This document shows positions 1-64,000 of a stretch of 64,000 nt of DNA, in pieces (within the stretch, counting starts at the first letter, position 1; each line of letters starts with the position of its first letter). The stretch spans positions 1-64,000 of the forward strand of contig CAMFKE010000008.1 of the NCBI GenBank assembly GCA_945957395.1, in the 5' to 3' direction. Under the pieces are notes generated by a model. That model was not told where the DNA came from. It did no database searches and saw only the letters and a list, made by a program, of their open reading frames with translations. This DNA is from an uncultured Opitutia bacterium (GTDB lineage: Bacteria; Verrucomicrobiota; Verrucomicrobiia; Opitutales; UBA953). Made by a program: the position numbers and the translations under genes.

Positions 1-56
1 GTGGAAGGTGGAAGGTGGAAGGTGGAAGGTGGAAGGTGGAAGGTGGAAGGTGGGGA
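1..56. repeat. Heptanucleotide tandem repeat (GTGGAAG)
   Basis: Seven perfect head-to-tail copies of GTGGAAG occupy positions 1-49 and a decayed eighth runs to 56. The array touches the window edge, so its true length is unknown. It lies just downstream of the fbaB terminator. The 7-bp unit length recurs at many other intergenic sites in this window with different words. Confidence 0.95.
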
Positions 57-58
57 TG

Positions 59-97
59 AAAAAACCGCCGGCCCCGAGGGGCGCGGCGGTTTTTTTG
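59..97 (-). terminator. Rho-independent terminator after fbaB
   Basis: A GC-rich inverted repeat (AACCGCCG / CGGCGGTT) with a short GC loop is flanked by A and T runs. It lies 27 bases past the fbaB stop codon. The symmetric A/T flanks could let it work in both directions. Confidence 0.85.
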
Positions 98-123
98 TGG
101 AGCGAAGGGAATCGCCGTCGCCG

Positions 124-1194
<1,071 letters not shown>

Positions 1195-1272
1195 GGTGGG
1201 TTTGGAGAAAAGGGGGATGTCGCGCCGAGAAGGTGTCGGATGGGGCCTGGCCTATCGGGAGCGGCGGTTTCC

Positions 1273-1300
1273 CGTTTAGGGTAGGCCCCTTTCGAATCAA
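1273..1300 (-). promoter_or_regulatory. fbaB: Possible fbaB promoter
   Basis: On the minus strand TTGATT (1295-1300) and TAAACG (1273-1278) are separated by 16 bases, about 80 bases upstream of the fbaB start. The fit to a sigma-70 promoter is only moderate and sigma preferences of this lineage are unknown to me. Confidence 0.25.
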
Positions 1301-1383
1301 CGGTTAAATTCCGCAGGACCCGGGGTGTGAAGAGCGGGGCGTGTGGCCCATAAGGAAAACTCCAAGGGGAGGGGCGGGGCGCG

Positions 1384-1439
1384 AAGGGGGAAGGTATGAG
1401 GTGGGAGGTGAGAGGTGGGAGGTACGAGAGGCGGGATGG
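1384..1439. repeat. Degenerate heptanucleotide array (consensus GAGGTGG)
   Basis: Eight consecutive 7-bp units in one phase, consensus GAGGTGG with one to three mismatches per unit, lie between the rrf2-type gene and the fbaB promoter region. It looks like an aged version of the array at position 1. No inverted arm is seen. Confidence 0.8.
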
Positions 1440-1457
1440 CCCGGGCGGAAAGGGGGA

Positions 1458-1913
1458 TCAGGGGGCGTCGGTGGCGGGCGGGGTGGGCAGGGGCGGGGCG
1501 AGCCAGCCGGGGACGGGCATGGAGCGGGTGGCGAGCTCGACGACGCGGGCTTCCTTGAAAGAGGCTTCGAGGGTGGCGAAGGATTCGTCGAGGGCGGCGT
1601 GAAGGGGGCAGAGCTGGTCGGCGTGCTCGGGCAGGCCGAGGGGGCAGGCGCGGATGCGGCAGAGGGGGTCGACGGCCTGGACCACGGAGTACACGGTGGC
1701 TTCGCGACCGGCGGGGGTGAGCAGGCAGCCGCCGCGCTTGCCGCGCAGGGCGCTCACGAGGCCGGCGGCGGTGAGTTGAAGGAGGATTTTGGAAAGGTAG
1801 GGGCGGGGCACCTGGGTGCCGGCGGCGAGGGTGTCGGCGGACACGGCTTCGCCGGAGCGGGCGAGGTAGACCATGGCGCGCAAGGCGTATTCGGCGGTTT
1901 TGGAGAAGGCCAT
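1458..1913 (-). CDS. Rrf2 family transcriptional regulator
   Basis: A 151-residue winged-helix regulator. The start MAFSKTAEYALRAMVYLA is the canonical Rrf2 N-terminus and fixes the start codon at 1913. The recognition helix region (PRPYLSKILLQL) and wing (ALRGKRGG) follow. Three cysteines at about 85, 90 and 102 (CRIRAC...C) sit where Fe-S-binding Rrf2 proteins such as IscR and NsrR carry their cluster ligands, so redox or Fe-S sensing is plausible; the spacing is not identical to either. The C-terminus is Pro-rich. It is divergent from scpB across 165 bases. Target genes are not evident. Confidence 0.85.
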   Translation of the reverse strand: MAFSKTAEYALRAMVYLARSGEAVSADTLAAGTQVPRPYLSKILLQLTAAGLVSALRGKRGGCLLTPAGREATVYSVVQAVDPLCRIRACPLGLPEHADQLCPLHAALDESFATLEASFKEARVVELATRSMPVPGWLAPPLPTPPATDAP

Positions 1914-2078
1914 CGGCGGGGTGTGTGCGCGCAAAAGGAGGATTCGCAAGGCGGTGAGCGAGGGGGCGGTGCGCAAAAAGCTTAACCGGACGGCGGCGAG
2001 GGGGCCACTTTTGCCTTTTGTGCGGCGGCGTTTGCGCTTTGCCTTCGCCGGCGCGCCCCGCCTGCTCCCCCCACTCTC

Positions 2079-2906
2079 ATGGAATTCAGCCTCAAGAAGG
2101 TACTTAAAACGCTGCTGCTCTCGACCGCCGAGCCGGTGTCGATTCGGGACATCCAGGCGGTGATCTCGCGTTATCATGAGCAACGCGAAAAGGAGGCGGC
2201 GCGCGAGGCGGCCGCGGCGGGGGAGGCGACGGCGGTGCCGGTGTCGCCGGCGGACGAGTTGCCGCTGAACGACCCGGACCGGCAGCGGGTGATCCGCGAC
2301 ATCATCGACCAGGTGCCCACGCTGCTGACGGCCACGCAGATTCGCGAGGCGGTCGAGGCGCTCAACGGCGAGATGGCGGAGGCGGGCGAGGTGACGCGCA
2401 TCCTGCAGGGCCCGGAGGGGTTCCGTCTGGTCATCGCGCCGGGGTATGCCGAGTGGGTGCGCCTGCTGCGCAACGAGCCCAAGCCGCGGAGGTTGTCGCA
2501 GTCGCAGTTGGAGACGCTGGCGGTGGTGGCGTATCGACAGCCGGTGACGAGGGCGGAGCTGGAGGCGTTGCGCGGGGTGTCGGCGGACAGCGCGCTGGCG
2601 CACCTGCAGGACATCGAGCTGGTGATGGTCGCGGGGCGAGCGGACCTTCCGGGGCGTCCCATCCAGTACGGCACGACGGCGAAGTTTTTGGATTTTTGCG
2701 GGGTGAAAACGGTGTCGGAGCTGCCGGCCTCGGATGTGCTGACGCCGGCGCAGATCAGCGAGTGGATCGCGCGCGCCACGAACCCGGCGGCGAAGGTGAC
2801 GGACGCCGCGATGGGGCTGCCCGCGGAGGACGCCCCGCCGGCGAGGGCGGCGAGCGAGCAGCTCGAGCTGGGCGAGATGGGCGAGGACAAGGGCGCCGAG
2901 GCCTGA
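2079..2906 (+). CDS. scpB: Segregation and condensation protein B
   Basis: A 275-residue kleisin-associated subunit of the SMC-ScpAB condensin. Two winged-helix domains are recognisable: the N-terminal one (EFSLKKVLKTLLLSTAEPVS) and the second (SQLETLAVVAYRQPVTRAELEALRGV), followed by the typical GRPIQYGTTAKFLDFCGV segment. An insertion rich in Ala and Glu near residues 35-60 and an acidic Ala-rich tail make it longer than most ScpB proteins (about 180-200 residues). The expected partner scpA is not adjacent. The start follows a CT-rich leader without a ribosome-binding motif. Confidence 0.93.
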   Translation: MEFSLKKVLKTLLLSTAEPVSIRDIQAVISRYHEQREKEAAREAAAAGEATAVPVSPADELPLNDPDRQRVIRDIIDQVPTLLTATQIREAVEALNGEMAEAGEVTRILQGPEGFRLVIAPGYAEWVRLLRNEPKPRRLSQSQLETLAVVAYRQPVTRAELEALRGVSADSALAHLQDIELVMVAGRADLPGRPIQYGTTAKFLDFCGVKTVSELPASDVLTPAQISEWIARATNPAAKVTDAAMGLPAEDAPPARAASEQLELGEMGEDKGAEA

Positions 2907-2965
2907 GCGCGAAGGCGCGCGCGGGGGGCGTTTCCGGGCCGCGCGCACCCGGCTTTCGCGGGCTG

Positions 2966-2994
2966 AGCCGGCCGGGCGCCATCGGCCCTTTTTC
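2966..2994 (+). terminator. Possible terminator after scpB
   Basis: GGCCG (2970-2974) pairs with CGGCC (2983-2987) over an 8-base loop and is followed by C and five T. The stem is short, so this is tentative. Confidence 0.35.
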
Positions 2995-3100
2995 ATCGTC
3001 CATCGGGCCGGTTCGGGGCGCCTTCCGGGTCGCGGGCTTTTTCCATGGCCAAGCGCCGAAAAATCGCCGGTAAGGCATGCGACCCGCCCCACTTTTTTTC

Positions 3101-4171
3101 ATGCCCCTCGACAAACTTCGCACGGAAATCGACCGCATCGACCGCGAACTGCTCCGGCTGCTGGCCGAGCGTCAGCGCATCGCCGCCGCCATCGGCGAGA
3201 GCAAGCGCGGCGCGGGACGCGCCATCTATGCGCCCGACCGCGAGGAGGCGGTGTTGCGCAAGCTGGAGGAAATCGCGCCCGGCGAGCTGAAGCCGTCGGC
3301 GGTGCGCGGCATTTTCCGCGAAATCATATCGGCGTCCGTGGGCCTGCAGCTGGACAGGCCCGTGGCCTACCTTGGGCCGGAGGGCACCTTCACGCACCAG
3401 GCGTCGCTGAAGAATTTCGGTCACGGCGTGCCGCTCAAGCCGCTGCGCACGATCGACGAGGTGTTCGCCTCCGTGGAGCGCGGCGAGTTCGACTACGGCG
3501 TGGTGCCGGTGGAGAACGCCAACGAGGGCTCGGTGGTGCGCACGCTCGACCTGCTGGCCGAGTCGGAGCTCAAAATCGTGGCCCAGATCTACCTGCCCAT
3601 CGAGCAGTGCCTCGTCGGGCACGGTCCGCTGGACAAGGTGCGGCGCGTGCTGTCCAAGGACATCGCGCTGGAACAGTGCCGCGGGTGGCTGTCGCGCCAT
3701 GTGCCGCAGGCGACGCTGGAGGCGGTGGACAGCACGGCCGCCGGCGTGCGCGTGGCGGCGGCGGATTCGACCGTGGCGGCGGTGGCCTCGTCGGTGGCGG
3801 CGGAGATGGAGCATGTGCCGGTGCTGGCGCAGGGCATCCAGGACCGCCGGGACAATGTCACGCGCTTCCTGGTGATAGCGCGCAAGGCGAACCCGCCCGG
3901 AAGCGGGTGCGAAGACAAGACGAGCGTGGTGCTTTCGCTGAGGCACAAGCCCGGGGCGCTGCAGCACGCGCTGGAGCCGTTCGCGCGCCGAGGCATCAAC
4001 CTGACGCGCGTCGAGTCGCGCCCGGCGCGAAGCCGGGTGTGGGAGTATCTTTTCTTCATCGACTTCATCGGCCACTGGGAGTCGCCCGAGGTGCGGGCGG
4101 CGTTCGCGGACCTGGAGCCCGCGTGCGAGCGGGTGAAGTGGCTGGGGAGCTACCCGAACCTCGGCCAGTAG
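3101..4171 (+). CDS. pheA: Bifunctional chorismate mutase / prephenate dehydratase
   Basis: A 356-residue enzyme converting chorismate to prephenate and then phenylpyruvate. The AroQ chorismate mutase domain is residues 1-90 (LDKLRTEIDRIDRELLRLLAER). The dehydratase domain starts at VAYLGPEGTFTHQA and holds the catalytic TRF triad in DNVTRFLVI near residue 260. A C-terminal ACT domain (KPGALQHAL, then ESRPARS) is the phenylalanine-binding feedback site, so allosteric inhibition by Phe is likely. I prefer the ATG at 3101 over the in-frame one at 3077 because MPLDKLRTEID begins the conserved helix. Single-gene unit. Confidence 0.94.
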   Translation: MPLDKLRTEIDRIDRELLRLLAERQRIAAAIGESKRGAGRAIYAPDREEAVLRKLEEIAPGELKPSAVRGIFREIISASVGLQLDRPVAYLGPEGTFTHQASLKNFGHGVPLKPLRTIDEVFASVERGEFDYGVVPVENANEGSVVRTLDLLAESELKIVAQIYLPIEQCLVGHGPLDKVRRVLSKDIALEQCRGWLSRHVPQATLEAVDSTAAGVRVAAADSTVAAVASSVAAEMEHVPVLAQGIQDRRDNVTRFLVIARKANPPGSGCEDKTSVVLSLRHKPGALQHALEPFARRGINLTRVESRPARSRVWEYLFFIDFIGHWESPEVRAAFADLEPACERVKWLGSYPNLGQ

Positions 4172-4179
4172 GCCAAGGC

Positions 4180-4263
4180 GTTTCAAGTTTCAGGATTTCA
4201 GTTTTCAGCGAACGCAGGCTTCCGCTGACCGCGCATGAAACCTCAAACTTGAAACCGAAAACA
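4180..4263. repeat. Inverted heptad element (GTTTCAA / TGAAACC)
   Basis: The left arm (4180-4207) has four 7-bp units with consensus GTTTCAR. The right arm (4236-4263) has four units with consensus TGAAACC, the reverse complement of the left word. A 28-base unique centre separates them. The element fills the gap between pheA and the MCE gene and ends 11 bases before the MCE start codon, so it must lie in that gene's leader. The same word family recurs at 8115-8191. Confidence 0.88.
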
Positions 4264-4274
4264 TCACTCGTCCC

Positions 4275-5324
4275 ATGCCCCGCGCCGCCATCGCCGCCGT
4301 AAGAAGACGCGACCCCGTCGCGCGCACGGGTCTGGCGATCTGCCTGGGTCTGGCGGTCCTGGTGGGCGCCGCCGGGTGGCTGTGGTGGCGGGCGACGAAC
4401 GAGCCGCGCGTGCACCTGACGCTGTTTTTCCCGACCACCGTGCACGGGGTGGATGTGGGCTCGCCGGTGAAGATCCAGGGCATCCCCGTGGGGCACATCG
4501 AGTCCATGGGCGTGAGGCTTCCGACCGAGGGAGACGAGGCGTCGTACGCGGAGGTGAAGGTGGTGCTCGACGGCGACCTGATAGCGACGAAGGGCCTGCC
4601 GCGCCGGCTTGACGCGCGAAGGAACCTGCGGGCCGAGATCGAGCGCGGGCTGAGGGCGCGACTGCGGCTGATAAGCCCGATGCACGGCACGCTGTATGTG
4701 GAGCTTACTTACGAGCCCGAGGCCGCGCCGCGTTTCGTGGCCCGGCCCGACGAGGCGCTCGCGGAGGTGCCCACGCTGCCCGACCCGCTGACGCGCGGGC
4801 TTCTGGCGGCCGGCCATCGCTTCGTGGAGCTGGAGAAACTGGATTTCGCCGCCATGGAGGCGGAGCTGCTGGAGCGGCTCGACCGGCTGGCCGCGGACAT
4901 CGATCCGGAGTCCATCGGCGCTGCCAACGACGCGGTGGAGCGCAAGCTCGACGCGGTGAAGGCGGCGATGGACGACCCCGCCCTGCGTGCGAAGCTCGCG
5001 GCGGTGAACGCCGACCTGGCCGCGGTGCGCAAGGCCATGGCGGAGGTGGACGGCAAGACCGGACGCGGCGTGCCCGAGCTGCTGGCCGCGGCCGCCAGGC
5101 TGCGGGGCGACCTGGCCGCGGCCGCCGAGCAGGCCGAGAGCCTCGGGCGGGCGGTCGACCCGAGGGCGGCCGCGCTTGCGCCCGTATACGCAAGGTTGAT
5201 ACGCGTGCGCGACGACGCCGCGCGCGTGGCCGGGCTGTGCGAACTGCTGTCGCGCGCCAACGGTCTGGCCTCGATACTTTTGAAGGCCTCCGCGGAGCCC
5301 CAGCCGGACGGCGATTCCGAATAG
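4275..5324 (+). CDS. MCE/MlaD domain-containing membrane-anchored protein
   Basis: A 349-residue protein with an N-terminal membrane anchor (about residues 18-36, LAICLGLAVLVGAAGWLWW) and one MCE domain (about 45-145, with VHGVDVGSPVKIQGIPVGHIESM). A long Ala/Glu-rich helical or coiled-coil C-terminus follows (about 170-330). MCE proteins such as MlaD and PqiB bind lipids between inner and outer membranes. A periplasmic lipid-trafficking role follows from the family. No MlaE permease or MlaF ATPase is adjacent, so the transport partners must lie elsewhere. Confidence 0.8.
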   Translation: MPRAAIAAVRRRDPVARTGLAICLGLAVLVGAAGWLWWRATNEPRVHLTLFFPTTVHGVDVGSPVKIQGIPVGHIESMGVRLPTEGDEASYAEVKVVLDGDLIATKGLPRRLDARRNLRAEIERGLRARLRLISPMHGTLYVELTYEPEAAPRFVARPDEALAEVPTLPDPLTRGLLAAGHRFVELEKLDFAAMEAELLERLDRLAADIDPESIGAANDAVERKLDAVKAAMDDPALRAKLAAVNADLAAVRKAMAEVDGKTGRGVPELLAAAARLRGDLAAAAEQAESLGRAVDPRAAALAPVYARLIRVRDDAARVAGLCELLSRANGLASILLKASAEPQPDGDSE

Positions 5325-5428
5325 CGGAGCGGGGCGCCGGGTTCGTTCGGCGATGGTCAAACACGAGCGGTCAGGGGCGGCGCGATTGACTCCGGCGCGG
5401 GCGCGCGCTCAGGTGTGCGCCTCATCTT

Positions 5429-6061
5429 ATGCGAAACATCACCACCGCACTTCTCATCGCCATCGCCACCGTCGGCTTCACCGGCTGCAGCTCCATCCAG
5501 GGCCATTCGGAAAGCGCCTACACCTCGGCGGCCGAAACCTCCGCCAATTACGACACGCTCTCGCGCACCATCGACAACGCCAAGGCGCGCCTGCAGTCGA
5601 TCCGCAAGGCCCCCGGCGGCCCCGAGGTGTTCCTCAAGAACATCGACGAGATCGACAAGACGCTGGGCGAAGCCGGCGACGCGCTGAAGGACTCGCGCGA
5701 ATCGCTCATCAGCAGCGGCTCCGAGCACACGCGCCTGCTGGACGCGGAGGCCGACAAGTTCGCCGACGAGGAGTTGGTGAAGGGCATCCGGGCCAACGCG
5801 CAGGAGCTGCGCGAAGGCTACGCCGCCTACGAGCAGGAATCCGGCTCGACGAGCGAATCCATCGACCTGGCCCGCAAGTATTTCGAGGACATTCGCCGCC
5901 TGCTGGAGCTCAGCCGCACGCCCAAGAGCGTGGAAAGCTGCCTGGGCACCGTGGTGAAGATCGAGGACGCGCTGAGCGCGGCCAAGGCCAAGATCCCCGC
6001 CGCCAAGGCGTCGCTGGAAAAGCTGCGCAAGAGCATGCCCAAGCCCGCGACCGTCTCGTAA
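5429..6061 (+). CDS. Predicted lipoprotein, helical, function unknown
   Basis: A 210-residue protein with a lipoprotein signal peptide (MRNITTALLIAIATVGFTGC; Cys20 is the lipidation site). The rest is charged and alpha-helical with long runs compatible with coiled coil. I do not recognise the family. It follows the MCE gene by about 105 bases on the same strand and precedes two SPFH genes; a strong terminator at 6080-6114 makes it the end of its transcript. A periplasmic or outer-membrane location is inferred from the lipobox only. Confidence 0.8.
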   Translation: MRNITTALLIAIATVGFTGCSSIQGHSESAYTSAAETSANYDTLSRTIDNAKARLQSIRKAPGGPEVFLKNIDEIDKTLGEAGDALKDSRESLISSGSEHTRLLDAEADKFADEELVKGIRANAQELREGYAAYEQESGSTSESIDLARKYFEDIRRLLELSRTPKSVESCLGTVVKIEDALSAAKAKIPAAKASLEKLRKSMPKPATVS

Positions 6062-6079
6062 TCGAGCGTAAGCCGAAAG

Positions 6080-6114
6080 AACCCCGACGAAGCCGTTTCG
6101 CCGGGGTTTTTTTT
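6080..6114 (+). terminator. Rho-independent terminator after the lipoprotein gene
   Basis: AACCCCG and CGGGGTT form a stem around a short loop with a nested CG-rich pairing, followed by eight T. Confidence 0.85.
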
Positions 6115-6167
6115 ATCGGTGCGGTCGCGCACCAAAGCCTCCGAAAGAACACCAACCCCCACCTCTC

Positions 6168-7115
6168 ATGATTGAATTTTTCGCCGGGCTGGCGCTGTAC
6201 GCGTTCGTGCGCTGCCTGCTCACCGGTTTCTACTCCGTCGGCCCCAACGAGCGCGCCGTGGTGACCACGCTGGGACGGGCCGACCGGCTCTCGTCCGGGC
6301 TGGACCCGTCGCTGGCGCAGACGCTCACCAGCGAGGAGCGAGCGCGCTACGACTACCCGTGCATACGCGTGGTGCCGCCGGGCGGTCCGTATTGGAAGTG
6401 GCCGTGGCAGAAGGTGCGCAAGGTGGACATGGCGGTGCAGCTCGCCGAGCTGACCTGGGACCCGACGAAAGATCAGACGACGGTGGAGGCGGTGACCAAG
6501 GACAACCTGACCATCGGGGTGAACGGGCAGCTGCGCTGGCGCGTGTGCGAGCGCAACCTGTACGCGGCGCTGTTCGCGGTGGAGCGTCCGCTGGAGCACA
6601 TGATGGGCTACTTCATCTCCATCCTGCGCGAGCGCATCGCGGGCTTCAGCGACCCGAAGGGCGCGGAGGGGGCCAACGAGTCGCCGGGCGTGCCCGACGG
6701 CGTGTCGATCAACGACCTGCGCAAGAACCTGCCCGAGCTCAACCGGTACATGCTGGAGCAGTGCAGGGACGCCGCGGCGCGATACGGCATCGAGCTGGAC
6801 GCGGCGCTCATCCAGCAGATCGATCCGCCGGCGAAGGTGGACGAGGCGTTGGCGGCGATCAGCACGGCGAACAACCAGGTGGCGGCCGACATCTCGGGGG
6901 CCAGGGCGCTGGCCGACCAGGAGATAACGCGTGCGGAGCGCGTGGTGGAGATCACGCGCAACGACGTGGAGGCCGAGGTGGCGCCGCTGCGCGAGATGGC
7001 GGGCACCTTCCGCGCGCTGAAGGCGGCGGGCGGGCCGGAGGCCGTGGTGCAGTACCTGCGCAACGCGCGGCTGAAGGTCGTGGCGAACGCGCGCACGGCG
7101 TTCGTACGGTCGTGA
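6168..7115 (+). CDS. SPFH/Band 7 (prohibitin-like) membrane protein
   Basis: A 315-residue protein with an N-terminal membrane segment (IEFFAGLALYAFVRCLL) followed directly by the SPFH core (YSVGPNERAVVTTLGRAD, then VEAVTKDNLTIGVNGQLRWRVCERN). A helical tail at 225-290 (NNQVAADISGARALADQEITRAERVVEI) is typical of the oligomerising stomatin/HflK region. SPFH proteins form ring assemblies that scaffold membrane domains and often control FtsH-type proteases; no protease gene is adjacent here. It is co-directional with a second SPFH gene 44 bases downstream, suggesting a hetero-oligomeric pair like HflK/HflC. Confidence 0.85.
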   Translation: MIEFFAGLALYAFVRCLLTGFYSVGPNERAVVTTLGRADRLSSGLDPSLAQTLTSEERARYDYPCIRVVPPGGPYWKWPWQKVRKVDMAVQLAELTWDPTKDQTTVEAVTKDNLTIGVNGQLRWRVCERNLYAALFAVERPLEHMMGYFISILRERIAGFSDPKGAEGANESPGVPDGVSINDLRKNLPELNRYMLEQCRDAAARYGIELDAALIQQIDPPAKVDEALAAISTANNQVAADISGARALADQEITRAERVVEITRNDVEAEVAPLREMAGTFRALKAAGGPEAVVQYLRNARLKVVANARTAFVRS

Positions 7116-7159
7116 AAACACGGATACGCTAAACCCTCGAATTTTAGGAAAACAAAGTC

Positions 7160-8047
7160 ATGGAAATCCTTCTTTTTGTCGCCGGAGTGGCGGCGGTTCC
7201 CGCGATGCTGGCGCTGGCGCGGGCCTTGTTCCTGTACACGGTGGTGCACGAGTGCCGGACGCATGTGTACACCTTCTTCGGCAAGGTGGTGGGCGTCATC
7301 GACGAGCCCGGGCTGCACGTGCTGCCGCTGAGGTTCGGCCCGAAGGCGCTGCTTTTCCGGCTGTTCGGCCGGGAGTATGTGGTGTCCACGGCGCTGCGGC
7401 AGTACTACCTGCGCGACCAGATGGTGAACTCGTCGGAGGGCACGCCGATGGGCATCGGCGTGTGGTATGAGACGCGAGTGGCCGACCCGGTCGCCTACCT
7501 GTTCGCCAACAGCGACCCGGCGGGCTCCATGCGGGCGAACGTGGCCAACGCCACGGTGTCCACGCTGTCCAATCTGGAACTGGAGGAGATGCTGGAGGAC
7601 CGCCACCGGCTGAGCCGCAGCGTGCGCGAGAGGCTCTCGGGCGTGGCGAGCGAGTGGGGCTTCGAGCTCGGCTCCATCTACATCCGCAAGGTGGCGTTCA
7701 CGGACAGGGGCATGATCGGGGAGATCACCGGCAAGGTGGTGAACCGTCTGCGGCAGGTGACGGCGGCCATCCGGCAGAACGGCGAGAACCGGGTGAACCT
7801 CATCCGCTCGGAAGCCGGCAAGCTGGCGTCGGAGCAGCTGGCTCTGGCGCGCGCCCTGAGGCCGCGCATCGTGGGCGAGACGCTTTCCGGTATCCGACGC
7901 GAGGATACGCAGGTGGCCGACGCCCTGGCCGAGGTGCTGGAGATCGAGGCTCTGGCGACGTCGGGTGCGGCGGTGGTGCTGGTGCCCGAGGGCATGGCGG
8001 CGCCCGCGCCCCTGGTGAACATCGCCGCGACCCCGACGGGCAAGTGA
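7160..8047 (+). CDS. Second SPFH/Band 7 family protein
   Basis: A 295-residue protein with an N-terminal hydrophobic segment (ILLFVAGVAAVPAMLALARALFL) and an SPFH domain from about residue 30 (VYTFFGKVVGVIDEPGLHVLPLRFG). The stomatin-like helical region ends near 245 and the tail is Pro/Ala-rich. It differs clearly from its upstream neighbour, so the two are not a recent duplication. Its leader contains AGGAAA, one of the few weak Shine-Dalgarno-like stretches in this window. A terminator 18 bases downstream closes the two-gene unit. Probable partner of the upstream SPFH protein. Confidence 0.85.
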   Translation: MEILLFVAGVAAVPAMLALARALFLYTVVHECRTHVYTFFGKVVGVIDEPGLHVLPLRFGPKALLFRLFGREYVVSTALRQYYLRDQMVNSSEGTPMGIGVWYETRVADPVAYLFANSDPAGSMRANVANATVSTLSNLELEEMLEDRHRLSRSVRERLSGVASEWGFELGSIYIRKVAFTDRGMIGEITGKVVNRLRQVTAAIRQNGENRVNLIRSEAGKLASEQLALARALRPRIVGETLSGIRREDTQVADALAEVLEIEALATSGAAVVLVPEGMAAPAPLVNIAATPTGK

Positions 8048-8064
8048 GCCCGCGCCGGGTGGAC

Positions 8065-8107
8065 AAAAAAGAAACGCCGCCCTGCGAAGGGCGGCGTTTT
8101 CTTTTTT
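8065..8107 (+). terminator. Rho-independent terminator after the SPFH pair
   Basis: GAAACGCCGCCC pairs with GGGCGGCGTTTTC around a short TGCGAA loop and is followed by a T run. A-rich sequence on the other side would also allow it to serve the converging sucD transcript. Confidence 0.9.
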
Positions 8108-8114
8108 GCGCGGA

Positions 8115-8191
8115 AGTTTCAGGGTTCAGGTTTTCCGTTCCAAGCGAGGTGCCGCGGCACCGCTTGAAACTTGAAACCAGGTACCTGAAAC
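8115..8191. repeat. Inverted heptad element with palindromic centre
   Basis: The left arm (8115-8142) is four 7-bp units of the AGTTTCA/GGGTTCA type. The right arm (8164-8191) has two exact TTGAAAC units, one CAGGTAC and one CTGAAAC. The arms are inverse complements of the same word. The centre (8143-8163) is itself a near-perfect hairpin built on GGTGCCGCGGCACC. The element lies between the SPFH terminator and the 3' end of sucD. Confidence 0.88.
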
Positions 8192-8232
8192 ACCCGGGGC
8201 GGGCGGCACGCGCAAGCGCGCGCCCTACGGGC

Positions 8233-9138
8233 TTACTTGCCCCAGCGGCGGAGCAGGGCGTCGGCCATGTCGGAGGGCGTGGCGGCCACTTCGATGCCGC
8301 ACTCCTTGAAGACGGCGATCTTGGCGGCGGCAGTGTCCTCGGCACCGCCGACGACGGCGCCGGCGTGGCCCATGCGGCGACCCGCGGGGGCGGTGGCGCC
8401 GGCGATGAAGCCGGCGACGGGCTTCTTGCAGTTTTCCTTGATCCAGCGGGCGGCTTCGACTTCGGCGGAACCGCCGATTTCACCGATCATGATGATGGCT
8501 TCGGTCTCGGGGTCCTCGTTGAACATCTTGATGACGTCGAGGTGCGAGGTGCCGTTGACGGGGTCGCCGCCGATGCCCACGCAGGTGGACTGGCCGTAGC
8601 CCTTGGAGGTGAGCTGCCAGACGGCTTCGTAGGTGAGGGTGCCGGAGCGGGAGACCACGCCGACGTTGCCGCGCTTGTGGATGTAGCCGGGAGCGATGCC
8701 GGCGCGGAAGCCGCCCTGCGACTTTTCGCCGCGACCGGGGGTCACGATGCCGGGGCAGTTGGGGCCGATGAGGCGCATGGAGGAGCCCTGCATGGCGCGC
8801 TTGGCCTTGATCATGTCGTTGATCGGGATGCCTTCGGTGATGGCGACGGCCAGGGCGAGCTTGGCGTCGGCGCACTCGATGATGGCGTCGGCGGCGAAGG
8901 GCGGGGGCACGAAGATGGCGGACACGGTGGCGCCGGTCTGCTTGGCGGCGTCGGCGACGGTGTTGAAGATGGGGACCTTCTTGCCGTTGTGCTCGAAGAA
9001 CTGACCGCCCTTGCCGGGGGTCACGCCGGCGACCACCTGGGTGCCGTAGTCGAGCGAGAGTTTGGTGTGACGGCCGCCGAACTCGCCGGTGATGCCCTGG
9101 ACGAGGAGGCGGGTGTTTTCGTTAACGAGAATGGACAT
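8233..9138 (-). CDS. sucD: Succinyl-CoA synthetase, alpha subunit
   Basis: A 301-residue subunit that, with SucC, interconverts succinyl-CoA and succinate with substrate-level NTP formation in the TCA cycle. The CoA-binding N-terminus ([21 protein letters not shown]) and the phosphohistidine loop (GHAGAVVGG near residue 260) are present. [20 protein letters not shown] and [11 protein letters not shown] are standard family segments. Length is normal. It is downstream of sucC with a 53-base gap filled by a heptad tract. Confidence 0.96.
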
Positions 9139-9143
9139 GATGC

Positions 9144-9192
9144 GATCCGAGTTTTCTGTTTTCGGTTTTCAGTGAAGTATCCGTGATCCGAT
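9144..9192. repeat. In-phase heptad tract between sucC and sucD
   Basis: Seven consecutive 7-bp units in one phase: three GTTTTCN units (9151-9171) and ATCCGNN units at both ends (9144-9150 and 9179-9192). The last unit ends on the first base of the sucC stop codon. The tract therefore occupies nearly the whole intercistronic gap of a conserved operon. Confidence 0.85.
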
Positions 9193-10403
9193 TACTTGGC
9201 GGAGACGAGCTTCACGATCTTCTGGGCGCCGTCGGCCATGGTGTCGCCGGACACGATGGTGAGGCCGGAGTCGGCGAGGGTCTTCTTGCCGGCTTCGACG
9301 TTGTTGCCTTCGAGGCGAACGACGAGGGGCAGCTTGAGGCCGGTTTCCTTGACGGCGGCGACGATGCCGGTGGCGATGACGTTGCAGTCCATGATGCCGC
9401 CGAAGATGTTCACGAAGATGCCCTTCACGTTGGCGTCGCCGAGGATGATCTTGAAGGCCGCGGTGACCTGGTCCTTGGTGGCGCCGCCGCCGACGTCGAG
9501 GAAGTTGGCGGGCTTGCCGCCGAAGTGCTGGATGATGTCCATGGTGGACATGGCGAGGCCGGCACCGTTGACGAGGCAGGCGATGTTGCCGTCGAGGGCG
9601 ATGTAGGAGAGGCCGAACTTGGAGGCCTCGATTTCCTTGGCGTCCTCTTCGTTGAGGTCGCGCAGGGCGACGATGTCGCTGTGGCGGAAGAGGGCGTTGT
9701 CGTCGAAGGAGACCTTGGCGTCGAGGGCGACGAGCTTGCCTTCCTTGGTGACGAGGAGGGGGTTCACTTCGACCATGGCGCAATCCTTCTCCCAGAAGAA
9801 CTGGTAGAGCTTGGTCACGAGGGTGACGCACTGCTTGAAGAGGTCGCCGGAGAAGCCCAGGGCGAAGGCGATCTGGCGGGCCTGGTAGCCCTGGATGCCG
9901 ACGGCGGGGTCGATCTGGACCTTGAAGATCTTCTCGGGGGTGTTGTGGGCGACTTCCTCGATTTCCATGCCGCCTTCGGTGGAGGCGACGATGACGGGGC
10001 GGGAGGTGGCGCGGTCGAGGAGGATGGCGAGGTAGTACTCGTCGTCACGGCCGTCGGGGCGCTTGCCGAGGTTGGCGGCTTCGGTGAAGTAGATGGTCTG
10101 CACCTTGCGGCCTTCGGGGCCGGTCTGCTTGGTCACGAGGGTGTTGCCGAGCATCTTGGTGGCGAGTTCCTTGGCCTTCTCCTTGGTGGGGGCGAACTTG
10201 ACGCCGCCCTGGAAACCGTCGGTGAAGGTGCCCTTGCCGCGGCCGCCGGCGTGAATCTGGGACTTCACCATGTAGCCGTTGGTGCCGTCGATCTGGTCGA
10301 TGGCGGTGGCGAAATCATTGGCATTCTGGACGGCGACGCCCTTGGGGACGGCCACGCCGTACTTGGCGAAGAGCTCTTTGGCTTGGTATTCGTGGATGTT
10401 CAT
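9192..10403 (-). CDS. sucC: Succinyl-CoA synthetase, beta subunit
   Basis: A 403-residue ATP-grasp subunit of succinyl-CoA synthetase. [17 protein letters not shown] is the canonical start and fixes the start at 10403. The ATP-grasp region ([15 protein letters not shown]), the metal-site segment ([28 protein letters not shown]) and the succinate/CoA loop ([20 protein letters not shown]) are all visible. It is the first gene of the sucCD operon; promoter elements must lie in the 394-base gap shared with topB. The leader is SD-less. Confidence 0.97.
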
Positions 10404-10797
10404 GAGTGGTGTGGGAAATGACTTAAAGTCGGGTGGGCGATAAACCGAATGGCGGAGGGGTTCACAAGCCTTTAGCGCGCATGGGATGTCAAAAAGACCG
10501 GAAGAAGCGGGCCTGTTCATCGGGCCCTTCCTTTGCTTATTCGGTGGGGGATAAAAAAGAAACCGGTGGAGGCGCCGGCATGCCCGCAGGGGAGGCCGGC
10601 CCGGGGGAGGGAAGGGCGGGGGACCGGAGAGGGCGGGAAAATCCACCCTTAAGGGTGGGGGGAGGGTGCGGGAGGGTGTGAAGCCTCCGGGCTTGCCAAA
10701 CCCCCGCCGCCCCACCTTTAAGCCGGCGCATCAGCACCGGGGTTTCCTCCGGGTGCATCGTCCTCCACCCCCTCTTCATCCCCCTTCTCTTATTTCC
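10404..10797. promoter_or_regulatory. Divergent sucC / topB control region with G-runs and palindrome
   Basis: No gene is visible in these 394 bases. Two clusters of G runs on the plus strand match the G3+N1-7 pattern of G-quadruplexes: 10603-10622 (runs of 5, 3, 3 and 5 G) and 10653-10676 (six runs of three, loops of 0-3). Immediately before the second cluster is a perfect 16-bp palindrome, CCACCCTTAAGGGTGG (10643-10658), a candidate operator. The last 60 bases before topB are CT-rich. I could not assign -10/-35 boxes. Confidence 0.55.
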
Positions 10798-13590
10798 GTG
10801 AGCAAAACCCTCGTCATCGCCGAAAAGCCCTCCGTCGCCGCCGACCTCGCGAAAGTGCTGCGCGTGCCCAAGCACGGCGACATTTTCGAGAATGACGAAT
10901 ACGCCATTACCTCGGCTGTCGGCCACCTGGTGGAGCTGCAGATGCCGGAGGACATCGACCCGAAGCTGAAGCGCTGGACGCTCAAGAACCTGCCGATCAT
11001 CCCCGAGAAGTTCGGCCTCAAGCCGCGCGAGGAGAAGGGGGCGCCGGAGAAGTTCAACTTCCTCAAGAAGCAGCTGCACCGCAAGGACATCGGCGCGGTG
11101 GTCAACGCGTGCGACGCCGGACGCGAGGGCGAGCTCATCTTCACCTACATCTACGAGCTGGCCGGCGCCAAGACGCCGTACAAGCGCCTGTGGCTCACCT
11201 CGATGACGCCGGACGCCATCCGCGCCGCCTTCGACAAGCTGCGCCCGTCGAAGGAGGTGCAGCCCCTTTGCGACGCCGCCCGCTGCCGCTCCGAGTCCGA
11301 CTGGCTGGTGGGCCTCAACGGCACGCGCGCCGTCACGCTGCGCATGTACGGGCACAAGGCCGGACAGTTCGCCCCGGTCGGGCGCGTGCAGACCCCCACG
11401 CTCTCGCTGGTCGTGGAGCGCGAGAAGGTCATCCGCGACTTCAAGCCGCGCGCCTTCTGGCGCCTCGAGGGCGCGTTCGGTCTGAAGGCCGGCGAGTACT
11501 CCGGCGTGTACCAGAAGCCCGGTTTCAAGAAGGCCGATGAGGGCGACGCCGCCGACCGCCTGTGGGACAAGGCCGCCGCGGAGAAGCTGCTCGCCGAGTG
11601 CCGCGCCGCCAAGACCGCCACGGTCACGGAGGAGAAGACGCGCAAGACCGAGGCGAGCCCCAAGCTGTACGACCTGACCACGCTGCAGCGCGAGGCCAAC
11701 AACCGCTTCGGCCTGCCCGCCGCCAAGACGCTGTCCATCGCGCAGTCGCTGTACGAAAAGCACAAGGCCATCACCTACCCGCGTACCGATTCGCGCGCCC
11801 TGCCGGAGGACTACATCCCCAACTGCGTCGGCGTGCTCGGCGCGCTCTCGCGCGACCGTGATTTCGCCGCCCATGCCGAGCGCGTTTCGAAGAACGGCTG
11901 GGTGCGCCCTAACAAGCGCATCTTCAACAACAAGGAAGTGTCGGACCACTTCGCCATCATCCCCACCGACCAGGTGCCGGACGGTCTGCGCGACGACGAG
12001 GCCAAGATCTACGACATGATCGTGCGCCGCTTCCTGGCCGTCTTCCACCCGGCCGCCGAGTTCGACATCACCGAGCGCACCACCACCGTGGCCGCGCACC
12101 CCTTCCTGTCCAAGGGCAAGGTGCTCGTGAAGCCGGGTTGGAAGGAAGTGTACGGCAAGGTCGCCGCCAAGGACGACGACGAGGCCGAGGCCACGCTGCC
12201 CGCGCTCGCCGCCGGCGAAGCCGCCTCCATCGAGGGCGTGGCGCTGCGCGAGGACAAGACCAAGCCGCCCGCGCGCTACACGGAAGCCACGCTGCTGTCC
12301 GCCATGGAAGGCGCCGGCAAGCTGGTGGACGACGAGGAGCTGGCCGCTGCGCTGAAGGAGCGCGGACTGGGCACGCCGGCCACCCGCGCGGCCATCATCG
12401 AAAACCTTTTCGCCACCAAGTATCTGGAGCGCCAGCAGCGCGAACTGCTGCCCACCGCCAAGGCCGAGCAGCTCGTGGAGTTCCTGCACGCCGTGGGCAT
12501 CGAGGCGCTCACCAGCGCCGCCATGACCGGGCGCTGGGAGCAGAAGCTGCGCCTCATCGAACAGGGCGAGCTCACCCGCGAATCCTTCATGCGCGAGATC
12601 GCCGAGGAGACCCGTTCGCTCGTCGAGAAGACCGGCGGCTTCACCGAGGACGCCGATTCCGCCGAGGAGCTCGCCGACGTGCAGTGGGAGGGCAAGCCGC
12701 TGCTGTCCACCCTGCGCGACTACCGTTCGCAGCAGACCGTGAAGGTCGGCGAGGCCGGCAAGGAGAAGGAGCTGCCCGCGTTCATCCTCTATAAGTCCAT
12801 GGGCAACCGCAAGATCGAGCCCGCCGAGGTCGCCGAGCTCATCGCGCAGGGCAAGGTCGGCCCGCTCGAAGGATTCCGTTCCAAGTTCGGCAAGCCCTAC
12901 AAGGCCAGCCTGCAGCTGGTGGACAAGGACGGCCAGCGCCGCGCCGAGTTCGTGTTCGAGAACCGCGCCGGCGCGGAAGGCGAGGAGGGCGCGGCCCCCG
13001 TGGACTACTCGGCCTGCGAGGTCATCGGCGTGTGCCCCAACACCGGACTGAAGGTGTACGACACCCCGAAGGGCTTCCGCACGAACCCCGAGGAGGCCAA
13101 GGGCGCCAAGTCGCAGCCGTTCTCCATCTCCAAGATGATGCTCTCCAAGCCCATCGAGAAGGCCCAGGCCATCAAGCTGCTCACGGAGAAGAAGACCGAC
13201 CTGCTCACCTTCGTCTCCAACAAGACCAAGCGCCCCTTCGACGCCTTCCTCACGCTGCGCAAGGACGGCCGCATCGGCTTCGAGTTCCCGCCGCGCGCCC
13301 CCAAGGCCAAGGCCGCCCCGGCCGATGGCGAAGAGGGCGAAGCGAAGAAGCCCGCCAAGGCCTCCAAGTCCGCCTCCAAGATCGCCAAGATCAAGGAGGC
13401 CGCCGGCGACGCCCCCGAGGCCGCGCCCATCGCCAAGGCCGCCAAGGCCACCTTGTCCAAGAAGGCCGCCGCCTCCACGGCCGCCGTCCCCTCCGACGAC
13501 GACGTGCCCTTCTTTGACGAGGACGGCTCGGCCGTCGCCGAGGAGGCGCCCAAGAAGAAGCCCGCCGCCAGGAAGACCGCGAAGAAGTGA
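10798..13590 (+). CDS. topB: DNA topoisomerase III (type IA)
   Basis: A 930-residue type IA topoisomerase that relaxes or decatenates DNA by single-strand passage. The GTG at 10798 begins VSKTLVIAEKPSVAADLAKVL, the standard TopB N-terminus. The Toprim domain carries NACDAGREGELIF near residue 105, and the catalytic tyrosine is Tyr327 in YPRTDSR. C-terminal topoisomerase repeats are present (for example CPNTGLKVYDTPKGF and FVSNKTKRPFDAFL). The last ~95 residues are a Lys/Ala/Pro-rich histone-H1-like tail ending ARKTAKK, probably for DNA binding. It is larger than E. coli TopB (about 650 residues). Confidence 0.92.
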   Translation: MSKTLVIAEKPSVAADLAKVLRVPKHGDIFENDEYAITSAVGHLVELQMPEDIDPKLKRWTLKNLPIIPEKFGLKPREEKGAPEKFNFLKKQLHRKDIGAVVNACDAGREGELIFTYIYELAGAKTPYKRLWLTSMTPDAIRAAFDKLRPSKEVQPLCDAARCRSESDWLVGLNGTRAVTLRMYGHKAGQFAPVGRVQTPTLSLVVEREKVIRDFKPRAFWRLEGAFGLKAGEYSGVYQKPGFKKADEGDAADRLWDKAAAEKLLAECRAAKTATVTEEKTRKTEASPKLYDLTTLQREANNRFGLPAAKTLSIAQSLYEKHKAITYPRTDSRALPEDYIPNCVGVLGALSRDRDFAAHAERVSKNGWVRPNKRIFNNKEVSDHFAIIPTDQVPDGLRDDEAKIYDMIVRRFLAVFHPAAEFDITERTTTVAAHPFLSKGKVLVKPGWKEVYGKVAAKDDDEAEATLPALAAGEAASIEGVALREDKTKPPARYTEATLLSAMEGAGKLVDDEELAAALKERGLGTPATRAAIIENLFATKYLERQQRELLPTAKAEQLVEFLHAVGIEALTSAAMTGRWEQKLRLIEQGELTRESFMREIAEETRSLVEKTGGFTEDADSAEELADVQWEGKPLLSTLRDYRSQQTVKVGEAGKEKELPAFILYKSMGNRKIEPAEVAELIAQGKVGPLEGFRSKFGKPYKASLQLVDKDGQRRAEFVFENRAGAEGEEGAAPVDYSACEVIGVCPNTGLKVYDTPKGFRTNPEEAKGAKSQPFSISKMMLSKPIEKAQAIKLLTEKKTDLLTFVSNKTKRPFDAFLTLRKDGRIGFEFPPRAPKAKAAPADGEEGEAKKPAKASKSASKIAKIKEAAGDAPEAAPIAKAAKATLSKKAAASTAAVPSDDDVPFFDEDGSAVAEEAPKKKPAARKTAKK

Positions 13591-13610
13591 GGCCGTCCGT
13601 AGTCGGACCC

Positions 13611-13650
13611 AAGGCGCCCGCGACAGGTCGATGACCGGCGGGCGCCTTTC
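13611..13650 (+). terminator. Terminator after topB
   Basis: An 11-bp stem (AAGGCGCCCGC with GCGGGCGCCTT) with an 18-base loop, followed by a broken T run. Confidence 0.7.
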
Positions 13651-13690
13651 GGCTTTACGCGGGAGCGGTGTGTGGAAACCTCCCGGCCGC

Positions 13691-14467
13691 ATGATGCCGA
13701 CCGTTTCCCTTTGTACCCGATTGGCGCGCTCCCCGTGGGTGTGGCTGGGCGTGCTCGCCGCGCTATTGCTGTTTCTCGAACCCTCGCCCGTGGAATGGCG
13801 GGTGGGCGAGCTGTCGGTGGACCAGTGGGTGCAGGACAGGTTTTTTGATTTCACGAGCGGCAAGTGGTGCGTGGATGACAAGGGGCCCGTGGGCCGGGCG
13901 CTGTTTTACACCGGGCCCAAGGTGCTGCTGATGGCGCTGGCCGTGGCGCTGGGCGTGTGCGTGTTCGTGCCGGCGCGCCTGTGGGCCGCGCGCGGGTTGG
14001 GCAAGCGGTGGTTCGCCGACCGGCGCACGCTGCTGTTCCTCATCGCCTCGCTCGCGCTCATCCCGCTGGTGTGCAACCGCATCAAGGCGGTTTCGAATGT
14101 CTACTGCCCCTACGAGCACACCCGGTATGGCGGCTATGCGCCGTATGTGCGCGTGTGGGAAAGTTACACGCCCGAGTTCAAGGAGTACCAGCGCGCGCAC
14201 CGCGACCGCGGACGCGGTTTCCCGGCAGGGCACGCCAGCGGCGGTTTCGCCCTGATGGCCCTGGCGTACGCCGCGCGCTCACGCCGGTGGCGCGTTGCCG
14301 GCGTGTTGGCGGGCGTCTTCGCGGGCTGGTGGATGGGGCTCTATCAGATGCTCAAGGGCGCGCATTACCTGAACCACACGCTCGTCACCTGGTGCCTCGC
14401 CTGGCTGCTCGTGCTGCTGTTGGCGCGCCTCTTCCGGCCCGTCGGCCGGCGCGACGAGCTCGCCTGA
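13691..14467 (+). CDS. PAP2-family membrane phosphatase
   Basis: A 258-residue integral membrane protein with about six hydrophobic segments. The acid-phosphatase motifs are recognisable: KAVSNVYCPYEHTRYGG near residue 130 (motif 1), FPAGHASGGF near 178 (the PSGH-like motif 2) and KGAHYLNHTLVTW near 225 (motif 3 His). PAP2 enzymes of this type dephosphorylate lipid phosphates such as undecaprenyl pyrophosphate, phosphatidylglycerophosphate or lipid A; the substrate cannot be told from sequence. It converges on mcsB with a shared terminator. Confidence 0.85.
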   Translation: MMPTVSLCTRLARSPWVWLGVLAALLLFLEPSPVEWRVGELSVDQWVQDRFFDFTSGKWCVDDKGPVGRALFYTGPKVLLMALAVALGVCVFVPARLWAARGLGKRWFADRRTLLFLIASLALIPLVCNRIKAVSNVYCPYEHTRYGGYAPYVRVWESYTPEFKEYQRAHRDRGRGFPAGHASGGFALMALAYAARSRRWRVAGVLAGVFAGWWMGLYQMLKGAHYLNHTLVTWCLAWLLVLLLARLFRPVGRRDELA

Positions 14468-14478
14468 GGCCGCCAAAG

Positions 14479-14516
14479 GAAAAACCGGCCCCCCGCGTCG
14501 GGTGAGCCGGTTTTTG
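14479..14516. terminator. Bidirectional terminator between PAP2 gene and mcsB
   Basis: AAAAACCGGC and GCCGGTTTTT flank a GC-rich loop; A and T runs on both sides fit termination of both converging genes. Confidence 0.88.
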
Positions 14517-14548
14517 CCGCGAAAAATACTCGTGCGCCGCGCCGGCGA

Positions 14549-15703
14549 TCAGCGGCCGGTCGCGTCGGTTTCGGGCTCGTCGGCGTCGCCTTCGTCGTCG
14601 CCGGGCTCCCCGTCGGAGTCGTCGCCGGCGTCGATGATGTCGAAGTCGGGCTCGGGCAGCTGCTTGAAGGTCTCGCGGAAGACGGCGGCGCGGATGAAGT
14701 CGCGCTTGAGAGCGTCCAGCTCGACCTCGGCGCGCACGCGGATGTGCCCGGGCTGGTTCTCGATGATGAGACGGTCGACCATGACGCGGTAGCTCTCGTC
14801 GAACACGCCCATGTCGCAGGCGAGGCGCATGAGCGAGAGCAGGTTCATGGACTCGGAGGAGGCGAGCAGGCGCGCGTGGCGCAGGAGGCCGAAGGCGCGG
14901 GAGATCTTGTCGAAGAACTTCTCGGGATCGCTTTGCAGCAGCAGCAGGCGGGCGTTCTCCTCCTGCTCGATGATGGTCTTGAGCCAGCCGGAGAGGCTGC
15001 GCAGGATGTCGGCCTCGGAGGGGCCCAGCGTCTGCTGGTTGGAAATCTGGAAGATGCTGCCCACCGCCTCGGAACCCTCGCCGAACCACCCGCGCACGGC
15101 GAGCCCGTCCTGGTTGAGCGCGCGGACCACCTTCTCCATCTGGTCGGCCATGACGAGGCCCGGCAGGTGCAGCATTGCGGAGGCGCGCAGGCCGGTGCCC
15201 ACATTGGTGGGGCAGGCGGTCAGGTAGCCCAGCGTGGGGCTGTAGGCGAAGTCGAGGGCGCCCTCGATGGCGCTGTCGATGGCGTCGGCCTGTTTCCAGG
15301 CGCGCTTGAGGTGGAAGCCGCCTTTGACGACCTGGATGCGCAGGTGGTCCTCCTCGTTGATCATGACCGAGCAGGTCTGGTCGCGGCTGATGACGACCGT
15401 GCCGTCCTTGCCCTCGGCGAGCTCTCGGCTGACGAGGTGGCGCTCCACGAGCACGAGCTTCTCGACCTCGTTGAGCTCGGCCATGCCGAAGGTGTGGGCG
15501 CGCTTCATCTTGGGCAGCGCCTCGAGCGCCTCGCGGCACAGCCGGGTGACCTCTCGGCGTTGCTCGGGCTTGGCGCGACCGGGGAAGGGGAACCTGCCGA
15601 GGTTGCGCGCCAGGCGCACGCGCGTGCTGAGCACGATGGGCTGCTGCGCACCGATGTTGTGCGTGAGCTCGTTCTCATTGTCCAGGAGTGCGGAGAAGGA
15701 CAT
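14549..15703 (-). CDS. mcsB: ATP:guanido phosphotransferase, McsB-like protein arginine kinase
   Basis: A 384-residue kinase of the phosphagen-kinase fold. STRVRLARNLGRFPFPG near residue 26, the catalytic Cys loop CPTNVGTGLRAS near 165 and the nucleotide-binding RLLLLQSDP region are present. McsB phosphorylates arginines to mark proteins for ClpCP in Firmicutes; here the McsA-like gene lies upstream on the same strand, supporting that role over free-arginine kinase activity. A highly acidic Asp/Glu-rich tail of about 30 residues (DAGDDSDGEPGDDEGDADE) is unusual. The 130-base gap to mcsA holds a heptad tract. Confidence 0.88.
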   Translation of the reverse strand: MSFSALLDNENELTHNIGAQQPIVLSTRVRLARNLGRFPFPGRAKPEQRREVTRLCREALEALPKMKRAHTFGMAELNEVEKLVLVERHLVSRELAEGKDGTVVISRDQTCSVMINEEDHLRIQVVKGGFHLKRAWKQADAIDSAIEGALDFAYSPTLGYLTACPTNVGTGLRASAMLHLPGLVMADQMEKVVRALNQDGLAVRGWFGEGSEAVGSIFQISNQQTLGPSEADILRSLSGWLKTIIEQEENARLLLLQSDPEKFFDKISRAFGLLRHARLLASSESMNLLSLMRLACDMGVFDESYRVMVDRLIIENQPGHIRVRAEVELDALKRDFIRAAVFRETFKQLPEPDFDIIDAGDDSDGEPGDDEGDADEPETDATGR

Positions 15704-15719
15704 GGGGGTGGGAACCGGT

Positions 15720-15747
15720 GGTTCGGTTTTCGGGGTTCGGTATGCGG
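15720..15747. repeat. Heptad tract between mcsA and mcsB (GGTTCGG)
   Basis: Four 7-bp units in phase: GGTTCGG, TTTTCGG, GGTTCGG and TATGCGG. It lies 17 bases upstream of the mcsB start, inside the mcsA-mcsB gap. No convincing inverted arm follows. Confidence 0.75.
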
Positions 15748-15833
15748 TTATACCCCCTCGGAGGCGCCAAGGCGACGCGGAAACCCCGCGCGTCCTGCGG
15801 CGCCGGACGGGGCGGCCGAAATGGGGGGCGCGC

Positions 15834-16355
15834 TCAGGCGGATTTCTCCAGCGAGGCGATCTCGGCCTCCAGCGAGGCGATGGCGTCGCGAGCGGCGGCG
15901 GCGGCCTCGTAGTGCTCGGCCTTCACGGCGCGCCTGAGAGCGTCGCGCCGGCGGGTCAGTTCGGCGCGGGCGGCGTGGATGCGCGCGCCCGCGGGGTGTT
16001 TGCCGGTGTGCGTAAGGCCCGGCTGGATGCGCGGCAGCATGGCCTGCACGCCGGAGGCGAAGAGGGGGTAGCAGTGGGCGCAGCCCAGGCGCGCCTTCTT
16101 GCGCAGGTCGGCCTCGCTCAGCCCGCACTCCGGGCACACCGCGCCCACGGCGGGGGCAGCGGGGGCCTGGCGCAGCTCGGCCAGCAGACCGGCGAGCTCC
16201 GGAAGCGGGTTTTCGGCCTGGCCGTGGCCGGCCGGCCCGTGGTGGCCCGCGCAGTGTTCGCAGAGGTGCACCTTGTGGATTTTGCCGTCGGCGATGCGGG
16301 TCAGGTGGACGGTGGCCGGCGCCTGACAGATCGCGCAGTGAAGAGGGTCGCCCAT
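15834..16355 (-). CDS. mcsA: McsA-like zinc-ribbon protein with UvrB/UvrC motif
   Basis: A 173-residue protein with two CxxC pairs at the N-terminus (CAICQ and CEHCAG), two more (CPECG, then CAHCYPLF) near residues 93-115, and a C-terminal UVR-type helical hairpin (RRRDALRRAVKAEHYEAAAAARDAIASLE). This is the layout of McsA, the zinc-binding activator of the McsB arginine kinase. It is followed on the same strand by mcsB. Family, order and domain layout agree; only the ~25-residue linker after the first zinc ribbon is distinctive. Confidence 0.88.
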   Translation of the reverse strand: MGDPLHCAICQAPATVHLTRIADGKIHKVHLCEHCAGHHGPAGHGQAENPLPELAGLLAELRQAPAAPAVGAVCPECGLSEADLRKKARLGCAHCYPLFASGVQAMLPRIQPGLTHTGKHPAGARIHAARAELTRRRDALRRAVKAEHYEAAAAARDAIASLEAEIASLEKSA

Positions 16356-16512
16356 GTCGTTGAAAGAGGGTCGTCAGGCAACCGGGCAAACAAGTCGGGA
16401 GGAAGGCAAAAGTGCGGCGGCGCCCCGGCCCGGGCGCCGGAGCGGCCGGGCCCTGCCGGAGCGTTTCGCGTTATTGACATCGGGTGATGCCCTGACTCTC
16501 TCTCGCCGCTTC

Positions 16513-17751
16513 ATGTCCGCGCTCCCCCGCATCGTCATCACCGGCATCGGTCTCACGGCCCCCAACGGCAACTCGCTCGCCGAGTACCGCGCCAACCTGT
16601 TGGCCGGCAAGGCGCGCATCGCCGAGATCGATGTGCGTTACATGGGCAAGCACCCCGCCGGCGTGTGCGACTTCGAGGCCACGCGCCATCAGAAGCGCAA
16701 GGAGATCAAGAACGGCACGCGCGCCGGGTCCGTCGCCATCTATTGCGCGCGCGAGGCCGTGACGAACGCCGGAGTCGACTGGGCGGCCATGGACAAGGCC
16801 CGCGTGGGCGTCTATGTCGGCATCACCGAACACGGCAATGTGGAGACCGAGAACGAGGTGTACGCCATCTCGCAGTTCGGCTACGACACCAAGTACTGGA
16901 CGCACCATCACAACCCGCGCACCGTGGCGAACAACCCGGCCGGCGAGGTGACGATGAACATGGGCATCACCGGCCCCCATTACACCATCGGCGCCGCGTG
17001 CGCCGCGGGTAACGCCGGCCTCATCCAGGCGGCTCAGATGCTCCAGCTCGGCGAGGTCGACTTCGCCCTGGCCGGCGGCGTCTCCGAGTCCATCCACACC
17101 TTCGGCATCTACGCCGGCTTCAAGAACCAGGGCGCCCTCGGCCACCACGCCGACCCCAACAAGGTTTCGCGCCCCTTCGACAAGGACCGCAACGGCATCG
17201 TCATCTCCGAAGGCGGCGCCCTGTACACGCTCGAGCGCCTCGACGACGCGCTCGCCCGCGGCGCCAACATCATCGCCGAGATCGCCGGCTGGTGCATCAA
17301 TTCCGACTCGACCGACGCGGTGCTGCCCAATCCCGAGCGTCAGGCGCAGGCCGTGGACATCGCGCTCAAGCGCGCCGGCATGAAGCCGCAGGACATCCAC
17401 ATCGTCTCCACGCACGCCACCGCCACGACCCTGGGCGACATCCAGGAGATGACCGCGCTGCGCAAGATTTTCGCCGACTGCCCGGACACGCACATCAACA
17501 ACACGAAGAGCTACATCGGCCACTGCATGGGCGCCGCCGGCGCTCTGGAGCTCGCCGGCAACCTGCCGTCGTTCCACGACCTCGTGGTGCACCCCACCAT
17601 CAATGTCGAGAACCTCGACCCCGAGTGCGCGCACCCCGGACTCGTCATCAATGAGCCCAAGCGCGTGTCCAAGGTTGACACCATCCTGAACAACTCGTTC
17701 GGGATGCTCGGTATCAACTCCGTGCTCATCGTGAAGCGTTACCGCGCCTGA
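16513..17751 (+). CDS. Beta-ketoacyl-ACP synthase (KAS II-like)
   Basis: A 412-residue condensing enzyme. The start MSALPRIVITGIGLTAPNG is typical of FabF-like ketosynthases. The active-site Cys lies in GAACAAGNAG near residue 165. The two catalytic His are in STHATATTLGDI and TKSYIGHCMGAAGA. The usual GTGT before the first His is replaced by THATAT, and it differs from housekeeping FabF. An ACP gene follows 71 bases downstream, and no other fab gene is near, so this is an orphan ketosynthase-ACP pair that may serve a specialised acyl product. Leader is CT-rich. Confidence 0.88.
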   Translation: MSALPRIVITGIGLTAPNGNSLAEYRANLLAGKARIAEIDVRYMGKHPAGVCDFEATRHQKRKEIKNGTRAGSVAIYCAREAVTNAGVDWAAMDKARVGVYVGITEHGNVETENEVYAISQFGYDTKYWTHHHNPRTVANNPAGEVTMNMGITGPHYTIGAACAAGNAGLIQAAQMLQLGEVDFALAGGVSESIHTFGIYAGFKNQGALGHHADPNKVSRPFDKDRNGIVISEGGALYTLERLDDALARGANIIAEIAGWCINSDSTDAVLPNPERQAQAVDIALKRAGMKPQDIHIVSTHATATTLGDIQEMTALRKIFADCPDTHINNTKSYIGHCMGAAGALELAGNLPSFHDLVVHPTINVENLDPECAHPGLVINEPKRVSKVDTILNNSFGMLGINSVLIVKRYRA

Positions 17752-17822
17752 TCCGGTTTCGCCAGCGCGCGCTCCGAGCCGTCCTCCCTCCCTTTCCTAA
17801 ACTCACCAAGACCCAAGACTCC

Positions 17823-18080
<258 letters not shown>

Positions 18081-18100
18081 GCCCCCGGCTTCGCCGAAAC

Positions 18101-18137
18101 AAAGACCGCGCCCGGCCCCGCCCGGCGCGGTCTTTTT
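18101..18137 (+). terminator. Rho-independent terminator after the ACP gene
   Basis: AAAGACCGCGCC pairs with GGCGCGGTCTTT and is followed by a T run. Confidence 0.9.
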
Positions 18138-18266
18138 GCGCCCCGGGGTCCGGGCTCGCCCTCTTGCGCGAACCCGGCGGACCGGGGCTTTCATCCGGGC
18201 GATGGACAAAGTCGCCGGGTGAACCCAAAAACAGCGCCGGTCTGAAATATGCGGTTTTGCGGAATG

Positions 18267-18305
18267 GCAAAAGCCGCAGCGGCAGGAGCCGGTGCGGCTT
18301 TGTGC
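18267..18305 (-). terminator. Rho-independent terminator after brnA
   Basis: On the minus strand AAAGCCGCA pairs with TGCGGCTTT and is followed by TTGCC. It lies just past the brnA stop. Confidence 0.75.
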
Positions 18306-18325
18306 GTCGAATTCGCCGCCAGGCT

Positions 18326-18685
18326 TCAGCCGACCAGCAACGCTTCGATCACGGCCGAGAGCGTCTTGTGCTCCTTTTTCGCCCGGCGTTCCAGCGCCGC
18401 CTTGGCCCGCGGGCTCAGGCACAGGCCCACTCGGACGTGCCCGGCGGGCTTGCGCCCGGCACCGGCACGAGCGCCGCCTCGAACCACTCGGTAACGGACC
18501 TCGCCCTCCGGCGCCGTCTCTTTTTCCCATACGCTGCCGGGCGGCACCAACGGGCCTGCACGCCGGGCTGTCTTCAGCATTTCGGGCGTCAGCTCGGGGA
18601 TTTCGGAGTAGTCGATTTCAGCGTCGGGCATGGCGGCGAGACGCTTCACCGTGGCGTCACGGCCTGCTGATTTTGAGGCTTTCAT
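18326..18685 (-). CDS. brnA: BrnA-like antitoxin
   Basis: A 119-residue protein. The segment DAEIDYSEIPELTPEMLKTA is the BrnA family hallmark, and the C-terminus (HVRVGLCLSPRAKAALERRAKKEHKTLSAVIEALL) is a ribbon-helix-helix-like DNA-binding dimerisation region. BrnA neutralises the RNase toxin BrnT and represses its own operon. The start at 18685 lies inside the 3' end of the upstream brnT frame (29-base overlap), the usual brnT-brnA coupling. Because brnT is truncated here, brnA is an orphan antitoxin. Many antitoxins of this type are written brnT-brnA in that order, as here. Confidence 0.88.
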   Translation of the reverse strand: MKASKSAGRDATVKRLAAMPDAEIDYSEIPELTPEMLKTARRAGPLVPPGSVWEKETAPEGEVRYRVVRGGARAGAGRKPAGHVRVGLCLSPRAKAALERRAKKEHKTLSAVIEALLVG

Positions 18686-18884
18686 GGTAGAGCTTTCTTT
18701 CACGCTTGTTGGCTTTTCGGGCTGAGATGATGCGGCGCACGGCGTTACGGTCGGTGAAGACGACGAGCAAAACGATCTCACCTCGAAAGAGGCCCATCGC
18801 GATTTCCCGTCGTTCTCCGTAATCATGGCGCGTGTCATCAAAGAGTACGACCGGGCCGGCGAAGATTTCACAGGCGTCTTCAAA
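18657..18884 (-). pseudogene. brnT: brnT toxin remnant, 5' end missing
   Basis: The frame reads FEDACEIFAGPVVLFDDTR, then HDYGERREIAMGLFRGEIVL, then FTDRNAVRRIISARKANKRE and ends LYHES...RP at 18657, a clear C-terminal three quarters of BrnT. The first ~20 residues of the family (the FEWD..K...N..KHG segment) are absent. Upstream in this frame the sequence is out-of-phase DNA of the restriction-type gene ending at 18920, and no suitable start codon is seen. The downstream brnA is intact. The break at about 18884 looks like the junction of an insertion. Confidence 0.8.
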
Positions 18885-18919
18885 CGCTCGGAATGGAGCC
18901 GGAATCGGGTGCTGAGTCT

Positions 18920-19810
18920 CTATTCGACGGAAATCAAAAGGCTTCGCGGGGCGTCCACATGCTCGATGATTTCGTTGTATTTCTCAAAAATGGAAATGAG
19001 GTAGTCAGCGGTTTCGGCGGCGTGTTCGAGGCAGTTGGACTCGAAATAGTCGTGGATTGAAAGCAGAGCGGCACCCGACTTTTTGAGTTCGGCGCACCAT
19101 TTTTGGTCGGCGTCGCCTCGTGTGATGACGACATGTCGGACGCTTGGAGCGGCCTTGATTTTTTTCACCAAATCCGTCGCCGAACTGCCCAAGGTGACAT
19201 GGATGATTCGACCAGGCATGACGAAATCGCCGAGGCGTCCCGTGGAGACATCGTTCGCGTTGGCGTGTTCGATTTGATCAAGTCGCAAAGATCCCACGCG
19301 GAGGAGTTTTGCGGCGATGAGGTACTGCCAGATATCGCCCGTTCGGCTTGAGTTTCCGTTCAGAGCAGCGGAGCGGACGGCCTCAATGAAGTCATTCACA
19401 CGAGCGAGTTTGGCTCGCGAAATGATCATGGGGCGTTGGTTCAGAATCGATTGGATTTCATCGGCGACGAGTCGGGATGCGGCTTCCACGCAGGGGATAC
19501 GCTCGGCGGTGGGAATGGTTTCATATGCGCGGAATACGGCCGTAAGGATGGCGATTTTGCGTTTATTGGTACGGCCCTTTTCGGTTCCGCGCATGCCGAC
19601 TCCATGACGGCCGAGCCGCTCCGTGAGGTAACTTTTCCCATAACCGATGAATTGGTCCGATGTGTCTTCATAATCACAAATCTCTTTGCGCGACTTTCCG
19701 TCGGCGATTTTCTGAAGGATGAAAAACAGAAGGTACAGGGTGCCGGTCCCTTCGAAACGGGAAATCGCGGCGCGTATTGATCTGCAGAATGAGGCGGTTG
19801 GGCTGGGCAT
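18920..19810 (-). CDS. Probable type II restriction endonuclease partner of the methyltransferase
   Basis: A 296-residue protein with no motif I can name with certainty. It begins 5 bases after the cytosine methyltransferase stop on the same strand, the usual layout of a restriction-modification pair, and resembles the DUF4928-type proteins I associate with Dcm-like enzymes. Visible regions are SRKEICDYEDTSDQFIGYGK near residue 40, GRHGVGMRGTEKGRTNKRKI near 65 and SSATDLVKKIKAAPSVRHVV near 210, where a charged beta-strand core could hold the nuclease site. GC content and codon use are visibly lower than in flanking genes, indicating transfer. Confidence 0.6.
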   Translation of the reverse strand: MPSPTASFCRSIRAAISRFEGTGTLYLLFFILQKIADGKSRKEICDYEDTSDQFIGYGKSYLTERLGRHGVGMRGTEKGRTNKRKIAILTAVFRAYETIPTAERIPCVEAASRLVADEIQSILNQRPMIISRAKLARVNDFIEAVRSAALNGNSSRTGDIWQYLIAAKLLRVGSLRLDQIEHANANDVSTGRLGDFVMPGRIIHVTLGSSATDLVKKIKAAPSVRHVVITRGDADQKWCAELKKSGAALLSIHDYFESNCLEHAAETADYLISIFEKYNEIIEHVDAPRSLLISVE

Positions 19811-19815
19811 GGAAT

Positions 19816-20922
19816 TTAATCGGAACAGACGGGTTTTTTTTGAGCGAGCATCGCGAGAGGATGCAAAAGGTGCTTGGCCAAGTGACGGACAACAGGGACG
19901 ACGACGGCGTCGCCCATGGCGTTGTAGGCTTCAGTATATTTGGATGGAAGCTGGTAGGAATCGGGCGCTCCCATGAGGCGTGCAGCTTCACGAGGCGTGA
20001 GCCATCGCGTGCGGAGACGGTCGCCGTCGCGTTGCAGAATGATTTGTCGACTGCTGCCTCCCTCGGCCGTGCGCAGGCAACCTGATTTTCCGTCAAAGCG
20101 CAATTCGAGCACAGGGATTCCACCCCTTGTGCGGCGATAGCCGGGAAGCGTGGCGTTGGCAGGCGATTCAGTCAGCAGCAGCTTGTGGTGAGCCGGGGAT
20201 AGCATAGCGACATGGCGAGCCGAAGTTTCGTTGTCATGCCAAGGCGTCGTTTTCTCTATGATTTCGGTGAGTGTTCCAACCGGGTCTTGAGGCCGAGGCA
20301 GGTTCCACCATACGAGCTTATCGAGTCCTTCCGCCGCTCGCGTTACGGGACTCGGGTGATTCCAGGCAGGAGCACCTGCGACGAACTGCTGGAACGGGAG
20401 GTTGCTTCGCACCGCTACTACGAAGATTCGTGGGCGGGATTGGGGGACCCAATTGATGGCGTCCAAGAGCATTGGGCCGACCACATAGCCGCGCTCCGCA
20501 AGTGCGCGGTGAATTTCGCGGTAATTTTCGCCGGAGTTGCTTGAGACCAATCCGAGCACGTTTTCCAAGCAGAGGACCGGGGGCGGGACGCTCATTTCAT
20601 CCAAGACGCGAATCCACTCCCAGACAAGTCCGCTGCGCTTGGCTTTGAGTCCCTCCATTTTTCCTGCCAGCGAGAGGTCTTGGCAGGGAAAACTTCCCCA
20701 AGAAACATCCGCAGCAGGGAGGGCCACTCCACTCACATCGGTGATCGAGCCTAAATGAAAGTGCTCGTCTCCATGATTGATACGGTAAACGGCAGCCTTT
20801 TGGGCGGAAATGTCGTTGGCCCAAACCGTTTTAAACCACGGTTTTGCACCCTCGGTGACCAAGCCGCTGCCGGCAAAAAAGTCGAGGAACCTGAGTGCGT
20901 GTATGGAGGAGCGACGGGCCAC
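19816..20922 (-). CDS. DNA (cytosine-5-)-methyltransferase
   Basis: A 368-residue C5 methyltransferase. Motif I (RFLDFFAGSGLVTEG), motif IV with the catalytic Cys (GSFPCQDLSLAGKM), motif VI (CLENVLG), motif VIII (QSRPRIFVVAV) and motif X (AYNAMGDAVVVPVV) are in order; the variable target-recognition region is about residues 180-290. The start appears to be GTG at 20922; no better in-frame ATG is nearby. It should protect DNA from the nuclease encoded immediately downstream. Base composition is lower in GC than the neighbouring core genes. Confidence 0.92.
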   Translation of the reverse strand: MARRSSIHALRFLDFFAGSGLVTEGAKPWFKTVWANDISAQKAAVYRINHGDEHFHLGSITDVSGVALPAADVSWGSFPCQDLSLAGKMEGLKAKRSGLVWEWIRVLDEMSVPPPVLCLENVLGLVSSNSGENYREIHRALAERGYVVGPMLLDAINWVPQSRPRIFVVAVRSNLPFQQFVAGAPAWNHPSPVTRAAEGLDKLVWWNLPRPQDPVGTLTEIIEKTTPWHDNETSARHVAMLSPAHHKLLLTESPANATLPGYRRTRGGIPVLELRFDGKSGCLRTAEGGSSRQIILQRDGDRLRTRWLTPREAARLMGAPDSYQLPSKYTEAYNAMGDAVVVPVVRHLAKHLLHPLAMLAQKKPVCSD

Positions 20923-20989
20923 GCGCGCACCGTTTTCATCGCAGCCATGATGTCAACCAGTCCGATGGATGCTATGTGCGGGAAAACGA

Positions 20990-21024
20990 AAAAGAGCCCC
21001 GACCGTGAGGTCGGGGCTCTTGGA
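20990..21024 (-). terminator. Rho-independent terminator after the sugar kinase gene
   Basis: On the minus strand AGAGCCCCGACC pairs with GGTCGGGGCTCT around a CACG-type loop, followed by five T. Confidence 0.92.
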
Positions 21025-21043
21025 TTGCCGAGGGACTCGGGCC

Positions 21044-22159
21044 TTAGAGCGAGGCGACGAGCTTGTTGAGCTTGCCGAGCTTGGACTGGATGTCGTCGGC
21101 GAGCTTGATCTGGGTGCGGCAGCGGTCGACGTTGTGGCCGGGGCGGGAGGTCTTGAAGTAGACGTCGCCGTCGAGGTAGTCGGCCAGGAAGCGCGAGCCG
21201 CACTCCATGGTGAGGAGCTTGCCGGAGAAGGGCAGGAGCTCCTTCTCGTACTTGTTGAGGAAGTCGCCGGCGGTGGTCATGTAACCGCGCAGGAGGGCTT
21301 CGACGTACTCTTCGCGGCAGTAGACGTTGTCGAGGTTGACGTCGTCTTCCTTGCCGGGGGAGGTGGCGGTGCGGACCATGTCACCGAAGTCGTACAGGGC
21401 GGAGCCGGGCATGCAGGTGTCGAGGTCGATCACGCAGATGCCTTCCGAGGTGTAGTCGTCGATGAGGACGTTGTTGAGCTTGGTGTCGTTGTGGGTGACG
21501 CGCTCGGGGATGCGGCCGGCGGCGATGTGGTCGACGACGAAGGAGAACTCCTTCTCCTGGGCGAGGAACCACTCGATCTCCTTCTTCACATCCTTGGCGC
21601 GGTTGTGCTTGTCGGCCTCGATGCTCTTCTTGAGGTTTTCGAAGCGCCAGCGGGAGTTGTGGAAGTTCGGGATGGTCTCGACGAGGCGGCCGCCGGGGAT
21701 GTCCACGAGGAGCTTCTGGAAGGCGCCGAAGGCCTTGGCGGCCTGGAAGGCCTGTCCGGTGTGCTCGATGACGTCGTAGCCGCGGGCGCGCTCGACGAAG
21801 ATGTAGGTGCGCCAGACGTTGTTTTCGGCGTCGATGAGCCAGTCCTTGCCGTCGCGGGTGGGGATGAGGGTGAGGGCGCGGCGGGTGGCGTCGGGGGCGT
21901 TGGCTTCGCGCAGCTTGGCCTGGGAGTGGGCGCAGACGCGGGCGACGTTCTCCATGAGCCCGACGGGGTTCTTGAAGATGTTGTGGTTGATGCGCTGGAT
22001 GATGTAGCGCACGCGGGTGGCACCCTGGTCGAAGATCGCGCAGTAGGTGTCGTTGATGTGTCCGGAGCCGTAGGGCATGGCTTCGACGAAATCGCCGTAG
22101 ATGTCGAACTGGGCGGCGATGGCGCGGACGTTGTGTTTCATTTCCTTATGGGCGGCCAT
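21044..22159 (-). CDS. APH-fold kinase, N-acetylhexosamine 1-kinase-like
   Basis: A 371-residue phosphotransferase of the aminoglycoside-kinase fold. The Brenner motif is HNDTKLNNVLI near residue 215 and the metal motif is DLDTCMPG near 235. Early segments (MPYGSGHINDTYCA, then YIIQRINHNIFKNP) match the NahK family, which phosphorylates GlcNAc or GalNAc at C1. I place the start at 22159 (MAAHKEMKHN), since the longer reading would translate a repeat tract. Neighbouring nucleotidyltransferase, deacetylase and NagB genes support amino-sugar metabolism. Sugar specificity is inference. Confidence 0.82.
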   Translation of the reverse strand: MAAHKEMKHNVRAIAAQFDIYGDFVEAMPYGSGHINDTYCAIFDQGATRVRYIIQRINHNIFKNPVGLMENVARVCAHSQAKLREANAPDATRRALTLIPTRDGKDWLIDAENNVWRTYIFVERARGYDVIEHTGQAFQAAKAFGAFQKLLVDIPGGRLVETIPNFHNSRWRFENLKKSIEADKHNRAKDVKKEIEWFLAQEKEFSFVVDHIAAGRIPERVTHNDTKLNNVLIDDYTSEGICVIDLDTCMPGSALYDFGDMVRTATSPGKEDDVNLDNVYCREEYVEALLRGYMTTAGDFLNKYEKELLPFSGKLLTMECGSRFLADYLDGDVYFKTSRPGHNVDRCRTQIKLADDIQSKLGKLNKLVASL

Positions 22160-22165
22160 GGGGAA

Positions 22166-22270
22166 GGAGGAGGGGGAGGTGAGAGAGGAAAGGGGAAAGA
22201 GGAAAGGGGAGGCGTGATTCGGTGATTCAGTTTTCGGTTTTCGGCGAAGGAGCCGAATCACCGAATCACG
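22166..22270. repeat. Long in-phase heptad tract with inverted arms
   Basis: Fifteen 7-bp units in one phase. The first half is purine units (GGAAAGG, GGAAAGA). The second is TGATTCG and GTGATTC, then AGTTTTC and GGTTTTC, an 8-base turn, then ATCACCG and AATCACG, which are inverse complements of the TGATTCG arm. It fills the gap between the nucleotidyltransferase and the kinase and contains the leader of the kinase gene, where a ribosome-binding site would be expected. Confidence 0.85.
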
Positions 22271-22309
22271 CCGGACGGCTGCGGCGCGTGCGGGCGCCGC
22301 AGAGCCGCA

Positions 22310-23224
22310 TTAGGCCCAGAGGTTGGCGGGGTACTCGCCGGCCTTGATGAGCTTGGCGAGGGATTCCTGCACGACGGGCTTGTCTTCCTTGTAGGTGACG
22401 CCGAACCAGGCGGAGTCGGTGCGCAGGACCTTGACGGTGGCGTGCTTCTCGTTGACGAGCTGGCCGACGGTCATGGGGATGAAGCACTCGGACTTCAGTT
22501 CCTTGCCGGACTTGTCGAGGAACTCCTTGAAGATGCGGTCGAGGTGGACGAAGAGCTGGGGGGTGAAGCCCCACATGTTCATGGAGGCGGGTTCTTCGCC
22601 GGTGAGGGGCTCGACGGGCTTGCCTTCCTCGCGGTTCTCGGCGCCGGTGGCGGTCTTGAAGATCTTCGTCTTTTCGTCGATGAAGGTCAGGAAGCCGTTG
22701 GCGTCGGTCTTGGACACGCCGCGAGCGACGGAGCCGTGCTCGGAGAGGGTGTTCTTGAGGGTGAAGCCGACCATGGAGAAGTTGGAGGACTTCGGGTCGA
22801 GGTTCTTGAGGAACTCGCCGAGCACGCGGTAGGAGTCCTTGCCGTAGAAGTCGTCGGCGTTGATGACGGCGAAGTTCTCCTTCACCTGCTCCTTGGCGCA
22901 GAGGATGGCGTGGGTGGTGCCCCAGGGCTTTTCGCGGCCTTCGGGGAGGGAGTAGCCGGCGGGGAGCTTGTCGAGGGTCTGGTAGGCGTAGTCGACGGCG
23001 ATCTTGCCTTCGAACTTGGGCGACACCTGGGTCTTGAAGGCTTCCGCGAAGTCGGGGCGGATGATGAAGACGACCTTGCCGAAGCCGGCGCGGATGGCGT
23101 CGAACACGGAGTAGTCCAGGATGGTCTCGCCGTTGGGGCCCATGGGGTCGATCTGCTTGAGACCGCCGTAGCGGGAGCCCATGCCGGCTGCGAGGACGAG
23201 GAGGGTGGGTTTGGTGGTGGCCAT
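22310..23224 (-). CDS. Sugar-phosphate nucleotidyltransferase
   Basis: A 304-residue NTP-transferase. LLVLAAGMGSRYGGLKQIDPMG at the N-terminus is the nucleotide-binding signature (G-x-G-x-R variant with extra residues), and FAVINADDFYGKDSY near residue 120 gives the metal-binding Asp. It activates a sugar 1-phosphate to an NDP-sugar. Together with the downstream 1-kinase it could make UDP-N-acetylhexosamine. A long-stem terminator separates it from the upstream PIG-L gene, so it may have its own promoter. Confidence 0.85.
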   Translation of the reverse strand: MATTKPTLLVLAAGMGSRYGGLKQIDPMGPNGETILDYSVFDAIRAGFGKVVFIIRPDFAEAFKTQVSPKFEGKIAVDYAYQTLDKLPAGYSLPEGREKPWGTTHAILCAKEQVKENFAVINADDFYGKDSYRVLGEFLKNLDPKSSNFSMVGFTLKNTLSEHGSVARGVSKTDANGFLTFIDEKTKIFKTATGAENREEGKPVEPLTGEEPASMNMWGFTPQLFVHLDRIFKEFLDKSGKELKSECFIPMTVGQLVNEKHATVKVLRTDSAWFGVTYKEDKPVVQESLAKLIKAGEYPANLWA

Positions 23225-23273
23225 GTGTGTGGTGGAAAAGGGGGTGGGAGTGAAAAAAGGTGACCGGAGCGGC

Positions 23274-23366
23274 CTTTAAAAAAGGGACGGATGCCGGCGA
23301 AGGGGGATGGGCGGGAGGCGGGCCGTGTGGCCGCCGCGCTCGGATCCTTCGCCGGCGCCGTCCTTT
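23274..23366 (-). terminator. Long-stem terminator after the PIG-L gene
   Basis: AAAGGACGG-CGCCGGCGAAGG on the minus strand pairs with its near-complement about 40 bases later, giving a roughly 20-bp stem with two mismatches. The loop contains a smaller GGCC hairpin. A run of seven T follows. Confidence 0.7.
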
Positions 23367-23375
23367 GCGGGTCGC

Positions 23376-24224
23376 TTACGCGAACTTGGCGATGCGCGCC
23401 TTGATGTCGCCCTTGAGGCGCTCGACATAGGCGATGGTGTACTCGACCACGTCGAGCTTGTCGTCGACGATGAGCGGGGTCAGGTCCATGCCCCACTGCA
23501 GGGCGGTGGCCTTGTCGGAGGAGTGCGAGTCGAAGAAGGTGGCGTTGGCCAGACGGCGGCCGATGACGCCGAGGTCGTAGCGCTTGCCGCCGGTGATCTG
23601 GGAGTCGAACACGCCGTTGAGGGCGCCGGCGAGGTTGGGGAAGGCGGAGCAGTCCATGATCACCTTGTCGGCGTCGAGGAGCCAGTCGAGGTCGCGCCAC
23701 ACTTCGCAGCCGATGACCTTCTTGGGGCGCAGGGAGTGGGGCAGCTTGCGCATGGCGGCGATGGCGCGCAGCGTCACGGCGATGTGCGTGTCGTGCTTGT
23801 CGGCCGGGTTGTGCAGGTAGACGACCTCGGGGCTGGTGGCGGTGAGGATGGCGACGAGGTCTTCGACGACCTGGGCGTTCTTGGCGTCCTTCACTTCCTT
23901 GGAGGAGTAGCCGAGCTGGAACATCGAGGCGTAGTCGCCGACGATGGCGGCCTTGCGCTGTTCGAGGGGGCGCACGGCGGCGATTTCCGCGTCGGAGTAG
24001 TCGGCGTAGATGCCGGTGCGCGAGGAGCCCGCGCCGTCGGTGACGACGACGCCGGAGAACCAGCGGTTCTTGCGGCCGAAGCACTCGGTGATGCCGTGGT
24101 AGGCCATGAACTCGAGGTCATCCTGGTGGGCGCCGATGCCGAGGTGGGTGGTGCGGGCGGCGGCTTCGGAGACGGGGGTGTTGTCCGGGACGAAGATGTC
24201 CGCGTTGGGCTTGTTGAGCTTCAT
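23376..24224 (-). CDS. PIG-L/LmbE family deacetylase
   Basis: A 282-residue zinc-dependent deacetylase. The metal motif AHQDDLEFMAYHG (residues ~32-44) and the second His site HNPADKHDTH near 142 are present. The family removes acetyl groups from GlcNAc-containing substrates (GlcNAc-PI, mycothiol and bacillithiol precursors, chito-oligomers). No signal peptide is seen, so it acts in the cytoplasm. Given the neighbouring NagB and sugar kinases, a role as GlcNAc or GlcNAc-phosphate deacetylase replacing NagA is a reasonable inference. Confidence 0.88.
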   Translation of the reverse strand: MKLNKPNADIFVPDNTPVSEAAARTTHLGIGAHQDDLEFMAYHGITECFGRKNRWFSGVVVTDGAGSSRTGIYADYSDAEIAAVRPLEQRKAAIVGDYASMFQLGYSSKEVKDAKNAQVVEDLVAILTATSPEVVYLHNPADKHDTHIAVTLRAIAAMRKLPHSLRPKKVIGCEVWRDLDWLLDADKVIMDCSAFPNLAGALNGVFDSQITGGKRYDLGVIGRRLANATFFDSHSSDKATALQWGMDLTPLIVDDKLDVVEYTIAYVERLKGDIKARIAKFA

Positions 24225-24233
24225 AGGGTTCTG

Positions 24234-24268
24234 GAGTTGATGGTTGATAGTTGTGAGTTGATAGGGGG
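24234..24268. repeat. Left heptad arm flanking four-helix-bundle gene 1 (GAGTTGA)
   Basis: Five 7-bp units in phase with consensus GAGTTGA/TAGTTGN lie between the PIG-L start and the stop of the four-helix-bundle gene. The complementary word appears in inverted orientation on the other side of that gene (24653-24687). Confidence 0.85.
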
Positions 24269-24274
24269 GGGGCT

Positions 24275-24640
24275 TCAGTTTTCGAGTTTGCGCAGGAGGC
24301 CGTGGAGCATCTTGCGGATTTCGAGCAATTCGGCGTTGAGCGGGGCGTGGGCCTCATCGGGGATGAATCCCAATCGGCGCGCCAACTCGATTTGCGTCTG
24401 AACTTCGTTGGTGGAACCAAGGGCTGTGCGCAGAAAACGAGGGAAGTCGTTGCTGCCGGACCTGCCCTGGCCTTCGGCGATGTTGGAGGGTATGGAGACG
24501 GCGGCGCGTCGAAGTTGGGAGACCAGTCCGAAGGATTCGGAGGAAGGGAAGGATCCGGTCACCCGGTAGATTTCCACGGTCAGCGTCATGGCTTTTTGCC
24601 AGACGATCAGATCGTGGAAATCCCGGATGCTCGTGTCCAT
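24275..24640 (-). CDS. Four-helix-bundle protein, 23S rRNA IVP/S23 family (copy 1)
   Basis: A 121-residue all-helical protein. RDFHDLIVWQKAM at the N-terminus and LRRAAVSIPSNIAEGQGR near residue 48 are the signatures of the S23/IVP family (TIGR02436). This fold is shared with the Avd accessory protein of diversity-generating retroelements; its biochemical role as a solitary protein is unknown. The start at 24640 (MDTSIRDF) avoids translating the repeat. The gene sits between inverted heptad arms inside an amino-sugar operon and is co-directional with it. No rRNA gene is nearby, so it is not an rRNA insert here. Confidence 0.92.
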   Translation of the reverse strand: MDTSIRDFHDLIVWQKAMTLTVEIYRVTGSFPSSESFGLVSQLRRAAVSIPSNIAEGQGRSGSNDFPRFLRTALGSTNEVQTQIELARRLGFIPDEAHAPLNAELLEIRKMLHGLLRKLEN

Positions 24641-24652
24641 CGGTGGCGCTCC

Positions 24653-24687
24653 TATCAACTTTCAGCTGTCACCTCTCAACTGCGACA
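24653..24687. repeat. Right heptad arm flanking four-helix-bundle gene 1 (TNTCAAC)
   Basis: Five 7-bp units in phase (TATCAAC, TTTCAGC, TGTCACC, TCTCAAC, TGCGACA). The consensus is the reverse complement of the left arm word at 24234-24268. It ends six bases before the stop codon of the ROK kinase gene. Confidence 0.85.
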
Positions 24688-24692
24688 AGCGC

Positions 24693-26099
24693 TTAGCGCG
24701 CGGTCGCCGGCAGCGAGGCGGCGGCGACGGCCTGGCCGTGGCGCTTGGAGGCCTCGTCGGGCACGGAGAGGTTGATCTTGAGCTCGGGGAACTCGACGCG
24801 CAGGACCTCGCGGGCCTTGTCGATGATGATGTCGCCGCCCTTGCCGGAGGTGACGCGGCCCATGATGAGCAGCTCGGAGTAGCTGAAGAAGTCGGCGAAG
24901 TGGGCGAGGGTGTAGCCGAAGGCGATACCGATGGCTTCGTACACCTTCACGGCGCGGGGGTCGCCGGCCTTCATGAGCTTCTGCAGGCCTTCGAGCTGCT
25001 CGGGCAGCTTCATGTCCTTGGGCATGTGGATGCCGGCGAGGGGCATGAGGCGGCCGACGCCCTGCTGGGAGAAGTACTGCACGCCGCAGCCGAGGTCGCC
25101 GGACCATTCGTCGGCGGGGCCGTTGGCGCGGTAGTCGACGGGCACGAAGGCGAGCTCGGAGAGCCAGTTGGTCATGCGGCCTTCGGGGTCCACATAGCCG
25201 GCGGCCACGGAGGTGCCCATGGCGATGCCCAGCACGGCGTTCTTGTTCATCGACATCGAGCCGGCGAGGGCGGTGACGTCGCCGTCGTTGATGACTTCGA
25301 AGGGCACGCCGTATTCCTTGGCGATGTCCAGGAACATGTTCTTCACCTTGGACTCGAACACGGACGGGTCGGTGACGCCGCGGAAGAGCGAGGCGGCGCG
25401 GACCTTGTTGTTGATGTACACGCCGGCGGAGGAGCCGCCGATGGCGTCGAGCTTGCGGCCGGCGGGGATGTGCTTGGCGGCGAGGTCGAGGGAGTGCTTG
25501 ATGCCTTCGTACTGGTAGGCGGGGTCTTTCTGGAAGTACGGGTCCCACTTCACTTCTTCGGAGAAGACGACCTTGCCGTCCACGAGCAGGGCGCACTTGC
25601 GGTCGGAGCCGCCGAGGTCGAAGCCGATGCGCACGCCGTCGAGGTTGCGGCCCAGGGGCAGGTGCGAGGCGGATTCCTTGGGCAGGCCGGCTTCGTCGAC
25701 GACGAGGAACTGGGGTCCGGTGTCGAAGAGCTTGGTGACGAAGGCGTAGTCGAAGGCGCGCTCGCCGGCGGGCGAGTAGATGGTCTTGAGCAGTTCGGCG
25801 ATCTCCGGGGCGTACTTGCCGGAGAGGAAGATCTTGTCGCCGCCGCGGCCCCAGATGAGGAACTTGATGATGCGCTCGACGTAGGTGACGGTGTCCACGC
25901 CGTATTCGGAGGCGAGGGAGAACACCTTGACGCGGTAGACGGAGGCGGTGCCGTCGGGGCGCGAGAGGCCGATGGCCAGCGGGGCGGCGTCGGAGGACTT
26001 CTCGGCGGCCTTGTTGTAGGCGCGGTTCCAGAGGGAGGCGGGGACGAACGCCGTGTCGATTTCGGAGACGAACTTGGGCTTGAGGGTGATCTTGGACAT
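24693..26099 (-). CDS. ROK-like / hexokinase-type sugar kinase
   Basis: A 468-residue actin-fold kinase. VRIGFDLGGSDRKCALLVDG near residue 180 is the phosphate-1 loop, INDGDVTALAGSM near 300 the catalytic Asp region, and LGIAMGTSVAAGYVD the second phosphate loop. It is longer than a typical ROK kinase (about 300) because of a ~175-residue N-terminal extension of unknown function. In this cluster it would phosphorylate the hexosamine or its N-acetyl form before NagB. The start is MSKITLKPKF at 26099. Confidence 0.82.
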   Translation of the reverse strand: MSKITLKPKFVSEIDTAFVPASLWNRAYNKAAEKSSDAAPLAIGLSRPDGTASVYRVKVFSLASEYGVDTVTYVERIIKFLIWGRGGDKIFLSGKYAPEIAELLKTIYSPAGERAFDYAFVTKLFDTGPQFLVVDEAGLPKESASHLPLGRNLDGVRIGFDLGGSDRKCALLVDGKVVFSEEVKWDPYFQKDPAYQYEGIKHSLDLAAKHIPAGRKLDAIGGSSAGVYINNKVRAASLFRGVTDPSVFESKVKNMFLDIAKEYGVPFEVINDGDVTALAGSMSMNKNAVLGIAMGTSVAAGYVDPEGRMTNWLSELAFVPVDYRANGPADEWSGDLGCGVQYFSQQGVGRLMPLAGIHMPKDMKLPEQLEGLQKLMKAGDPRAVKVYEAIGIAFGYTLAHFADFFSYSELLIMGRVTSGKGGDIIIDKAREVLRVEFPELKINLSVPDEASKRHGQAVAAASLPATAR

Positions 26100-26130
26100 G
26101 GGGAGGTGGGGGGGAGGTGTTTTTGAAGTA

Positions 26131-26170
26131 AGGGGCGAAGGGGCTGAGGCACAAAGGCACAGAGGGGCCA
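26131..26170. repeat. Left octad arm flanking four-helix-bundle gene 2
   Basis: Five 8-bp units in phase with consensus AGGNNCNA (for example AGGCACAA and AGGCACAG). The unit length is eight, not seven. The complementary words CTTTGTGC/CTTTGTGG occur in inverted orientation beyond the gene, at 26647-26692. Confidence 0.82.
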
Positions 26171-26193
26171 CCGTTGCTTCCGCTTTTCAGCGG

Positions 26194-26556
26194 TTATCGC
26201 TCGAGGCTTCGGATGAGGGCGCTCAGCAGGCGTTCCACTTCGCGCGACGCAGCGTCGAAACGCATGTGCGATCCAGTGTCGAGGTATCCGACTCGCAAGG
26301 CGATTTCCAGTTGTGTCTGAAGCTCGTTCAGCGAGCCCGAGGCGACATGCAGGAATCGGATGTAGTCGGCGGTGGAGTGGCGTCCGTAGCCTTCGGCGAT
26401 ATTGGAGGGGATTGAAACGGCGGCGCGCTTGATTTGGGAATCCAGACCGAAGCGCTCATTCGCCGGCAGGTTGTCGCATGCCCGATAAACATCCACGACG
26501 AGCTGCATGGCTTTCTGCCACACGATCAGGTCGCGGTATGTTTTGATGTCGGACAT
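26194..26556 (-). CDS. Four-helix-bundle protein, 23S rRNA IVP/S23 family (copy 2)
   Basis: A 120-residue homologue of copy 1. It shares YRDLIVWQKAM and IKRAAVSIPSNIAEGYGR, but the rest is only moderately similar, so the two are not a recent tandem duplication. The start at 26556 (MSDIKTYRD) is the family's normal N-terminus. It lies between the ROK kinase and NagB genes on the same strand, again enclosed by inverted short-period repeats, this time of 8 bp. Function is unknown beyond the family fold. Confidence 0.92.
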   Translation of the reverse strand: MSDIKTYRDLIVWQKAMQLVVDVYRACDNLPANERFGLDSQIKRAAVSIPSNIAEGYGRHSTADYIRFLHVASGSLNELQTQLEIALRVGYLDTGSHMRFDAASREVERLLSALIRSLER

Positions 26557-26563
26557 GCGGTTT

Positions 26564-26692
26564 CGAAGGCTCAAAGGGGCGAAAGGCTCCGGGTTCCAAA
26601 GGTGCCGCACCGATGTCGCGTTTGATTCCGCGGGCGACGGTGCGCTCTTTGTGCCTTTGTGGCCTTTGCCCCTTTGTTCCCCTGCTCTTTTA
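26564..26692. repeat. Right octad arm region flanking four-helix-bundle gene 2
   Basis: Two stretches: 26564-26603, 8-bp units of CNAAGGNN type in direct orientation, and 26645-26692, six 8-bp units around CTTTGTGN/CCTTTGCC in inverted orientation relative to the left arm. The last unit includes the nagB stop codon. A 40-base unique piece separates the two. Confidence 0.78.
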
Positions 26693-27439
26693 GAGTTTGG
26701 ACGCCGCGGCCTTATCGAGGATGAACACGCAGTCCTTGTGCTTCTGCAGCCAGGAGGCCGGCACCTGCTCGGTCTGCGGGCCCTTGATGGACTTGGCGAC
26801 AATCTCGGCCTTGGGTTCGCCCCAGGCGAGCAGGAGCACCTTCTTGGCGTCCAGCACGGTGCCGCAGCCCATGGTCACGGCGTAGTGGGGGACCTTGGCG
26901 AGGTCGCCGAAGAACACGGCGTTGTCCTTGCGGGTGAGCTCGTCGAGGTGCACCTTGCGCGTGCGCGATTCGGCGGAGGAGGGCGGCTCGTTGAAACCGA
27001 TGTGGCCGGTGCGGCCGATGCCCAGCAGCTGGATGTCGATGCCGCCGGCGGCCTTGATGGCCTCTTCGTACGACTTGCAGTGCGCGTCGATTTCGGCGTC
27101 GGGCAGGGTGCCCAGGGGCACGTGCGTGTTGGCCTTGTCGATGTCGATGTGGTTGAAGAGCTGATCGTTCATGAAGTAACGGTAGCTCTGGTCGTGCGTG
27201 CCGGGCAGGCCGCAGTATTCGTCGAGATTGAACGAGATGACGTTCTTGAAGCTCAGGCCGTTTTCCTTGTGGCGGCGGATGAGCTCCTTGTAGAGGGCGA
27301 TGGGCGTGGAGCCCGTGGCCAGGCCCAGCACGGCGGTCTTGCCGGCTTTGGCGCGTTCGCGGATGAGGGCCTCGAAGGCGTCGGCGGCGACGCGCACGGC
27401 CTCCTCTTTGGTGGTGTAGGTCTGGACGGTGATGGCCAT
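26690..27439 (-). CDS. nagB: Glucosamine-6-phosphate deaminase
   Basis: A 249-residue enzyme converting glucosamine 6-phosphate to fructose 6-phosphate and ammonia. [17 protein letters not shown] (phosphate loop) and [10 protein letters not shown] (general-base Asp) are present. The active-site loop reads [11 protein letters not shown], keeping the His and Glu, but the Asp that precedes Gly-His in E. coli NagB (NDGH) is Thr. First gene of the amino-sugar group and divergent from an AraC regulator, which probably controls it. It feeds amino-sugar carbon into glycolysis. Confidence 0.94.
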
Positions 27440-27507
27440 GGTTTTGGGCTTTGAGAGTTGACGCGCCGTTTATGACAGGGACGGCCCGGATGGGTAGGGT
27501 AAAATTC

Positions 27508-27540
27508 TTGCATTTTCGGCGACCTTTTTTGCATTTTCGG
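27508..27540. promoter_or_regulatory. Probable AraC-type operator: 12-bp direct repeat, 21-bp spacing
   Basis: TTGCATTTTCGG occurs exactly twice, at 27508-27519 and 27529-27540, with start-to-start distance of 21 bp (two helical turns). It lies in the 148-base gap between divergent nagB and araC-type genes. Tandem half-sites two turns apart are the usual binding layout for a dimeric AraC-family activator with two HTH motifs per subunit. Confidence 0.8.
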
Positions 27541-27587
27541 AAACGGCGAAGCCGCTCCCATGAGCCCTGGGCATCGTCGCGTATCCC

Positions 27588-28472
27588 ATGCCGTTCGCCA
27601 ACCTCGCCAAAATCGCCGCGCGTCTGCCGGTGCCGAAGGACTACTTCAACGGGCTGAGCGCGCCCGGCGTGGTGCGAGCGGACAACATCCTGATGTTCTT
27701 CCGCGAGGGGTTCGCGGACCTGCAGCAGCGCTCGCTCGAGCACCACTCGCACCACCGCTTCGTGCTGCTCGCGCCGCTGGAGGGCTCGGCCGGCGTGAAC
27801 CTCGACGGCGCCGAGCACCCGCTCGAGCCCGGCATGGCGCTGCTCGTGTACCCGTTCCAGTTCCACTTCTTCCTGCGGCCCGTCGGCGCCCGGCTGGCCT
27901 GGCTCATCCTGACTTTCGACTCCGAGGCGCCCGACGCGCTCGCCCGGCTGCGCGACACCCCGGTGCGACTGCGGCCCGAAGCGATGACGCGGTTGGAGGC
28001 GCTGCTGCGCGCCTATGCCGCGAAACGCCCCGGGGGCGCGGGCGAGGTGAGGCTGGCCGCGGAGACGCTCCTGCAGCACCTGGCCTCGTCCGCGGATTCC
28101 GCCTTGGCCGGCCCCGTCGCCGGGGCGACGAAAGGCCCCGTGCGCGGCGCGGGCGACTGGCTCACGCGCATCAACCGGCGTCTGCACGAGGGCGGCGCGG
28201 GCGAGCAGAAAATCGCCACCCTGGCGGCCGAGTTCGGCGTGTCCGAGCGCCTGCTGCGCCTGCGTTTTCAGGAAAGCTACGGCGTTAGCCTGGGCGCCTA
28301 CATCCACAATTTCCGGCTCAACCTGGCGGCCGGGTTGCTCACCCGATCCGACATCCCGCTGGGCGAGGTGGCGAACCGTTGCGGATACGCCTCGCAGGCC
28401 GCGTTCAGCCGCGCCTTCCGCGACCGCACCGGATTCGCCCCGCGCGACTACCGCGCCGCCAGACGCGCCTGA
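27588..28472 (+). CDS. AraC-family transcriptional regulator
   Basis: A 294-residue regulator with an N-terminal cupin-like sensor domain (HHSHHRFVLLAPLEGSAGVNLDG, about residues 50-110) and a C-terminal double-HTH domain (IATLAAEFGVSERLLRLRFQE, then LGEVANRCGYASQAAFSRAFR near 260-285). It is divergent from nagB over a gap containing two identical 12-bp half-sites, so amino-sugar responsive control of the nagB cluster, and possibly of itself, is the simplest model. The effector is unknown. Confidence 0.9.
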   Translation: MPFANLAKIAARLPVPKDYFNGLSAPGVVRADNILMFFREGFADLQQRSLEHHSHHRFVLLAPLEGSAGVNLDGAEHPLEPGMALLVYPFQFHFFLRPVGARLAWLILTFDSEAPDALARLRDTPVRLRPEAMTRLEALLRAYAAKRPGGAGEVRLAAETLLQHLASSADSALAGPVAGATKGPVRGAGDWLTRINRRLHEGGAGEQKIATLAAEFGVSERLLRLRFQESYGVSLGAYIHNFRLNLAAGLLTRSDIPLGEVANRCGYASQAAFSRAFRDRTGFAPRDYRAARRA

Positions 28473-28515
28473 TGCGAGCCGGGCGCGGAGGCGGCGGTGG
28501 ATTCCCGATTCGGGC

Positions 28516-29262
28516 TTAGAGCCACTCGGCGCGGCCGGCCGCGCGCACGTTGAAGTTGAGGGGCTTCTTGCCCGTGGGTTCGACGGTGTACACGCCGCCG
28601 CCGGCCTTCACCAGCGCGAGGCCCGCGGCGACATCCCACAGGTTCGTGGCGTTCTCGTAGTACACATCGGCGCGGCCCGCGCCCACATACGCAACGGCCA
28701 GCGCGGCGCTGCCGATCATGCGGATCTTCTTGAAGCGTCCCACATCGCGCAGGAAGCCGGCGAGCGCTTCCGGCGATTTGTCGGCGGCGGCGGGGAAGCC
28801 CGTCATCAGGCACGCCTGCGCGATCTCCGTGGCCCAAGCCGGGCGCACGGCGACGCCGTTGATGAACACGCCCTTGCCGACCACGCCCATGTAGGTGTTG
28901 CCCGCCGCGAACTCGCGGATCACGCCCAGCACGGGCTCCTTGCCGCGCATGAGCGCGATGGCCACGCAGGTCGCCGGCTGGTCGCGCAGGTAGTTGTAGG
29001 TGCCGTCGATGGGGTCGACGACCCAGTACGGCTCGTCCTTGGATTCCCACAGCGCGGCGTCGCCGCCGAGCTCCTCGCCGATGATGGGCATCCCGGAGGT
29101 CGACAGGAGGTCGCGCACCAGTCGCTCGGCGTCTTCGTCGGCCTTGGCTTTCACATCCGTGGCGGTGACGGCGTTGACGGTCTTATCGGCGGCGGCCACG
29201 AGGGCGTCGCCGGCGGCGTGGGCGGCCTTGACCGCGAGTTGTTCGAGAAGGGAAAGGTCCAT
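28516..29262 (-). CDS. Inositol monophosphatase family phosphatase
   Basis: A 248-residue Mg-dependent, Li-sensitive-type phosphatase. GEELGG near residue 62, the metal motif VVDPIDGTYNYLR near 82 and NLWDVAAGLALVKAGGG near 208 are all present. Members hydrolyse inositol phosphate, fructose bisphosphate, histidinol phosphate or 3'-phosphoadenosine phosphate; substrate cannot be assigned. hisA lies about 340 bases away on the other strand, which makes a histidinol-phosphatase role worth testing but not established. Confidence 0.88.
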   Translation of the reverse strand: MDLSLLEQLAVKAAHAAGDALVAAADKTVNAVTATDVKAKADEDAERLVRDLLSTSGMPIIGEELGGDAALWESKDEPYWVVDPIDGTYNYLRDQPATCVAIALMRGKEPVLGVIREFAAGNTYMGVVGKGVFINGVAVRPAWATEIAQACLMTGFPAAADKSPEALAGFLRDVGRFKKIRMIGSAALAVAYVGAGRADVYYENATNLWDVAAGLALVKAGGGVYTVEPTGKKPLNFNVRAAGRAEWL

Positions 29263-29306
29263 GATGAGGGATACGGCGGTGAGGTTGACGGGCGGGCGTC
29301 GGGGGG

Positions 29307-29453
29307 TCAGCGGGAGGGGGTGTTGCGCACTTCCTGAACGCCTCGGCCGGAGGAGATGGTGCCGTTGGGCGTGGAGGCGCTGAAGCTCTTGCAGCCGCTC
29401 ATCATGAGAATCGCGAGCGTCGCGCAGACGAGGGGGCCGAGGGGAGTTTTCAT
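29307..29453 (-). CDS. Small predicted lipoprotein
   Basis: A 48-residue protein with a clear lipoprotein signal: hydrophobic PLVCATLAILMMSGC with Cys21 as acylation site, followed by a Ser/Thr/Gly-rich mature part of only 28 residues. It resembles the small entericidin-like or anchor lipoproteins in style, but I recognise no family. It lies upstream of the inositol-phosphatase gene on the same strand, 44 bases away. Confidence 0.6.
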   Translation of the reverse strand: MKTPLGPLVCATLAILMMSGCKSFSASTPNGTISSGRGVQEVRNTPSR

Positions 29454-29545
29454 GAGAAGGGGCGGGGCTTGACGGGCTCGGGTGCTAGGCCGCGCGCAAT
29501 CGGGGCGCAAGGCCGGACATGCCGGCGGCTTACGGTCGGCTGTTT

Positions 29546-29576
29546 CCCTTGGCGCGCGTTTTGCGCGTGCCAAGGG
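29546..29576 (+). promoter_or_regulatory. Hairpin in the hisA leader region
   Basis: CCCTTGGCGCGC and GCGCGTGCCAAGGG can form a 12-14 bp stem with one mismatch and a short T-rich loop, 22 bases before the hisA start. It could sequester the start or act as a divergent boundary. No leader peptide rich in His codons is seen. Confidence 0.45.
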
Positions 29577-29597
29577 CGGCGAAATCGGGCTTTCAGC

Positions 29598-30374
29598 ATG
29601 CGCATGACCCGTTTCCGTCCCTGCATCGACCTCCACCAAGGCCGCGTGAAACAAATCGTCGGCGGCACGCTCTCCGACGACGGCGCGGGACTGCGCACCA
29701 ATTTCGTGTCCGAGTATCCGGCAGGCCATTACGGCGAGCTTTTCCGCCGCGACGGCATCACGGGGGCGCATGTCATCCTGCTCGGCCCCGGCAACGAGGC
29801 CGCCGCGCGCGAGGCGCTCGCCGCGTACCCGGGCGGGCTTCAGGTGGGCGGCGGCATCAACGCCGGCAACGCGGCCGCGTGGATCGCCGCCGGCGCCAGT
29901 GCTGTGATCGTGACCTCCGCCCTGTTCGACGCCGCCGGCAAATTCCTTCCGGGCAAGCTGGAGGAGATTTCGGCGCTGGTGGGGCCGGAGAAGCTGGTGA
30001 TCGACCTGTCCTGCCGGCGCGACGCGCAGGGCTGGGTGGTGGCCATGAACCGCTGGCAGACGCTCACCGACCTGCGGCTCGACCTCGCCACGCTCGACCG
30101 TCTCGCGCCGTATTGCGCCGAATTCCTCATCCACGCCGCCGATGTGGAGGGCAAGATGGCCGGTATGGACGAGGCGCTCATCACGCTTCTGGGGCGCCAT
30201 ACCGCCCGCCCGATCACCTACGCCGGCGGCGCGCGCGACACCGGCGACCTCGCCGTTTGCGAACGGCTCTCCGGCGGCCGCGTGGACCTCACCATCGGCT
30301 CCGCCCTCGACATCTACGGCGGCTCCGGCGCGCGCTACGCCGACTGCGTGGCGTGGAACGCCGGCCGCAGATAG
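29598..30374 (+). CDS. hisA: HisA, eukaryotic (HIS6)-type ProFAR isomerase
   Basis: A 258-residue beta-alpha barrel isomerase of histidine biosynthesis. It resembles fungal and plant HIS6 more than bacterial HisA: FRPCIDLHQGRVKQIVGGTL at the start, then NFVSEYPAGHY, LQVGGGINAGN, VIDLSCRRDAQGWVVAMNRW, EFLIHAADVEGKMAG and DLTIGSALDIYGG. Catalytic Asp residues are in CIDLH and HAADVEG. ATG at 29598 or 29604 is the start. It stands alone, with no other his genes in the window. Confidence 0.9.
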   Translation: MRMTRFRPCIDLHQGRVKQIVGGTLSDDGAGLRTNFVSEYPAGHYGELFRRDGITGAHVILLGPGNEAAAREALAAYPGGLQVGGGINAGNAAAWIAAGASAVIVTSALFDAAGKFLPGKLEEISALVGPEKLVIDLSCRRDAQGWVVAMNRWQTLTDLRLDLATLDRLAPYCAEFLIHAADVEGKMAGMDEALITLLGRHTARPITYAGGARDTGDLAVCERLSGGRVDLTIGSALDIYGGSGARYADCVAWNAGRR

Positions 30375-30386
30375 TCGCCCCGGGAT

Positions 30387-30477
30387 GGTTCGGTTTCCGG
30401 TGTTCCTCGGGCCGAGTCGCCCGGGAGACATCGTAAGGAAAAGCCGAATACAGCAACCCGAACACCGAACACCTTGT
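30387..30477. repeat. Inverted heptad element (GGTTCGG / ACCGAAC)
   Basis: The left arm (30387-30407) has three 7-bp units (GGTTCGG, TTTCCGG, TGTTCCT). The right arm (30443-30477) has five (GCCGAAT, ACAGCAA, CCCGAAC, ACCGAAC, ACCTTGT), complementary to the left word. The 35-base centre is unique. The element lies between hisA and the Tsr3-like gene and ends five bases before the latter's start codon. Confidence 0.85.
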
Positions 30478-30482
30478 CCTCC

Positions 30483-30938
30483 ATGTCCGTCCGCACCGTC
30501 GTCATCCGCCATCCCAACGAGAATCTCGCCAAGTGCAGCCTGACGCCGCTGCACGGCCGGCCGGAGATCACCTTCCTGGTGGGCGAGGGCGACATGCGCT
30601 TCGACGCCACCGGGTACATCGTGCTGGCGGTGGACGCTCCCGTCATCTCGCCGGCCGACGCGGGCATGCCGCTGCTGCTGCTCGACACCACCTGGGCGCT
30701 GCTGCCCAAGCTGATGAACCGGCTCACCGGGACGCCCGTCTACCGCAGCCTGCCCGACGCCGTGCGCACCGCGTACCCGCGCGTGAGCAAGATGCACAAG
30801 GACCCCGCCGCCGGCCTGGCCTCGGTGGAGGCGCTCTACCTGGCGCGCAAGCTGCTCGGCGACGACGACCTGTCCTTGCTTGACGGATACTACTGGAAGG
30901 ACGCCTTCCTGGAAAAGCTGCCGCCCTCGCTGCGCTGA
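30483..30938 (+). CDS. Tsr3/DUF367-like protein, putative rRNA aminocarboxypropyltransferase
   Basis: A 151-residue protein resembling the conserved core of Tsr3, which adds the aminocarboxypropyl group to a small-subunit rRNA pseudouridine in eukaryotes and archaea. The pattern ISPADAGMPLLLLDTTWAL near residue 55, RSLPDAVRTAYPRVSK near 83 and SVEALYLARKLLG near 110 followed by GYYWKDAFLEKL matches the order of Tsr3 motifs (SPxD, DCSWA, RxLP, SCVEAL, FxWG..F). The N-terminal 45 residues are less clear. Bacterial members occur but function is unproven. Confidence 0.65.
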   Translation: MSVRTVVIRHPNENLAKCSLTPLHGRPEITFLVGEGDMRFDATGYIVLAVDAPVISPADAGMPLLLLDTTWALLPKLMNRLTGTPVYRSLPDAVRTAYPRVSKMHKDPAAGLASVEALYLARKLLGDDDLSLLDGYYWKDAFLEKLPPSLR

Positions 30939-30960
30939 CGCGCGAGGTTTTCCCTAAGCG

Positions 30961-31002
30961 CGACAAGGCCCGCCCCGGTGTTTCCGAAGGCGGGCCTTGT
31001 CG
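30961..31002. terminator. Hairpin terminator between Tsr3-like gene and nadA
   Basis: A perfect 14-bp inverted repeat, CGACAAGGCCCGCC and its complement, around a 14-base loop, between converging genes. The T tract is weak. Confidence 0.7.
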
Positions 31003-31022
31003 TGCCGGGAAGGCGAGGCGGC

Positions 31023-32003
31023 TCAGCGGCTCCAGTCGAGCATGCGCTTGAGCGGGGCGTAGGCCTTGGTGCGCACCTCTTCGGGCAGTTCGATGCGGGG
31101 CGTCATGTCGCGCAGGCAGTCGCGCAGCTTCTCGACCGTGTTGAGCTTCATGTAGCGGCAGTCGTTGCAGGCGCACTTGTCGGTGGGGCCGGCCACGAAG
31201 GTCTTGTTGGGGATCTCGCGCTGGAGGCGGTGGATCATGCCGGTCTCCGTCACGATGATGAAGGTGTCGGCCGGGTGGCTCTTGCAGTAGCCGACCATCT
31301 TTTCGGTGCTGCACACCATGTCGGCCATGTCGCGCACGGCCTCCACGCACTCGGGGTGCGCGACGACGGGGGCGCCGGGGAACCTGGCCTTCACCTTCTC
31401 GATGGCGCGCGTGGTGTAGAGCACATGCGCGTAGCAGCTGCCGGGCCACAGCTTCATGCTGCGTCCCGTCTGCTTCATCACCCACTGGCCCAGGTTCTGG
31501 TCGGGCACGAAGAGGATGTCGCGGTCCGCCGGCACCTTTTCCACGATGGTCTTGGCGTTGCCGGAGGTGCAGATGACGTCGGTGAGGGCCTTCACCGCCG
31601 CGGAGCAGTTGATGTAGGCGACGACATAGGTGTTGGGGTGCTCGGCCTTGTACTTGGCGAGCTTCTCGGCGGGGCACGAGTCGGAGAGCGAGCAGCCGGC
31701 CTCGAGGTCGGGAAGCAGCACGGTCTTCGTCGGGTTCACGATCTTGGCGGTCTCGGCCATGAAGTGCACGCCGCAGAACACGATGACCTCGGCGTTGGTC
31801 TCGGCGGCCGCGTAGGCGAGACCGAGCGAATCGCCCACATGGTCGGCCACGCGCTGGATTTCCTCGACCTGATAGTTGTGCGCGAGGATGACGGCGTTGC
31901 GCTCCTTCTTGAGGCGCAGGATCTCCTCCTGGATCGGGCTCAGGGGAGCCTCGCCCGCGCGGGGCATGAAGACTTTCGGCTGGAACTCGGAGTTGGCGGA
32001 CAT
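31023..32003 (-). CDS. nadA: Quinolinate synthase A
   Basis: A 326-residue [4Fe-4S] enzyme condensing iminoaspartate with dihydroxyacetone phosphate to quinolinate in de novo NAD synthesis. NAVILAHNYQVEEIQ, GVHFMAETAKIVNP and LPDLEAGCSLSDSCPAEKL are the standard first-domain segments. Cluster cysteine candidates are in AGCSLSDSC, the VVAHPECVEAVRDMAD site and DKCACNDC near 280. The start at 32003 (MSANSEFQPK) is preferred; longer readings run into Arg-rich non-family sequence. nadB and nadC are not in the window. Confidence 0.95.
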   Translation of the reverse strand: MSANSEFQPKVFMPRAGEAPLSPIQEEILRLKKERNAVILAHNYQVEEIQRVADHVGDSLGLAYAAAETNAEVIVFCGVHFMAETAKIVNPTKTVLLPDLEAGCSLSDSCPAEKLAKYKAEHPNTYVVAYINCSAAVKALTDVICTSGNAKTIVEKVPADRDILFVPDQNLGQWVMKQTGRSMKLWPGSCYAHVLYTTRAIEKVKARFPGAPVVAHPECVEAVRDMADMVCSTEKMVGYCKSHPADTFIIVTETGMIHRLQREIPNKTFVAGPTDKCACNDCRYMKLNTVEKLRDCLRDMTPRIELPEEVRTKAYAPLKRMLDWSR

Positions 32004-32139
32004 GCGCGCGATAACACGGCGCGGCGCGCGCCGGGCAAGTCGGAAGGCGAGCGTGCGGCGCATTCGGTGCGCGCGGTGGGCGGGCGAGTTTCATGGACAC
32101 GCGCGCCGGTGCCGGCGCATGCTGCGGGAAGAGAAACCC

Positions 32140-33018
32140 ATGGAACTTTCGCTCACATTGCGCCCGATCGGGTTCGTCCGCACGCCCAAGCCGCACAAGT
32201 TCGACGCGCGCCACCAGCCGCGCGAGGAGGAGGCGGAGTGCAACACGCTGGAGCTGCTGCCCGGCCACGATTTCGAGCAGGCGCTGCGGGACCTGGAGGG
32301 CTTTTCGCGCATCTGGCTGCTGTGGTGGTTTCACCGCAACGAAAGCTGGAAGCCCATGGTGCAGCCGCCCCGCGGGCCCAGGGGCAAACGCGGCGTGTTC
32401 TCCACGCGCAGTCCGCACCGGCCCAACCCGCTCGGCATGACGCCCGTGCGCCTGCTGGGGATCTCGGGGCGCAAGCTGCTGCTGGGGCCGTGCGACCTGG
32501 TGGACGGCACCCCGGTGTTTGACATCAAACCCTACATCCCGGCCTACGACGCCTTCCCCGAGGAGCGCGGCGGGTGGACCGAGGCGGTGGACTGCGCCGA
32601 GGCGGCGCCGCCGGCCTACGCCGTGAAGTTCTCCGCCAAGGCTGCGGAGCAGGCGGAGTGGCTGGCCGCTTCGCACGGCGTGGATTTCCGGGCGCGTCTG
32701 GTCGAACTGCTGGAGCGCGACCCGAGCCCGCATCGCACCCGGCGTATCCGGCGGCGCGCGGACGGCGTGCTGGAGGTCGGCTGCGGCGCCTGGCGCGCGC
32801 GTTTCGAGGTGGGCGAGGGCGCGGTGAGCGTGCTTGAGCTGGGGGCCGGGTACATGCCGTCGTTCCTGAACGACCCCGCGCGCCCGCATGTGCCGGAGCG
32901 CGAGGCGCAACTGGCGTTTTGGGCGAAGTGGCCGCCGTCGCCCGCGGACCTTGCGGAGCGCGCGCCGCCGCGTCCGCCCAAGGCCAGACACTGGAAGGAC
33001 GCGCAGCCGCCGGAGTGA
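32140..33018 (+). CDS. trmO: TrmO/TsaA-type tRNA (t6A37) methyltransferase
   Basis: A 292-residue protein. The TsaA beta-barrel domain is residues 1-150: LTLRPIGFVRTPKPHKFDAR at the start, then FSRIWLLWWFH, then RGVFSTRSPHRPNPLGMTPV (the SAM-binding signature) and DLVDGTPVFDIKPYIP. TrmO methylates t6A37 of tRNA-Thr. A C-terminal extension of about 100 residues (KFSAKAAEQAEWL and onwards) resembles the helical TrmO C-domain. ATG 32140 is chosen because a GGAAGAG stretch precedes it and the family begins here; an upstream ATG at 32119 is possible. Confidence 0.88.
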   Translation: MELSLTLRPIGFVRTPKPHKFDARHQPREEEAECNTLELLPGHDFEQALRDLEGFSRIWLLWWFHRNESWKPMVQPPRGPRGKRGVFSTRSPHRPNPLGMTPVRLLGISGRKLLLGPCDLVDGTPVFDIKPYIPAYDAFPEERGGWTEAVDCAEAAPPAYAVKFSAKAAEQAEWLAASHGVDFRARLVELLERDPSPHRTRRIRRRADGVLEVGCGAWRARFEVGEGAVSVLELGAGYMPSFLNDPARPHVPEREAQLAFWAKWPPSPADLAERAPPRPPKARHWKDAQPPE

Positions 33019-33036
33019 CGCCGGGAGGCGGGCGCA

Positions 33037-33076
33037 AAGAAGGGCGAAGCGCGGAGACCGCACTTCGCCCTTTCTT
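33037..33076. terminator. Bidirectional terminator between trmO and nrdA
   Basis: AAAGAAGGGCGAAG pairs with CTTCGCCCTTTCTT around a 12-base loop, between converging genes. Confidence 0.85.
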
Positions 33077-33093
33077 GTGAGCGTTCGCGAGCG

Positions 33094-36000
33094 TTACTGG
33101 CAGGCTTCGCAGGTGCCGCCGTTGCGCATGGCCTCGATGGAGCAGGCGGCGCGTTCGGCGTCCGAGTAGGTTTTCTTCGGCTCGGTTTCGATCGGGGCGT
33201 CGGCGGCGAGCACGCCGCGGATCTCCTTCTTCTTGGAGCCGGTGGACTGCTCGGTGTCGGAGGCGCCGAGGGTGCGCAGGTAGTAGGTGGTCTTGAGGCC
33301 CTTGCGCCAGGCGAGGCGGTACATGTGCGAGAGCGTCTTCTGGTCGGCTTCGCCGAGGAAGAGGTTCACGGACTGGGCCTGGTCGATCCACTTCTGTCGG
33401 CGCGCGGCGGCCTCGATGAACCACTCGTACGAGATGCCGAAGGCGGTCTTGTACTTGTCCTTCACCCACACCGGGAGCGAGTCGATGTCCTTCAGCTCGC
33501 CGTGGAAGTACTTGAGCTGGTCGACCATGTCGGCGTCCCAGCGGCCGAGCTTCTTGAGGTCGCGCACGAGGTACGGGTTGAGCTCGATGAAGTCGCCGGA
33601 GAGGTTGCTCTTGGAGAAGAGGTTCTTGTAGGTGGGCTCGATGCAGGGGGCGCTGCCCATGATGTTCGAGATCGTCGCGGTGGGCGCGATGGCGAGCACG
33701 TTGGAGTTGCGCATGCCCTGCTTGGCGACCTTGGCGCGCACGGGGTTCCAGTCGAGCTTGCCGGAGCGGGGCACGTCGATGGCCACGCCGCGTTCCTGCT
33801 CGAGCAGGTCGAGGGTGTCCTGCGGGAGCAGGCCGCGGGACCACTTGGATCCTGCGTAGGAGGAGTACGGTCCCTTTTCGCCGGCGAGGTCGGAGGAGGC
33901 CTCGTAGGCGTAGAAGGCCACGGCCTCCATGATCTCGTCGTTGAACTCGACGGCTTCCTGCGAGGCGAAGGAGATGTCCTTCTTGTAGAGGCAGTCCTGC
34001 AGGCCCATCACGCCCAGGCCGACGGGGCGGTGGCGGATGTTGGAACGCTTGGCGGCCTCGGTCGGGTAGAAGTTGATGTCGATGACGTTGTCCAGCGCGC
34101 GCACGGCGATGCGGATGGTGTCGCGCAGCTTGGCGTGGTCGATGTGGCCGGAGGCGTCGAGGTGGTTGTCGAGGATGACGGAGCCGAGGTTGCACACCGC
34201 GGTCTCGTCGGCCGAGGTGTTGAGGGTGATCTCGGTGCAGAGGTTCGAGGAGTGGATGACGCCGCAGTGGTCCTGGGGGGAGCGCACATTGCAGGCGTCC
34301 TTCCAGGTCATCCACGGGTGGCCGGTCTCGAAGATCATGGAGAGCATCTTCTTCCACAGCTCGATGGCGGGGATGGTCTTGCCGATGATTTTGCCCTGGG
34401 CGGCGAGCTGCTCGTACTCCTCGTAGCGCTTCTCGAAGGCGGAGCCGTAGAGGTCGTGCAGGTCGGGGGTCTCGTTGGAGCGGAAGAGGGTCCAGTTCTG
34501 GCGGGCCTCGAGGCGCTTCATGAACAGGTCGGGAATCCAGTTCGCCGTGTTCATGTCGTGGCAGCGGCGGCGGTCGTCGCCGGTGTTGCGGCGCAACTCG
34601 AGGAAGTCCTCCATGTCGTTGTGCCAGGTCTCCAGGTAGGCGCAACCGGAGCCGCGGCGCTTGCCGCCCTGGTTGACGGCGACGAGCTGGTCGTTGTGCA
34701 GCTTGAGGAAGGGGATGATGCCCTGCGACTCGCCGTTGGTGCCCTTGATGTAGGAGCCGGTGCCGCGCACGGCGGTCCAGGAGCCGCCGAGGCCGCCCGC
34801 CCACTTGGAGAGGAAGGCGTTTTCGGCGATGCCGCGGATCATGATGCTCTCGATGGAGTCATCGACCTTGTACAGGTAGCAGGAGGAGAGCTGGCTGTGC
34901 AGGGTGCCGGAGTTGAAGAGGGTGGGCGTGGACGAGCAGAAGCGGCGGCTTCTGTAGGCGTTGTAGAGCTTGACGGCCCAGCCTTCGCGGTCGGTGGTCT
35001 CGCGCAGGAACAGGCCCATGGAGACGCGCATCCAGAAGAACTGGGGAGTCTCCAGGCGGCGGTTGGGCTTCACCGTCTTGTCGACGATGAGGTAGCGGTC
35101 GTACAGGGTCTGGATGCCCAGGAAGTCGAACTCGAGGTCGGCGGCCGGGTCGAGCGCGTCGGCGAGCTTGGCGATGTCGAACTGGCGCAGGTCGGCGGAG
35201 AGGCGGTCGATGGCGATGCCGCGCTCGATGTACTCGTGGAACTTGCGCCGGTGGAATTCGCGAAGGCTCTCGACGCCGTCGCGCATGATGTCCCAACCGA
35301 GCACCTCCTCGTAGATGTAGGAAAGCAGGATGCGGCCGGCGAACTTGGCGAAGTCGGCGTCCTTCTCCATCAGCGCCTTGGCGTTGAGGATGACGGTCTT
35401 CTGCAGCTCCTCGGCGGTCATCTCGTTGAACAGGGCGCGGCGCAGCTCGGTCTCGATGCGCTCGGGCGTGAGGCACAGGTCCAGGCCGATGGAGGCGTAG
35501 GCGATGCGCCGGCGCAGCTCGGCGCCGTCCCAGAAGTAGGTTTCGCCGGAGCTCTTGCGGACCAGGAGCATGGATTCCTGGACGGATTCGGCGGCGGCGG
35601 GAGCCTCGGCGGCGGCCTCGCGGGCCTCGGCGCGCTGCTTGGCGCGAAGGGCGCGGTAGAGGATGTAGCTTTCGGCCACCTTGAAGTGGCCCTGGCGCAT
35701 GAGTTCCTCCTGCACGAGGTCCTGCACATCCTCGATGCCGATGAAGGCCACGGACATCTCGCGCACGCGGCGCGCGACGGCGGCGGCCACGGCGGCGGCC
35801 GGGGCGGAGTCGAGACGGCAGGAGAGGAAGGCCTTGCGCACGGCGCCCTCGATCTTCGGGGTGCTCCAGGGCACGACCTGGTGGTTGCGGCGGATCAGGC
35901 GCGTGGAGGCGACGGATTCGTCGTTCGGCGCTCCCGGGGCGCCGGCGGCGCGGCTGTCGCGGCCGAAGACGAGGGACTTGGCGACATCGTGGGCGTTGTG

Positions 36001-36369
36001 CTTCACGAGGGCGCGCTCGATGACATGGGAGAGCTCGATTTCGGAGATGGCGGCGGATTCGGCGCGGGAGGCGAGCAGGGAGAGGGTCTCGCCGGTCACG
36101 GCGGCGACGAACTCGCGGTTGGCGGGCGTGTCGATGTCGGCGACATTGCGCGAGAGGAGCAGGTCGGCGAGGGCCGCGCCCACGTGAGCGGCGATTTCGC
36201 CGGGGGACACGGCGCGGTCGCCGGAGGTGCCGGCGAGGCGCACGGAGTCGAGCACGGGGTCGAACTTGGCGGAGGGCAGGGCGGAGGCCCAGTCGTAGCC
36301 GGGCTTGTCGGAGTTGCCGGCGGCGCGCTTGAGGGCGGCGTCTTCGGCGATGGTGGTGGAGAAGCGCAT
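33094..36369 (-). CDS. nrdA: Class I ribonucleotide reductase, large subunit with N-terminal ATP-cones
   Basis: A 1091-residue R1 subunit that reduces ribonucleoside diphosphates. The N-terminus is expanded: a degenerate cone-like segment (about 52-137), a full ATP-cone (157-242, LIRRNHQVVPWSTPKIEGAV) and a third (267-362, LLVRKSSGETYFWDGAELRRR). The catalytic barrel follows, with SSCYLYKVDDSIESI, the active-site SSNLCTEITLN and APTATISNIMGSAPCIEP. The C-terminal redox pair is Cys1087/Cys1090 (CEAC). ATP-cones give dATP-dependent overall activity control. Multiple cones also mark the chlamydial R1. It is downstream of nrdB with one small ORF between. Confidence 0.95.
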   Translation of the reverse strand: MRFSTTIAEDAALKRAAGNSDKPGYDWASALPSAKFDPVLDSVRLAGTSGDRAVSPGEIAAHVGAALADLLLSRNVADIDTPANREFVAAVTGETLSLLASRAESAAISEIELSHVIERALVKHNAHDVAKSLVFGRDSRAAGAPGAPNDESVASTRLIRRNHQVVPWSTPKIEGAVRKAFLSCRLDSAPAAAVAAAVARRVREMSVAFIGIEDVQDLVQEELMRQGHFKVAESYILYRALRAKQRAEAREAAAEAPAAAESVQESMLLVRKSSGETYFWDGAELRRRIAYASIGLDLCLTPERIETELRRALFNEMTAEELQKTVILNAKALMEKDADFAKFAGRILLSYIYEEVLGWDIMRDGVESLREFHRRKFHEYIERGIAIDRLSADLRQFDIAKLADALDPAADLEFDFLGIQTLYDRYLIVDKTVKPNRRLETPQFFWMRVSMGLFLRETTDREGWAVKLYNAYRSRRFCSSTPTLFNSGTLHSQLSSCYLYKVDDSIESIMIRGIAENAFLSKWAGGLGGSWTAVRGTGSYIKGTNGESQGIIPFLKLHNDQLVAVNQGGKRRGSGCAYLETWHNDMEDFLELRRNTGDDRRRCHDMNTANWIPDLFMKRLEARQNWTLFRSNETPDLHDLYGSAFEKRYEEYEQLAAQGKIIGKTIPAIELWKKMLSMIFETGHPWMTWKDACNVRSPQDHCGVIHSSNLCTEITLNTSADETAVCNLGSVILDNHLDASGHIDHAKLRDTIRIAVRALDNVIDINFYPTEAAKRSNIRHRPVGLGVMGLQDCLYKKDISFASQEAVEFNDEIMEAVAFYAYEASSDLAGEKGPYSSYAGSKWSRGLLPQDTLDLLEQERGVAIDVPRSGKLDWNPVRAKVAKQGMRNSNVLAIAPTATISNIMGSAPCIEPTYKNLFSKSNLSGDFIELNPYLVRDLKKLGRWDADMVDQLKYFHGELKDIDSLPVWVKDKYKTAFGISYEWFIEAAARRQKWIDQAQSVNLFLGEADQKTLSHMYRLAWRKGLKTTYYLRTLGASDTEQSTGSKKKEIRGVLAADAPIETEPKKTYSDAERAACSIEAMRNGGTCEACQ

Positions 36370-36374
36370 AAGCT

Positions 36375-36506
36375 TTAGCAGCTGATGTTGATATTCAGCG
36401 TGATGTTGATCGTCACAGCAACTGGGACGGAGAGTAGGACTCCAGTGTACAGAAGCTTGGCGATTTTAGACCACAGGTTAGTTTTCCGAATTTGGTTTTT
36501 AGCCAT
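36375..36506 (-). CDS. Small hydrophobic ORF between nrdB and nrdA
   Basis: A 43-codon frame from ATG 36506 to 36375: a basic N-terminus (MAKNQIRKTNLWSKIAKLLY) and a hydrophobic stretch (TGVLLSVPVAVTINITLNI), ending NISC. It begins 9 bases after the nrdB stop and ends 5 bases before the nrdA start, so it fits the operon exactly. It is much more AT-rich than its neighbours. I recognise no family. It could be a small membrane peptide or simply a translated spacer; the tight spacing on both sides favours a coding role. Confidence 0.45.
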   Translation of the reverse strand: MAKNQIRKTNLWSKIAKLLYTGVLLSVPVAVTINITLNINISC

Positions 36507-36514
36507 GGGGGAAA

Positions 36515-37612
36515 TTAGAGGTCGTCGTCGTGGGCGACCTTGAGGGCGGCGGCCTTCTGGTACTCGGTCACGCGGCCTTCGAAGAAGTTCTGCTCCTTCT
36601 TGAGGTCCATCATTTCGGCCAGCCACGGGAACGGGTTGGCGATCTTGCCGCCGTTGAGCGGGGCGAGGCCCACATCGATGAGGCGGCGGTCGGCGATGAA
36701 GTCGATGTACTGGCAGAACTCGTCGGCGGAGAGGCCCAGGGCGTTGACGGGGAGGCAGTCGCGGATGAAGTCCTTCTCCAGGGCGACGGCCTCGCGCATG
36801 GTGTTGCGCAGTTCCTCCTTGAAGGAGGCGGTCCACACTTCGGGGTTCTCGGAGACGCAGTCCATGATGAGGTTGCGGAAGACCTCGATGTGGTTGGATT
36901 CGTCGCGCAGGGTGTAGCGGAACATCTGGCCGATGCCGGGGAACTTGTTCTGGCGGTAGAGGGCGAGCACCATGCCGAAGAGGCCGTAGAACTGGGTGCC
37001 CTCCATGCACTGGCCGAACATGAAGCAGTTGCGCACGAAGGCCTGCTTGTTCTCCGGCAGCGTCATGTCCAGGTCGCGGCGCATCTTGCGCGAGTTGTTC
37101 ACCACGAAGTCGGTCTTGCGCATGATGCTGGGCAGGCTGCGGAAGAGCGCCTCGCACTCGTGCGGGTTGATGCCCAGCGACGAAATCATGTACACGAGCG
37201 AGTCGGCGTGGATGTTCTCCTCGTGCGCGTGGCGGCCCAGCACGAGCTTGAGCTCGGGGGCGGTGACGAGGTCGCGGGTGACATGCTGGATGTTGTCGCC
37301 CACGATGCCTTCGGCGGCGGAGAAGTAGCCGACGGCCATCTTGATGATCCACTTCTCGACGTCCTTCACCTCGCCGGAGGCGTCGCGCCACTGTTCGCAG
37401 TCCTTCTGCATCGGGATGTCCTCGGGCTCCCAGTGGTTGGCCTTCATCGTCTTATAAAGGTCGTAGGCCCACTGATACTTGATGGGCAGAATGTCGAAGA
37501 ACATGGATTGCGCGCCGTTGAGCACGCGCTTGCCGGCGAGCGCCTCGGCGGCCTTGGCCTTGTCGAGGACGAAGGTCTTGGGGCCTACGGAAATGGTGAT
37601 GGATTCGGACAT
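36515..37612 (-). CDS. nrdB: Class Ic-type ribonucleotide reductase, small subunit (no radical Tyr)
   Basis: A 365-residue R2 subunit. Metal ligands by position: Glu101 (FSAAEGIV), Glu132 and His135 (HEENIH), Glu204 (CMEG), Glu238 and His241 (RDESNHIE). The first ligand is Glu, not Asp as in E. coli. The residue four after His135, where E. coli has radical Tyr122, is Leu139. Spacing of all ligands matches the Chlamydia trachomatis Mn/Fe R2 (E89, E120, H123, F127, E193, E227, H230) with constant offsets of 12 and then 11. A Mn/Fe class Ic cofactor is therefore predicted. The start at 37612 is MSESITISVG. Confidence 0.95.
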   Translation of the reverse strand: MSESITISVGPKTFVLDKAKAAEALAGKRVLNGAQSMFFDILPIKYQWAYDLYKTMKANHWEPEDIPMQKDCEQWRDASGEVKDVEKWIIKMAVGYFSAAEGIVGDNIQHVTRDLVTAPELKLVLGRHAHEENIHADSLVYMISSLGINPHECEALFRSLPSIMRKTDFVVNNSRKMRRDLDMTLPENKQAFVRNCFMFGQCMEGTQFYGLFGMVLALYRQNKFPGIGQMFRYTLRDESNHIEVFRNLIMDCVSENPEVWTASFKEELRNTMREAVALEKDFIRDCLPVNALGLSADEFCQYIDFIADRRLIDVGLAPLNGGKIANPFPWLAEMMDLKKEQNFFEGRVTEYQKAAALKVAHDDDL

Positions 37613-37698
37613 GGTCGTGAGTGGTCGGGTGGATAGAGGGAAAAGCGTTATGGGATGCCGGTCGGGGGAGTCGCCGGGAGTTTGGATGGCGGAGCGAA

Positions 37699-37760
37699 AC
37701 ACTACCGGTAGTGCCGGCAAGGCGGTTTCCCACTGTATTTAGTGTTTTCACATAAACACT
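37699..37760 (-). promoter_or_regulatory. Two NrdR boxes plus an overlapping inverted repeat upstream of nrdB
   Basis: ACACTACCGGTAGTGC (37699-37714) and CCACTGTATTTAGTGT (37730-37745) match the NrdR consensus ACACWATATWTWGTGT and start 31 bp apart, the usual three-turn spacing. Both lie 87-133 bases upstream of the nrdB start. The second box overlaps another inverted repeat, AGTGTTT-N6-AAACACT (37741-37760), which could hold a second regulator. dATP/ATP-responsive repression by NrdR is expected from the family; nrdR itself is not in the window. Confidence 0.88.
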
Positions 37761-38073
37761 CGGTTTCAGGACGGTCCGGCCTGGAGCTGACCGCATGGAG
37801 GGGGGCGGAGAGGGGCGGGAGGTCCGCGAGGCGGCTTGCGGCAGCGGCCTGATATTTCCTCGTCAGGTCACGCAATGGAGCGCTTTTTTCCGCAAAGCGA
37901 GAGGATGCGGTCAAGTCGGAGTAAAAAGGGGCGTCGCGACTCGGGGCATTCCCCGGGGGGACCGGGAATGGCCTTGCCCGTACCGGTGGATTTCTCCATC
38001 CTAACGCAAGATGTGTTGCGCCGCAGAAGGCGGAGCGCCAATTCCACCGACACAAACCTTCACCGCCATTCCC
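37761..38073. promoter_or_regulatory. Intergenic region between nrdB boxes and the GYF-domain gene
   Basis: No gene seen in these 313 bases. A G-rich purine stretch (37795-37820) and an inverted repeat GGCATTCCC / GGGAATGGCC (37945-37973) are the only structures. The last 30 bases before the GYF gene are CT/CA-rich like other leaders here. Confidence 0.4.
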
Positions 38074-38859
38074 ATGTCCGAATATTACATCCGCCGTTCC
38101 GATTCCGACGAAGTGCGTGGTCCTTTCAATGTCGACAAGCTGACCACCCTCGTCGAAGCCGGCCAGGTCGACAAGGAAACCCTCTACTACGACGAGGATA
38201 AGCAGGACTGGATCCCCATCGCTTCCAACGAGGATTTGAGAGCGCTCGTTTTCGCCGAGAAAAAGCGACTGAATCTTCGCTCGAAACACCACGAGTCCTC
38301 GCTGGCGCCCGATCCTTCGGAGAAATCGCTCACGCTGGAGGACTCGACCCGCAAGGAGGTGAAGGTGACGGACATTCTCGCCTCGGCCGAAGGGCAGACC
38401 GGCGCCACCTGGCAGCTGGGCGCCAAAAAGAAGGCCAACGAGATGGTGCTGGGCATGACGCCCGCCCTTCTGGGCTTGATGTTCGCCATGTCCGGCGCCG
38501 TGCTGGCCTGGCGCGATTTGGACAACCTGACCAAGGCCTTCGAGGAGCGCGACATCATGCCGCTGCTGCGCGAGCCGCTGGTGGCGGTGGGCGTGGTCGA
38601 CTTCATTTTCGCCACCTTGCTGTTCCTGTGGGTCAGCGAAATCTTCCCGCTCCTGCGTTTCCGCGCCATGCTCGGCCTTGGCTTCTTTTCCTATGTGGCT
38701 TGGAACGCCGGAGATTACCAGTGGATGGTGGCCAATGTCGTCGCCTCGGTGGCGATTTTCGTGTGCACGCTGTCGACCCGCATGCAGGTGAGCGTCGCCT
38801 CGATGGTCGCCGGTGTCGTCGCCTTTGGCTGGATGTTTGTCCAAAAGTTCTTCTCGTAA
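38074..38859 (+). CDS. GYF_2-domain membrane protein
   Basis: A 261-residue protein. Residues 1-65 form a GYF_2-type domain (YYIRRSDSDEVRGPFNVDKL, then QVDKETLYYDEDKQDWIPI), a small protein-interaction module. A charged linker (70-125) leads to four or five hydrophobic segments (PALLGLMFAMSGAVLAW, VAVGVVDFIFATLLFLWV, LGLGFFSYVAWNAG, WMVANVVASVAIFVCTL and VASMVAGVVAFGWMF). Function is unknown. It is followed after 6 bases by a YihY-family gene, so the two are almost certainly co-expressed. Confidence 0.8.
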   Translation: MSEYYIRRSDSDEVRGPFNVDKLTTLVEAGQVDKETLYYDEDKQDWIPIASNEDLRALVFAEKKRLNLRSKHHESSLAPDPSEKSLTLEDSTRKEVKVTDILASAEGQTGATWQLGAKKKANEMVLGMTPALLGLMFAMSGAVLAWRDLDNLTKAFEERDIMPLLREPLVAVGVVDFIFATLLFLWVSEIFPLLRFRAMLGLGFFSYVAWNAGDYQWMVANVVASVAIFVCTLSTRMQVSVASMVAGVVAFGWMFVQKFFS

Positions 38860-38865
38860 GCGGGC

Positions 38866-40482
38866 ATGAATGAGGCTGATCCCGCAGGAAAGAAACGGAA
38901 ACCGTCGGTAATCGAGCGAGCGCACGCCCTCCACGATGAGGCTTGGAGCGCTTCGTACCTGGGGGACAGGTCGGCCAAGGGCAGGCTGTATGCGTTTATG
39001 CGCGTCGTCGGCATCACCGTCAAAGGGGTGATGTTGAACAAGATTCCGCTGAACGCGGCCGCGCTCACCTATTATACCCTGATGTCGCTGGCGCCGATGT
39101 TGATTCTGGCGCTGACCATCGCCGGCACGGTGTTGCAGCGTCAGGAAAACGGGCACGCGCTCGTGAAGGCCAAGGTGGCCGAGCTGATTCAGATGGTCGC
39201 GCCGCAGACGGCCACCGAGTCCGCCAAATCGAAGGAGCCCGCCGGGACTCCTGCGGAGCAGGCCCGGCAGGACGCCGTCGCCAAGGCGGCCGCCGTCCAA
39301 CACGCCGAGGACGCCACTCCGGAGGAGATCGCGGCGGCGGCCAAGGCGCTGAAGGACGAGGCGACGCGCGAGAAGGCCAAGGAGTTGGAGGAGGCCAATC
39401 CGGCGTTCAGCAAGTTTGTGGACAACCTGATCACCAGTTCCGCCTCTGGCAGCGCCGGTTTGGTCGGTACGGGTGTTCTCGTGATCCTGGCGGTGCTCAT
39501 GCTCACGCGCGTCGAGACCGCGTTCAACGGCATCTGGGGCGTGCACAAGGGCCGCCCTTGGAAGGATCGCTTCGTCAACTATGTGCTCTTCATGCTGCTG
39601 GGCTGCCTTCTGGGCGCCGCCTCCCTGACTATCCTCTCGGCGGGCGCCATGGCCAAGTCGCTCGGGGGCGTGGTTCCCGCTTGGGTGAACGATCTCCCGG
39701 GCGGCGCCGCCCTGCTGGACTTCTTCCAGGGCGCCGGACCCACGATGATTTCCCTGGGGATGCTGACCTTCCTGGTGGCGTTGCTGATCCGCTACATGCC
39801 CTACACGCGCGTGCATTGGATGCCGGCGCTGGGTGGCGGTTTGTTCGTGGCAGGCGCGCTGGTTCTGAATCAGAAGATGAACGCCCTGTATGCGGGCAAG
39901 GTGGCCGGTTTCCAGAGTTTCTACGGTCCGCTGAGCATCATCTTCGTGATCATGTTCGGCCTCTACCTGTCCTGGCTGGTGCTGCTTATCGGGGCTCAGA
40001 TCACCTTCGCTATCCAGTATGTTCACCGCATGGCCGCCTACCGCACCTGGGAAAGCCTGTCCGGCCGCACCAAGCAGACGCTCTGCTTCGGATGCCTCGT
40101 GCTCATCGCCCGCCGCTTCCGCAACATGCAGGCGGCCGCCGACTCCGAGGAGATCGCCGCCACCCTGCATGTGCCGCGCAGCCTCACCGACGAGTGCCTC
40201 AAGCGCCTTCTCGACCTCAAGCTCATCATCGCCATCGATGACGGCGACGATAAGCCCGAGAACGACCGCTACCGTCCCGACTTCCCCTTGAATTCGCTTA
40301 CCGTGGGCGAAATCAAGACCCGCCTCGAGACCTACAACGCGAATGTCACGCTCGACCCGGCGCTCACCTTCGACCGCGCCCTCGTCCGTTTCACCGAGGC
40401 GTTCGCCGAGTTTGATCGCCTGGAGCACGCCAGGCAGTCGTTCGACGCCATGCTGGCCGAGACCGACGATTCCGCCCGCTAG
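38866..40482 (+). CDS. YihY/UPF0761 family inner-membrane protein
   Basis: A 538-residue polytopic protein. The family signature LNAAALTYYTLMSLAPMLIL near residue 62, the long hydrophobic segments from about 195 to 385 and AHHR-like loops are present. An Ala/Lys/Glu-rich cytoplasmic-type insertion (about 110-180) is unusual. A C-terminal winged-helix-like region (ADSEEIAATLHVPRSLTDECLKRLL) is typical of the longer members once misnamed ribonuclease BN. Function remains unclear; a transport or envelope role is guessed from membrane topology. Confidence 0.85.
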   Translation: MNEADPAGKKRKPSVIERAHALHDEAWSASYLGDRSAKGRLYAFMRVVGITVKGVMLNKIPLNAAALTYYTLMSLAPMLILALTIAGTVLQRQENGHALVKAKVAELIQMVAPQTATESAKSKEPAGTPAEQARQDAVAKAAAVQHAEDATPEEIAAAAKALKDEATREKAKELEEANPAFSKFVDNLITSSASGSAGLVGTGVLVILAVLMLTRVETAFNGIWGVHKGRPWKDRFVNYVLFMLLGCLLGAASLTILSAGAMAKSLGGVVPAWVNDLPGGAALLDFFQGAGPTMISLGMLTFLVALLIRYMPYTRVHWMPALGGGLFVAGALVLNQKMNALYAGKVAGFQSFYGPLSIIFVIMFGLYLSWLVLLIGAQITFAIQYVHRMAAYRTWESLSGRTKQTLCFGCLVLIARRFRNMQAAADSEEIAATLHVPRSLTDECLKRLLDLKLIIAIDDGDDKPENDRYRPDFPLNSLTVGEIKTRLETYNANVTLDPALTFDRALVRFTEAFAEFDRLEHARQSFDAMLAETDDSAR

Positions 40483-40537
40483 AGAGGCGAGCCCGCACGG
40501 GAAGAGATTCCGAATGCGGGACGCTTCCGATACAAGC

Positions 40538-40573
40538 AAGGCCCGGGATTCGTTCCCGGGCCTTGTTGTTTGA
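40538..40573 (+). terminator. Rho-independent terminator after the YihY gene
   Basis: AAGGCCCGGGA and TCCCGGGCCTT around a short loop, followed by TTGTTGTTTG. Confidence 0.85.
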
Positions 40574-40605
40574 ATTACGAGCGCGCCCCTCGGTGCAGCA
40601 TCGTT

Positions 40606-41091
40606 TCAGATGCCGTCCCCGTGGGAAAATCCGGCAGAGGGCAGGCTTGTCCGTCGCGGCGTGTCGCAGGCGGAGAGCGCCACGAGGTCGGCGAGCGTGT
40701 GTCGGTCCAGGATGTCGGAGATGGCCTCGCGCACATCCCCCATCATGCGGCGCAGACCGCACTTGGTTTCATCGGGACAGCTGCAGCGTTCGTAAGCCGT
40801 TTTGCTGACGCAGCGGATGGGGGCCAGCGGCCCGTCGATCAGGCGCACGACATCTCCGATCATGATGCTGTCCGCCGGTTTGCCGAGGCGGTACCCGCCG
40901 TTTTTTCCGCGGACGGCGGAGACGAGTCCGGCCGCTTTCAGTTCGATGAAAATGAGTTGGAGGAACTGCTCGGGAATCACCTCGTTGCGCGCGATGTCGG
41001 CGAGCCGGGTCAGTTCGCCGGTGGTGGCCTCGGCCACGCCAAGGGCGATGAGGGAGCGCAGGGCGTATTCGCCTCGTTTGGAGATTTTCAT
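40606..41091 (-). CDS. Rrf2 family regulator, sulfur-context
   Basis: A 161-residue winged-helix regulator starting MKISKRGEYALRSLIALGVA (start fixed at 41091). Recognition helix PEQFLQLIFIELKAAGL and wing SAVRGKNGGYRLG follow. The sensor region has four cysteines (CVSKTAYERCSC then C at KCGL). Rrf2 members include CymR and IscR; because the neighbour upstream is a sulfate-binding protein, control of sulfur uptake is plausible. It lies 147 bases downstream of sbp on the same strand, past a terminator, so it may use its own promoter. Confidence 0.85.
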   Translation of the reverse strand: MKISKRGEYALRSLIALGVAEATTGELTRLADIARNEVIPEQFLQLIFIELKAAGLVSAVRGKNGGYRLGKPADSIMIGDVVRLIDGPLAPIRCVSKTAYERCSCPDETKCGLRRMMGDVREAISDILDRHTLADLVALSACDTPRRTSLPSAGFSHGDGI

Positions 41092-41185
41092 CCAACCCCG
41101 TACTCGCCGAGGCCGGCCGACTGTCAACCCAAAGGCCGGTGGGGCTCCCCTGTCGGAATGAGCTTCGGGGCCCGTTTCCGGGATG

Positions 41186-41230
41186 CAAAAAAGCCCGCGC
41201 TCGCCGTGTGTCGACGGGCGCGGGCCTTTT
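41186..41230 (-). terminator. Rho-independent terminator after sbp
   Basis: On the minus strand AAAAGGCCCGCGCCCG pairs with a complementary CGGGC-rich arm, ending in GGGCTTTTTT. It lies just past the sbp stop. Confidence 0.88.
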
Positions 41231-41237
41231 GGGGAAC

Positions 41238-42242
41238 TCAGTTTTTGGAAGTCAGGATGCGGTCAAACTCCCCGCCGTCGGCGAAGTGCGTGGCGTTGGC
41301 CTTGGTCCAGCCGCCGAATTCGGAGTCGATGCTCACCAGCTCGAGTTTGCCGAAGCGGTCGGCGAACCTGGCGGAGGCGGTCTTGCTGCGGGGGCGGTAG
41401 TGGTGTTTGGCGATGATTTCCTGCGCTTCCTCCGTGTAGAGGTAGTTCAGGTAGGCCTCGGCGACCTTGCGGTTGCCTTTGCGGTCGGCCACCTTGTCGA
41501 CCACGGTCACCGGCGGTTCGGCCAGGATGGACAGGGACGGGTAGACGATGTCGACCTTGTCGACGCCGAGCTCGGCCTTGGCCAGGAAGGCTTCGTTTTC
41601 CCATGCCAGAAGCACATCGCCGATGCCGCGTTGCACGAAGGTGGTGGTCGCGCCGCGCGCTCCGGAGTCGAGGACGGGCGCGTTGGCGTAGATCTTTTGC
41701 ACGAACTCGCGCGCCTTGTCGTCGGAGCCGAGGCGGTGCTTGGCGAAGGCCCAGGCGGCCAGGTAGCTCCAGCGCGCGGCGCCGGAGGTCTTGGGGTTGG
41801 CCGGTATCACGGCGACTCCGGGCTTCACGATGTCATCCCAGTCCTTGATCTGCTTGGGGTTTCCTTTGCGGACAAGGAACACGATGGTGGAGGTGTACGG
41901 GGTGCTGTTTTCCGGCAGTCGCTTTTGCCAGTCGGCCGGGATGAGGCGGCCCTTTTCGTGCAGCGCGTTGATGTCGTAGGCCAGGGCCAGCGTGACCACA
42001 TCGGCCTTCAGGCCGTCGACCACGGCGCGCGCCTGCTTGCCGGAGCCGCCGTGCGACTGGGTGATGGTCACTGTGTCGCCGGTGTCCTTTTGGTACTTGG
42101 CGGAGAAACTTTTGTTGATGTCGGCGTACAGTTCGCGCGTCGGGTCGTAGGACACGTTGAGCAACTTGTATTCGGCGGCTTGGGCCAGCGGGGCCAGAGC
42201 GAGGGCGGACAGGACGATGGTTTTGAGGAAGGAAGTTTTCAT
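41238..42242 (-). CDS. sbp: Periplasmic sulfate-binding protein (Sbp/CysP type)
   Basis: A 334-residue ABC-transporter substrate-binding protein with a cleavable signal peptide ([22 protein letters not shown]). The mature N-terminus [20 protein letters not shown] is the diagnostic Sbp signature, and [35 protein letters not shown] and [19 protein letters not shown] are typical. It binds sulfate or thiosulfate for the CysTWA importer. No permease or ATPase gene is present in this window, so it depends on components elsewhere. A porin gene lies upstream on the same strand. Confidence 0.93.
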
Positions 42243-42278
42243 GGGTGTCGGGAGGAGGTTCCGGTTATGGGGGCGTTT

Positions 42279-42461
42279 TTATTGGTACGAGTTCAGGTGG
42301 TGTTCCGATCGCTTTGTGGTCGCGTCATGCGCGGTCGTGGGGGGCGCGACAAAGAGATGGAAGTGCGGCGAGGTTTCGCCGAAGAGTTCGAGGGTTCGGG
42401 TGGTGTGGCGCACGAGGGTGCGAAGGAGTCGATGTTGAGGGTGTCGTATTCGAATGCTCAT
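42279..42461 (-). CDS. Small basic ORF between porin and sbp
   Basis: A 60-codon frame (ATG 42461, TAA 42279) in an otherwise empty 302-base gap. The product is His/Arg-rich (MSIRIRHPQHRLLRTLVRH, later LFGETSPHFHLFV). No family is recognised. Codon usage is not clearly that of neighbouring genes, and no ribosome-binding site precedes it, so it may not be translated. The surrounding bases otherwise show no strong hairpin or repeat. Confidence 0.3.
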   Translation of the reverse strand: MSIRIRHPQHRLLRTLVRHTTRTLELFGETSPHFHLFVAPPTTAHDATTKRSEHHLNSYQ

Positions 42462-42544
42462 GATGGGGGTGGGGCGGCCGGTTTCCTTGTGGGGCGACCG
42501 GCCGGTCCGGCTTGATGAATGCTTTGGGATGGGTCTGTCGCCGG

Positions 42545-43999
42545 TTAGAACAGGAGTTGGGCGCGGAAGAGCAGGGCGTCCTCGCCGCGCTTCAGGATGG
42601 TGGCCGTGGCGTTGGCGTCGGACTTGAAGTCGGTGTGCGTGTAGGCGCCCGAGAACCGGACATTGGCGGTGAGGTACCAGTTGAGGCCCACCGCATAGGC
42701 GGTGGCGCGGCGGGCGGTGGTCGCAGCGTTCACGAAGCGTCCGGTGAACGCGTCGTCGTCGGTGTCGAAGCCCGAGACGCGCGCCACGAGCTCCCAGGCG
42801 CCGATGCCGCCGTTGCCGACGGCGTTGTCCGGTATCGTGCCGTCGTAGGCGGCGTTTTCGCCGGTGAAGACCCAGGAGGCGCCGACATGCCATGCGCTGT
42901 TGACGATGGTGTCCGAGGCGGTGGCGGTGCCGAAACGACGCGAGACGGCGTTGGCCGACACGACATACTCGGCCATGACGCCGAACGGGCCGGCGTACCA
43001 GTAGGCGTGCGGGGTGTAGCGGTAGGATTGCCCATCGGAGATCGTGGCGCCGTTGGCGCCGGAGGCGGTGGACCAAGTGTAGAAGGACTGCTTGGCGTCG
43101 GTCTGGTAGTTGAACAGGCCGGTGTTCGTGGCCGTGCCGGTCTTGTCGCGCCAGTCGGCGCCGAAGCCGACGCCCAGGCCCGAGAGCTCGTAGTGGCTGG
43201 AATCCGCGAACGGCTTGTACAGGAACAGGCCCGCCACGGATTTGGCGTCGGAGAATTCGCCGTTGTAGGAGGGGGAGGCGCCGTCCGGTGCGCCGTTGAA
43301 AAGGCCCACCTTGTACGAGAGCGTGTCGCCGAAGGGCTTGCCGTGCAGGGCCACGCCCAGGTCGCGGTTCGAGGTCAACTGGGTGGGCAGGGCGCGTTCG
43401 GTGAAGAAGCCCTTCGGGTCGGCCTGATTCATTTCCAGGCCGATGGTCGAGCGCTGTTTGCCAATCTGCAGCTGCACGGCCTGACCGGCGGGCGCGGCGT
43501 TCAGGTAGGCGTCGAGAAGGAAGGGGGCCGAGGGGTTTTCGACGCCGAATTCGGGCACCAGTATGATGTCGTAGTCGCGAGCGAAGGTCGCCTCCATGAT
43601 GGGGCGCGCCCGGCGCAGGATGAACTTGTCGGTCGCCTGGGCCGCGTCGCCGTCGTCGAAGTAGACACGCGCGTCGGTCTGCACGAGTCCGCGGAAGCGC
43701 AGCGAGTTGGCCTGGTCGGCCGAGCTGATGGTGACGCCCTTTTTGTCGAATTTGACGCTGGCGACCTCCTTGGCTTTGGCGGCGGCAGCCTCGTCCTTGA
43801 GCTCGGCATTGCGCTCCAGGACGGCGAGTTTCTGACGCAGGGAGTCCAGATCGCGCTTGAGTTCGGCCGGGTCCGTCGGGGCGGTCGCGGGGGTGTTTTC
43901 CGTTGCGGCGGAAGTGGCGGTTTCGGCCAGTGCGGTGAGGGTCGGCAGGGTGGCGGCTGCGGTGAGCGCGGCGAGGCGAAGGGTCTTGAGGGAGTTCAT
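42545..43999 (-). CDS. OprO/OprP-like outer-membrane porin
   Basis: A 484-residue protein with signal peptide (MNSLKTLRLAALTAAATLPTLTALA), a coiled-coil segment (about 45-75, LKRDLDSLRQKLAVLERNAE) and a C-terminal beta-barrel ending in LLFRAQLLF. SLRFRGLVQTDARVYFDDG near residue 105 and ILRRARPIMEATFARDYD are typical of OprO/OprP-type phosphate-selective porins. In this context an anion (sulfate) uptake role is likely. ATG 43999 is preferred over the in-frame GTG at 44005. It is preceded by a 56-codon ORF whose stop lies two bases upstream of the start. Confidence 0.88.
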   Translation of the reverse strand: MNSLKTLRLAALTAAATLPTLTALAETATSAATENTPATAPTDPAELKRDLDSLRQKLAVLERNAELKDEAAAAKAKEVASVKFDKKGVTISSADQANSLRFRGLVQTDARVYFDDGDAAQATDKFILRRARPIMEATFARDYDIILVPEFGVENPSAPFLLDAYLNAAPAGQAVQLQIGKQRSTIGLEMNQADPKGFFTERALPTQLTSNRDLGVALHGKPFGDTLSYKVGLFNGAPDGASPSYNGEFSDAKSVAGLFLYKPFADSSHYELSGLGVGFGADWRDKTGTATNTGLFNYQTDAKQSFYTWSTASGANGATISDGQSYRYTPHAYWYAGPFGVMAEYVVSANAVSRRFGTATASDTIVNSAWHVGASWVFTGENAAYDGTIPDNAVGNGGIGAWELVARVSGFDTDDDAFTGRFVNAATTARRATAYAVGLNWYLTANVRFSGAYTHTDFKSDANATATILKRGEDALLFRAQLLF

Positions 44000-44001
44000 G
44001 G

Positions 44002-44172
44002 TCACTTGGAGGGCTGATTGTGGAAGCGGATGAAGCCGAGTTCGGCTTCGAGCGCCCGTACGAGGGCGCTCAGGTTTTCGGGGTCGAGGGTCGTTTGGGC
44101 GGATTTGGGAAGGCCCAGTCCGTAGTCGTAGTCCGTCGGGTCTGACGGGTGGTCGGGATTATGGCAGGTCAT
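44002..44172 (-). CDS. Small acidic ORF translationally coupled to the porin gene
   Basis: A 56-codon frame from ATG 44172 to TGA 44002; the porin ATG follows after two bases. The product (MTCHNPDHPSDPTDYDYGLG, then a helical TTLDPENLSALVRALEAELG and FIRFHNQPSK) looks like a folded C-terminal helix with an Asp/Pro-rich start. The high-GC third codon positions match the host. I know no family. The coupling and codon bias support a real gene or leader peptide of the porin-sbp operon. Confidence 0.55.
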   Translation of the reverse strand: MTCHNPDHPSDPTDYDYGLGLPKSAQTTLDPENLSALVRALEAELGFIRFHNQPSK

Positions 44173-44654
44173 GGCGTGTTTCTCATTTCGAGTTCTTGGG
44201 CCGCGCTTCGGGCTTTGCTTCCCGATTCCCGGTAAATGTCGGGAGCGCGTCGGGTGTGGGTCGGCGTTAAGGGCGTTCCGGGGGCCGCATTCGTTTTTGC
44301 ATCTTTGACGGGTGTTGTTGGGCGTTTCTTTCCTTAAGGTGAGTAGATTGGTATGGAACTAATGTTTTCCGTCAAGGTGATTTTATGACTTACTTAGTTG
44401 TTTGGTATGTATTCTTGCAAGTATCATTGATTCAAAGGCTTAAGGATGTGGTGTGGGGCGTTTTTCTTGATTTGTTTTGTCGATGAGTAATGATTTTGAG
44501 CAATCTGACTTGGCGAGAATATGCGGAAATCCCACCCCCATGGTCATCGACCGGTGTGAGCGCGCATGCAGGCCCTTCAAGACCGGACCCGGATTCAGCC
44601 AAGGGTGCGCTCCAATCCCCGCAGCGAGCGATCGCCCGCCATGGCGCAGAAACC
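44173..44654 (-). promoter_or_regulatory. AT-rich control region upstream of the porin-sbp group, and dnaG 3' flank
   Basis: These 482 bases contain no convincing gene. Positions 44320-44480 are strikingly AT-rich for this genome. A 14-bp direct repeat, AGTNGNTTGGTATG, occurs at 44342-44355 and 44396-44409 (12 of 14 identical, 54 bp apart). ATTGGTATGGAACTAAT (44348-44364) is also a partial palindrome. These are candidate regulator sites, possibly for the Rrf2 protein near sbp. The part from 44490 to 44654 is ordinary GC-rich flank of dnaG. Confidence 0.5.
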
Positions 44655-46577
44655 TCAGGCGATTTCCGGCGGGGTCTTAAGCTGGCGGCGAAGCTCGACG
44701 CGCTCGGTCTGCAGGCGCACGAGGGCGTCGTCGTAGGTGTCGCCGCGTTCGGCGATGCGCGTGTCGAGTTCGGCGATGCGGCGGGCGACCCAGTCGCGGT
44801 GCATGACGCGCAGGCACTCGTTGGCGCCCTTGACGGGGCTTTCGCCGTAGGGCGGGTTTTCGGCGAGGATGCGGAAGAGCCGGTTGCGCTCGGCGTCGCT
44901 TTCCACGATGTCGTCGGCGGAGCTCACGCCATGCCATTCGCCGTGCTCGGCTTCGGCCAGGATGCGGTTGAGCAGGGGGCCGGCGGCGTCGACGGACGAT
45001 ATCCATTCGGGGCGCGTGACGCGCGCGAGCGGCGCGGCGAGCTCCGGGTGGTGCATGACAAGCGCCAGCAGCGCGGCCTCCTTGCTGGCCAGCGAGACTT
45101 TGGCGGGCGGCAGGCCCTGGATGTTGTCGCCGGGTTCGCCGGAGATGAGTCCGGCGTCGTCGGGCTCGATGAAGGGCGGCTCGTCGGAGCGCCCTTGCGC
45201 TCCGGCGCGCAGGGAATCCAGCCGGCGCTGTTCGCCCAGGAAGGTTTCGAAATCGCGCAGCACGGCGGTGCGCTCGAGCCCGGCGACGCGCGCGATGGTG
45301 GCGAGGGCGGAGTCGCGCAGCAGGGCGGACTGCGTCTGGTTGACGATGGAGAACACCTCGCGCACCGCCTCCAGCTTGCGCGAGGGCGGCAGGTTCGCTC
45401 CCGGAGGAAGCAGCGCTCGCACGGCGAAAGCCAGGGCGTCGGAGGCGGTCGCCTCCACGGCGGCCCAGCCGTCGGCGCCGGCGGCGGCGAAATATTCGTC
45501 GGGGTCCTTGCCTCCGGGCACGGACAGGCAGCGCACATCGAGGCCGCCGCGCAGCGCGGTGGGCAGCAGCTTGAGCACCGCGGCGCGCCCGGCGCGGTCG
45601 GCGTCGAGCAGGGCGTCGATGCGGCGCGCGTAGCGCTTGATGAGCAGGATGTGGTCGTCGCCGATGGCCGTGCCCTGGGAGGCCACGGCGTTTTTCACGC
45701 CCGAGGTGTAGCAGCGGATGGCGTCGAGCTGGCCTTCGACAAGCACGACGGCGTCCTGCGCCTTGGCGGCGTCCATGGCGCGGTCGAGGTTGAAGAGGAG
45801 GCGGCTCTTGTGGAAGATCTCGGTCTCCGGCGAGTTGACATACTTGGCCTCGTGCGAGGGGTCGTCGGTCGGCGTGATGCCCTCGAGCTGGCGCGCGGTG
45901 AACGCGACGACGCGCTTCTGGATGTCGCGGATGGGCACCATCAGGCGCCCGCGGAAGCGAGGTTTCCAGCGGGCCGGGTCGGGGTTGTAGTCCATGCCCA
46001 CGAACAGGCCGCAGCCCGCGAGGACGCTTTTCTCGAAGCCCTTTTTGAGGAGAAGCTGCATGAGGCCGCCGCCGTCGGGAGGGGCGAAGCCGATGCGGAA
46101 CTCGTCGGCTACGGCCGGGGAGAACTTGCGCCGCTGCACCCAGTAGTCGCGTACGCTCGCGGCGAGGGCGTTGTCGGCCTTGAAGAGGGTGTGGTAGTGG
46201 TCGGCGACGATCTCGTGCAGCTCGATGAGCTTGCCGCGCTGGGAACGTTCGTCGGCGGCGGATTTGCCGTCGGCGCCCTTCTCATATTCGAGGGGGATGT
46301 GGAAGCGCGCGGCCACGCGCTCGATGGCCTCGCCGAAGGTCAGGCCCTCCTTGAGCATGACGAGTTTGAAGATGTCGCCGCCCTGGTTGGTGGAGAAGCA
46401 GTAGAAGAGGTTCTTGTGCGGATCCACATAGAACGAGGGCGACTTCTCGGCCTGGAACGGGCTGAGCCCGCGCCACTTCGCGCCCATCTTCTTGAGCGCC
46501 GTGTAGTTGCCGGCGAGCTCCACGATGTTGGCGCGGAGTCGGATGTCGTCGAGGCAGCGGCGGGTGACCAGGGGCAT
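44655..46577 (-). CDS. dnaG: DNA primase lacking most zinc ligands
   Basis: A 640-residue primase making RNA primers for replication. The N-terminal zinc-ribbon region is recognisable in shape (GLSPFQAEKSPSFYVDP, then YCFSTNQGGDIF), but three of the four ligands are gone: Cys to Ser39, His to Gln42, last Cys to Thr63; only Cys60 remains. The RNA polymerase basic region (KYVNSPETEIFHKSRLLFNL) and Toprim motifs (VLVEGQLDAIR; LLDADRAG) are intact. A helical DnaB-binding C-terminus ends at EIA. The start is ATG 46577 (MPLVTRRCLDDIR). Confidence 0.93.
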   Translation of the reverse strand: MPLVTRRCLDDIRLRANIVELAGNYTALKKMGAKWRGLSPFQAEKSPSFYVDPHKNLFYCFSTNQGGDIFKLVMLKEGLTFGEAIERVAARFHIPLEYEKGADGKSAADERSQRGKLIELHEIVADHYHTLFKADNALAASVRDYWVQRRKFSPAVADEFRIGFAPPDGGGLMQLLLKKGFEKSVLAGCGLFVGMDYNPDPARWKPRFRGRLMVPIRDIQKRVVAFTARQLEGITPTDDPSHEAKYVNSPETEIFHKSRLLFNLDRAMDAAKAQDAVVLVEGQLDAIRCYTSGVKNAVASQGTAIGDDHILLIKRYARRIDALLDADRAGRAAVLKLLPTALRGGLDVRCLSVPGGKDPDEYFAAAGADGWAAVEATASDALAFAVRALLPPGANLPPSRKLEAVREVFSIVNQTQSALLRDSALATIARVAGLERTAVLRDFETFLGEQRRLDSLRAGAQGRSDEPPFIEPDDAGLISGEPGDNIQGLPPAKVSLASKEAALLALVMHHPELAAPLARVTRPEWISSVDAAGPLLNRILAEAEHGEWHGVSSADDIVESDAERNRLFRILAENPPYGESPVKGANECLRVMHRDWVARRIAELDTRIAERGDTYDDALVRLQTERVELRRQLKTPPEIA

Positions 46578-46920
46578 TCGGCGCGCAGGAAAGTCGCGAT
46601 GCCGGCGATACGCAATAGGCGAACGGACGGGGGCGTTTCGCCACCAAGGGTTTTTAACCGGGAAAGGCGCGAAACACACGCAACGCCGGATGTGGCGACC
46701 TCGATGGGGGAATCCGGATATCCCATTGTTTATCAGGGGCGAAGGAGCCGCAGCCGCTTTGACCCCTTCGTGTGTATTGTGTCTTTCGTGGTTAAGGTTC
46801 AGGGCCGAAGAGGTTGATGAACGCTCCTCCTTGAAATGGGGTTTACGGGTTTCGGAATCACCCCGGCGCGCCCGCATTTCTCCGTTTACGCCCGGAGGTC
46901 TCCGGTTTCTCTGCGCCGGC
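46578..46920. promoter_or_regulatory. Divergent dnaG / tcdA intergenic region with octad tract
   Basis: No gene seen in 343 bases. Positions 46766-46797 hold four 8-bp units related to CTTTCGTG (for example CTTCGTGT and TCTTTCGT), another short-period tract. An imperfect inverted repeat around ATGGG / CCCAT is at 46704-46727. No promoter box could be assigned confidently. Confidence 0.5.
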
Positions 46921-47724
46921 ATGAGCCCCGACTACATCGCCCGCTTCGCCGGCATCGGCCGCCTGTACGGGCGCCCCGCGCTGGCCCGCCTGCACGACGC
47001 GCATGTGTGCGTGGTCGGACTCGGCGGCGTCGGCTCGTGGACCGTCGAGGCGCTCGCCCGCTCGGGCATCGGCCGGCTCACGCTGGTGGACATGGACGAG
47101 GTCTGCGTTTCCAACACCAACCGGCAGCTTCACGCGCTGAACACGACCGGAGGCCGTCCCAAGGCCGAGGTGCTCGCCGAGCGCGTGCGCGCGATCAACC
47201 CCGAGTGCCGCGTGAGCGCCATCGGCAAATTCTTCACCGCCGCCACGGCCGGGGAGATCCTGGACGCGAACCGGCCGGACCGCCTGGTGGACGCCATCGA
47301 CGGCGTGCGCAACAAGGCGCTGCTGCTCGCCTCCTGCCGCGAGCGCGGCATCCCGGCGGTCACCTGCGGCGGTTGCGCCGGCAAGCGTGACGGGCTGGCG
47401 GTGCGCACGGCGGACCTGGGCGCCACCGGCAACGACCCGCTGCTGAAGTTTGTGCGCAAGAAGCTGCGCCAGGAGCACGGTTTCGAGAAGGGCAACAAGG
47501 CCGTGTTCGGCATCCCCTGCGTGTTCTCGACCGAGGAGAGCGCGATGCCGGAGGGCCTTTGCGAGGGTCTGCCCGGGGCGCGCACCGACGACGACATGTC
47601 GCCCAACTGCGAATGGGGTTACGGCACCGCCACCTTCGTGACCGGCGCCTTCGGCTTCGCCGCCGCCGGGCTGGTGGTGAAGGCCATCGCGGAAACCGAG
47701 CCCGTGGACGCCGCGCTGCCCTGA
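46921..47724 (+). CDS. tcdA: tRNA threonylcarbamoyladenosine dehydratase (TcdA/CsdL type)
   Basis: A 267-residue E1-like ThiF-fold enzyme. HVCVVGLGGVGSWTVEALARSGIG is the nucleotide-binding loop; TLVDMDEVCVSNTNRQLHAL, the adenylation Arg/Asp region, and VDAIDGVRNKALLLASCRERGIP follow. The end (SPNCEWGYGTATFVTGAFGFAAAGLVV) is characteristic of TcdA, which cyclises t6A37 in tRNA. TrmO, another t6A37 enzyme, is also in this window. Family members begin with the RFAGIGRLYG segment seen here. Confidence 0.92.
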   Translation: MSPDYIARFAGIGRLYGRPALARLHDAHVCVVGLGGVGSWTVEALARSGIGRLTLVDMDEVCVSNTNRQLHALNTTGGRPKAEVLAERVRAINPECRVSAIGKFFTAATAGEILDANRPDRLVDAIDGVRNKALLLASCRERGIPAVTCGGCAGKRDGLAVRTADLGATGNDPLLKFVRKKLRQEHGFEKGNKAVFGIPCVFSTEESAMPEGLCEGLPGARTDDDMSPNCEWGYGTATFVTGAFGFAAAGLVVKAIAETEPVDAALP

Positions 47725-47731
47725 CGGGGCC

Positions 47732-48778
47732 TCAATCCTCGTCGCCGTGCGAGGCGTTCGGGTCGGGGGCGCGCGTCAGGGGCGCCTCGACGGCGGCGCG
47801 CAGGACGGCCGTGCGCGCGTCCTCCTCGTCCTCGATGAGTTTGCGGATGCGCGGGGCCACCGGTGAATCCGGCGCCAGGGCGAGCATGGCGCGCAGTTCC
47901 TGCAGGCGCCTTTCGCAGCGCTGCATGCGGGAAAGCCCGTCGGCGCCGGTCTTGTCGAGGTAGTCGAAGCGCATGTGCAGCACGCGTTGGCGCTTGTCGT
48001 CCGGAAGCGAGTGCGTCTGCGCCAGGAAATCGTCGAACACGCGCAGGCCCGCCGCCGGGTGGCGCGCGGCGCGGGCGGCCTCGCGGGCGCGCGGGGCGAG
48101 CCGGGCCAGGTCGTAGTCGAGCAGCACGCCGCGCTTGTCGGCGGGGTCCGTGGCGCGCAGCTCCTCGAAAAGCTCGTCGTACTCGGCGGCCAGGGAGCCG
48201 TCGATGGTGCGCAGGGCGTTGGCCAGGTGTTCCGCGCGGATGTAGCCGCTGTTGCGGCGGGACTTGGCGATGAGCGCGTCGCGCCGCTCGCGCAGGGCGC
48301 GAAGACCCGTCAGGTGCGCGATGTAGGCGGGGACGTCGCTGCCGCGGTATCCGGTGCGAGCATACGCGCGGCCCTGCCCGTCCAGCAGCAGCACGGAGGG
48401 GAAGCCGGTCACGCCGAGTCGGCGCTCGAAGGCGTTCTGCAGGCGGCGCTCCTCGGGGTCGTCCCCGTCCTTGCGCGAGTGGTCCAGCACGACGGTGACA
48501 AAGGCGCCGGAGACGCCCTTGGCGAAGCTCGGGTCGTTGAGGATGTCCCTTCGCATGAGGTCGCACCAGGTGCCCATCTCGCTGGCGTCGAACACCACCA
48601 GCACGTCGCGGCCGGTCTTGCGGGCGGCTTCGACGGCGGTCTGCACGGCGGTCGGCGCGCGGGGTCTGGACTGTGCCTGTTCCCGTGTCTGCGGTGCCGC
48701 CGGCTCGGGCGCGCCAAGCGCCGGCAACGGGAGCAGGCCCGAGGCGAGCAGGAGCGTCAGCAGGAGGCGTGGCGGCAT
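47732..48778 (-). CDS. Thioredoxin-fold protein with signal peptide, single-Cys site
   Basis: A 348-residue exported protein (signal MPPRLLLTLLLASGLLPLPALG). A thioredoxin-like domain spans about residues 50-165 (GRDVLVVFDASEMGTWCDLM ... GVTGFPSVLLLDGQGRAYA). The active site reads WCDLM, with only the first Cys of the usual CxxC, so it cannot work as a simple dithiol oxidoreductase. A helical, Arg-rich C-terminal domain (165-348) has no recognised family. It converges with tcdA with 7 bases between stops. Confidence 0.78.
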   Translation of the reverse strand: MPPRLLLTLLLASGLLPLPALGAPEPAAPQTREQAQSRPRAPTAVQTAVEAARKTGRDVLVVFDASEMGTWCDLMRRDILNDPSFAKGVSGAFVTVVLDHSRKDGDDPEERRLQNAFERRLGVTGFPSVLLLDGQGRAYARTGYRGSDVPAYIAHLTGLRALRERRDALIAKSRRNSGYIRAEHLANALRTIDGSLAAEYDELFEELRATDPADKRGVLLDYDLARLAPRAREAARAARHPAAGLRVFDDFLAQTHSLPDDKRQRVLHMRFDYLDKTGADGLSRMQRCERRLQELRAMLALAPDSPVAPRIRKLIEDEEDARTAVLRAAVEAPLTRAPDPNASHGDED

Positions 48779-48823
48779 GGCGTGGCGCGACCTTACCGGT
48801 CGGCGGTGCGGTGCGTTCCGGGC

Positions 48824-50140
48824 TTAGCGAGCGTTCGGGGGGCCGAAAAGGAGGCCGGTCAGCGCGTCCAGGGTGCGGCGGGTGGCGCCCCGGTTGCCGC
48901 GGCTCCAGGCGGCCGCGCGCACGCTCATCACCGCGCGCGCCGGCGTGTCGCGCAGCAGTTCCAGCAGGGTGCGCGAAGCCTCCTCGGCGTCCTCCACGCG
49001 GCGGGCGGCGCCGCAGGCGGCGAGGCCGCGGCTGATGTCGCGGAAGTTGCTCATGGCCGGCCCGAAGACCTGCGGTATGCCGAGCAGCGCGCACTCCACG
49101 GGCGTCTGTCCGCCTTCGTTGGGCGGCAGGCTTTTGCCGATGAAGGCGAGGTCGGCGGCGCGGGAAAGCCGGCGCAGTTCGCCGGTGGTGTCGGCCACGG
49201 CGATGTCGGCGGGGAAGGGGGCGGGGTTGAAGCGCGAGCGCAGGTAGCGGCGCGCGCCGGTCTTTTCCAGCAGGGCGTTGATCTCGGCGCGGCGTTCGGC
49301 GTGGCGTGGCGCGAGGATCAGGCGCACATCGAGACCGGCGGCGCGGGCGCGCTCATAGGTGTCGACCAGCATGGCCTCCTCGCCGGGCCAGGTGGACGAG
49401 CCCAGCAGCACGAGCGGGCGCGCTCCCGGGGCGGGCGTCTCGCCGAAAAGTTCGGCGAAGAGTTCGCGCCGTTCGGCCTCGGTGACGGGCGCCCCCACAT
49501 CCACATCGCACTTCAGGTTGCCGGCGCACGAGGAGCTCGCGGGCTCGGCGCCCAGCGCCAGAAGCCTTTCCAGGTCGCCGGGGGAGCCGGCGAGCACGGC
49601 GTCGAGCCGGCCGAGCAGACGCGCGGCGAGCGGGCGCACGCGCGAGTATCGGGCGTGGGAGCGGTCGGAGAGACGGGCGTTGATGAGCGCCACGGGCGTG
49701 CCGGTGATGCGCGCGCGGTGCAGGTGCTCGGGCCACAGTTCGCCCTCCATGAGCACGACCAGGTCGGGTCGGATGCGCCGCCAGGCCGCCTTGTTGAACG
49801 GCCAGAAATCGAGCGGGAAGACGCCGGTGGCGGCGGTGAGCGGAGCGAGCTTTTCGCGGGCGATCTTGTATCCGGTGGAGGTGGTGGTGGTGAGCACCAC
49901 CTCGATGTCGCGGCGCTTTTTGATTTCCCGCAGCAGGGGCTCGATGGCGCCGAGCTCGCCCACGGAGACCGCCTGGATCCAGATGCGTTTGACGCCCGGC
50001 GTCTTCTGCGGGGCGTCGATGCGCCCGAACCGATGCGAGAAGCCCTCGGCGTAGCCGCCGCGGCGGAACATGCGCAGCAGGTAGTACGGCAGCGCGACGA
50101 TCAGCAGCGGCAGGAAGGCGAGGCGGTAGAGCCAGATCAT
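48824..50140 (-). CDS. waaA: 3-deoxy-D-manno-octulosonic acid transferase
   Basis: A 438-residue glycosyltransferase (GT30) adding Kdo to lipid A. Membrane-anchored N-terminus (MIWLYRLAFLPLLIVALPYY); then FGRIDAP, WIQAVSVGELGAIEPLL with the catalytic Glu, TTTTSTGYKIA, MEGELWPEHLHRAR, LGSSTWPGEEAML and GGQTPVECALLGIPQVFGPAMSNF. It shows that the cell has Kdo-type lipopolysaccharide. The start at 50140 begins the membrane helix. It is downstream of rph on the same strand. Confidence 0.94.
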   Translation of the reverse strand: MIWLYRLAFLPLLIVALPYYLLRMFRRGGYAEGFSHRFGRIDAPQKTPGVKRIWIQAVSVGELGAIEPLLREIKKRRDIEVVLTTTTSTGYKIAREKLAPLTAATGVFPLDFWPFNKAAWRRIRPDLVVLMEGELWPEHLHRARITGTPVALINARLSDRSHARYSRVRPLAARLLGRLDAVLAGSPGDLERLLALGAEPASSSCAGNLKCDVDVGAPVTEAERRELFAELFGETPAPGARPLVLLGSSTWPGEEAMLVDTYERARAAGLDVRLILAPRHAERRAEINALLEKTGARRYLRSRFNPAPFPADIAVADTTGELRRLSRAADLAFIGKSLPPNEGGQTPVECALLGIPQVFGPAMSNFRDISRGLAACGAARRVEDAEEASRTLLELLRDTPARAVMSVRAAAWSRGNRGATRRTLDALTGLLFGPPNAR

Positions 50141-50255
50141 GGTTGGTGCGGGCGGGGCCCGGGGGCGGGAAACGGTTGGAACAGCGGGCGCTCGCTCGGG
50201 TTCGCCGGGGATTTTGCTCAACCCCGCGGTGTCGCCGACGCGGCCCCGCGCGGGG

Positions 50256-50981
50256 TCATTCGAGCGCGGCGCGTTGCAGCGCGGTGATTTCGCGGATGCC
50301 TTCGGCGGCGAGGTCCACCATGGCGCGCAGCTCCTCGGGCGTGTAGCTGGCCTCTTCGCCGGCGCACTGCACCTCCACGAAACGGCCGCCGCCGGTCATC
50401 ACGATGTTGGCGTCCACCGAGGCGTCCTTGTCCTCGGGGTAGTTCAGGTCGAGCACGGCGTGCTCCTGGTAAATGCCGGCGGACACGGCGGCCACGCTGT
50501 CGGTGAAGGGGTCCTGCTTGAGCTTGCCCTCGGCCATGAGCTTTTTCACGGCCAGCTTGGCGGCCACATAGGCGCCGGAGATGGACGCGGTGCGCGTGCC
50601 GCCGTCGGCGCGCAGCACATCGCAGTCGACCCACAGGGTGAAGCCGTCGAGCTTCTGCAGGTCGATCACCGCGCGCAGGGCGCGCCCGATGAGGCGCTGG
50701 ATCTCCACGGTGCGCCCGTCGAGTTTTCCCTTGGCGATGTCGCGCGGTTTGCGCTCCAGCGTGGAGTAGGGCAGCAGCGAGTACTCGGCCGTGAGCCAGC
50801 CGCCCTTCACCCCCTGCTGCTTCATCCAGGCGGGCACCTTGGGCTCCAGCGTGGCGGCGCAGATGACGACGGTGTCGCCGTAGGAGGCGAGCACGGAACC
50901 GGAGGCGTGCGGGGCGATGCCGGGCTTGAAGGAGATCGGGCGCAGGCGGTTGGCGGCTCGGTTGTCGGGGCGGATCAGCAT
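50256..50981 (-). CDS. rph: Ribonuclease PH
   Basis: A 241-residue phosphorolytic 3'-5' exoribonuclease that trims tRNA 3' ends. RPDNRAANRLRPISFKPGIA at the start, GSVLASYGDTVVICAAT, YSLLPYSTLERKPRD, EIQRLIGRALRAVIDL, DCDVLRADGGTRTASISGAYVA and NIVMTGGGRFVEVQ are the standard segments in order. Length is normal. A short heptad tract fills its leader. Confidence 0.95.
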   Translation of the reverse strand: MLIRPDNRAANRLRPISFKPGIAPHASGSVLASYGDTVVICAATLEPKVPAWMKQQGVKGGWLTAEYSLLPYSTLERKPRDIAKGKLDGRTVEIQRLIGRALRAVIDLQKLDGFTLWVDCDVLRADGGTRTASISGAYVAAKLAVKKLMAEGKLKQDPFTDSVAAVSAGIYQEHAVLDLNYPEDKDASVDANIVMTGGGRFVEVQCAGEEASYTPEELRAMVDLAAEGIREITALQRAALE

Positions 50982-50989
50982 GGAAGCTT

Positions 50990-51018
50990 GAGGGCGAAAG
51001 GTGGAAGGGCGAAGGGGG
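50990..51018. repeat. Short heptad tract upstream of rph
   Basis: One 8-bp unit and three 7-bp units in phase (AAGGTGG, AAGGGCG, AAGGGGG) lie in the 57-base gap between the AmgK-like kinase stop and the rph start. No inverted arm. Confidence 0.6.
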
Positions 51019-51038
51019 CGTGTCGGCCGGCCTTGGTC

Positions 51039-52049
51039 TCAGACAAGGTCTTCGGCTTTGACGAAGTGGGTGACATAGAGCTCGACGGCGAGCTCGGCCA
51101 GCAGAGGAAGCCGGCGGTTGGTCTTGGTGGCGAGCACGAGGTTGCCCAGCGCCGGGCGCACATGCGCCAGGAACTCCGTCTTGCCCTTGGTGTGCGCCAG
51201 GAAGTGGTAGGCGCCCAGCGCCTGCATGAGCCGCTGCGCCGCCGCGTCATGAAGGGCGTCGATGAACGCCGGCGTGCGCGTGAGCCCGGCGGCCTCCGCG
51301 TAGTCGCCCAGAAGCCGGGCGCGCTCTCCGGGGGTGAATTCCACATACGGGTCGAACAGCAGCGAGGCCACATCGTAGAAGGCGCAGCCCACGCGCATGC
51401 CCTGAAAGTCGATGAAGTGCGCGCGTCCGTCGCGCCACAGGATGTTCTGCGACTGGCAGTCCCGGTGCACCAGGGCGCGCGGGTGCGAGCACAGCCGGCG
51501 GGAGAGCTCCGCGAGTTCGGCCTCCAGCGCCTCGGCGCGGGCGGCGTCCAGGCCGCGCGGCATCAGGTGCTTGAGCGCGTTGTCGCGGAAGTAGTCGCGC
51601 TCCCACTTGTAAAGTTCCGGCCCGAAACCGTCCATCAGGCGCACGCCCGATTTCTCCCATGCGGCGAGCGAGGCCGGCGAGTGCAGACCGGCCAGGGAGA
51701 CCAGCGCGTCACCCCAGGCCCGGCGGCGCAGCGATTCGTCCTCGTGGCGCAGCGACCACAGGTCGTGTTCGCCCAGGTCCTCCAGCGCGAGCGAGCGCTC
51801 CTGCGGACGGTTCTCCACCACCCGCGGCACGGGGAAGCCGAGCGTGTTTTTGAGAAATCCGGCGATGTCCGCGTACAGGGCGTTTTCCGCGCGCGTTTCA
51901 TCGTAAAGGCAGAGCACGACGCTCCCGTGGTCGGGCAGCGTGGCGCGGAAGAAACGGCGCCCGGAGCCGCCCTTGGCGATCTCTGACACGGAGGCGTGGT
52001 CGGTGCCGTAGCGGGCGAGGAGCGCGTCGGCGGGGGCGTCGGTGGGCAT
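51039..52049 (-). CDS. APH-fold phosphotransferase, AmgK-like
   Basis: A 336-residue kinase. GGSGRRFFRATL near residue 28 is the nucleotide loop, LVHRDCQSQNILW near 193 the catalytic HxD..N motif and FIDFQGMRVGCAFYDVASLL the metal DFQ motif. FIDFQGMRxG and the C-terminal QALGAYHFLA are seen in AmgK-type sugar kinases of cell-wall recycling, but the usual partner MurU is absent. Specificity is not certain. It precedes rph on the same strand. Confidence 0.75.
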   Translation of the reverse strand: MPTDAPADALLARYGTDHASVSEIAKGGSGRRFFRATLPDHGSVVLCLYDETRAENALYADIAGFLKNTLGFPVPRVVENRPQERSLALEDLGEHDLWSLRHEDESLRRRAWGDALVSLAGLHSPASLAAWEKSGVRLMDGFGPELYKWERDYFRDNALKHLMPRGLDAARAEALEAELAELSRRLCSHPRALVHRDCQSQNILWRDGRAHFIDFQGMRVGCAFYDVASLLFDPYVEFTPGERARLLGDYAEAAGLTRTPAFIDALHDAAAQRLMQALGAYHFLAHTKGKTEFLAHVRPALGNLVLATKTNRRLPLLAELAVELYVTHFVKAEDLV

Positions 52050-52222
52050 GCGGGAAGGGCGGGAAAGGGTTGGCGTCCGGTGGTTGGCGCGCGTCCTGCG
52101 TGGGCAAACCGGGCGGGGGGTCAACGCCGCGCTGCGTCCGGCCTCTCCTCACGCCCGTCTTTCTTGACCATGGTTCGCATTTTCCGGTTCCCCGGGTACA
52201 CTCACGCTCAACCTTCATCACG

Positions 52223-52753
52223 ATGATCAACCCCGTATCCGGGCTCACCATTGCCCTCGTCTCCATGGCCTCCATCGCTTCCGCCGCCAACCGCGTCCCC
52301 GTCAAGGTGGGCGACCCCGTTCCCGTCGTCTCCTGCGCCGACCAGGACGGTAAAACCGTCGAGCTCGCCAAGGTCTCCGCCAAGGGACTGGCGCTCATCT
52401 ATTTCTACCCCAAGGCGGACACCCCCGGTTGCACCAGCCAGGGCTGCTCCCTGCGCGACAACTGGGAGGAATTGTCCCGTCGCGGCGTGGCCGTCTACGG
52501 CGTGAGCGTCGACACTCCCGCCGACCAAAAGGCGTTCAAGGACAAGTACCGCCTGCCCTTCACGCTCCTGGCCGACAAGGACAAGGTGGTGACCAAGGCC
52601 TTTCAAGAGCCCAGCCTCTCGGCCAGCATCGGTTACGCCAAGCGCCAGGCTTACCTGTTTGAGGACGGTCGCTGCATCATGGCCGATTACAGCGCGCCCA
52701 CTTCCGGCCAGGCCGCCGCCGTCCTGAAGTTCCTCGACGAGCGCAAGAAGTGA
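52223..52753 (+). CDS. Peroxiredoxin, BCP-type, exported
   Basis: A 176-residue thiol peroxidase with a signal-like N-terminus (NPVSGLTIALVSMASIASAA). The peroxidatic site is PKADTPGCTSQGCSL, with the resolving Cys five residues after the first, the atypical 2-Cys BCP arrangement. VGDPVPVVSCADQDGKTVEL begins the fold. A periplasmic location is inferred; DsbD 1.5 kb away could supply electrons. CT-rich leader, no SD. Confidence 0.9.
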   Translation: MINPVSGLTIALVSMASIASAANRVPVKVGDPVPVVSCADQDGKTVELAKVSAKGLALIYFYPKADTPGCTSQGCSLRDNWEELSRRGVAVYGVSVDTPADQKAFKDKYRLPFTLLADKDKVVTKAFQEPSLSASIGYAKRQAYLFEDGRCIMADYSAPTSGQAAAVLKFLDERKK

Positions 52754-52786
52754 CGCCGCCGGCGCCCGGGCCCGGCCCGGAGCGCC

Positions 52787-53347
52787 TCAGGCCTCGCCGG
52801 CCAGCGTGACTCGCAGGGCGTCCCGGGCGCGCGCGATGCGGCGCTCCGCCGCCTTCACCGTGCACCCGAGGATTTCCGCGATTTCCGCCTGCGACTTCTC
52901 CTCGTAAACGGCGAGCACCAGCGGCTCGCGAAGACCGTCGGGCAGGGCGAGCACGGCGTCGCGCACCCTCGCCGCGCGCTCGTCGCTGAGCGCCGAATCC
53001 GCCGGCGTGGGGCCGTTGTCGCGGACCTCGGGCATGTCGTCGTCCATGCCGACGATGCGCATGAGTCGCCGGCGCCACCAGCGCAGGCGGTTGTGCCGCA
53101 GGTTGGTGGCGATGGAGAAAAGCCAGGTCGAAAGGCGGCCGCCTCGGATGGCGTGGCGCGCCTTCCACGCGCGCACGAAGGTCTCCGCCGCCAGTTCGTC
53201 GGCCTCGTGCATGTCGCCGGTCAGCCGGTAAAGGTAGGCGCGCAGGGGCGCGTCCCACCGGCGATACAGGGCTTCCCATGCGGCGGAGTCGCCGTCGCGA
53301 AGCGCATCGGGCTCCGGGTCGGCGTCGGGGAGGGGGGGCGGGCTCAT
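52787..53347 (-). CDS. ECF-family RNA polymerase sigma factor
   Basis: A 186-residue sigma-70-like factor with region 2 (ALYRRWDAPLRAYLYRLTGD, then ELAAETFVRAWKARH) and region 4 (ALPDGLREPLVLAVYEEKSQ then AEIAEILGCTVKAAERRIARA). Its start overlaps the stop of the preceding gene by four bases (ATGA), so it is the last cistron of a three-gene operon with two small membrane proteins that probably act as its regulators. Confidence 0.92.
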   Translation of the reverse strand: MSPPPLPDADPEPDALRDGDSAAWEALYRRWDAPLRAYLYRLTGDMHEADELAAETFVRAWKARHAIRGGRLSTWLFSIATNLRHNRLRWWRRRLMRIVGMDDDMPEVRDNGPTPADSALSDERAARVRDAVLALPDGLREPLVLAVYEEKSQAEIAEILGCTVKAAERRIARARDALRVTLAGEA

Positions 53348-53814
53348 GGGCGGCGGCCGGCGGCGTCGGGAGCCCCGCAGTGATCGAGCGAGACGAGGCG
53401 GGGCAGGACGATGTCCAGATAACGCCGTGCGGAATCCGGCGGCATCATCGAGGCGATGCGCCGCACATGCGCCTCGCGCTCGCTGCGGCAGGTTTCATCG
53501 GCCTCGGCCAGTCGCGCCTCCGGCCCGGCGCGCCGTTCCGCCGGGGCGTCGGCGGGCATCGCGTCGAGTTCGGCGCGCAGGGCGGCGATGGTCCGGCAAT
53601 GTTCGGCGCAACGCGCGACAAACCCTTCCTGCTCGGTCATGATCTTGGCGATGGTCGCCGCGTCCAGTCCGAGCTCGCAGCGGAACCAGCAGCGCACATC
53701 GCCGCTCTGCGCGGAGGTTTCCAGTTGCGCGTCGCAGGCCCCGCGCCTGGCGAAGGCCCAGGCGATGACGGCCAGCGCGACGCCGCAAAGGAGAAGGGCG
53801 ACGAGGCGTCTCAT
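53344..53814 (-). CDS. Membrane-anchored helical protein, periplasmic sensor-like
   Basis: A 156-residue protein with an N-terminal membrane anchor (MRRLVALLLCGVALAVIAWAF) and a Cys-containing helical domain (CELGLDAATIAKIMTEQEG, then CRTIAALRAELDAM and RIASMMPPDSARRYLDIVLP). The layout and the C-terminal PxxARRYL..VLP recall heavy-metal-resistance/CpxP-like sensors (CnrX, Spy), often encoded with ECF sigma factors. Both its start and its stop overlap neighbouring cistrons by four bases. Confidence 0.75.
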   Translation of the reverse strand: MRRLVALLLCGVALAVIAWAFARRGACDAQLETSAQSGDVRCWFRCELGLDAATIAKIMTEQEGFVARCAEHCRTIAALRAELDAMPADAPAERRAGPEARLAEADETCRSEREAHVRRIASMMPPDSARRYLDIVLPRLVSLDHCGAPDAAGRRP

Positions 53815-54077
53815 CGGTCGTGCGAAGGCGCTACGGTTTCCAGGTAGACGCGGCGCAGCTGCGCCAGGTTCTCGGCGTTCTCGCGCTTCGCCCCGGCCAC
53901 GCCCGCGGTCGCTCCGGTGGCGGTGAACGCCATCAGCGCGGCGCAAGCGACGAGCATTCTCTTGCGGCGGGCTCGCGAGCGCGCCTCGTTGCGGGCGAGC
54001 AGCGCGGCGAAGGTGCCGGGGCGTCCGGCGGTCTCGACGCGCCAGCGTGAGCAGTCGGCGTGGTCTTGGTTGTTCAT
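53811..54077 (-). CDS. Small single-pass membrane protein, putative anti-sigma partner
   Basis: An 88-residue protein: a basic cytoplasmic-type N-terminus (about 45 residues, FAALLARNEARSRARRKRM), one membrane segment (LVACAALMAFTATGATAGVAG) and a short charged tail. As first gene of the ECF operon, with the cytoplasm-then-membrane order of anti-sigma factors such as CnrY, it may bind the sigma factor, but no anti-sigma motif is certain. ATGA overlap with the next gene. Confidence 0.65.
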   Translation of the reverse strand: MNNQDHADCSRWRVETAGRPGTFAALLARNEARSRARRKRMLVACAALMAFTATGATAGVAGAKRENAENLAQLRRVYLETVAPSHDR

Positions 54078-54198
54078 GAGGGTTTGACGGGTGAAACACC
54101 GGCCGGCGCGATTTCCCCCGCGCTCGCCGAATGTTTTTTTTATCGGGTTGGAATCGGACGAAAACACAAGCCGGGGCCGCTTTCGCAGTCAGTCGTGA

Positions 54199-54217
54199 AT
54201 TGTCTTTTCCTGACAAT
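54199..54217. promoter_or_regulatory. Inverted repeat between the ECF operon and dsbD
   Basis: ATTGTC-N7-GACAAT is a perfect 6-bp inverted repeat with a 7-base spacer, 27 bases upstream of dsbD and 122 bases upstream of the ECF operon. It is a candidate operator. Confidence 0.45.
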
Positions 54218-54243
54218 GGCGCGCTCCAGAAAGACCTTCGAAA

Positions 54244-56433
54244 ATGAAATTCGCCCCCCGTCTCCTCCCGGCCCTCGCAGCCCTGGCCGTACTCGCGCCG
54301 GCCCCCGCCGCCTTCGCGCAGGGCGCGCCCACCGTCTCGCTCGGCGCGCCCGCGTCGGCCGCCAAGGTGAGCGCCTCGCTCAAGGCCGACCGCGCCACGG
54401 TCGCCCCCGGCGAGTCGTTCACGCTCGCACTGGTCCTCGACCACGCCGCGCACTGGCACACCTACTGGAAGAACCCCGGCGACGCCGGCAGCCTGACCTC
54501 CATCGAGTGGCAGGAGTCCTCGGGAGCCACCTTCGGCGCGTGGCGCCACCCGGCGCCCGTGCTCTACAAACAGGAGGGCATCGCCAATTTCGTGTATGAG
54601 GGGCGCTCTGTCATCCTCATCCCCGTGACGGTCCCCGCCACGCTCAAGCCCGGCGACACGCTCAAGCTCAAGGGCCGCGCCGACTGGCTGGAATGCGACG
54701 ACTCGAGCTGCCACCCCAACGGCGCCGATGTCGCGCTGGAAATCCCCGTCGCCGCCGCCGGCACCGCCGCCAACGCCGAGCTGTTCGCCGCCGCCGCGGC
54801 CGCCATCCCCGCCGACGCCCCGGCCGGCGCCGCCGCTCTTTCCAACGGCGCCGGCAACGCCGTCACCCTGCGCGTCGCCGGCTCCGCGCTCGCCGGAGTC
54901 GACGCCGCCACGGCGAAGTTCTTCCCCGCTTCCGACGCCCTGCCCGCCGCGCTCAGCGCCGCCAAGCCCGTCGTGGGCGCCGACGGCGTGCTGTCGTTCA
55001 CTTTCGCCGACGCCGCCAAGGTCCGTGAGCTCAACAAGCTCGACGGCGTGATCACCTTCGCCAAGGGCCGCGCTCTCGCCGTGTCCGCCGCGTTCGGCGA
55101 ACTCGCCGCCGCCGCCGCGCCCGGCGCGCCCAAGGTCGCCCCCGCCGCGACCACGCCCGCCGCACCGACGGGCGAGACCCAACACGAGCTGCCCATGCTG
55201 CTGCTGCTGGGCTTCCTGGGCGGCATGCTGCTCAACATCATGCCCTGCGTGTTCCCGGTGCTCGGCCTTAAAATCTACGGCTTCGTGAACAAGGCGCACG
55301 CCGACCGGCGCAAGGTCGTCGCGCACGCGCTGGCCTTCGCCGCCGGCATCCTGGTCAGTTTCTGGGCGCTCGCCGCCGTGATCGTGGCGCTGAAGTCCGG
55401 CGCCATCACCCTGCTGGGCGCCTCCGGCACCGACATCGGCTGGGGCTTCCTCCTGCAGATTCCCGGCTTTGTCGCCGGCATCGCGGTGCTCTTCCTCGTC
55501 ATGGGCCTGAGCATGGCCGGACTCTTCGAATTCGGCACCTCGGTGCAGAACGCCGCCGGTTCGGTGGAGGACAGGCAAGGGTACGCCGGGTCGTTCCTCT
55601 CCGGCGTGCTCGCCACGCTCGTGGCCACCCCGTGCTCCGGACCCGGCCTCGCGCCCGCCCTGGCCGCCGCGTTCGCGCGCCCCGCGCCCGAGGCGTTCGC
55701 CATCTTCACGGCCATCGCCCTGGGCCTGGCGCTCCCGTTCGTCGCGCTCGCCGCATCGCCCAAGCTGATGTCGAAGCTGCCGCGCCCCGGCGCGTGGATG
55801 GAGTCGTTCAAGCAGGCCATGGCGTTCCTCATGTTCGGCACGCTCGCCTACTTCGTGTGGATCCTCGGCGCGCAGACCGAAGGCCTCGCCTTCCTCACCG
55901 TGCTCTTCGCCCTCGTCGGCATCGCCGTGTCCTGCTGGATCTACGGACGCTGGTGCGCCCCGCACCGCTCCACCGGCGTGCGCCGCGCCGGCATGGCCCT
56001 CGCCGCCCTCTTCTTCCTCGGCTCCGCCTACGCCCTCAACGGCGCCCTGCCCGAACGGGAAAACACCGCCGACGCCGCCGTCGCCAAGGAGCCCGACATC
56101 GTGTGGGAAGCCTGGACGCCCGAGGTCGAGGCGAAGCACCTCGCCGCCGGCAGCACCGTGTACATCGACTTCACCGCCCGCTGGTGCGCCACCTGCCAGG
56201 TGAACAAGCGCGTCTTCCACGACGCCGCCGTCATCAAGGCCTTCGCCGCCGGCAAGGTCGTCGCGCTCAAGGCCGACTGGACCAAGCGCGACGCCGTCAT
56301 CGCCGCGGAGCTCAAGAAGTACAACCGCAGCGCCATCCCGTTCAATGTCGTGCTGCGCCAGGGCGCCGCGCCCAGGCCGCTTCCCGAGGTGCTCACCTCC
56401 GGCGCCGTGCTCGACGCCCTCAAGGCCGAATAA
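54244..56433 (+). CDS. dsbD: Thiol:disulfide interchange protein DsbD (ScsB-like)
   Basis: A 729-residue electron-transfer membrane protein. Signal peptide (residues 1-25), an N-terminal periplasmic domain with a Cys pair (LECDDSSCHPNG), eight membrane helices from about 318 to 605 with the transmembrane Cys sites NIMPCVFPVLGLK and VATPCSGPGLAPAL, and a C-terminal thioredoxin domain with WCATC. It passes electrons from cytoplasmic thioredoxin to periplasmic proteins such as the peroxiredoxin nearby. A strong terminator follows. Confidence 0.94.
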   Translation: MKFAPRLLPALAALAVLAPAPAAFAQGAPTVSLGAPASAAKVSASLKADRATVAPGESFTLALVLDHAAHWHTYWKNPGDAGSLTSIEWQESSGATFGAWRHPAPVLYKQEGIANFVYEGRSVILIPVTVPATLKPGDTLKLKGRADWLECDDSSCHPNGADVALEIPVAAAGTAANAELFAAAAAAIPADAPAGAAALSNGAGNAVTLRVAGSALAGVDAATAKFFPASDALPAALSAAKPVVGADGVLSFTFADAAKVRELNKLDGVITFAKGRALAVSAAFGELAAAAAPGAPKVAPAATTPAAPTGETQHELPMLLLLGFLGGMLLNIMPCVFPVLGLKIYGFVNKAHADRRKVVAHALAFAAGILVSFWALAAVIVALKSGAITLLGASGTDIGWGFLLQIPGFVAGIAVLFLVMGLSMAGLFEFGTSVQNAAGSVEDRQGYAGSFLSGVLATLVATPCSGPGLAPALAAAFARPAPEAFAIFTAIALGLALPFVALAASPKLMSKLPRPGAWMESFKQAMAFLMFGTLAYFVWILGAQTEGLAFLTVLFALVGIAVSCWIYGRWCAPHRSTGVRRAGMALAALFFLGSAYALNGALPERENTADAAVAKEPDIVWEAWTPEVEAKHLAAGSTVYIDFTARWCATCQVNKRVFHDAAVIKAFAAGKVVALKADWTKRDAVIAAELKKYNRSAIPFNVVLRQGAAPRPLPEVLTSGAVLDALKAE

Positions 56434-56483
56434 CCCCGCGCCTCCCCCTACGCCGCCCTCCAAGGCCGTCTCGGAGAAAAAGC

Positions 56484-56524
56484 AAAAGGCCCGCCGCCGG
56501 AAAATCCGGGGCGGGCCTTTTTCG
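56484..56524. terminator. Bidirectional terminator between dsbD and the autotransporter
   Basis: AAAAGGCCCGCC and GGCGGGCCTTTTT with an inner CCGG pairing, between converging genes. Confidence 0.92.
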
Positions 56525-56540
56525 CGGCGAGACGCGAGGA

Positions 56541-59500
56541 TCAGAAGCGCAGGCGCACGCCGGCGTTCACGCCCATGGATTCGTCGGCGCCGACGCGGCC
56601 TTCGTAGCCGATGAAGAGCGTGGCGGGGCCGGCGACCTGCCAGCCGGCGTTGAGGCCGTAGACGAAGGCGGTGTCGGCCGCGTCGCGCACCTGCATCGGG
56701 AAGCGAACGCCGGGGGAGTTCACCATCGAGGCTTCGGGCGTGCCCACGCGCTCGTCGAGCACCTGCTCGACACCGGTGATGAGTTCGAGTCCGAACGCGC
56801 CGCCGGCGAGGCGGGTTTTCCAGAGGGAGGACAGGGTGGCCGAGGCGGTGTACTTCTCGGAGGCGAAGGCGCCCAGGTGCATGGCGTCCGAAGCGCCCTT
56901 CTCGGTGAAGGCGGCGACGCGCGAACGCGAGTAGCCGAAGGCCGCCGAAGGCGCGAATTCGAAGCTCTCGTTCACCCAGGTGCGGTGGCGCATACCGAGC
57001 GATCCGGCCAGTTCCTCCGTCTTGGGGTTCCCGGTGGCGACGCCCGCGAGGGTGTCGCGGCGCGTGTCATGCTCATGCGTGGTGTAGGCGCCCGTGGCGG
57101 TGAAGCTCAGGCGTTCGGTCGCCGCGACATCCGCATAGGCGCCGCCGCCGTAACCGTCGGCATCGGAGCGGTAGAGCGAATTCTTCACCGAACCGGTGTC
57201 GGCCGAGACGAGCGCGCCGAGCGTGACGCCCGCAGCCGGGGCGAACTCCAGTCCGGCGTAGGCCTCGCTGCGCTGGATGCGCGCTCCGGCGCGGTCGGCG
57301 TCGAAGCGGCGCGTGTCGCCGCCGGCGAAGACGGCGGCGGATTCGGCGTCGGCGCCGGGGAGCGTGGCGCGGGTGGTGACGCGGTCGCGCACCAAGCGGG
57401 CGTAGGTGAGCGAGGTGGCGTGGCCGTAGTCGAGAAGTGCGGCGTGCGCGTCCGGCACGAGGGTGCCCAGGTTGGCCTCGGGCGTGCCGGCGGAGCCGAC
57501 GATGGCGGCGGCGGCGGCGCCGGAGGCGGTGGTGGTGTCGATCTGCCCCTGCGCCACCTGGGCGCCGGAGAAGAGCGCTCCGGCCAGGGCGCGGGTGTTG
57601 GCGCTCGAGCCCAGGTCGGCGAAGGTGCTGCCGGAGGCGTTCAGGCCGGTGGCGAGCACCCGACCGGTGGCCAGGTCGAAGAGCACGGCGGCGTTCTGCA
57701 CGGGGGCGCCTGCGCCGGCCACGCCGTCGAGGTCGAAGCTCACGGAGGAGAAGGTGCCGGAGACGGCCTTGGCGGCGCCGGTGGTGTCGGCGATGAGTTG
57801 GAAGGTCTGGCCGCGCGAGGGGGCGAAGCCGTTGACACCCTGGACGACGAGGGCTCCGGAGACGACGGTGGCGGAGCCGCCCACGCGCACCTGGTCGAAA
57901 TCGGTGCCGCCCACGCCGCCGGTGCCGGCGAGTTCCATGGCGAGGGTGCCGGATTCGGTGTAGGCGCCCAGGATGGTCGTGAGTCCGGGCGAGTTGCCCG
58001 GGGCGAGCGTGCCGCGGTTGGTGAAGTCGCCGGTGAAGGTGAGGTTGCCCGCCACGGTGGATCCGGCGCGGTTGGTGAAGGAGCCGCCGGTGTTCACCGT
58101 GCCCGAGCCGTTGAGCCTGGTGTAGGTGAGCTGCTCGGAGGAGTCGGCCTGCAGGGTGCCGCCCTGGTTCACCGCGATGACGGGCGCGTTCAGCGAGGCG
58201 GACGCGCCGGCCAGCACGAAGTTGCCGCCGAGGATGAGCACCTTGTCCTTGAGCGTCGACTGGCCCGAGACGGTGAGGTCGCCTCCGGACGCCAGCGAGT
58301 TGGTGTCGCCGACGATGCTGCCGGAGAAGTTGCCGCCGTTGAGCACGATGAGCTGGTGCGTGGCGCCGCCGTCGATGATGCCGGAGCCGAACAGTTTCGA
58401 CACCGTGTCGTCGCCGCCGGCGAGCACGAGGCGCCCGTCCACAGTCACCTCGGCGGTGTCGGCGAGGCGTTCGGCGGACACGAGCGTGAGCACGGAGTCG
58501 GCGTGGACGGTGACGGTGCCGGCGGCGGAGGTGCCGGCGAGCAGCACATTGCCGTCGGTGGTGAGCGTGCCGGTGCCGAGGTTGGCGCTCACCACGGCGC
58601 CGTCCTTCAGCGCGTAGGTGGCGGCGGTGAGCGTGTGGCCCGCGCCGGCGAGGGCGCCGGAGCCGGAGTAGGACGCGATGGCCTGGTCGGCGGCGAGGGT
58701 GGTCTTGCCGGCGTTGTCGAGCACGGTGCCGGCCGCGAGCGAGCCGGAGACGGTGAGGGCGCCCTCGGTGAGCACGGAGACGGCGGTGGAGCTCAGCGAG
58801 CCGCGCAGGTCGAGCGTGCCGGCCACGATGCGGGTCTCTCCCGTGTAGGTGTTGTTGCCCGACAAGGTGAGGGTGCCGGAGGAAACTTTCTCCAGCGAAC
58901 CGGCGCCGCTGATCACGCCTGAGAAGTCGCCGGAATCCACACGAAGCGCGGGCTGGATCACCGGGGCTTCCGGTGCCGGGAAATCGGGCGAGGGGAAGTC
59001 GGGGGCGGGCGGAGCGGAGTCGTAAACCGGACGGTCGGCTTCCAGTCGCACGAGGCCGTTGCCGGTGAGCGCGCCGATCTTGTCATCGGCCGAGAAAGCG
59101 AGGGTGCCGTCGACGCGCACCGCGGCTTCGTCGGCCAGGCCTCCGTTGTACACCTGCAGCGAGGCCGATTCGGCGATGGAGACGCGGCCCGAGGCGAGCG
59201 AACCGAACAGTTCCAGGCTTCCGGCTTCGACGCTCGTCGCGCCGGAGAAGGTGTTGTCGGCGTAGAGGTACAGGCTGTCTTCGGTGTTCTTGATGAGCGA
59301 GCCGGCGCCGGAGAGCACGCCCCCGAAGTCGCCGCCACCGACGGTCAGCGCGCCGCCCAGGTTGACGGTGCCATAGCCGTAGAGCCGGCTGACAGCCTCG
59401 TCGCCGCCGAGCACCAGGGCGCCGCCCACATAGAGCATGGGCAGGGCGGTGAAGCGGTGGGAGCCCACGGTGTTCATGGCGACGCTCACGGAGGTGTCCG

Positions 59501-62500
59501 GGCCAGTCAGGCTGCGTTCGTCGCGGCCGCCATAAACCGAGACATAGTTGGCGGCGGAAGTGCCGGAGATCGTCACGGCGCCGTAGGCTTCCAGCTCGCC
59601 GGAGCCCAGGTTGGCCTCGACGGAGGCGCCGGAGTAGAGTGAGTAGTATTCGGCCGTGAGGGTGCCGGTGCCGGCGAGTCGGCCGGAGCCGTAGTAGTAG
59701 GCGATTCGCTGATCGGCGGAGCCGATGTCGACGGAGCCGTAGTTGCTCATCGAGGCGCTTTCGGAAAGGCCGGCGTGGCGGGACTCCAGCGTGGCGCCGT
59801 TGGCGACATGCATGTGGTAGGAGTCGATCGAGCCGGTGAGCGCCAGGGTGCCTTCGTACACGGCGGTGTAACCGGCGCTGTTGGCACCGGAGAGGGTCAG
59901 CCGGCCTTCCGACAATTTCACGAGGCCGCTTGCGCCGATGATGCGTCCGGAGAAGTCGCCGGAGCCCACGGTGAGCGTGGTGCCGTCAAGCGCCAGCGTG
60001 CCGGTGCCATGGAGCGAGCCGAGGGTCTCGTCGGCGCCGATGGCGAGCGTGCCGTTCACGGTGGCAGCGACATTGTCGGCGAGGCCGCCGTTCACATCGG
60101 CGAAGGAGGTGTCGGCGTCCACGGTGAGGGCGGAGGCGGCGGTGGAGCCGGTGAGGACGATGGCGCCCTTGGTCACGCGGATGGCGCCCACGCCGGTGCT
60201 CACGCCCGAGAGGACGAGGGTGCCTTCGGTCACCTTGGTGAGTCCGGAGGAGGAGGTGCCGGCGAGGTTGCCCGAGAATTCGCCGTCGCTCACGGTGAGC
60301 GTGCCGGCGGTGGTGTCCACGGTGCCCGAGCCGAGCAGCGTGGCGATCTTCTCGGCGCCGCCGAGCACGAGCGTGCCGTCGACGGTCACCGTGGCGGTGT
60401 CGGCGAGGCGCTCAGCGGCGGTGAGCGTGGTGGTGCCGGAGGTGACGGAGACGGTTTCGGCGAGGATGATGCCGGAGACGGTGACCGTGCCGGAGGCGGT
60501 GACGACGCCGTGTCCGAGGTTGGCGTTGACGACGGAGCCGTCGCGCAGGTCGTAGGTGCGGGCGGTGAGGGTGGCGGTGCCGTCGATGCGGCCGGAGTTC
60601 ACCAGCGTATCCACGGTGTCATCACCGGTGCCGAGGGTGAGGGTGCCGGCGTTGGTGAGGGCGGCGAGGGAGGAGAAACCGGAGACGGTGTTCTCCACGG
60701 CGGCCCCGGCGGCGATGTCGATGACGCGGCTTTCGAGCGAGCCGCCGGAGACCAGCGCGAGGGTGCCGGCCTGCACGCGGGTGGTGCCGACATAGGTGTT
60801 CACGCCCGAGAGGGTGAGCGTGCCGGTGCCGGTCTTGGTCAGACCGTAGGCGGCGTCGACGCCTTCGATGACGCCGGCGAAGTTGCCGGCGGAGACGGTG
60901 AGCACGCCGAGGTCGGCGGTCACCACGCCGGTGGCGGCGCCCGAGAGGGAGCCGACGGTTTCGGCGCCGCCGAGGGCCAGTCGGCCGTTGACGGTGACCG
61001 CGGCGGTGTCGGCGAGGCGTTCGGCGGAGGCGAGGGTGAGGGTGCCGGAGGCGACGGTCACGGTCTCGGCGGCGGAGGTGCCGACGAGGCGGGTGAGGCC
61101 GTCGGAGGTGAGGGCGCCGGCGCCGAGGTTCGCGTTCACGACCGCGCCGTCGCGCAGGGCGTAGGTGGCGGCGGTGAGCGTGGCGGTGCCGTTGAGCGTG
61201 CCCGAGTTGATGAGGGCGCCGATCGTGTCGTCGGCGGCGCCGAGGTTCACGATGCCGTTGTTTTCCAGCGTGGCGTCGGCGGCGAGGCCGGAGACGGTGT
61301 TGTTCAGCGTCTTGTTGGCGTCGACGAGGACATAGCGGGAGGCGAGGGAGCCGCCGGGGGCGAGCGTGAGCACGCCGTTCATCACGCGGGTGCGGCCGGT
61401 GTAGGTGTTCGCGCCCGAGAGGGTGAGTTCGCCGAGGGAGACCTTGGTGAGGCCGTGGTTGCCGTTGGCCGAGGTGAGGTCGCCGGACCAGGTGCCGTCG
61501 GAGACGATGAGGGTGCCGGCGGACACATCGACGGTGCCGGCGCCGAGCAGCGTGCGGATGGTCTCGTCGCCGCCGAGCACGACCTTGGCGCCGGAGGCGA
61601 CGGTGAGCGTGGTGGCGTTGGTGAGGCGTTCGGCGGAGCCGAGCGTGAGGGTGCCGGCGGTGACGGTGTGCGTGGCGGAGGCGGAGGTGCCGTTCAGCGC
61701 GGCGTCGCCGTCGGAGGTGAAGGTGCCGGCGCCGAGGTTGGCGTCGACGCGGGCGCCCGCGTGAAGGGAGTAGGTGGCGGCGGTGAGGGTCTTGCCTGAG
61801 CCGTCGAGGAAACCGGAGGCCTCGTAGGAGGCGACGGTCTGGGAGGCGCCGAGCACGACGGTGCCGGCGTTCACGAGCACGGTGCCCGTGGCGAGGCCGG
61901 CGTTCACATCGTTGAGCGTGGCGCCGGAGGCGACGGAGACCGCGGTGGTGGCGAGGGAGCCGGTGAGCGTGGTGGTGCCGGCGTTCGCGGCGAAGGCGCC
62001 GGTGAAGGTGTTCGCGCCCGAGAGCGTGAGGGTGCCGGCGGAGACCTTGGTGAGGCCGTGTGTGCCGGAGACGACGCCGGAGACCGTGCCGTTCGAGACG
62101 GTGAGGGAGCCGCCGGTGAGCTTGATCGCGCCGGTGGCGTTGAGCGTAGTGACGGTCTCGTCGGCGCCGAGGTTCAGCGTGCCGTCGACGGACACGACCG
62201 CGGCGTCGCGCAGGCCGGAGTTCACATCGTCGAGCGTGGCGCCGGCGAGGACGGTGATATCGGCGGAGGCGAGGGAGCCGGTGAGCGTGAGCGTGCCGGC
62301 TTCGACGCGGGTGGCGCCGGTGTAGGTGGAGGCGCCGGAGAGCGTGAGGTTGCCCGCGCCGGCTTTGGTGAGCTTGGCGCCGGTGCCGCCGGTGAGGCCG
62401 CCGTCGGCGATCACGCCGGCGAAGGTGGAGTCGCCGGCCTGGTTGACGGTGAGGCGGTGCGAGCCGAGCGCGAGGCGGCCGGTGGAGGCGCCGGAGAGGT

Positions 62501-63740
62501 CGCCGGTCGCGCGGTCGCCGGCTTCGGAGATGTCGAAGGTGCCGTGGACGGCGAGGGCGCCGTTGGCGTTGAGCGAGCCGGTGGAGGAGAGGGCGAGGGT
62601 GCCGGCGTTCACGGTGGTGCCGCCCGCGTAGGTATTCGCCGACTCGATACGCAGGAGGCCGGCGTGGGTGGCGTCGCCCACTTCGAGCGCGCCGTTGGAG
62701 AACACGCCGGTGAGCACGGCCTTGGTGGTGGCGCCGGTGTTCGGGGTGACGAGGATGCGGCCGGTGGCGCCGTTCAGGTCGACGGCGTTGATGAAGGTCA
62801 CATCGTGCGTGGAGGAGGCGGCGCCGAAGACGAGCGCGGAGCCGGCGGGCACGAAGGAGCCGGAGTTCCAGGTGACCCGGCGGCCGGCGTCGAGGGAGAC
62901 GGTGAGGGCGCCGCCGCGGGCGGAGAAGCCGCCGTCGCCGATCCACTGCACGCGGTCGCCGCCGGTGCCGAGGAAGCGGGTGAAGGTGCCGGAGGTTTCC
63001 AGCACGCCGCCGGTGAAGGTGATGTTGCTGTTGCGGTTGATGCCCACGCCGTCGTTGGCGCGCAGCACGCCGCCGGCGAGGCGGGTGGCTCCGGAGTAGG
63101 TGTTCGCGCCGTTGAGCACCACGGTGCCGGAGGCGATTGTGAGGTCGGCGCCGGCGCCTACGCCGTAGGGGGCGCCGACGAGCGAGGACTGGCTGTTGTC
63201 GGCGATGGTGCCGTTGAAGGTGATGGTTTTGCCTGCGCCCGGGGAGAGCGTGACGAAGGCGCCCTTCTCGATGAAGAGGTCGGTACCGACCGCCTGACCG
63301 CCGGTGAAGCCGGCCGCGCCTGAGCCGCCGAGGGAGGCGTTGCGGTCGAATAGGGCGTCGCCCTGCATGAGCAGGGTGCCTCCGGATTTCACATACACGG
63401 CGCCGCCGAGGCCGTTGCCGCCGTTGCCGGTGGCCGAGGAGCCGCCGACCGCGGTGTTGGCGGTGAAGTTGACATTGTTGAGCGTGAGCACGCCCGTGGT
63501 GTCCACGAGGATGGCGCCGCCCTGGCCGTCGGCGCCGGTGGCGCCGACGACGCGGAAGTTGTTCAGCGTATAGTTTTGGATGACGCGCGTGTCGGTGACG
63601 ACGCGGCCGGGGCCGAAGGCGCCGTTCTGGATGGCGCCGGCGCCGTCTTCAACCACGGGGGCGACGGCGAGGGAATCGGGAGCCCACGCGGCGGCGGAGA
63701 GCAGGGCGGAGGCGAGGAGGGTGCGATGGGAAAGTTTCAT
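56541..63740 (-). CDS. Giant autotransporter with beta-strand repeats
   Basis: A 2399-residue type V secretion protein. Signal peptide MKLSHRTLLASALLSAAAWA. The passenger (to about residue 2090) is beta-helical with roughly ten recognisable autotransporter-associated repeats of the LTLSGANTYTGxTxVxxGTL form, interspersed with AGTLT and VDGTL turns. The translocator beta-barrel is the last ~290 residues, ending in Phe (VRLRF). Such proteins are surface-exposed; ligand unknown. The repeats make the underlying DNA strongly repetitive (GAGNGTGCCGGC-type). Confidence 0.92.
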   Translation of the reverse strand: MKLSHRTLLASALLSAAAWAPDSLAVAPVVEDGAGAIQNGAFGPGRVVTDTRVIQNYTLNNFRVVGATGADGQGGAILVDTTGVLTLNNVNFTANTAVGGSSATGNGGNGLGGAVYVKSGGTLLMQGDALFDRNASLGGSGAAGFTGGQAVGTDLFIEKGAFVTLSPGAGKTITFNGTIADNSQSSLVGAPYGVGAGADLTIASGTVVLNGANTYSGATRLAGGVLRANDGVGINRNSNITFTGGVLETSGTFTRFLGTGGDRVQWIGDGGFSARGGALTVSLDAGRRVTWNSGSFVPAGSALVFGAASSTHDVTFINAVDLNGATGRILVTPNTGATTKAVLTGVFSNGALEVGDATHAGLLRIESANTYAGGTTVNAGTLALSSTGSLNANGALAVHGTFDISEAGDRATGDLSGASTGRLALGSHRLTVNQAGDSTFAGVIADGGLTGGTGAKLTKAGAGNLTLSGASTYTGATRVEAGTLTLTGSLASADITVLAGATLDDVNSGLRDAAVVSVDGTLNLGADETVTTLNATGAIKLTGGSLTVSNGTVSGVVSGTHGLTKVSAGTLTLSGANTFTGAFAANAGTTTLTGSLATTAVSVASGATLNDVNAGLATGTVLVNAGTVVLGASQTVASYEASGFLDGSGKTLTAATYSLHAGARVDANLGAGTFTSDGDAALNGTSASATHTVTAGTLTLGSAERLTNATTLTVASGAKVVLGGDETIRTLLGAGTVDVSAGTLIVSDGTWSGDLTSANGNHGLTKVSLGELTLSGANTYTGRTRVMNGVLTLAPGGSLASRYVLVDANKTLNNTVSGLAADATLENNGIVNLGAADDTIGALINSGTLNGTATLTAATYALRDGAVVNANLGAGALTSDGLTRLVGTSAAETVTVASGTLTLASAERLADTAAVTVNGRLALGGAETVGSLSGAATGVVTADLGVLTVSAGNFAGVIEGVDAAYGLTKTGTGTLTLSGVNTYVGTTRVQAGTLALVSGGSLESRVIDIAAGAAVENTVSGFSSLAALTNAGTLTLGTGDDTVDTLVNSGRIDGTATLTARTYDLRDGSVVNANLGHGVVTASGTVTVSGIILAETVSVTSGTTTLTAAERLADTATVTVDGTLVLGGAEKIATLLGSGTVDTTAGTLTVSDGEFSGNLAGTSSSGLTKVTEGTLVLSGVSTGVGAIRVTKGAIVLTGSTAASALTVDADTSFADVNGGLADNVAATVNGTLAIGADETLGSLHGTGTLALDGTTLTVGSGDFSGRIIGASGLVKLSEGRLTLSGANSAGYTAVYEGTLALTGSIDSYHMHVANGATLESRHAGLSESASMSNYGSVDIGSADQRIAYYYGSGRLAGTGTLTAEYYSLYSGASVEANLGSGELEAYGAVTISGTSAANYVSVYGGRDERSLTGPDTSVSVAMNTVGSHRFTALPMLYVGGALVLGGDEAVSRLYGYGTVNLGGALTVGGGDFGGVLSGAGSLIKNTEDSLYLYADNTFSGATSVEAGSLELFGSLASGRVSIAESASLQVYNGGLADEAAVRVDGTLAFSADDKIGALTGNGLVRLEADRPVYDSAPPAPDFPSPDFPAPEAPVIQPALRVDSGDFSGVISGAGSLEKVSSGTLTLSGNNTYTGETRIVAGTLDLRGSLSSTAVSVLTEGALTVSGSLAAGTVLDNAGKTTLAADQAIASYSGSGALAGAGHTLTAATYALKDGAVVSANLGTGTLTTDGNVLLAGTSAAGTVTVHADSVLTLVSAERLADTAEVTVDGRLVLAGGDDTVSKLFGSGIIDGGATHQLIVLNGGNFSGSIVGDTNSLASGGDLTVSGQSTLKDKVLILGGNFVLAGASASLNAPVIAVNQGGTLQADSSEQLTYTRLNGSGTVNTGGSFTNRAGSTVAGNLTFTGDFTNRGTLAPGNSPGLTTILGAYTESGTLAMELAGTGGVGGTDFDQVRVGGSATVVSGALVVQGVNGFAPSRGQTFQLIADTTGAAKAVSGTFSSVSFDLDGVAGAGAPVQNAAVLFDLATGRVLATGLNASGSTFADLGSSANTRALAGALFSGAQVAQGQIDTTTASGAAAAAIVGSAGTPEANLGTLVPDAHAALLDYGHATSLTYARLVRDRVTTRATLPGADAESAAVFAGGDTRRFDADRAGARIQRSEAYAGLEFAPAAGVTLGALVSADTGSVKNSLYRSDADGYGGGAYADVAATERLSFTATGAYTTHEHDTRRDTLAGVATGNPKTEELAGSLGMRHRTWVNESFEFAPSAAFGYSRSRVAAFTEKGASDAMHLGAFASEKYTASATLSSLWKTRLAGGAFGLELITGVEQVLDERVGTPEASMVNSPGVRFPMQVRDAADTAFVYGLNAGWQVAGPATLFIGYEGRVGADESMGVNAGVRLRF

Positions 63741-63822
63741 TATGAAAGGTGTCGAAGGGGGAAGGAAAGGGGCCGGACGCGGCCCCGCCCCGCGAAGGGA
63801 AGGGCCGCGACCGGACGGGACA

Positions 63823-64000
63823 TCAGAAGCGGAAGCGCACGGAGGCCTGCACGCTGTTGGAAGGCGCGTAGCCGACGCGGCCCTGGTAGCCCAGGAAGAG
63901 CGAGGCGGATTCGGTGAGGCCGTATCCGGCGTTCACGCCGTAGAGGAACGAGGTGGAGCGCTCGTCGGACACGCCGATCGGGTAGGTCAGCGAGGGCGTG
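63823..64000 (-). CDS. Autotransporter C-terminus, partial (second paralogue)
   Basis: Only the last 58 codons are in the window. They encode a barrel end, GVNAGYGLTESASLFLGYQG and then VGYAPSNSVQASVRFRF, paralogous to the end of the neighbouring autotransporter. The gene continues past 64000. It lies upstream on the same strand of the giant autotransporter with 82 bases between them, indicating a tandem autotransporter locus. Confidence 0.88.
   Translation of the reverse strand, partial: TPSLTYPIGVSDERSTSFLYGVNAGYGLTESASLFLGYQGRVGYAPSNSVQASVRFRF

Follow-up and report, generated by a model that had tools for sequence, protein, structure and literature searches.

The intervening sequence (IVS) of Coxiella carries an S23p gene, terminal inverted repeats and, beside the open reading frame (ORF), heptameric GACAGAT repeats whose number varies between strains, and it is cut by RNase III (PMC4990558). 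Crystallised S23 proteins are homopentamers (PMC4990558). Heptamer arrays have also been reported as unexplained features of bacterial genomes: GGGAATC in Xanthomonas and GGGGA(T/C)T in Nostoc were described in a paper that cites Calothrix heptanucleotides and finds such arrays generally not associated with mobile elements (PMC4692102), and further arrays are known from Geobacter (PMC2700814). For the TAACTGA arrays of Beggiatoaceae, cyanobacteria and Bacteroidetes, horizontal transfer was suspected, with the remark that "no mechanism is evident" (PMC4679880). In REPIN/RAYT systems (PMC3116915), a few gene copies have flanks whose sequence recurs in many gene-less inverted-repeat hairpins, and gene and repeats co-evolve.

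The window analysed here is a 64,000-nucleotide stretch of contig CAMFKE010000008.1 from an uncultured Opitutia bacterium (genome G000). It contains an S23/IVP gene between two inverted heptad arrays (Table 1), as the first-pass annotation had read from the letters; matches of the encoded protein to PF05635 (135.6 bits, cut-off 33.8) and TIGR02436 (132.5 bits, cut-off 24) confirm the gene, and shuffles confirm its arms. With one mismatch allowed, four units can be chained on each side, and of the five per side counted earlier these four are clear while the fifth is degenerate. The word AGTTGA yields chains of 4 + 4, matched by none of 100 dinucleotide-preserving shuffles (the best reached 2 on the weaker side and 5 in total), and the two flanks are complementary at z = 6.1 (0/200 shuffles). 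Of the neighbours named earlier, PIG-L is borne out by a PF02585 match, whereas the label "ROK" is unconfirmed because the kinase-like protein has no Pfam match at E 0.001. That gene (24693-26171) carries a DLGG motif and is sugar-kinase-like. Within the 468-bp insertion no gene other than S23 is present; the insertion thus carries no transposase and differs in this from an insertion sequence or MITE. Like the 23S rRNA IVSs of Coxiella, Leptospira and others, the element places an S23 ORF between complementary termini that form a stem. IVSs lie in rRNA genes and are excised by RNase III, whereas this element sits between the protein genes of an operon; its stem is a predicted one, and S23 elements here regularly have private heptad arrays in both flanks. 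Consistent with this location outside 23S rRNA, between the PIG-L and kinase-like genes, an Rfam search of the window gave no match.

A second S23 gene, absent from the first-pass annotation, lies 1.9 kb from the first, with the kinase-like gene on one side and a glucosamine-6-phosphate isomerase-like gene (PF01182) on the other. Its arm pair encloses a loop of 482 bp and scores 19.2, compared with 11.1 in shuffles. The genome as a whole has ten PF05635 genes, and our statements about it cover these ten loci and 464 kb of stretches. Short-period arrays flank all or nearly all of the ten genes, with differing units (AGTTGA, CAAAGGC, GAGAAAGT, GCGATAG, GAGGTC, TCTCGC, CGGTTTT, TTTGCAA and GCGGATT). 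Flanks were scored by local alignment, by which 8/10 exceed a complementarity of z > 3; an earlier chained-word score had missed 3/10. The window itself opens with a perfect tandem GTGGAAG array of 7.6 copies (positions 1-53).

Table 1. Elements, arms and arrays discussed in the text. Plain coordinates are positions in the window.
Feature	Position	Strand	Remarks
Whole insertion, 468 bp	24225..24692	-	between the stop of the kinase-like gene and the PIG-L start codon
Heptad array, unit AGTTGA(N)	24234..24265	+	downstream in the gene's sense; 4 chained units; letters GAGTTGATGGTTGATAGTTGTGAGTTGATAGG
S23/IVP four-helix-bundle gene, 121 aa	24275..24640	-	PF05635, TIGR02436
Heptad array, AGTTGA(N) in the gene's sense (TCAACT on +)	24651..24683	-	upstream of the gene; letters CCTATCAACTTTCAGCTGTCACCTCTCAACTGC
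Second S23 element, arm, CAAAGGC-type unit	26130..26165	+	inverted partner 26647-26683
Second S23/IVP gene, 120 aa	26194..26556	-	same operon; PF05635, 131.6 bits; flank z 12.8
Second S23 element, other arm	26647..26683	-	CAAAGGC-type; unit recurs at Nitrospirae, KSB1 and Phycisphaeraceae S23 genes
Gene-less inverted pair, GGTTTTC-type unit	22214..22269	.	loop 8 bp; related to the S23 element at C6:242160
Gene-less inverted pair, unit GTTTCAG	4180..4262	.	loop 35 bp
PDDEXK_3/GxxExxY nuclease-like genes in arms	L309-L358 (relatives); G000:C10:30049-30396 and six own-genome places		

We scored S23 genes well beyond this genome. Within this genome and 57 relatives of the same family or order, 67 of 79 S23 genes exceed z > 3 (median 9.3), compared with 6/298 control ORFs of the same genome (median 0.05) and 0/66 ORFs of S23 size (Fisher 3e-54 for all, 3e-29 for the small ones). 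The threshold is likewise exceeded by 58/79 S23 genes from other phyla (Bacteroidota, Acidobacteriota, Planctomycetota, Chloroflexota, Nitrospirota, Proteobacteria, Patescibacteria, Gemmatimonadota, KSB1, one archaeon and more) and by 25/30 in a third set that partly overlaps the second. The genes falling below it number 12/79, 21/79 and, in the window's own genome, 2/10. The first-pass annotation had proposed checking whether S23 flanks are enriched in inverted arrays and those of random genes are not; in these sets both are the case. In the other-phyla set, an arm score of at least 15 is reached by 62% of same-locus pairs and 1.5% of cross-locus pairs. S23 arms have a median length of 36 bp, the upstream arm is purine-rich in 88% of elements, and self-similarity within arms exceeds expectation 1.63-fold at lag 7, 1.54-fold at lag 14 and 1.40-fold at lag 21, more weakly at 8 and 16. 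On cyanobacterial plasmids, 8/12 S23 genes are positive and most of the others have arrays as well. The two heptad arrays at the S23 gene of the Pseudanabaena plasmid (L257) are very long and direct rather than inverted. In this plasmid and at two further loci (L260, L264) S23 genes lie between cas genes, a placement reported earlier (PMC3936711); S23 genes within cas loci may simply be insertions of S23 elements.

Arms and gene also travel together. In eight family relatives the PIG-L/kinase-like junction is empty, with a gap of at most 18 bp and no S23 gene where the window has 468 bp; these empty sites are judged by gene order between genomes with proteins 55-70% identical, and not between near-identical strains. 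One genome (G043) has two S23 genes at unrelated sites (L039, L067) with 94% protein identity; their DNA homology spans the arms and the gene and ends there, and their left arms differ in length (8 units versus 4). A third copy in the same genome is an internally deleted derivative that retains both arms. The ends of L039 and L067 adjoin a small palindrome, ATCTCGCC...GGCGAGAT, which may be a preferred target or a part of the element. At the atpD-atpC site, two S23 cassettes occur within one genus: between G006 (L088) and G018 (L092), identity is 97% in the flank on either side of the junction and only 59% in the S23 protein, and the units differ on both arms (GAATAGT versus GATAACT). The L088 protein is instead 92% identical to that of L098, with flank identity between these two loci at only 93%. 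In G026 the atpD-atpC junction is empty (45 bp), and the atpA-atpG junction shows a similar pattern (flanks 94%, S23 proteins 62%). At the PIG-L/kinase-like and atpD-atpC junctions, the empty sites are strongly diverged from the filled ones at the exact insertion point, where a target-site duplication would lie. Genomes of genus g3 also contain, in tens of copies per genome, a dispersed repeat of ~44 bp (seen at L092, ~684-865), along with another of 31 bp that also adjoins S23 genes. Judged from these alignments, arms and gene are present or absent, copied and exchanged as one unit, independently of their surroundings, and the mobility of S23 elements is well supported. The earlier picture of a minimal mobile element consisting of inverted arrays plus one gene, proposed together with a comparison with empty sites, gains support from the empty PIG-L/kinase-like and atpD-atpC junctions and from the new-site copy of arms and gene.

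We consider it probable that the window insertion is a foldback mobile element of ~470 bp, in which one S23/IVP gene occupies the loop between two inverted arrays, both built from the same private and degenerate unit of 7 bp, and that its protein, an Avd-like ring, acts on the element's own heptad. The most serious rival makes S23 a passenger: an unrelated host or mobile function would make and spread the arrays, and S23 genes would merely sit in some of the loops. We regard this as unlikely, although most arrays do occur without a gene. The sampled 464 kb of the window's genome hold 31 arrays at lags 7/8 against 2 at control lags, and seven strict inverted pairs whose loops, 8-72 bp long, enclose no gene. 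The sole strict pair with a gene-sized loop in the same 464 kb is the second S23 element, and we found no other gene type inside a strict heptad pair there, which speaks against a passenger role. So does the distribution of arrays among genomes. Genomes with S23 genes have 64 arrays per 744 kb over a background of 12, whereas S23-free genomes, with 5 arrays per 368 kb, stay near their control-lag background of 3.7 (binomial 4e-7 for the difference in density, or 1e-4 without G000). The sampled stretches of four S23-bearing genomes (G013, G002, G006 and G044) contained no arrays, and the link of S23 to arrays is for this reason statistical.

Gene-less arrays resemble the units of the S23 elements in the same genome more closely than they do GC-matched units of foreign S23 elements: 0/2000 random draws equalled the observed match in G000 and in G014, and the corresponding fractions are 0.005 in G018, 0.017 in G022 and 0.059 in G049. 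Gene-less arrays with S23 units are thus scattered through the same genome, and they look like non-autonomous relatives of S23 elements. The idea that arrays are confined to S23 genes was rejected, gene-less pairs being the commoner kind. Some gene-less arrays lie within a coding gene; heptad arrays of several units occur inside an apparent transcription-repair coupling factor (mfd-like) reading frame (L032:9000-10151). The sharing of gene-flank sequence by gene-less inverted repeats, seen in those 0/2000 draws for G000 and G014, is a trait of the REPIN type. The differences from REPIN/RAYT are that a search of the window's own genome for the Y1 (RAYT) transposase, PF01797, gave no match, that S23 arms are tandem heptads and not one palindrome, and that every S23 gene has its own unit, with several S23 genes side by side in a genome.

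Genes of a second family are found within similar arms, which again would suit a passenger role for S23. Inverted arms accompany 23/29 and 11/20 of the PDDEXK_3/GxxExxY (PF13366) genes. Their period, however, is 8-10, peaking at 9 (~1.2-1.3) with nothing at 7, compared with 7 for S23; the period therefore varies with the enclosed protein family, and a unit length that depends on the enclosed family argues against arrays made independently of it.

The sequence of the unit follows the protein as well, a further point against S23 as a mere occupant of loops. Among 114 S23 elements with less than 70% protein identity, same-orientation arm similarity increases with protein identity; none of 500 permutations reaches the observed value, compared with 291/500 for the opposite orientation. 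Restricting the comparison to pairs below 62% identity in which one member or both come from outside the family/order set gives the same result (0/500 versus 401/500 for the opposite orientation). The unit CACAAAGG, for example, is common to S23 proteins 45-67% identical from the window's genome, Nitrospirae, KSB1 and Phycisphaeraceae. At the level of sequence comparison, then, the heptad goes with the enclosed S23 protein. Co-inheritance of gene and arms, as opposed to functional matching, could also account for this match. Without constraint, however, free-floating repeats would be unlikely to last down to ~50% protein identity. No catalytic motif is known in S23, which is the remaining point in favour of a passenger.

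Returning to the foldback element, the structure of the protein suggests how it might act. The AlphaFold2 model of the window S23 (pLDDT 95.3) finds S23 structures as its first matches (2gsc, TM 0.90; 2rld) and aligns with Avd 4dwl at TM ~0.79 (0.74-0.81 for 4dwl and the diversity-generating retroelement (DGR) ribonucleoprotein), so that the Avd fold which the first-pass annotation had ascribed to S23 is upheld by structure comparison. We infer the biochemistry of the element as follows. An Avd-like S23 ring of five would recognise, in RNA or in hairpin (single-stranded) DNA, the heptad of its own element, perhaps with one heptad per subunit, an idea that rests on the typical arm length of ~36 bp, or 5 units. 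The ring would then aid host enzymes in copying or reinserting the hairpin, and slippage between the arms would alter the number of units while keeping both arms alike. In the transcript, the arms would pair into a stem that carries the ORF in its loop, much as those of 23S rRNA IVSs do. We infer a nucleic-acid-handling role for S23, which the earlier annotation had thought conceivable; a role in making or moving the arrays is likely, and S23 may need an additional partner.

In the RNA fold of the window element the arms do pair (z -4.9), and this pairing in the transcript may explain why operons tolerate an S23 insertion. It would equally fit an element that works at the RNA level, with RNase III cutting the arm stem, S23 acting on RNA, and movement being rare and passive through recombination of neighbouring DNA. 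For 113/152 S23 genes a same-strand ORF ends at most 100 bp upstream, and the RNase III-cleaved Coxiella IVS, with its S23p, terminal inverted repeats and heptameric repeats, points the same way (PMC4990558). We nonetheless find this account improbable: the copy at an unrelated site is limited to arms and gene, cassettes are exchanged between 97%-identical flanks, and some gene-less arrays occupy part of a coding gene. The unrelated-site copy and the cassette exchange require movement at the DNA or cDNA level.

A DGR-like retroelement, in which S23 would serve as Avd and a reverse transcriptase would act in trans, seems very improbable. S23 shares with Avd the four-helix bundle and a pentameric relative (4dwl), and it gives weak, sub-threshold bAvd matches: 23.1 and 25.7 bits to PF22296 (cut-off 40) and, for the second S23 gene only, 28.8 to NF033474 (cut-off 80). 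Unlike a DGR, the S23 element has no reverse transcriptase, template or variable repeat, its sequence match stays below the family cut-off, and a search of its genome, 96% complete, for a reverse transcriptase (PF00078, RVT_1) gave no match, so the Avd-like partnership with such an enzyme that the first-pass annotation had evoked found no counterpart there. Least credible of all is an ordinary gene whose arrays arose by chance slippage in tandem or as 7-bp target-site duplications stacked around it. The number of units varies and some transposons do generate 7-bp duplications (considered in PMC4679880), but the shuffles and the control ORFs exclude chance, and arrays at lags 7/8 exceed those at other lags by 31 to 2. 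Stacked duplications are refuted by the orientation of the arms, which are reverse complements; duplications would leave direct repeats on either side.

The foldback reading leaves the window element apart from IVSs by its location, from REPIN/RAYT and insertion sequences or MITEs by the transposase it lacks, and from DGRs by the reverse transcriptase it lacks, and we therefore rate it as a new kind. Its nearest known relative is the IVS. Since the Coxiella IVS combines S23p, inverted termini and variable heptamers, IVSs may be S23 elements that landed in rRNA genes. The reported heptamer arrays resemble those described here in being intergenic 7-bp tandems, partly in inverted pairs and patchy across phyla, and the TAACTGA unit of PMC4679880 is identical to that of S23 elements L092-L094; the reported arrays differ in that PMC4692102, PMC4679880 and PMC2700814 link the arrays to no gene. 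We found no paper in the open-access literature that links S23 genes to heptad arrays in general. A more far-reaching proposal, which we advance tentatively and with some doubt, is that S23 and PDDEXK_3/GxxExxY (period 8-10 bp) proteins write or maintain the arrays and fix the length and sequence of their units; they would then form a transposase-free foldback class across most bacterial phyla, the source of the Xanthomonas, Nostoc, Beggiatoaceae and Geobacter arrays, with rRNA IVSs as special cases.

S23 elements look like tiny mobile elements of a class that is very widespread and as yet undescribed. They may explain the long-puzzling 7-letter repeats of bacterial genomes, giving a possible source for the arrays for which several earlier papers offered no explanation. 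The S23 family, among the commonest small protein families whose function is unknown, thereby acquires a genetic context and a testable role, and a reason is suggested for the unusual positions of some S23 genes, for example between cas genes. The rRNA intervening sequences would become a special case of S23 elements, and if it is true that the protein fixes the repeat unit, these would be a kind of mobile element without known transposase, reverse transcriptase or recombinase.

Follow-up and report, generated by a model that had tools for sequence, protein, structure and literature searches.

A four-helix-bundle gene between inverted arrays of an 8-bp word as one example of a widespread single-gene cassette

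In the 64,000-nt stretch of DNA analysed here (the window), two small four-helix-bundle genes lie in one operon, each between arrays of a short repeated word, which raises the question of whether such a protein and its flanking repeats belong together. The initial annotation had described the second gene as a diverged copy, 1.5 kb from the first and situated between a ROK kinase gene and nagB, and this description was confirmed. Copy 2 (26,194-26,556, minus strand, 120 aa) matches PF05635 (E 1.6e-38; 131.6 bits, curated cut-off 33.8) and the four helix bundle model TIGR02436 (E 1.2e-37; 128.4 bits, cut-off 24) and is thus a member of the S23 family. The protein of copy 1 (24,275-24,640, minus strand, PF05635 E 9.5e-40; the start is the first ATG, with an earlier TTG at 24,658) is 50% identical to it, and the ROK kinase gene separates the two.

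The upstream (5′) arm of copy 2 (26,634-26,683, minus strand) is an array of a purine-rich 8-bp word on the coding strand that starts a few nucleotides past the nagB stop codon, and the downstream (3′) arm (26,131-26,177, minus strand) carries the same word as its reverse complement; about five 8-bp units can be read by eye in each. With Tandem Repeats Finder, period 8 was obtained at 26,647-26,677 (CTTTGTGC) on the upstream and at 26,147-26,165 (AGGCACAA) on the downstream side, compared to period 7 at 24,236-24,262 beside copy 1, so that the reported difference in period between the copies was reproduced. The arms of copy 2 are mutually reverse complementary with a local score of 20.0, which was reached at 1 of 650 displaced control sites. 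Three pairs of periodic inverted arms were detected in the window, that of copy 2 ranking first; three shuffled versions of the window yielded 0, 1 and 0 pairs. In the predicted RNA fold of the cassette (MFE), the arms form the closing stem, with a z-score of -6.0 over the whole 593 nt that takes in the GC-rich coding part as well. The word of copy 2 was also found in locus L011 (in the same order), in L200 (Nitrospirae) and in L209 (Phycisphaeraceae). A search with PADLOC for known anti-phage defence genes gave no match for three proteins, and such an identity was rejected for them.

Copy 1 is the weaker case. Its upstream arm (24,651-24,681, minus strand), an array of a 7-bp word of the GTTGATA type, is 31 nt long and 77% complementary to the opposite arm, and the downstream arm (24,235-24,265, minus strand) has period 7. 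The arm score of 13.5 was reached at 5 of 650 displaced control sites, the detector of paired inverted arms did not pick up this pair in the window, and the gene is among the 93 of 255 without an arm pair at the survey threshold described below. In total, 10 S23 genes were found in the genome from which the window comes, and for eight of these the arms were equalled by at most 5 of 650 displaced control sites; L006 and L008 had no arm pair above the displaced controls. The words vary between the S23 genes of this genome.

Both copies interrupt an operon consisting of a nagB-like gene (26,690-27,439, minus strand; Glucosamine_iso, PF01182, 1e-25), the ROK-like kinase gene (24,693-26,099, minus strand; no Pfam match at the default threshold, the name being that of the initial annotation) and a gene at 23,376-24,224 (minus strand), which we take to encode a PIG-L/LmbE-like deacetylase. 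Among 38 relatives, nagB is present in 22 and adjoins the ROK kinase gene in 14 of these. The gap between the two genes is at most 11 nt in 8 of the 14; in 5 it is a gene-less arm pair of 104-118 nt, with two different words, and in G010 it amounts to 82 nt with no array. The PIG-L-like gene abuts the ROK kinase gene in all four genomes whose fetched stretch extended that far. Since these 14 relatives keep the operon without S23 genes, both window cassettes are insertions into a conserved operon, and separate ones. For this reason the argument that two such genes in one operon point to a link between protein and repeats was retained only in part: the link is supported by the larger sample below, but the pair alone is weak evidence. 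In G015 a different S23 gene directly follows nagB, which is an independent occupation of this junction. Downstream of nagB in G031, nested palindromes were observed (L357), with 9-bp CACAGAGAG arms outside 10-bp CACGGATTA arms.

To place the window in a wider context, 279 S23 loci were collected, 165 of them from the same genome and its Verrucomicrobiota relatives, 34 from viral contigs and 80 from named genomes. They contain 287 S23 genes, of which 265 had enough profile coverage and flanks and 255 were left after removal of near-identical copies. Inverted arms of a locus-specific word were found at 162 of the 255 genes, compared to 35 of 2,550 cross-locus flank pairs and, within the same loci, 3 of 650 displaced sites; in direct orientation, the flanks match at 30 of the genes. 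The 93 genes with an arm score below 14 were excluded from the tests of word, period and copy number. Arms are present at 6 of 9 genes of the window's genome, 82 of 143 of other Verrucomicrobiota, 55 of 78 of named genomes and 19 of 25 of viral contigs; according to the record titles, the arm-positive taxa include Nitrospirae, Planctomycetes, SAR324, Bacteroidetes, Clostridia, Acidobacteria, Gemmatimonadetes, Proteobacteria, Hydrogenedentota and Paceibacterota. Of the 162 genes, 136 have a purine-rich 5′ arm, and the arms lie near the gene, with a median spacing of 28 nt to the start codon and 18 nt to the stop codon. Among the Verrucomicrobiota genomes sampled, 220 of 288 contain S23 genes. 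A phylum-wide search with one 22-nt array pattern gave matches in 3 of 288 genomes, with an S23 gene at none of the 14 distinct loci. For 12 named S23 loci searched with Rfam, no rRNA match was obtained and a location in rRNA was rejected. Copy 2 is one example of a single-gene cassette that is widespread, measures about 0.5 kb and consists of a 5′ arm, an S23 gene and a 3′ arm.

A simple composition score assigned a coding strand to both neighbours at 107 of the 255 loci; applied to the S23 genes themselves, it was right for 250 of 255. The S23 strand agrees with co-directed neighbours in 87 of 93 cases and is opposed in 6, which is consistent with expression of the S23 gene through read-through from the host operon.

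Gene and arms behave as one unit: they are jointly missing from the orthologous junction of relatives, replaced together at one site in sister species and duplicated together. Replacement was followed at five sites (A-E) in genus g3. At site A, a GATAACT cassette is present in G002 and G018 and a GAATAAT cassette in G006; the proteins are 57-59% identical, and the host flanks of G002 and G006 about 97%. At site D, the word is GCTTAAA in four genomes and AAAGATTA in G014, with proteins 59-61% identical, and the neighbouring genes resemble atpA and atpG by eye. Sites B and C, where the words were read by eye, behave in the same way. At site E, word and protein are common to all three genomes (89-93% protein identity). 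Over these sites, proteins that are at least 70% identical share the word and those at most 66% identical do not, and in each swap the gene and both arms were exchanged together. In G010, which has no S23 gene, a 2.3-kb segment of different DNA (L397, G010:C17), containing ORFs of 492 and 291 codons, lies exactly at the site D junction, and gene-less arrays of the site D word are dispersed at four places. This genome also contains a dispersed repeat of about 40 bp (80-90% identical, a dozen or more places), with matches to L361 near 9,144-9,186.

A recent duplication was observed in G031, where two S23 genes (L011 and L031) are 95% identical over 372 nt at non-homologous sites and the homology stops in the arrays. 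Two cassettes with genes of a second family, GxxExxY (e5 and e6), match at 95% identity over 465 nt, from one arm to the other. Thus, both pairs present the same unit at several non-homologous sites, as is expected for transposons and MITEs. A decayed element consisting of the arms and only the first part of an S23 gene was found as well. Regarding target-site duplications, the junctions of relatives are too diverged for base-by-base alignment and the duplicates end in arms, with none clear. In a 12.5-kb hot spot of G031 (L369, G031:C92:1-12500), six arm pairs were counted, and one S23 gene, two GxxExxY genes, one decayed S23 gene and composite gene-less elements are located there.

Furthermore, 31 gene-less arm pairs were detected in 634 kb, the total length of stretches selected around these genes with overlapping parts counted; one pair falls in a run of N and is spurious. 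When gene-less pairs were compared with other full elements of the same genome, the word was common in 3 of 31 cases with 1.3 expected, a count from which the spurious pair and another that had no testable partner were excluded and to which two pairs from nagB-ROK junctions were added. A gene-less pair of the window at 22,211-22,272 (unstranded; GGCGTGATTCGGTGATTC, 26-nt loop), located between two genes, has a word that matches the S23 cassette L007 on another contig with a score of 20.0, which was reached in none of 300 element sets from other genomes. Elsewhere in the window, a weak gene-less period-7 arm pair (GTTTCAAGTTTCAGG, 35-nt loop) lies at 4,180-4,255, and the edge (1-53) consists of 7.6 perfect copies of GTGGAAG with no gene connected.

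The relation of word to protein was determined over pairs of the 162 arm-bearing loci, with the count at 50% identity and above limited to pairs with non-homologous far flanks. Below 40% protein identity, about 1% of the pairs share the word (11 of 1,000 below 20%, then 21 of 1,445 and 46 of 4,205 in the next two bins). The share rises to 125 of 5,218 at 40-50%, 64 of 1,062 at 50-60%, 17 of 59 at 60-70%, 5 of 7 at 70-80% and 3 of 3 above 80% (8 of 10 above 70%). With one arm set reversed in orientation as a control, word sharing was 0-2%. The claim that the protein is linked to its flanking repeats is supported by these pairs: at 50% identity or more, the word is common to 89 of 1,131, compared to 30.0 ± 6.1 (maximum 54) after permutation of arms within GC quartiles, and none of 2,000 permutations was as high. 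Base composition as the source of word sharing was rejected by this permutation. In word-sharing pairs at 50-65% identity, the match at four-fold sites is 0.28-0.31 compared to 0.27-0.28 expected by composition, i.e., these sites are saturated; recent descent therefore does not account for the shared word and was rejected as its sole cause.

A confident period could be assigned to 148 of the 162 S23 loci (14 without), and it is 7 in 114 and 8 in 28 of them; these 142 proteins with period 7 or 8 were used for a tree, which has few columns for its size. The period changes 18 times on this tree compared to a mean of 25.8 after shuffling, with none of 500 shuffles as low, and the starred branches force at least five changes. 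In the tabulation of clade against period that the initial annotation had proposed, the period thus correlates with the S23 tree, and the lack of correlation that it had named as contrary evidence was not seen. S23 period is clustered by clade yet labile, a clade tendency rather than a fixed code.

GxxExxY proteins (PF13366/TIGR04256) are unrelated to S23 and have the same cassette architecture. Seven were found in the genome of the window, and the family is present in 19 of 38 relatives; none was found in viral contigs scanned with one GxxExxY protein. From 49 loci (L325, a partial match, was excluded), 44 non-redundant genes with flanks remained after filtering. Inverted arms flank 24 of the 44, compared to 1 of 47 displaced sites, and in 14 of the 24 the period is confident: 8 in four, 9 in seven, 10 in three and 7 in none. 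For period 7, the difference from S23 (114/148 versus 0/14) gives a Fisher value of 9e-9, which is nominal as the GxxExxY sample comes from relatives only and includes related genomes. Since both families occur in the same genomes, a genome effect on the period is removed. The suggestion of a protein-specific unit length accordingly holds for the difference between families and as the clade tendency on the tree, but not as a constant within S23. At L329 and L385, complete gene-less palindromes instead of single arms lie on either side of the GxxExxY gene, a composite arrangement.

Array length is narrowly distributed, with a peak at 30-33 nt for 231 S23 period-7 arrays. When units with at most two mismatches are counted, these arrays comprise 92 runs of five, 57 of four and 14 of six, and 42 GxxExxY arrays comprise 21 of two units, 20 of three and one of four. 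With one mismatch allowed, the S23 mode is four (three for downstream arms), and with three mismatches it is five on both sides. We read the S23 arrays as about five word cores, a sharp count of five hinging on the mismatch tolerance. For the PDB relatives of copy 2, 2GSC and 2RLD, five chains are listed in each, and the S23 protein of Xanthomonas is described as a homopentamer of toroidal shape (PMC4990558). That five words face five subunits is a coincidence worth testing and not a proof.

Taken together, both the word and its length follow the protein lineage, and word counts per array fall in a narrow range that is not the same in the two families. This covariation across many bacteria suggests, without proving it, that the protein reads the array. 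In the mechanism that we propose, each subunit of the S23 homopentamer would bind one word of its own array, and about five words would thus wrap one ring. TRAP, which binds spaced triplets, offers a likeness. In the host transcript, the arms can form a long stem by base pairing, and the probable target of the protein would be this RNA or else the equivalent DNA in single-stranded or cruciform form. Binding might mark or protect the cassette and make it less harmful to the operon; the way in which it would bring a benefit (stability, isolation from the operon, spread) is a conjecture. Those rRNA intervening sequences that contain an S23 ORF would be this cassette at a site within 23S rRNA. To this mechanism as a whole, a cassette with five tandem words as the binding site of its pentameric protein and with binding and mobility as inferred parts, we assign a probability of about 0.45. 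Several observations stand against it: the strict copy-number mode at one mismatch is 3 to 4 and not 5, 93 of 255 genes are armless at the threshold, 998 of 1,062 pairs at 50-60% identity do not share a word, the period is labile (18 changes), and the word sharing of gene-less pairs is close to expectation (3/31 versus 1.3). In addition, it has been suggested that the S23 protein of the Coxiella intervening sequence is not made in vivo (PMC4990558).

A broader form of this reading is tentative, and we hold it possible rather than probable. Each small protein of a portable cassette would bind an array built from its own word. Unit length would depend on the family, with 7-8 nt for the helical bundle of S23 and 8-10 nt for the nuclease-like fold of GxxExxY. 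Word count would depend on the oligomeric state, with about five for the pentamer of S23 and about three for GxxExxY, for which a trimer is predicted. Words diverged between clades would be orthogonal within a genome, and rRNA intervening sequences, heptamer arrays and many bacterial palindromes would form one system.

Among the rival explanations, one does without recognition: the arms would be neutral or selfish palindromes, made uniform within an arm by replication slippage and between arms by template switching, and their drifting word would be co-inherited and swapped with the gene as a block. The match of left and right arm in gene-less pairs too, the frequent change of period, the same-site swaps and the mostly local words (3 of 31 gene-less pairs) fit such a process. 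It is nevertheless doubtful, as words remain alike despite the saturated four-fold sites of their genes, two families in the same genomes differ in unit length and copy number, and slippage alone should give a falling length distribution instead of a sharp peak at 30-33 nt. If only the pairing mattered, RNase III would cut the stem in the transcript as in 23S rRNA intervening sequences, and an insertion between cistrons would thereby be tolerated. This explains why the arms are inverted and not direct (162 versus 30 of 255), why the MFE structure closes on them and why co-orientation prevails (87 to 6), and in the Coxiella sequence an S23 ORF occurs together with tandem heptamers upstream, a terminal stem of 28 bp and excision by RNase III (PMC4990558). 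We consider it unlikely as the full account, since any complementary arms would suffice and tandem words, a fixed unit length, about five copies and cross-phylum words are not predicted. Word-specific binding by the encoded protein was proposed as the simplest account because the stem alone leaves the family-specific length of the tandem words, their limited copies and their likeness across saturated divergence unexplained.

In the case of a classical transposon, the arms would be terminal inverted repeats for a trans-acting transposase, the gene-less pairs MITEs, and S23 and GxxExxY passengers or accessory factors. The duplicates at non-homologous sites and the gene-less and internally decayed copies point in this direction, but there is no common end sequence, the duplicates have no clear target duplication and words are not shared genome-wide, so that we regard this explanation as improbable. 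Furthermore, the genome of the window (96% complete) gave no match to PF00078 (RVT_1) and none to PF01797 (Y1_Tnp), the two profiles searched; mobilisation by a resident reverse transcriptase or Y1 transposase was thus rejected for it, and neither a DGR reverse transcriptase nor a REP/RAYT (REPtron) system was detected by these profiles. Chance or generic low-complexity intergenic sequence is hardly credible. Arrays of short period do abound in the intergenic regions of these genomes, also where neither gene family is present, but the displaced-site and cross-locus controls (162/255 compared to 3/650 and 35/2,550) refute it at this sample size, and the S23 cassettes of the window's genome lie mostly above nearly all displaced controls.

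If the proposed binding holds, hundreds of natural variants of a small sequence-reading ring are available, each beside its own target. An array whose word, length and copy number track the protein is a concrete, testable ligand for the S23 family, and rRNA intervening sequences, heptamer arrays and paired tandem-repeat sites would then have one origin. MITEs and REPIN-like palindromes likewise are short dispersed intergenic inverted repeats that occur alongside longer gene-bearing forms. The cassettes differ from these in that their arms are locus-specific word arrays with no common end, in a genome without a Y1 match. S23 proteins are described as having no known function (PMC4990558), and in the open-licence literature, outside of which most subscription journals lie, no link of S23 or GxxExxY to the word, length or copy number of flanking arrays was found. 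The Avd protein of diversity-generating retroelements belongs to the same fold family (PMC10053308), and copy 2 has weak profile similarity to bAvd and Avd. Its score against the Avd equivalog is 28.8 bits, below the cut-off of 80, and the genome differs from such systems by having no reverse transcriptase match.

The TAACTGA heptamers of Beggiatoaceae, Cyanobacteria and Bacteroidetes resemble the arms as short tandem intergenic heptamers with an unexplained horizontal distribution, but they are direct repeats of one fixed word, with one indirect repeat, and the sections on these repeats do not mention S23 (PMC4679880). In Geobacter metallireducens, predicted sites of global regulators are paired on opposite strands, with four octanucleotides in class 1, three TCTCCGTS[Y] in class 2 and five tandem heptanucleotides in class 3, and a further 49 elements have four heptanucleotides; in the description of these sites, they are read as regulator binding sites and no link to S23 or GxxExxY is made (PMC2700814). 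The closest likeness is to the intervening sequences of 23S rRNA, e.g., in Coxiella burnetii, in which an S23 ORF lies between terminal inverted repeats that form a stem, as in copy 2, and 2-3 tandem heptamers GACAGAT, varying by strain, lie just upstream of the ORF (PMC4990558). This is a single heptamer case in helix 45 of 23S rRNA, presented there without a link to protein specificity (PMC4990558). Copy 2 lies between the ROK kinase gene and nagB and not inside a 23S rRNA gene, and the cassettes of the window and the survey differ from the intervening sequences by their position at operon junctions and by array words on both sides.
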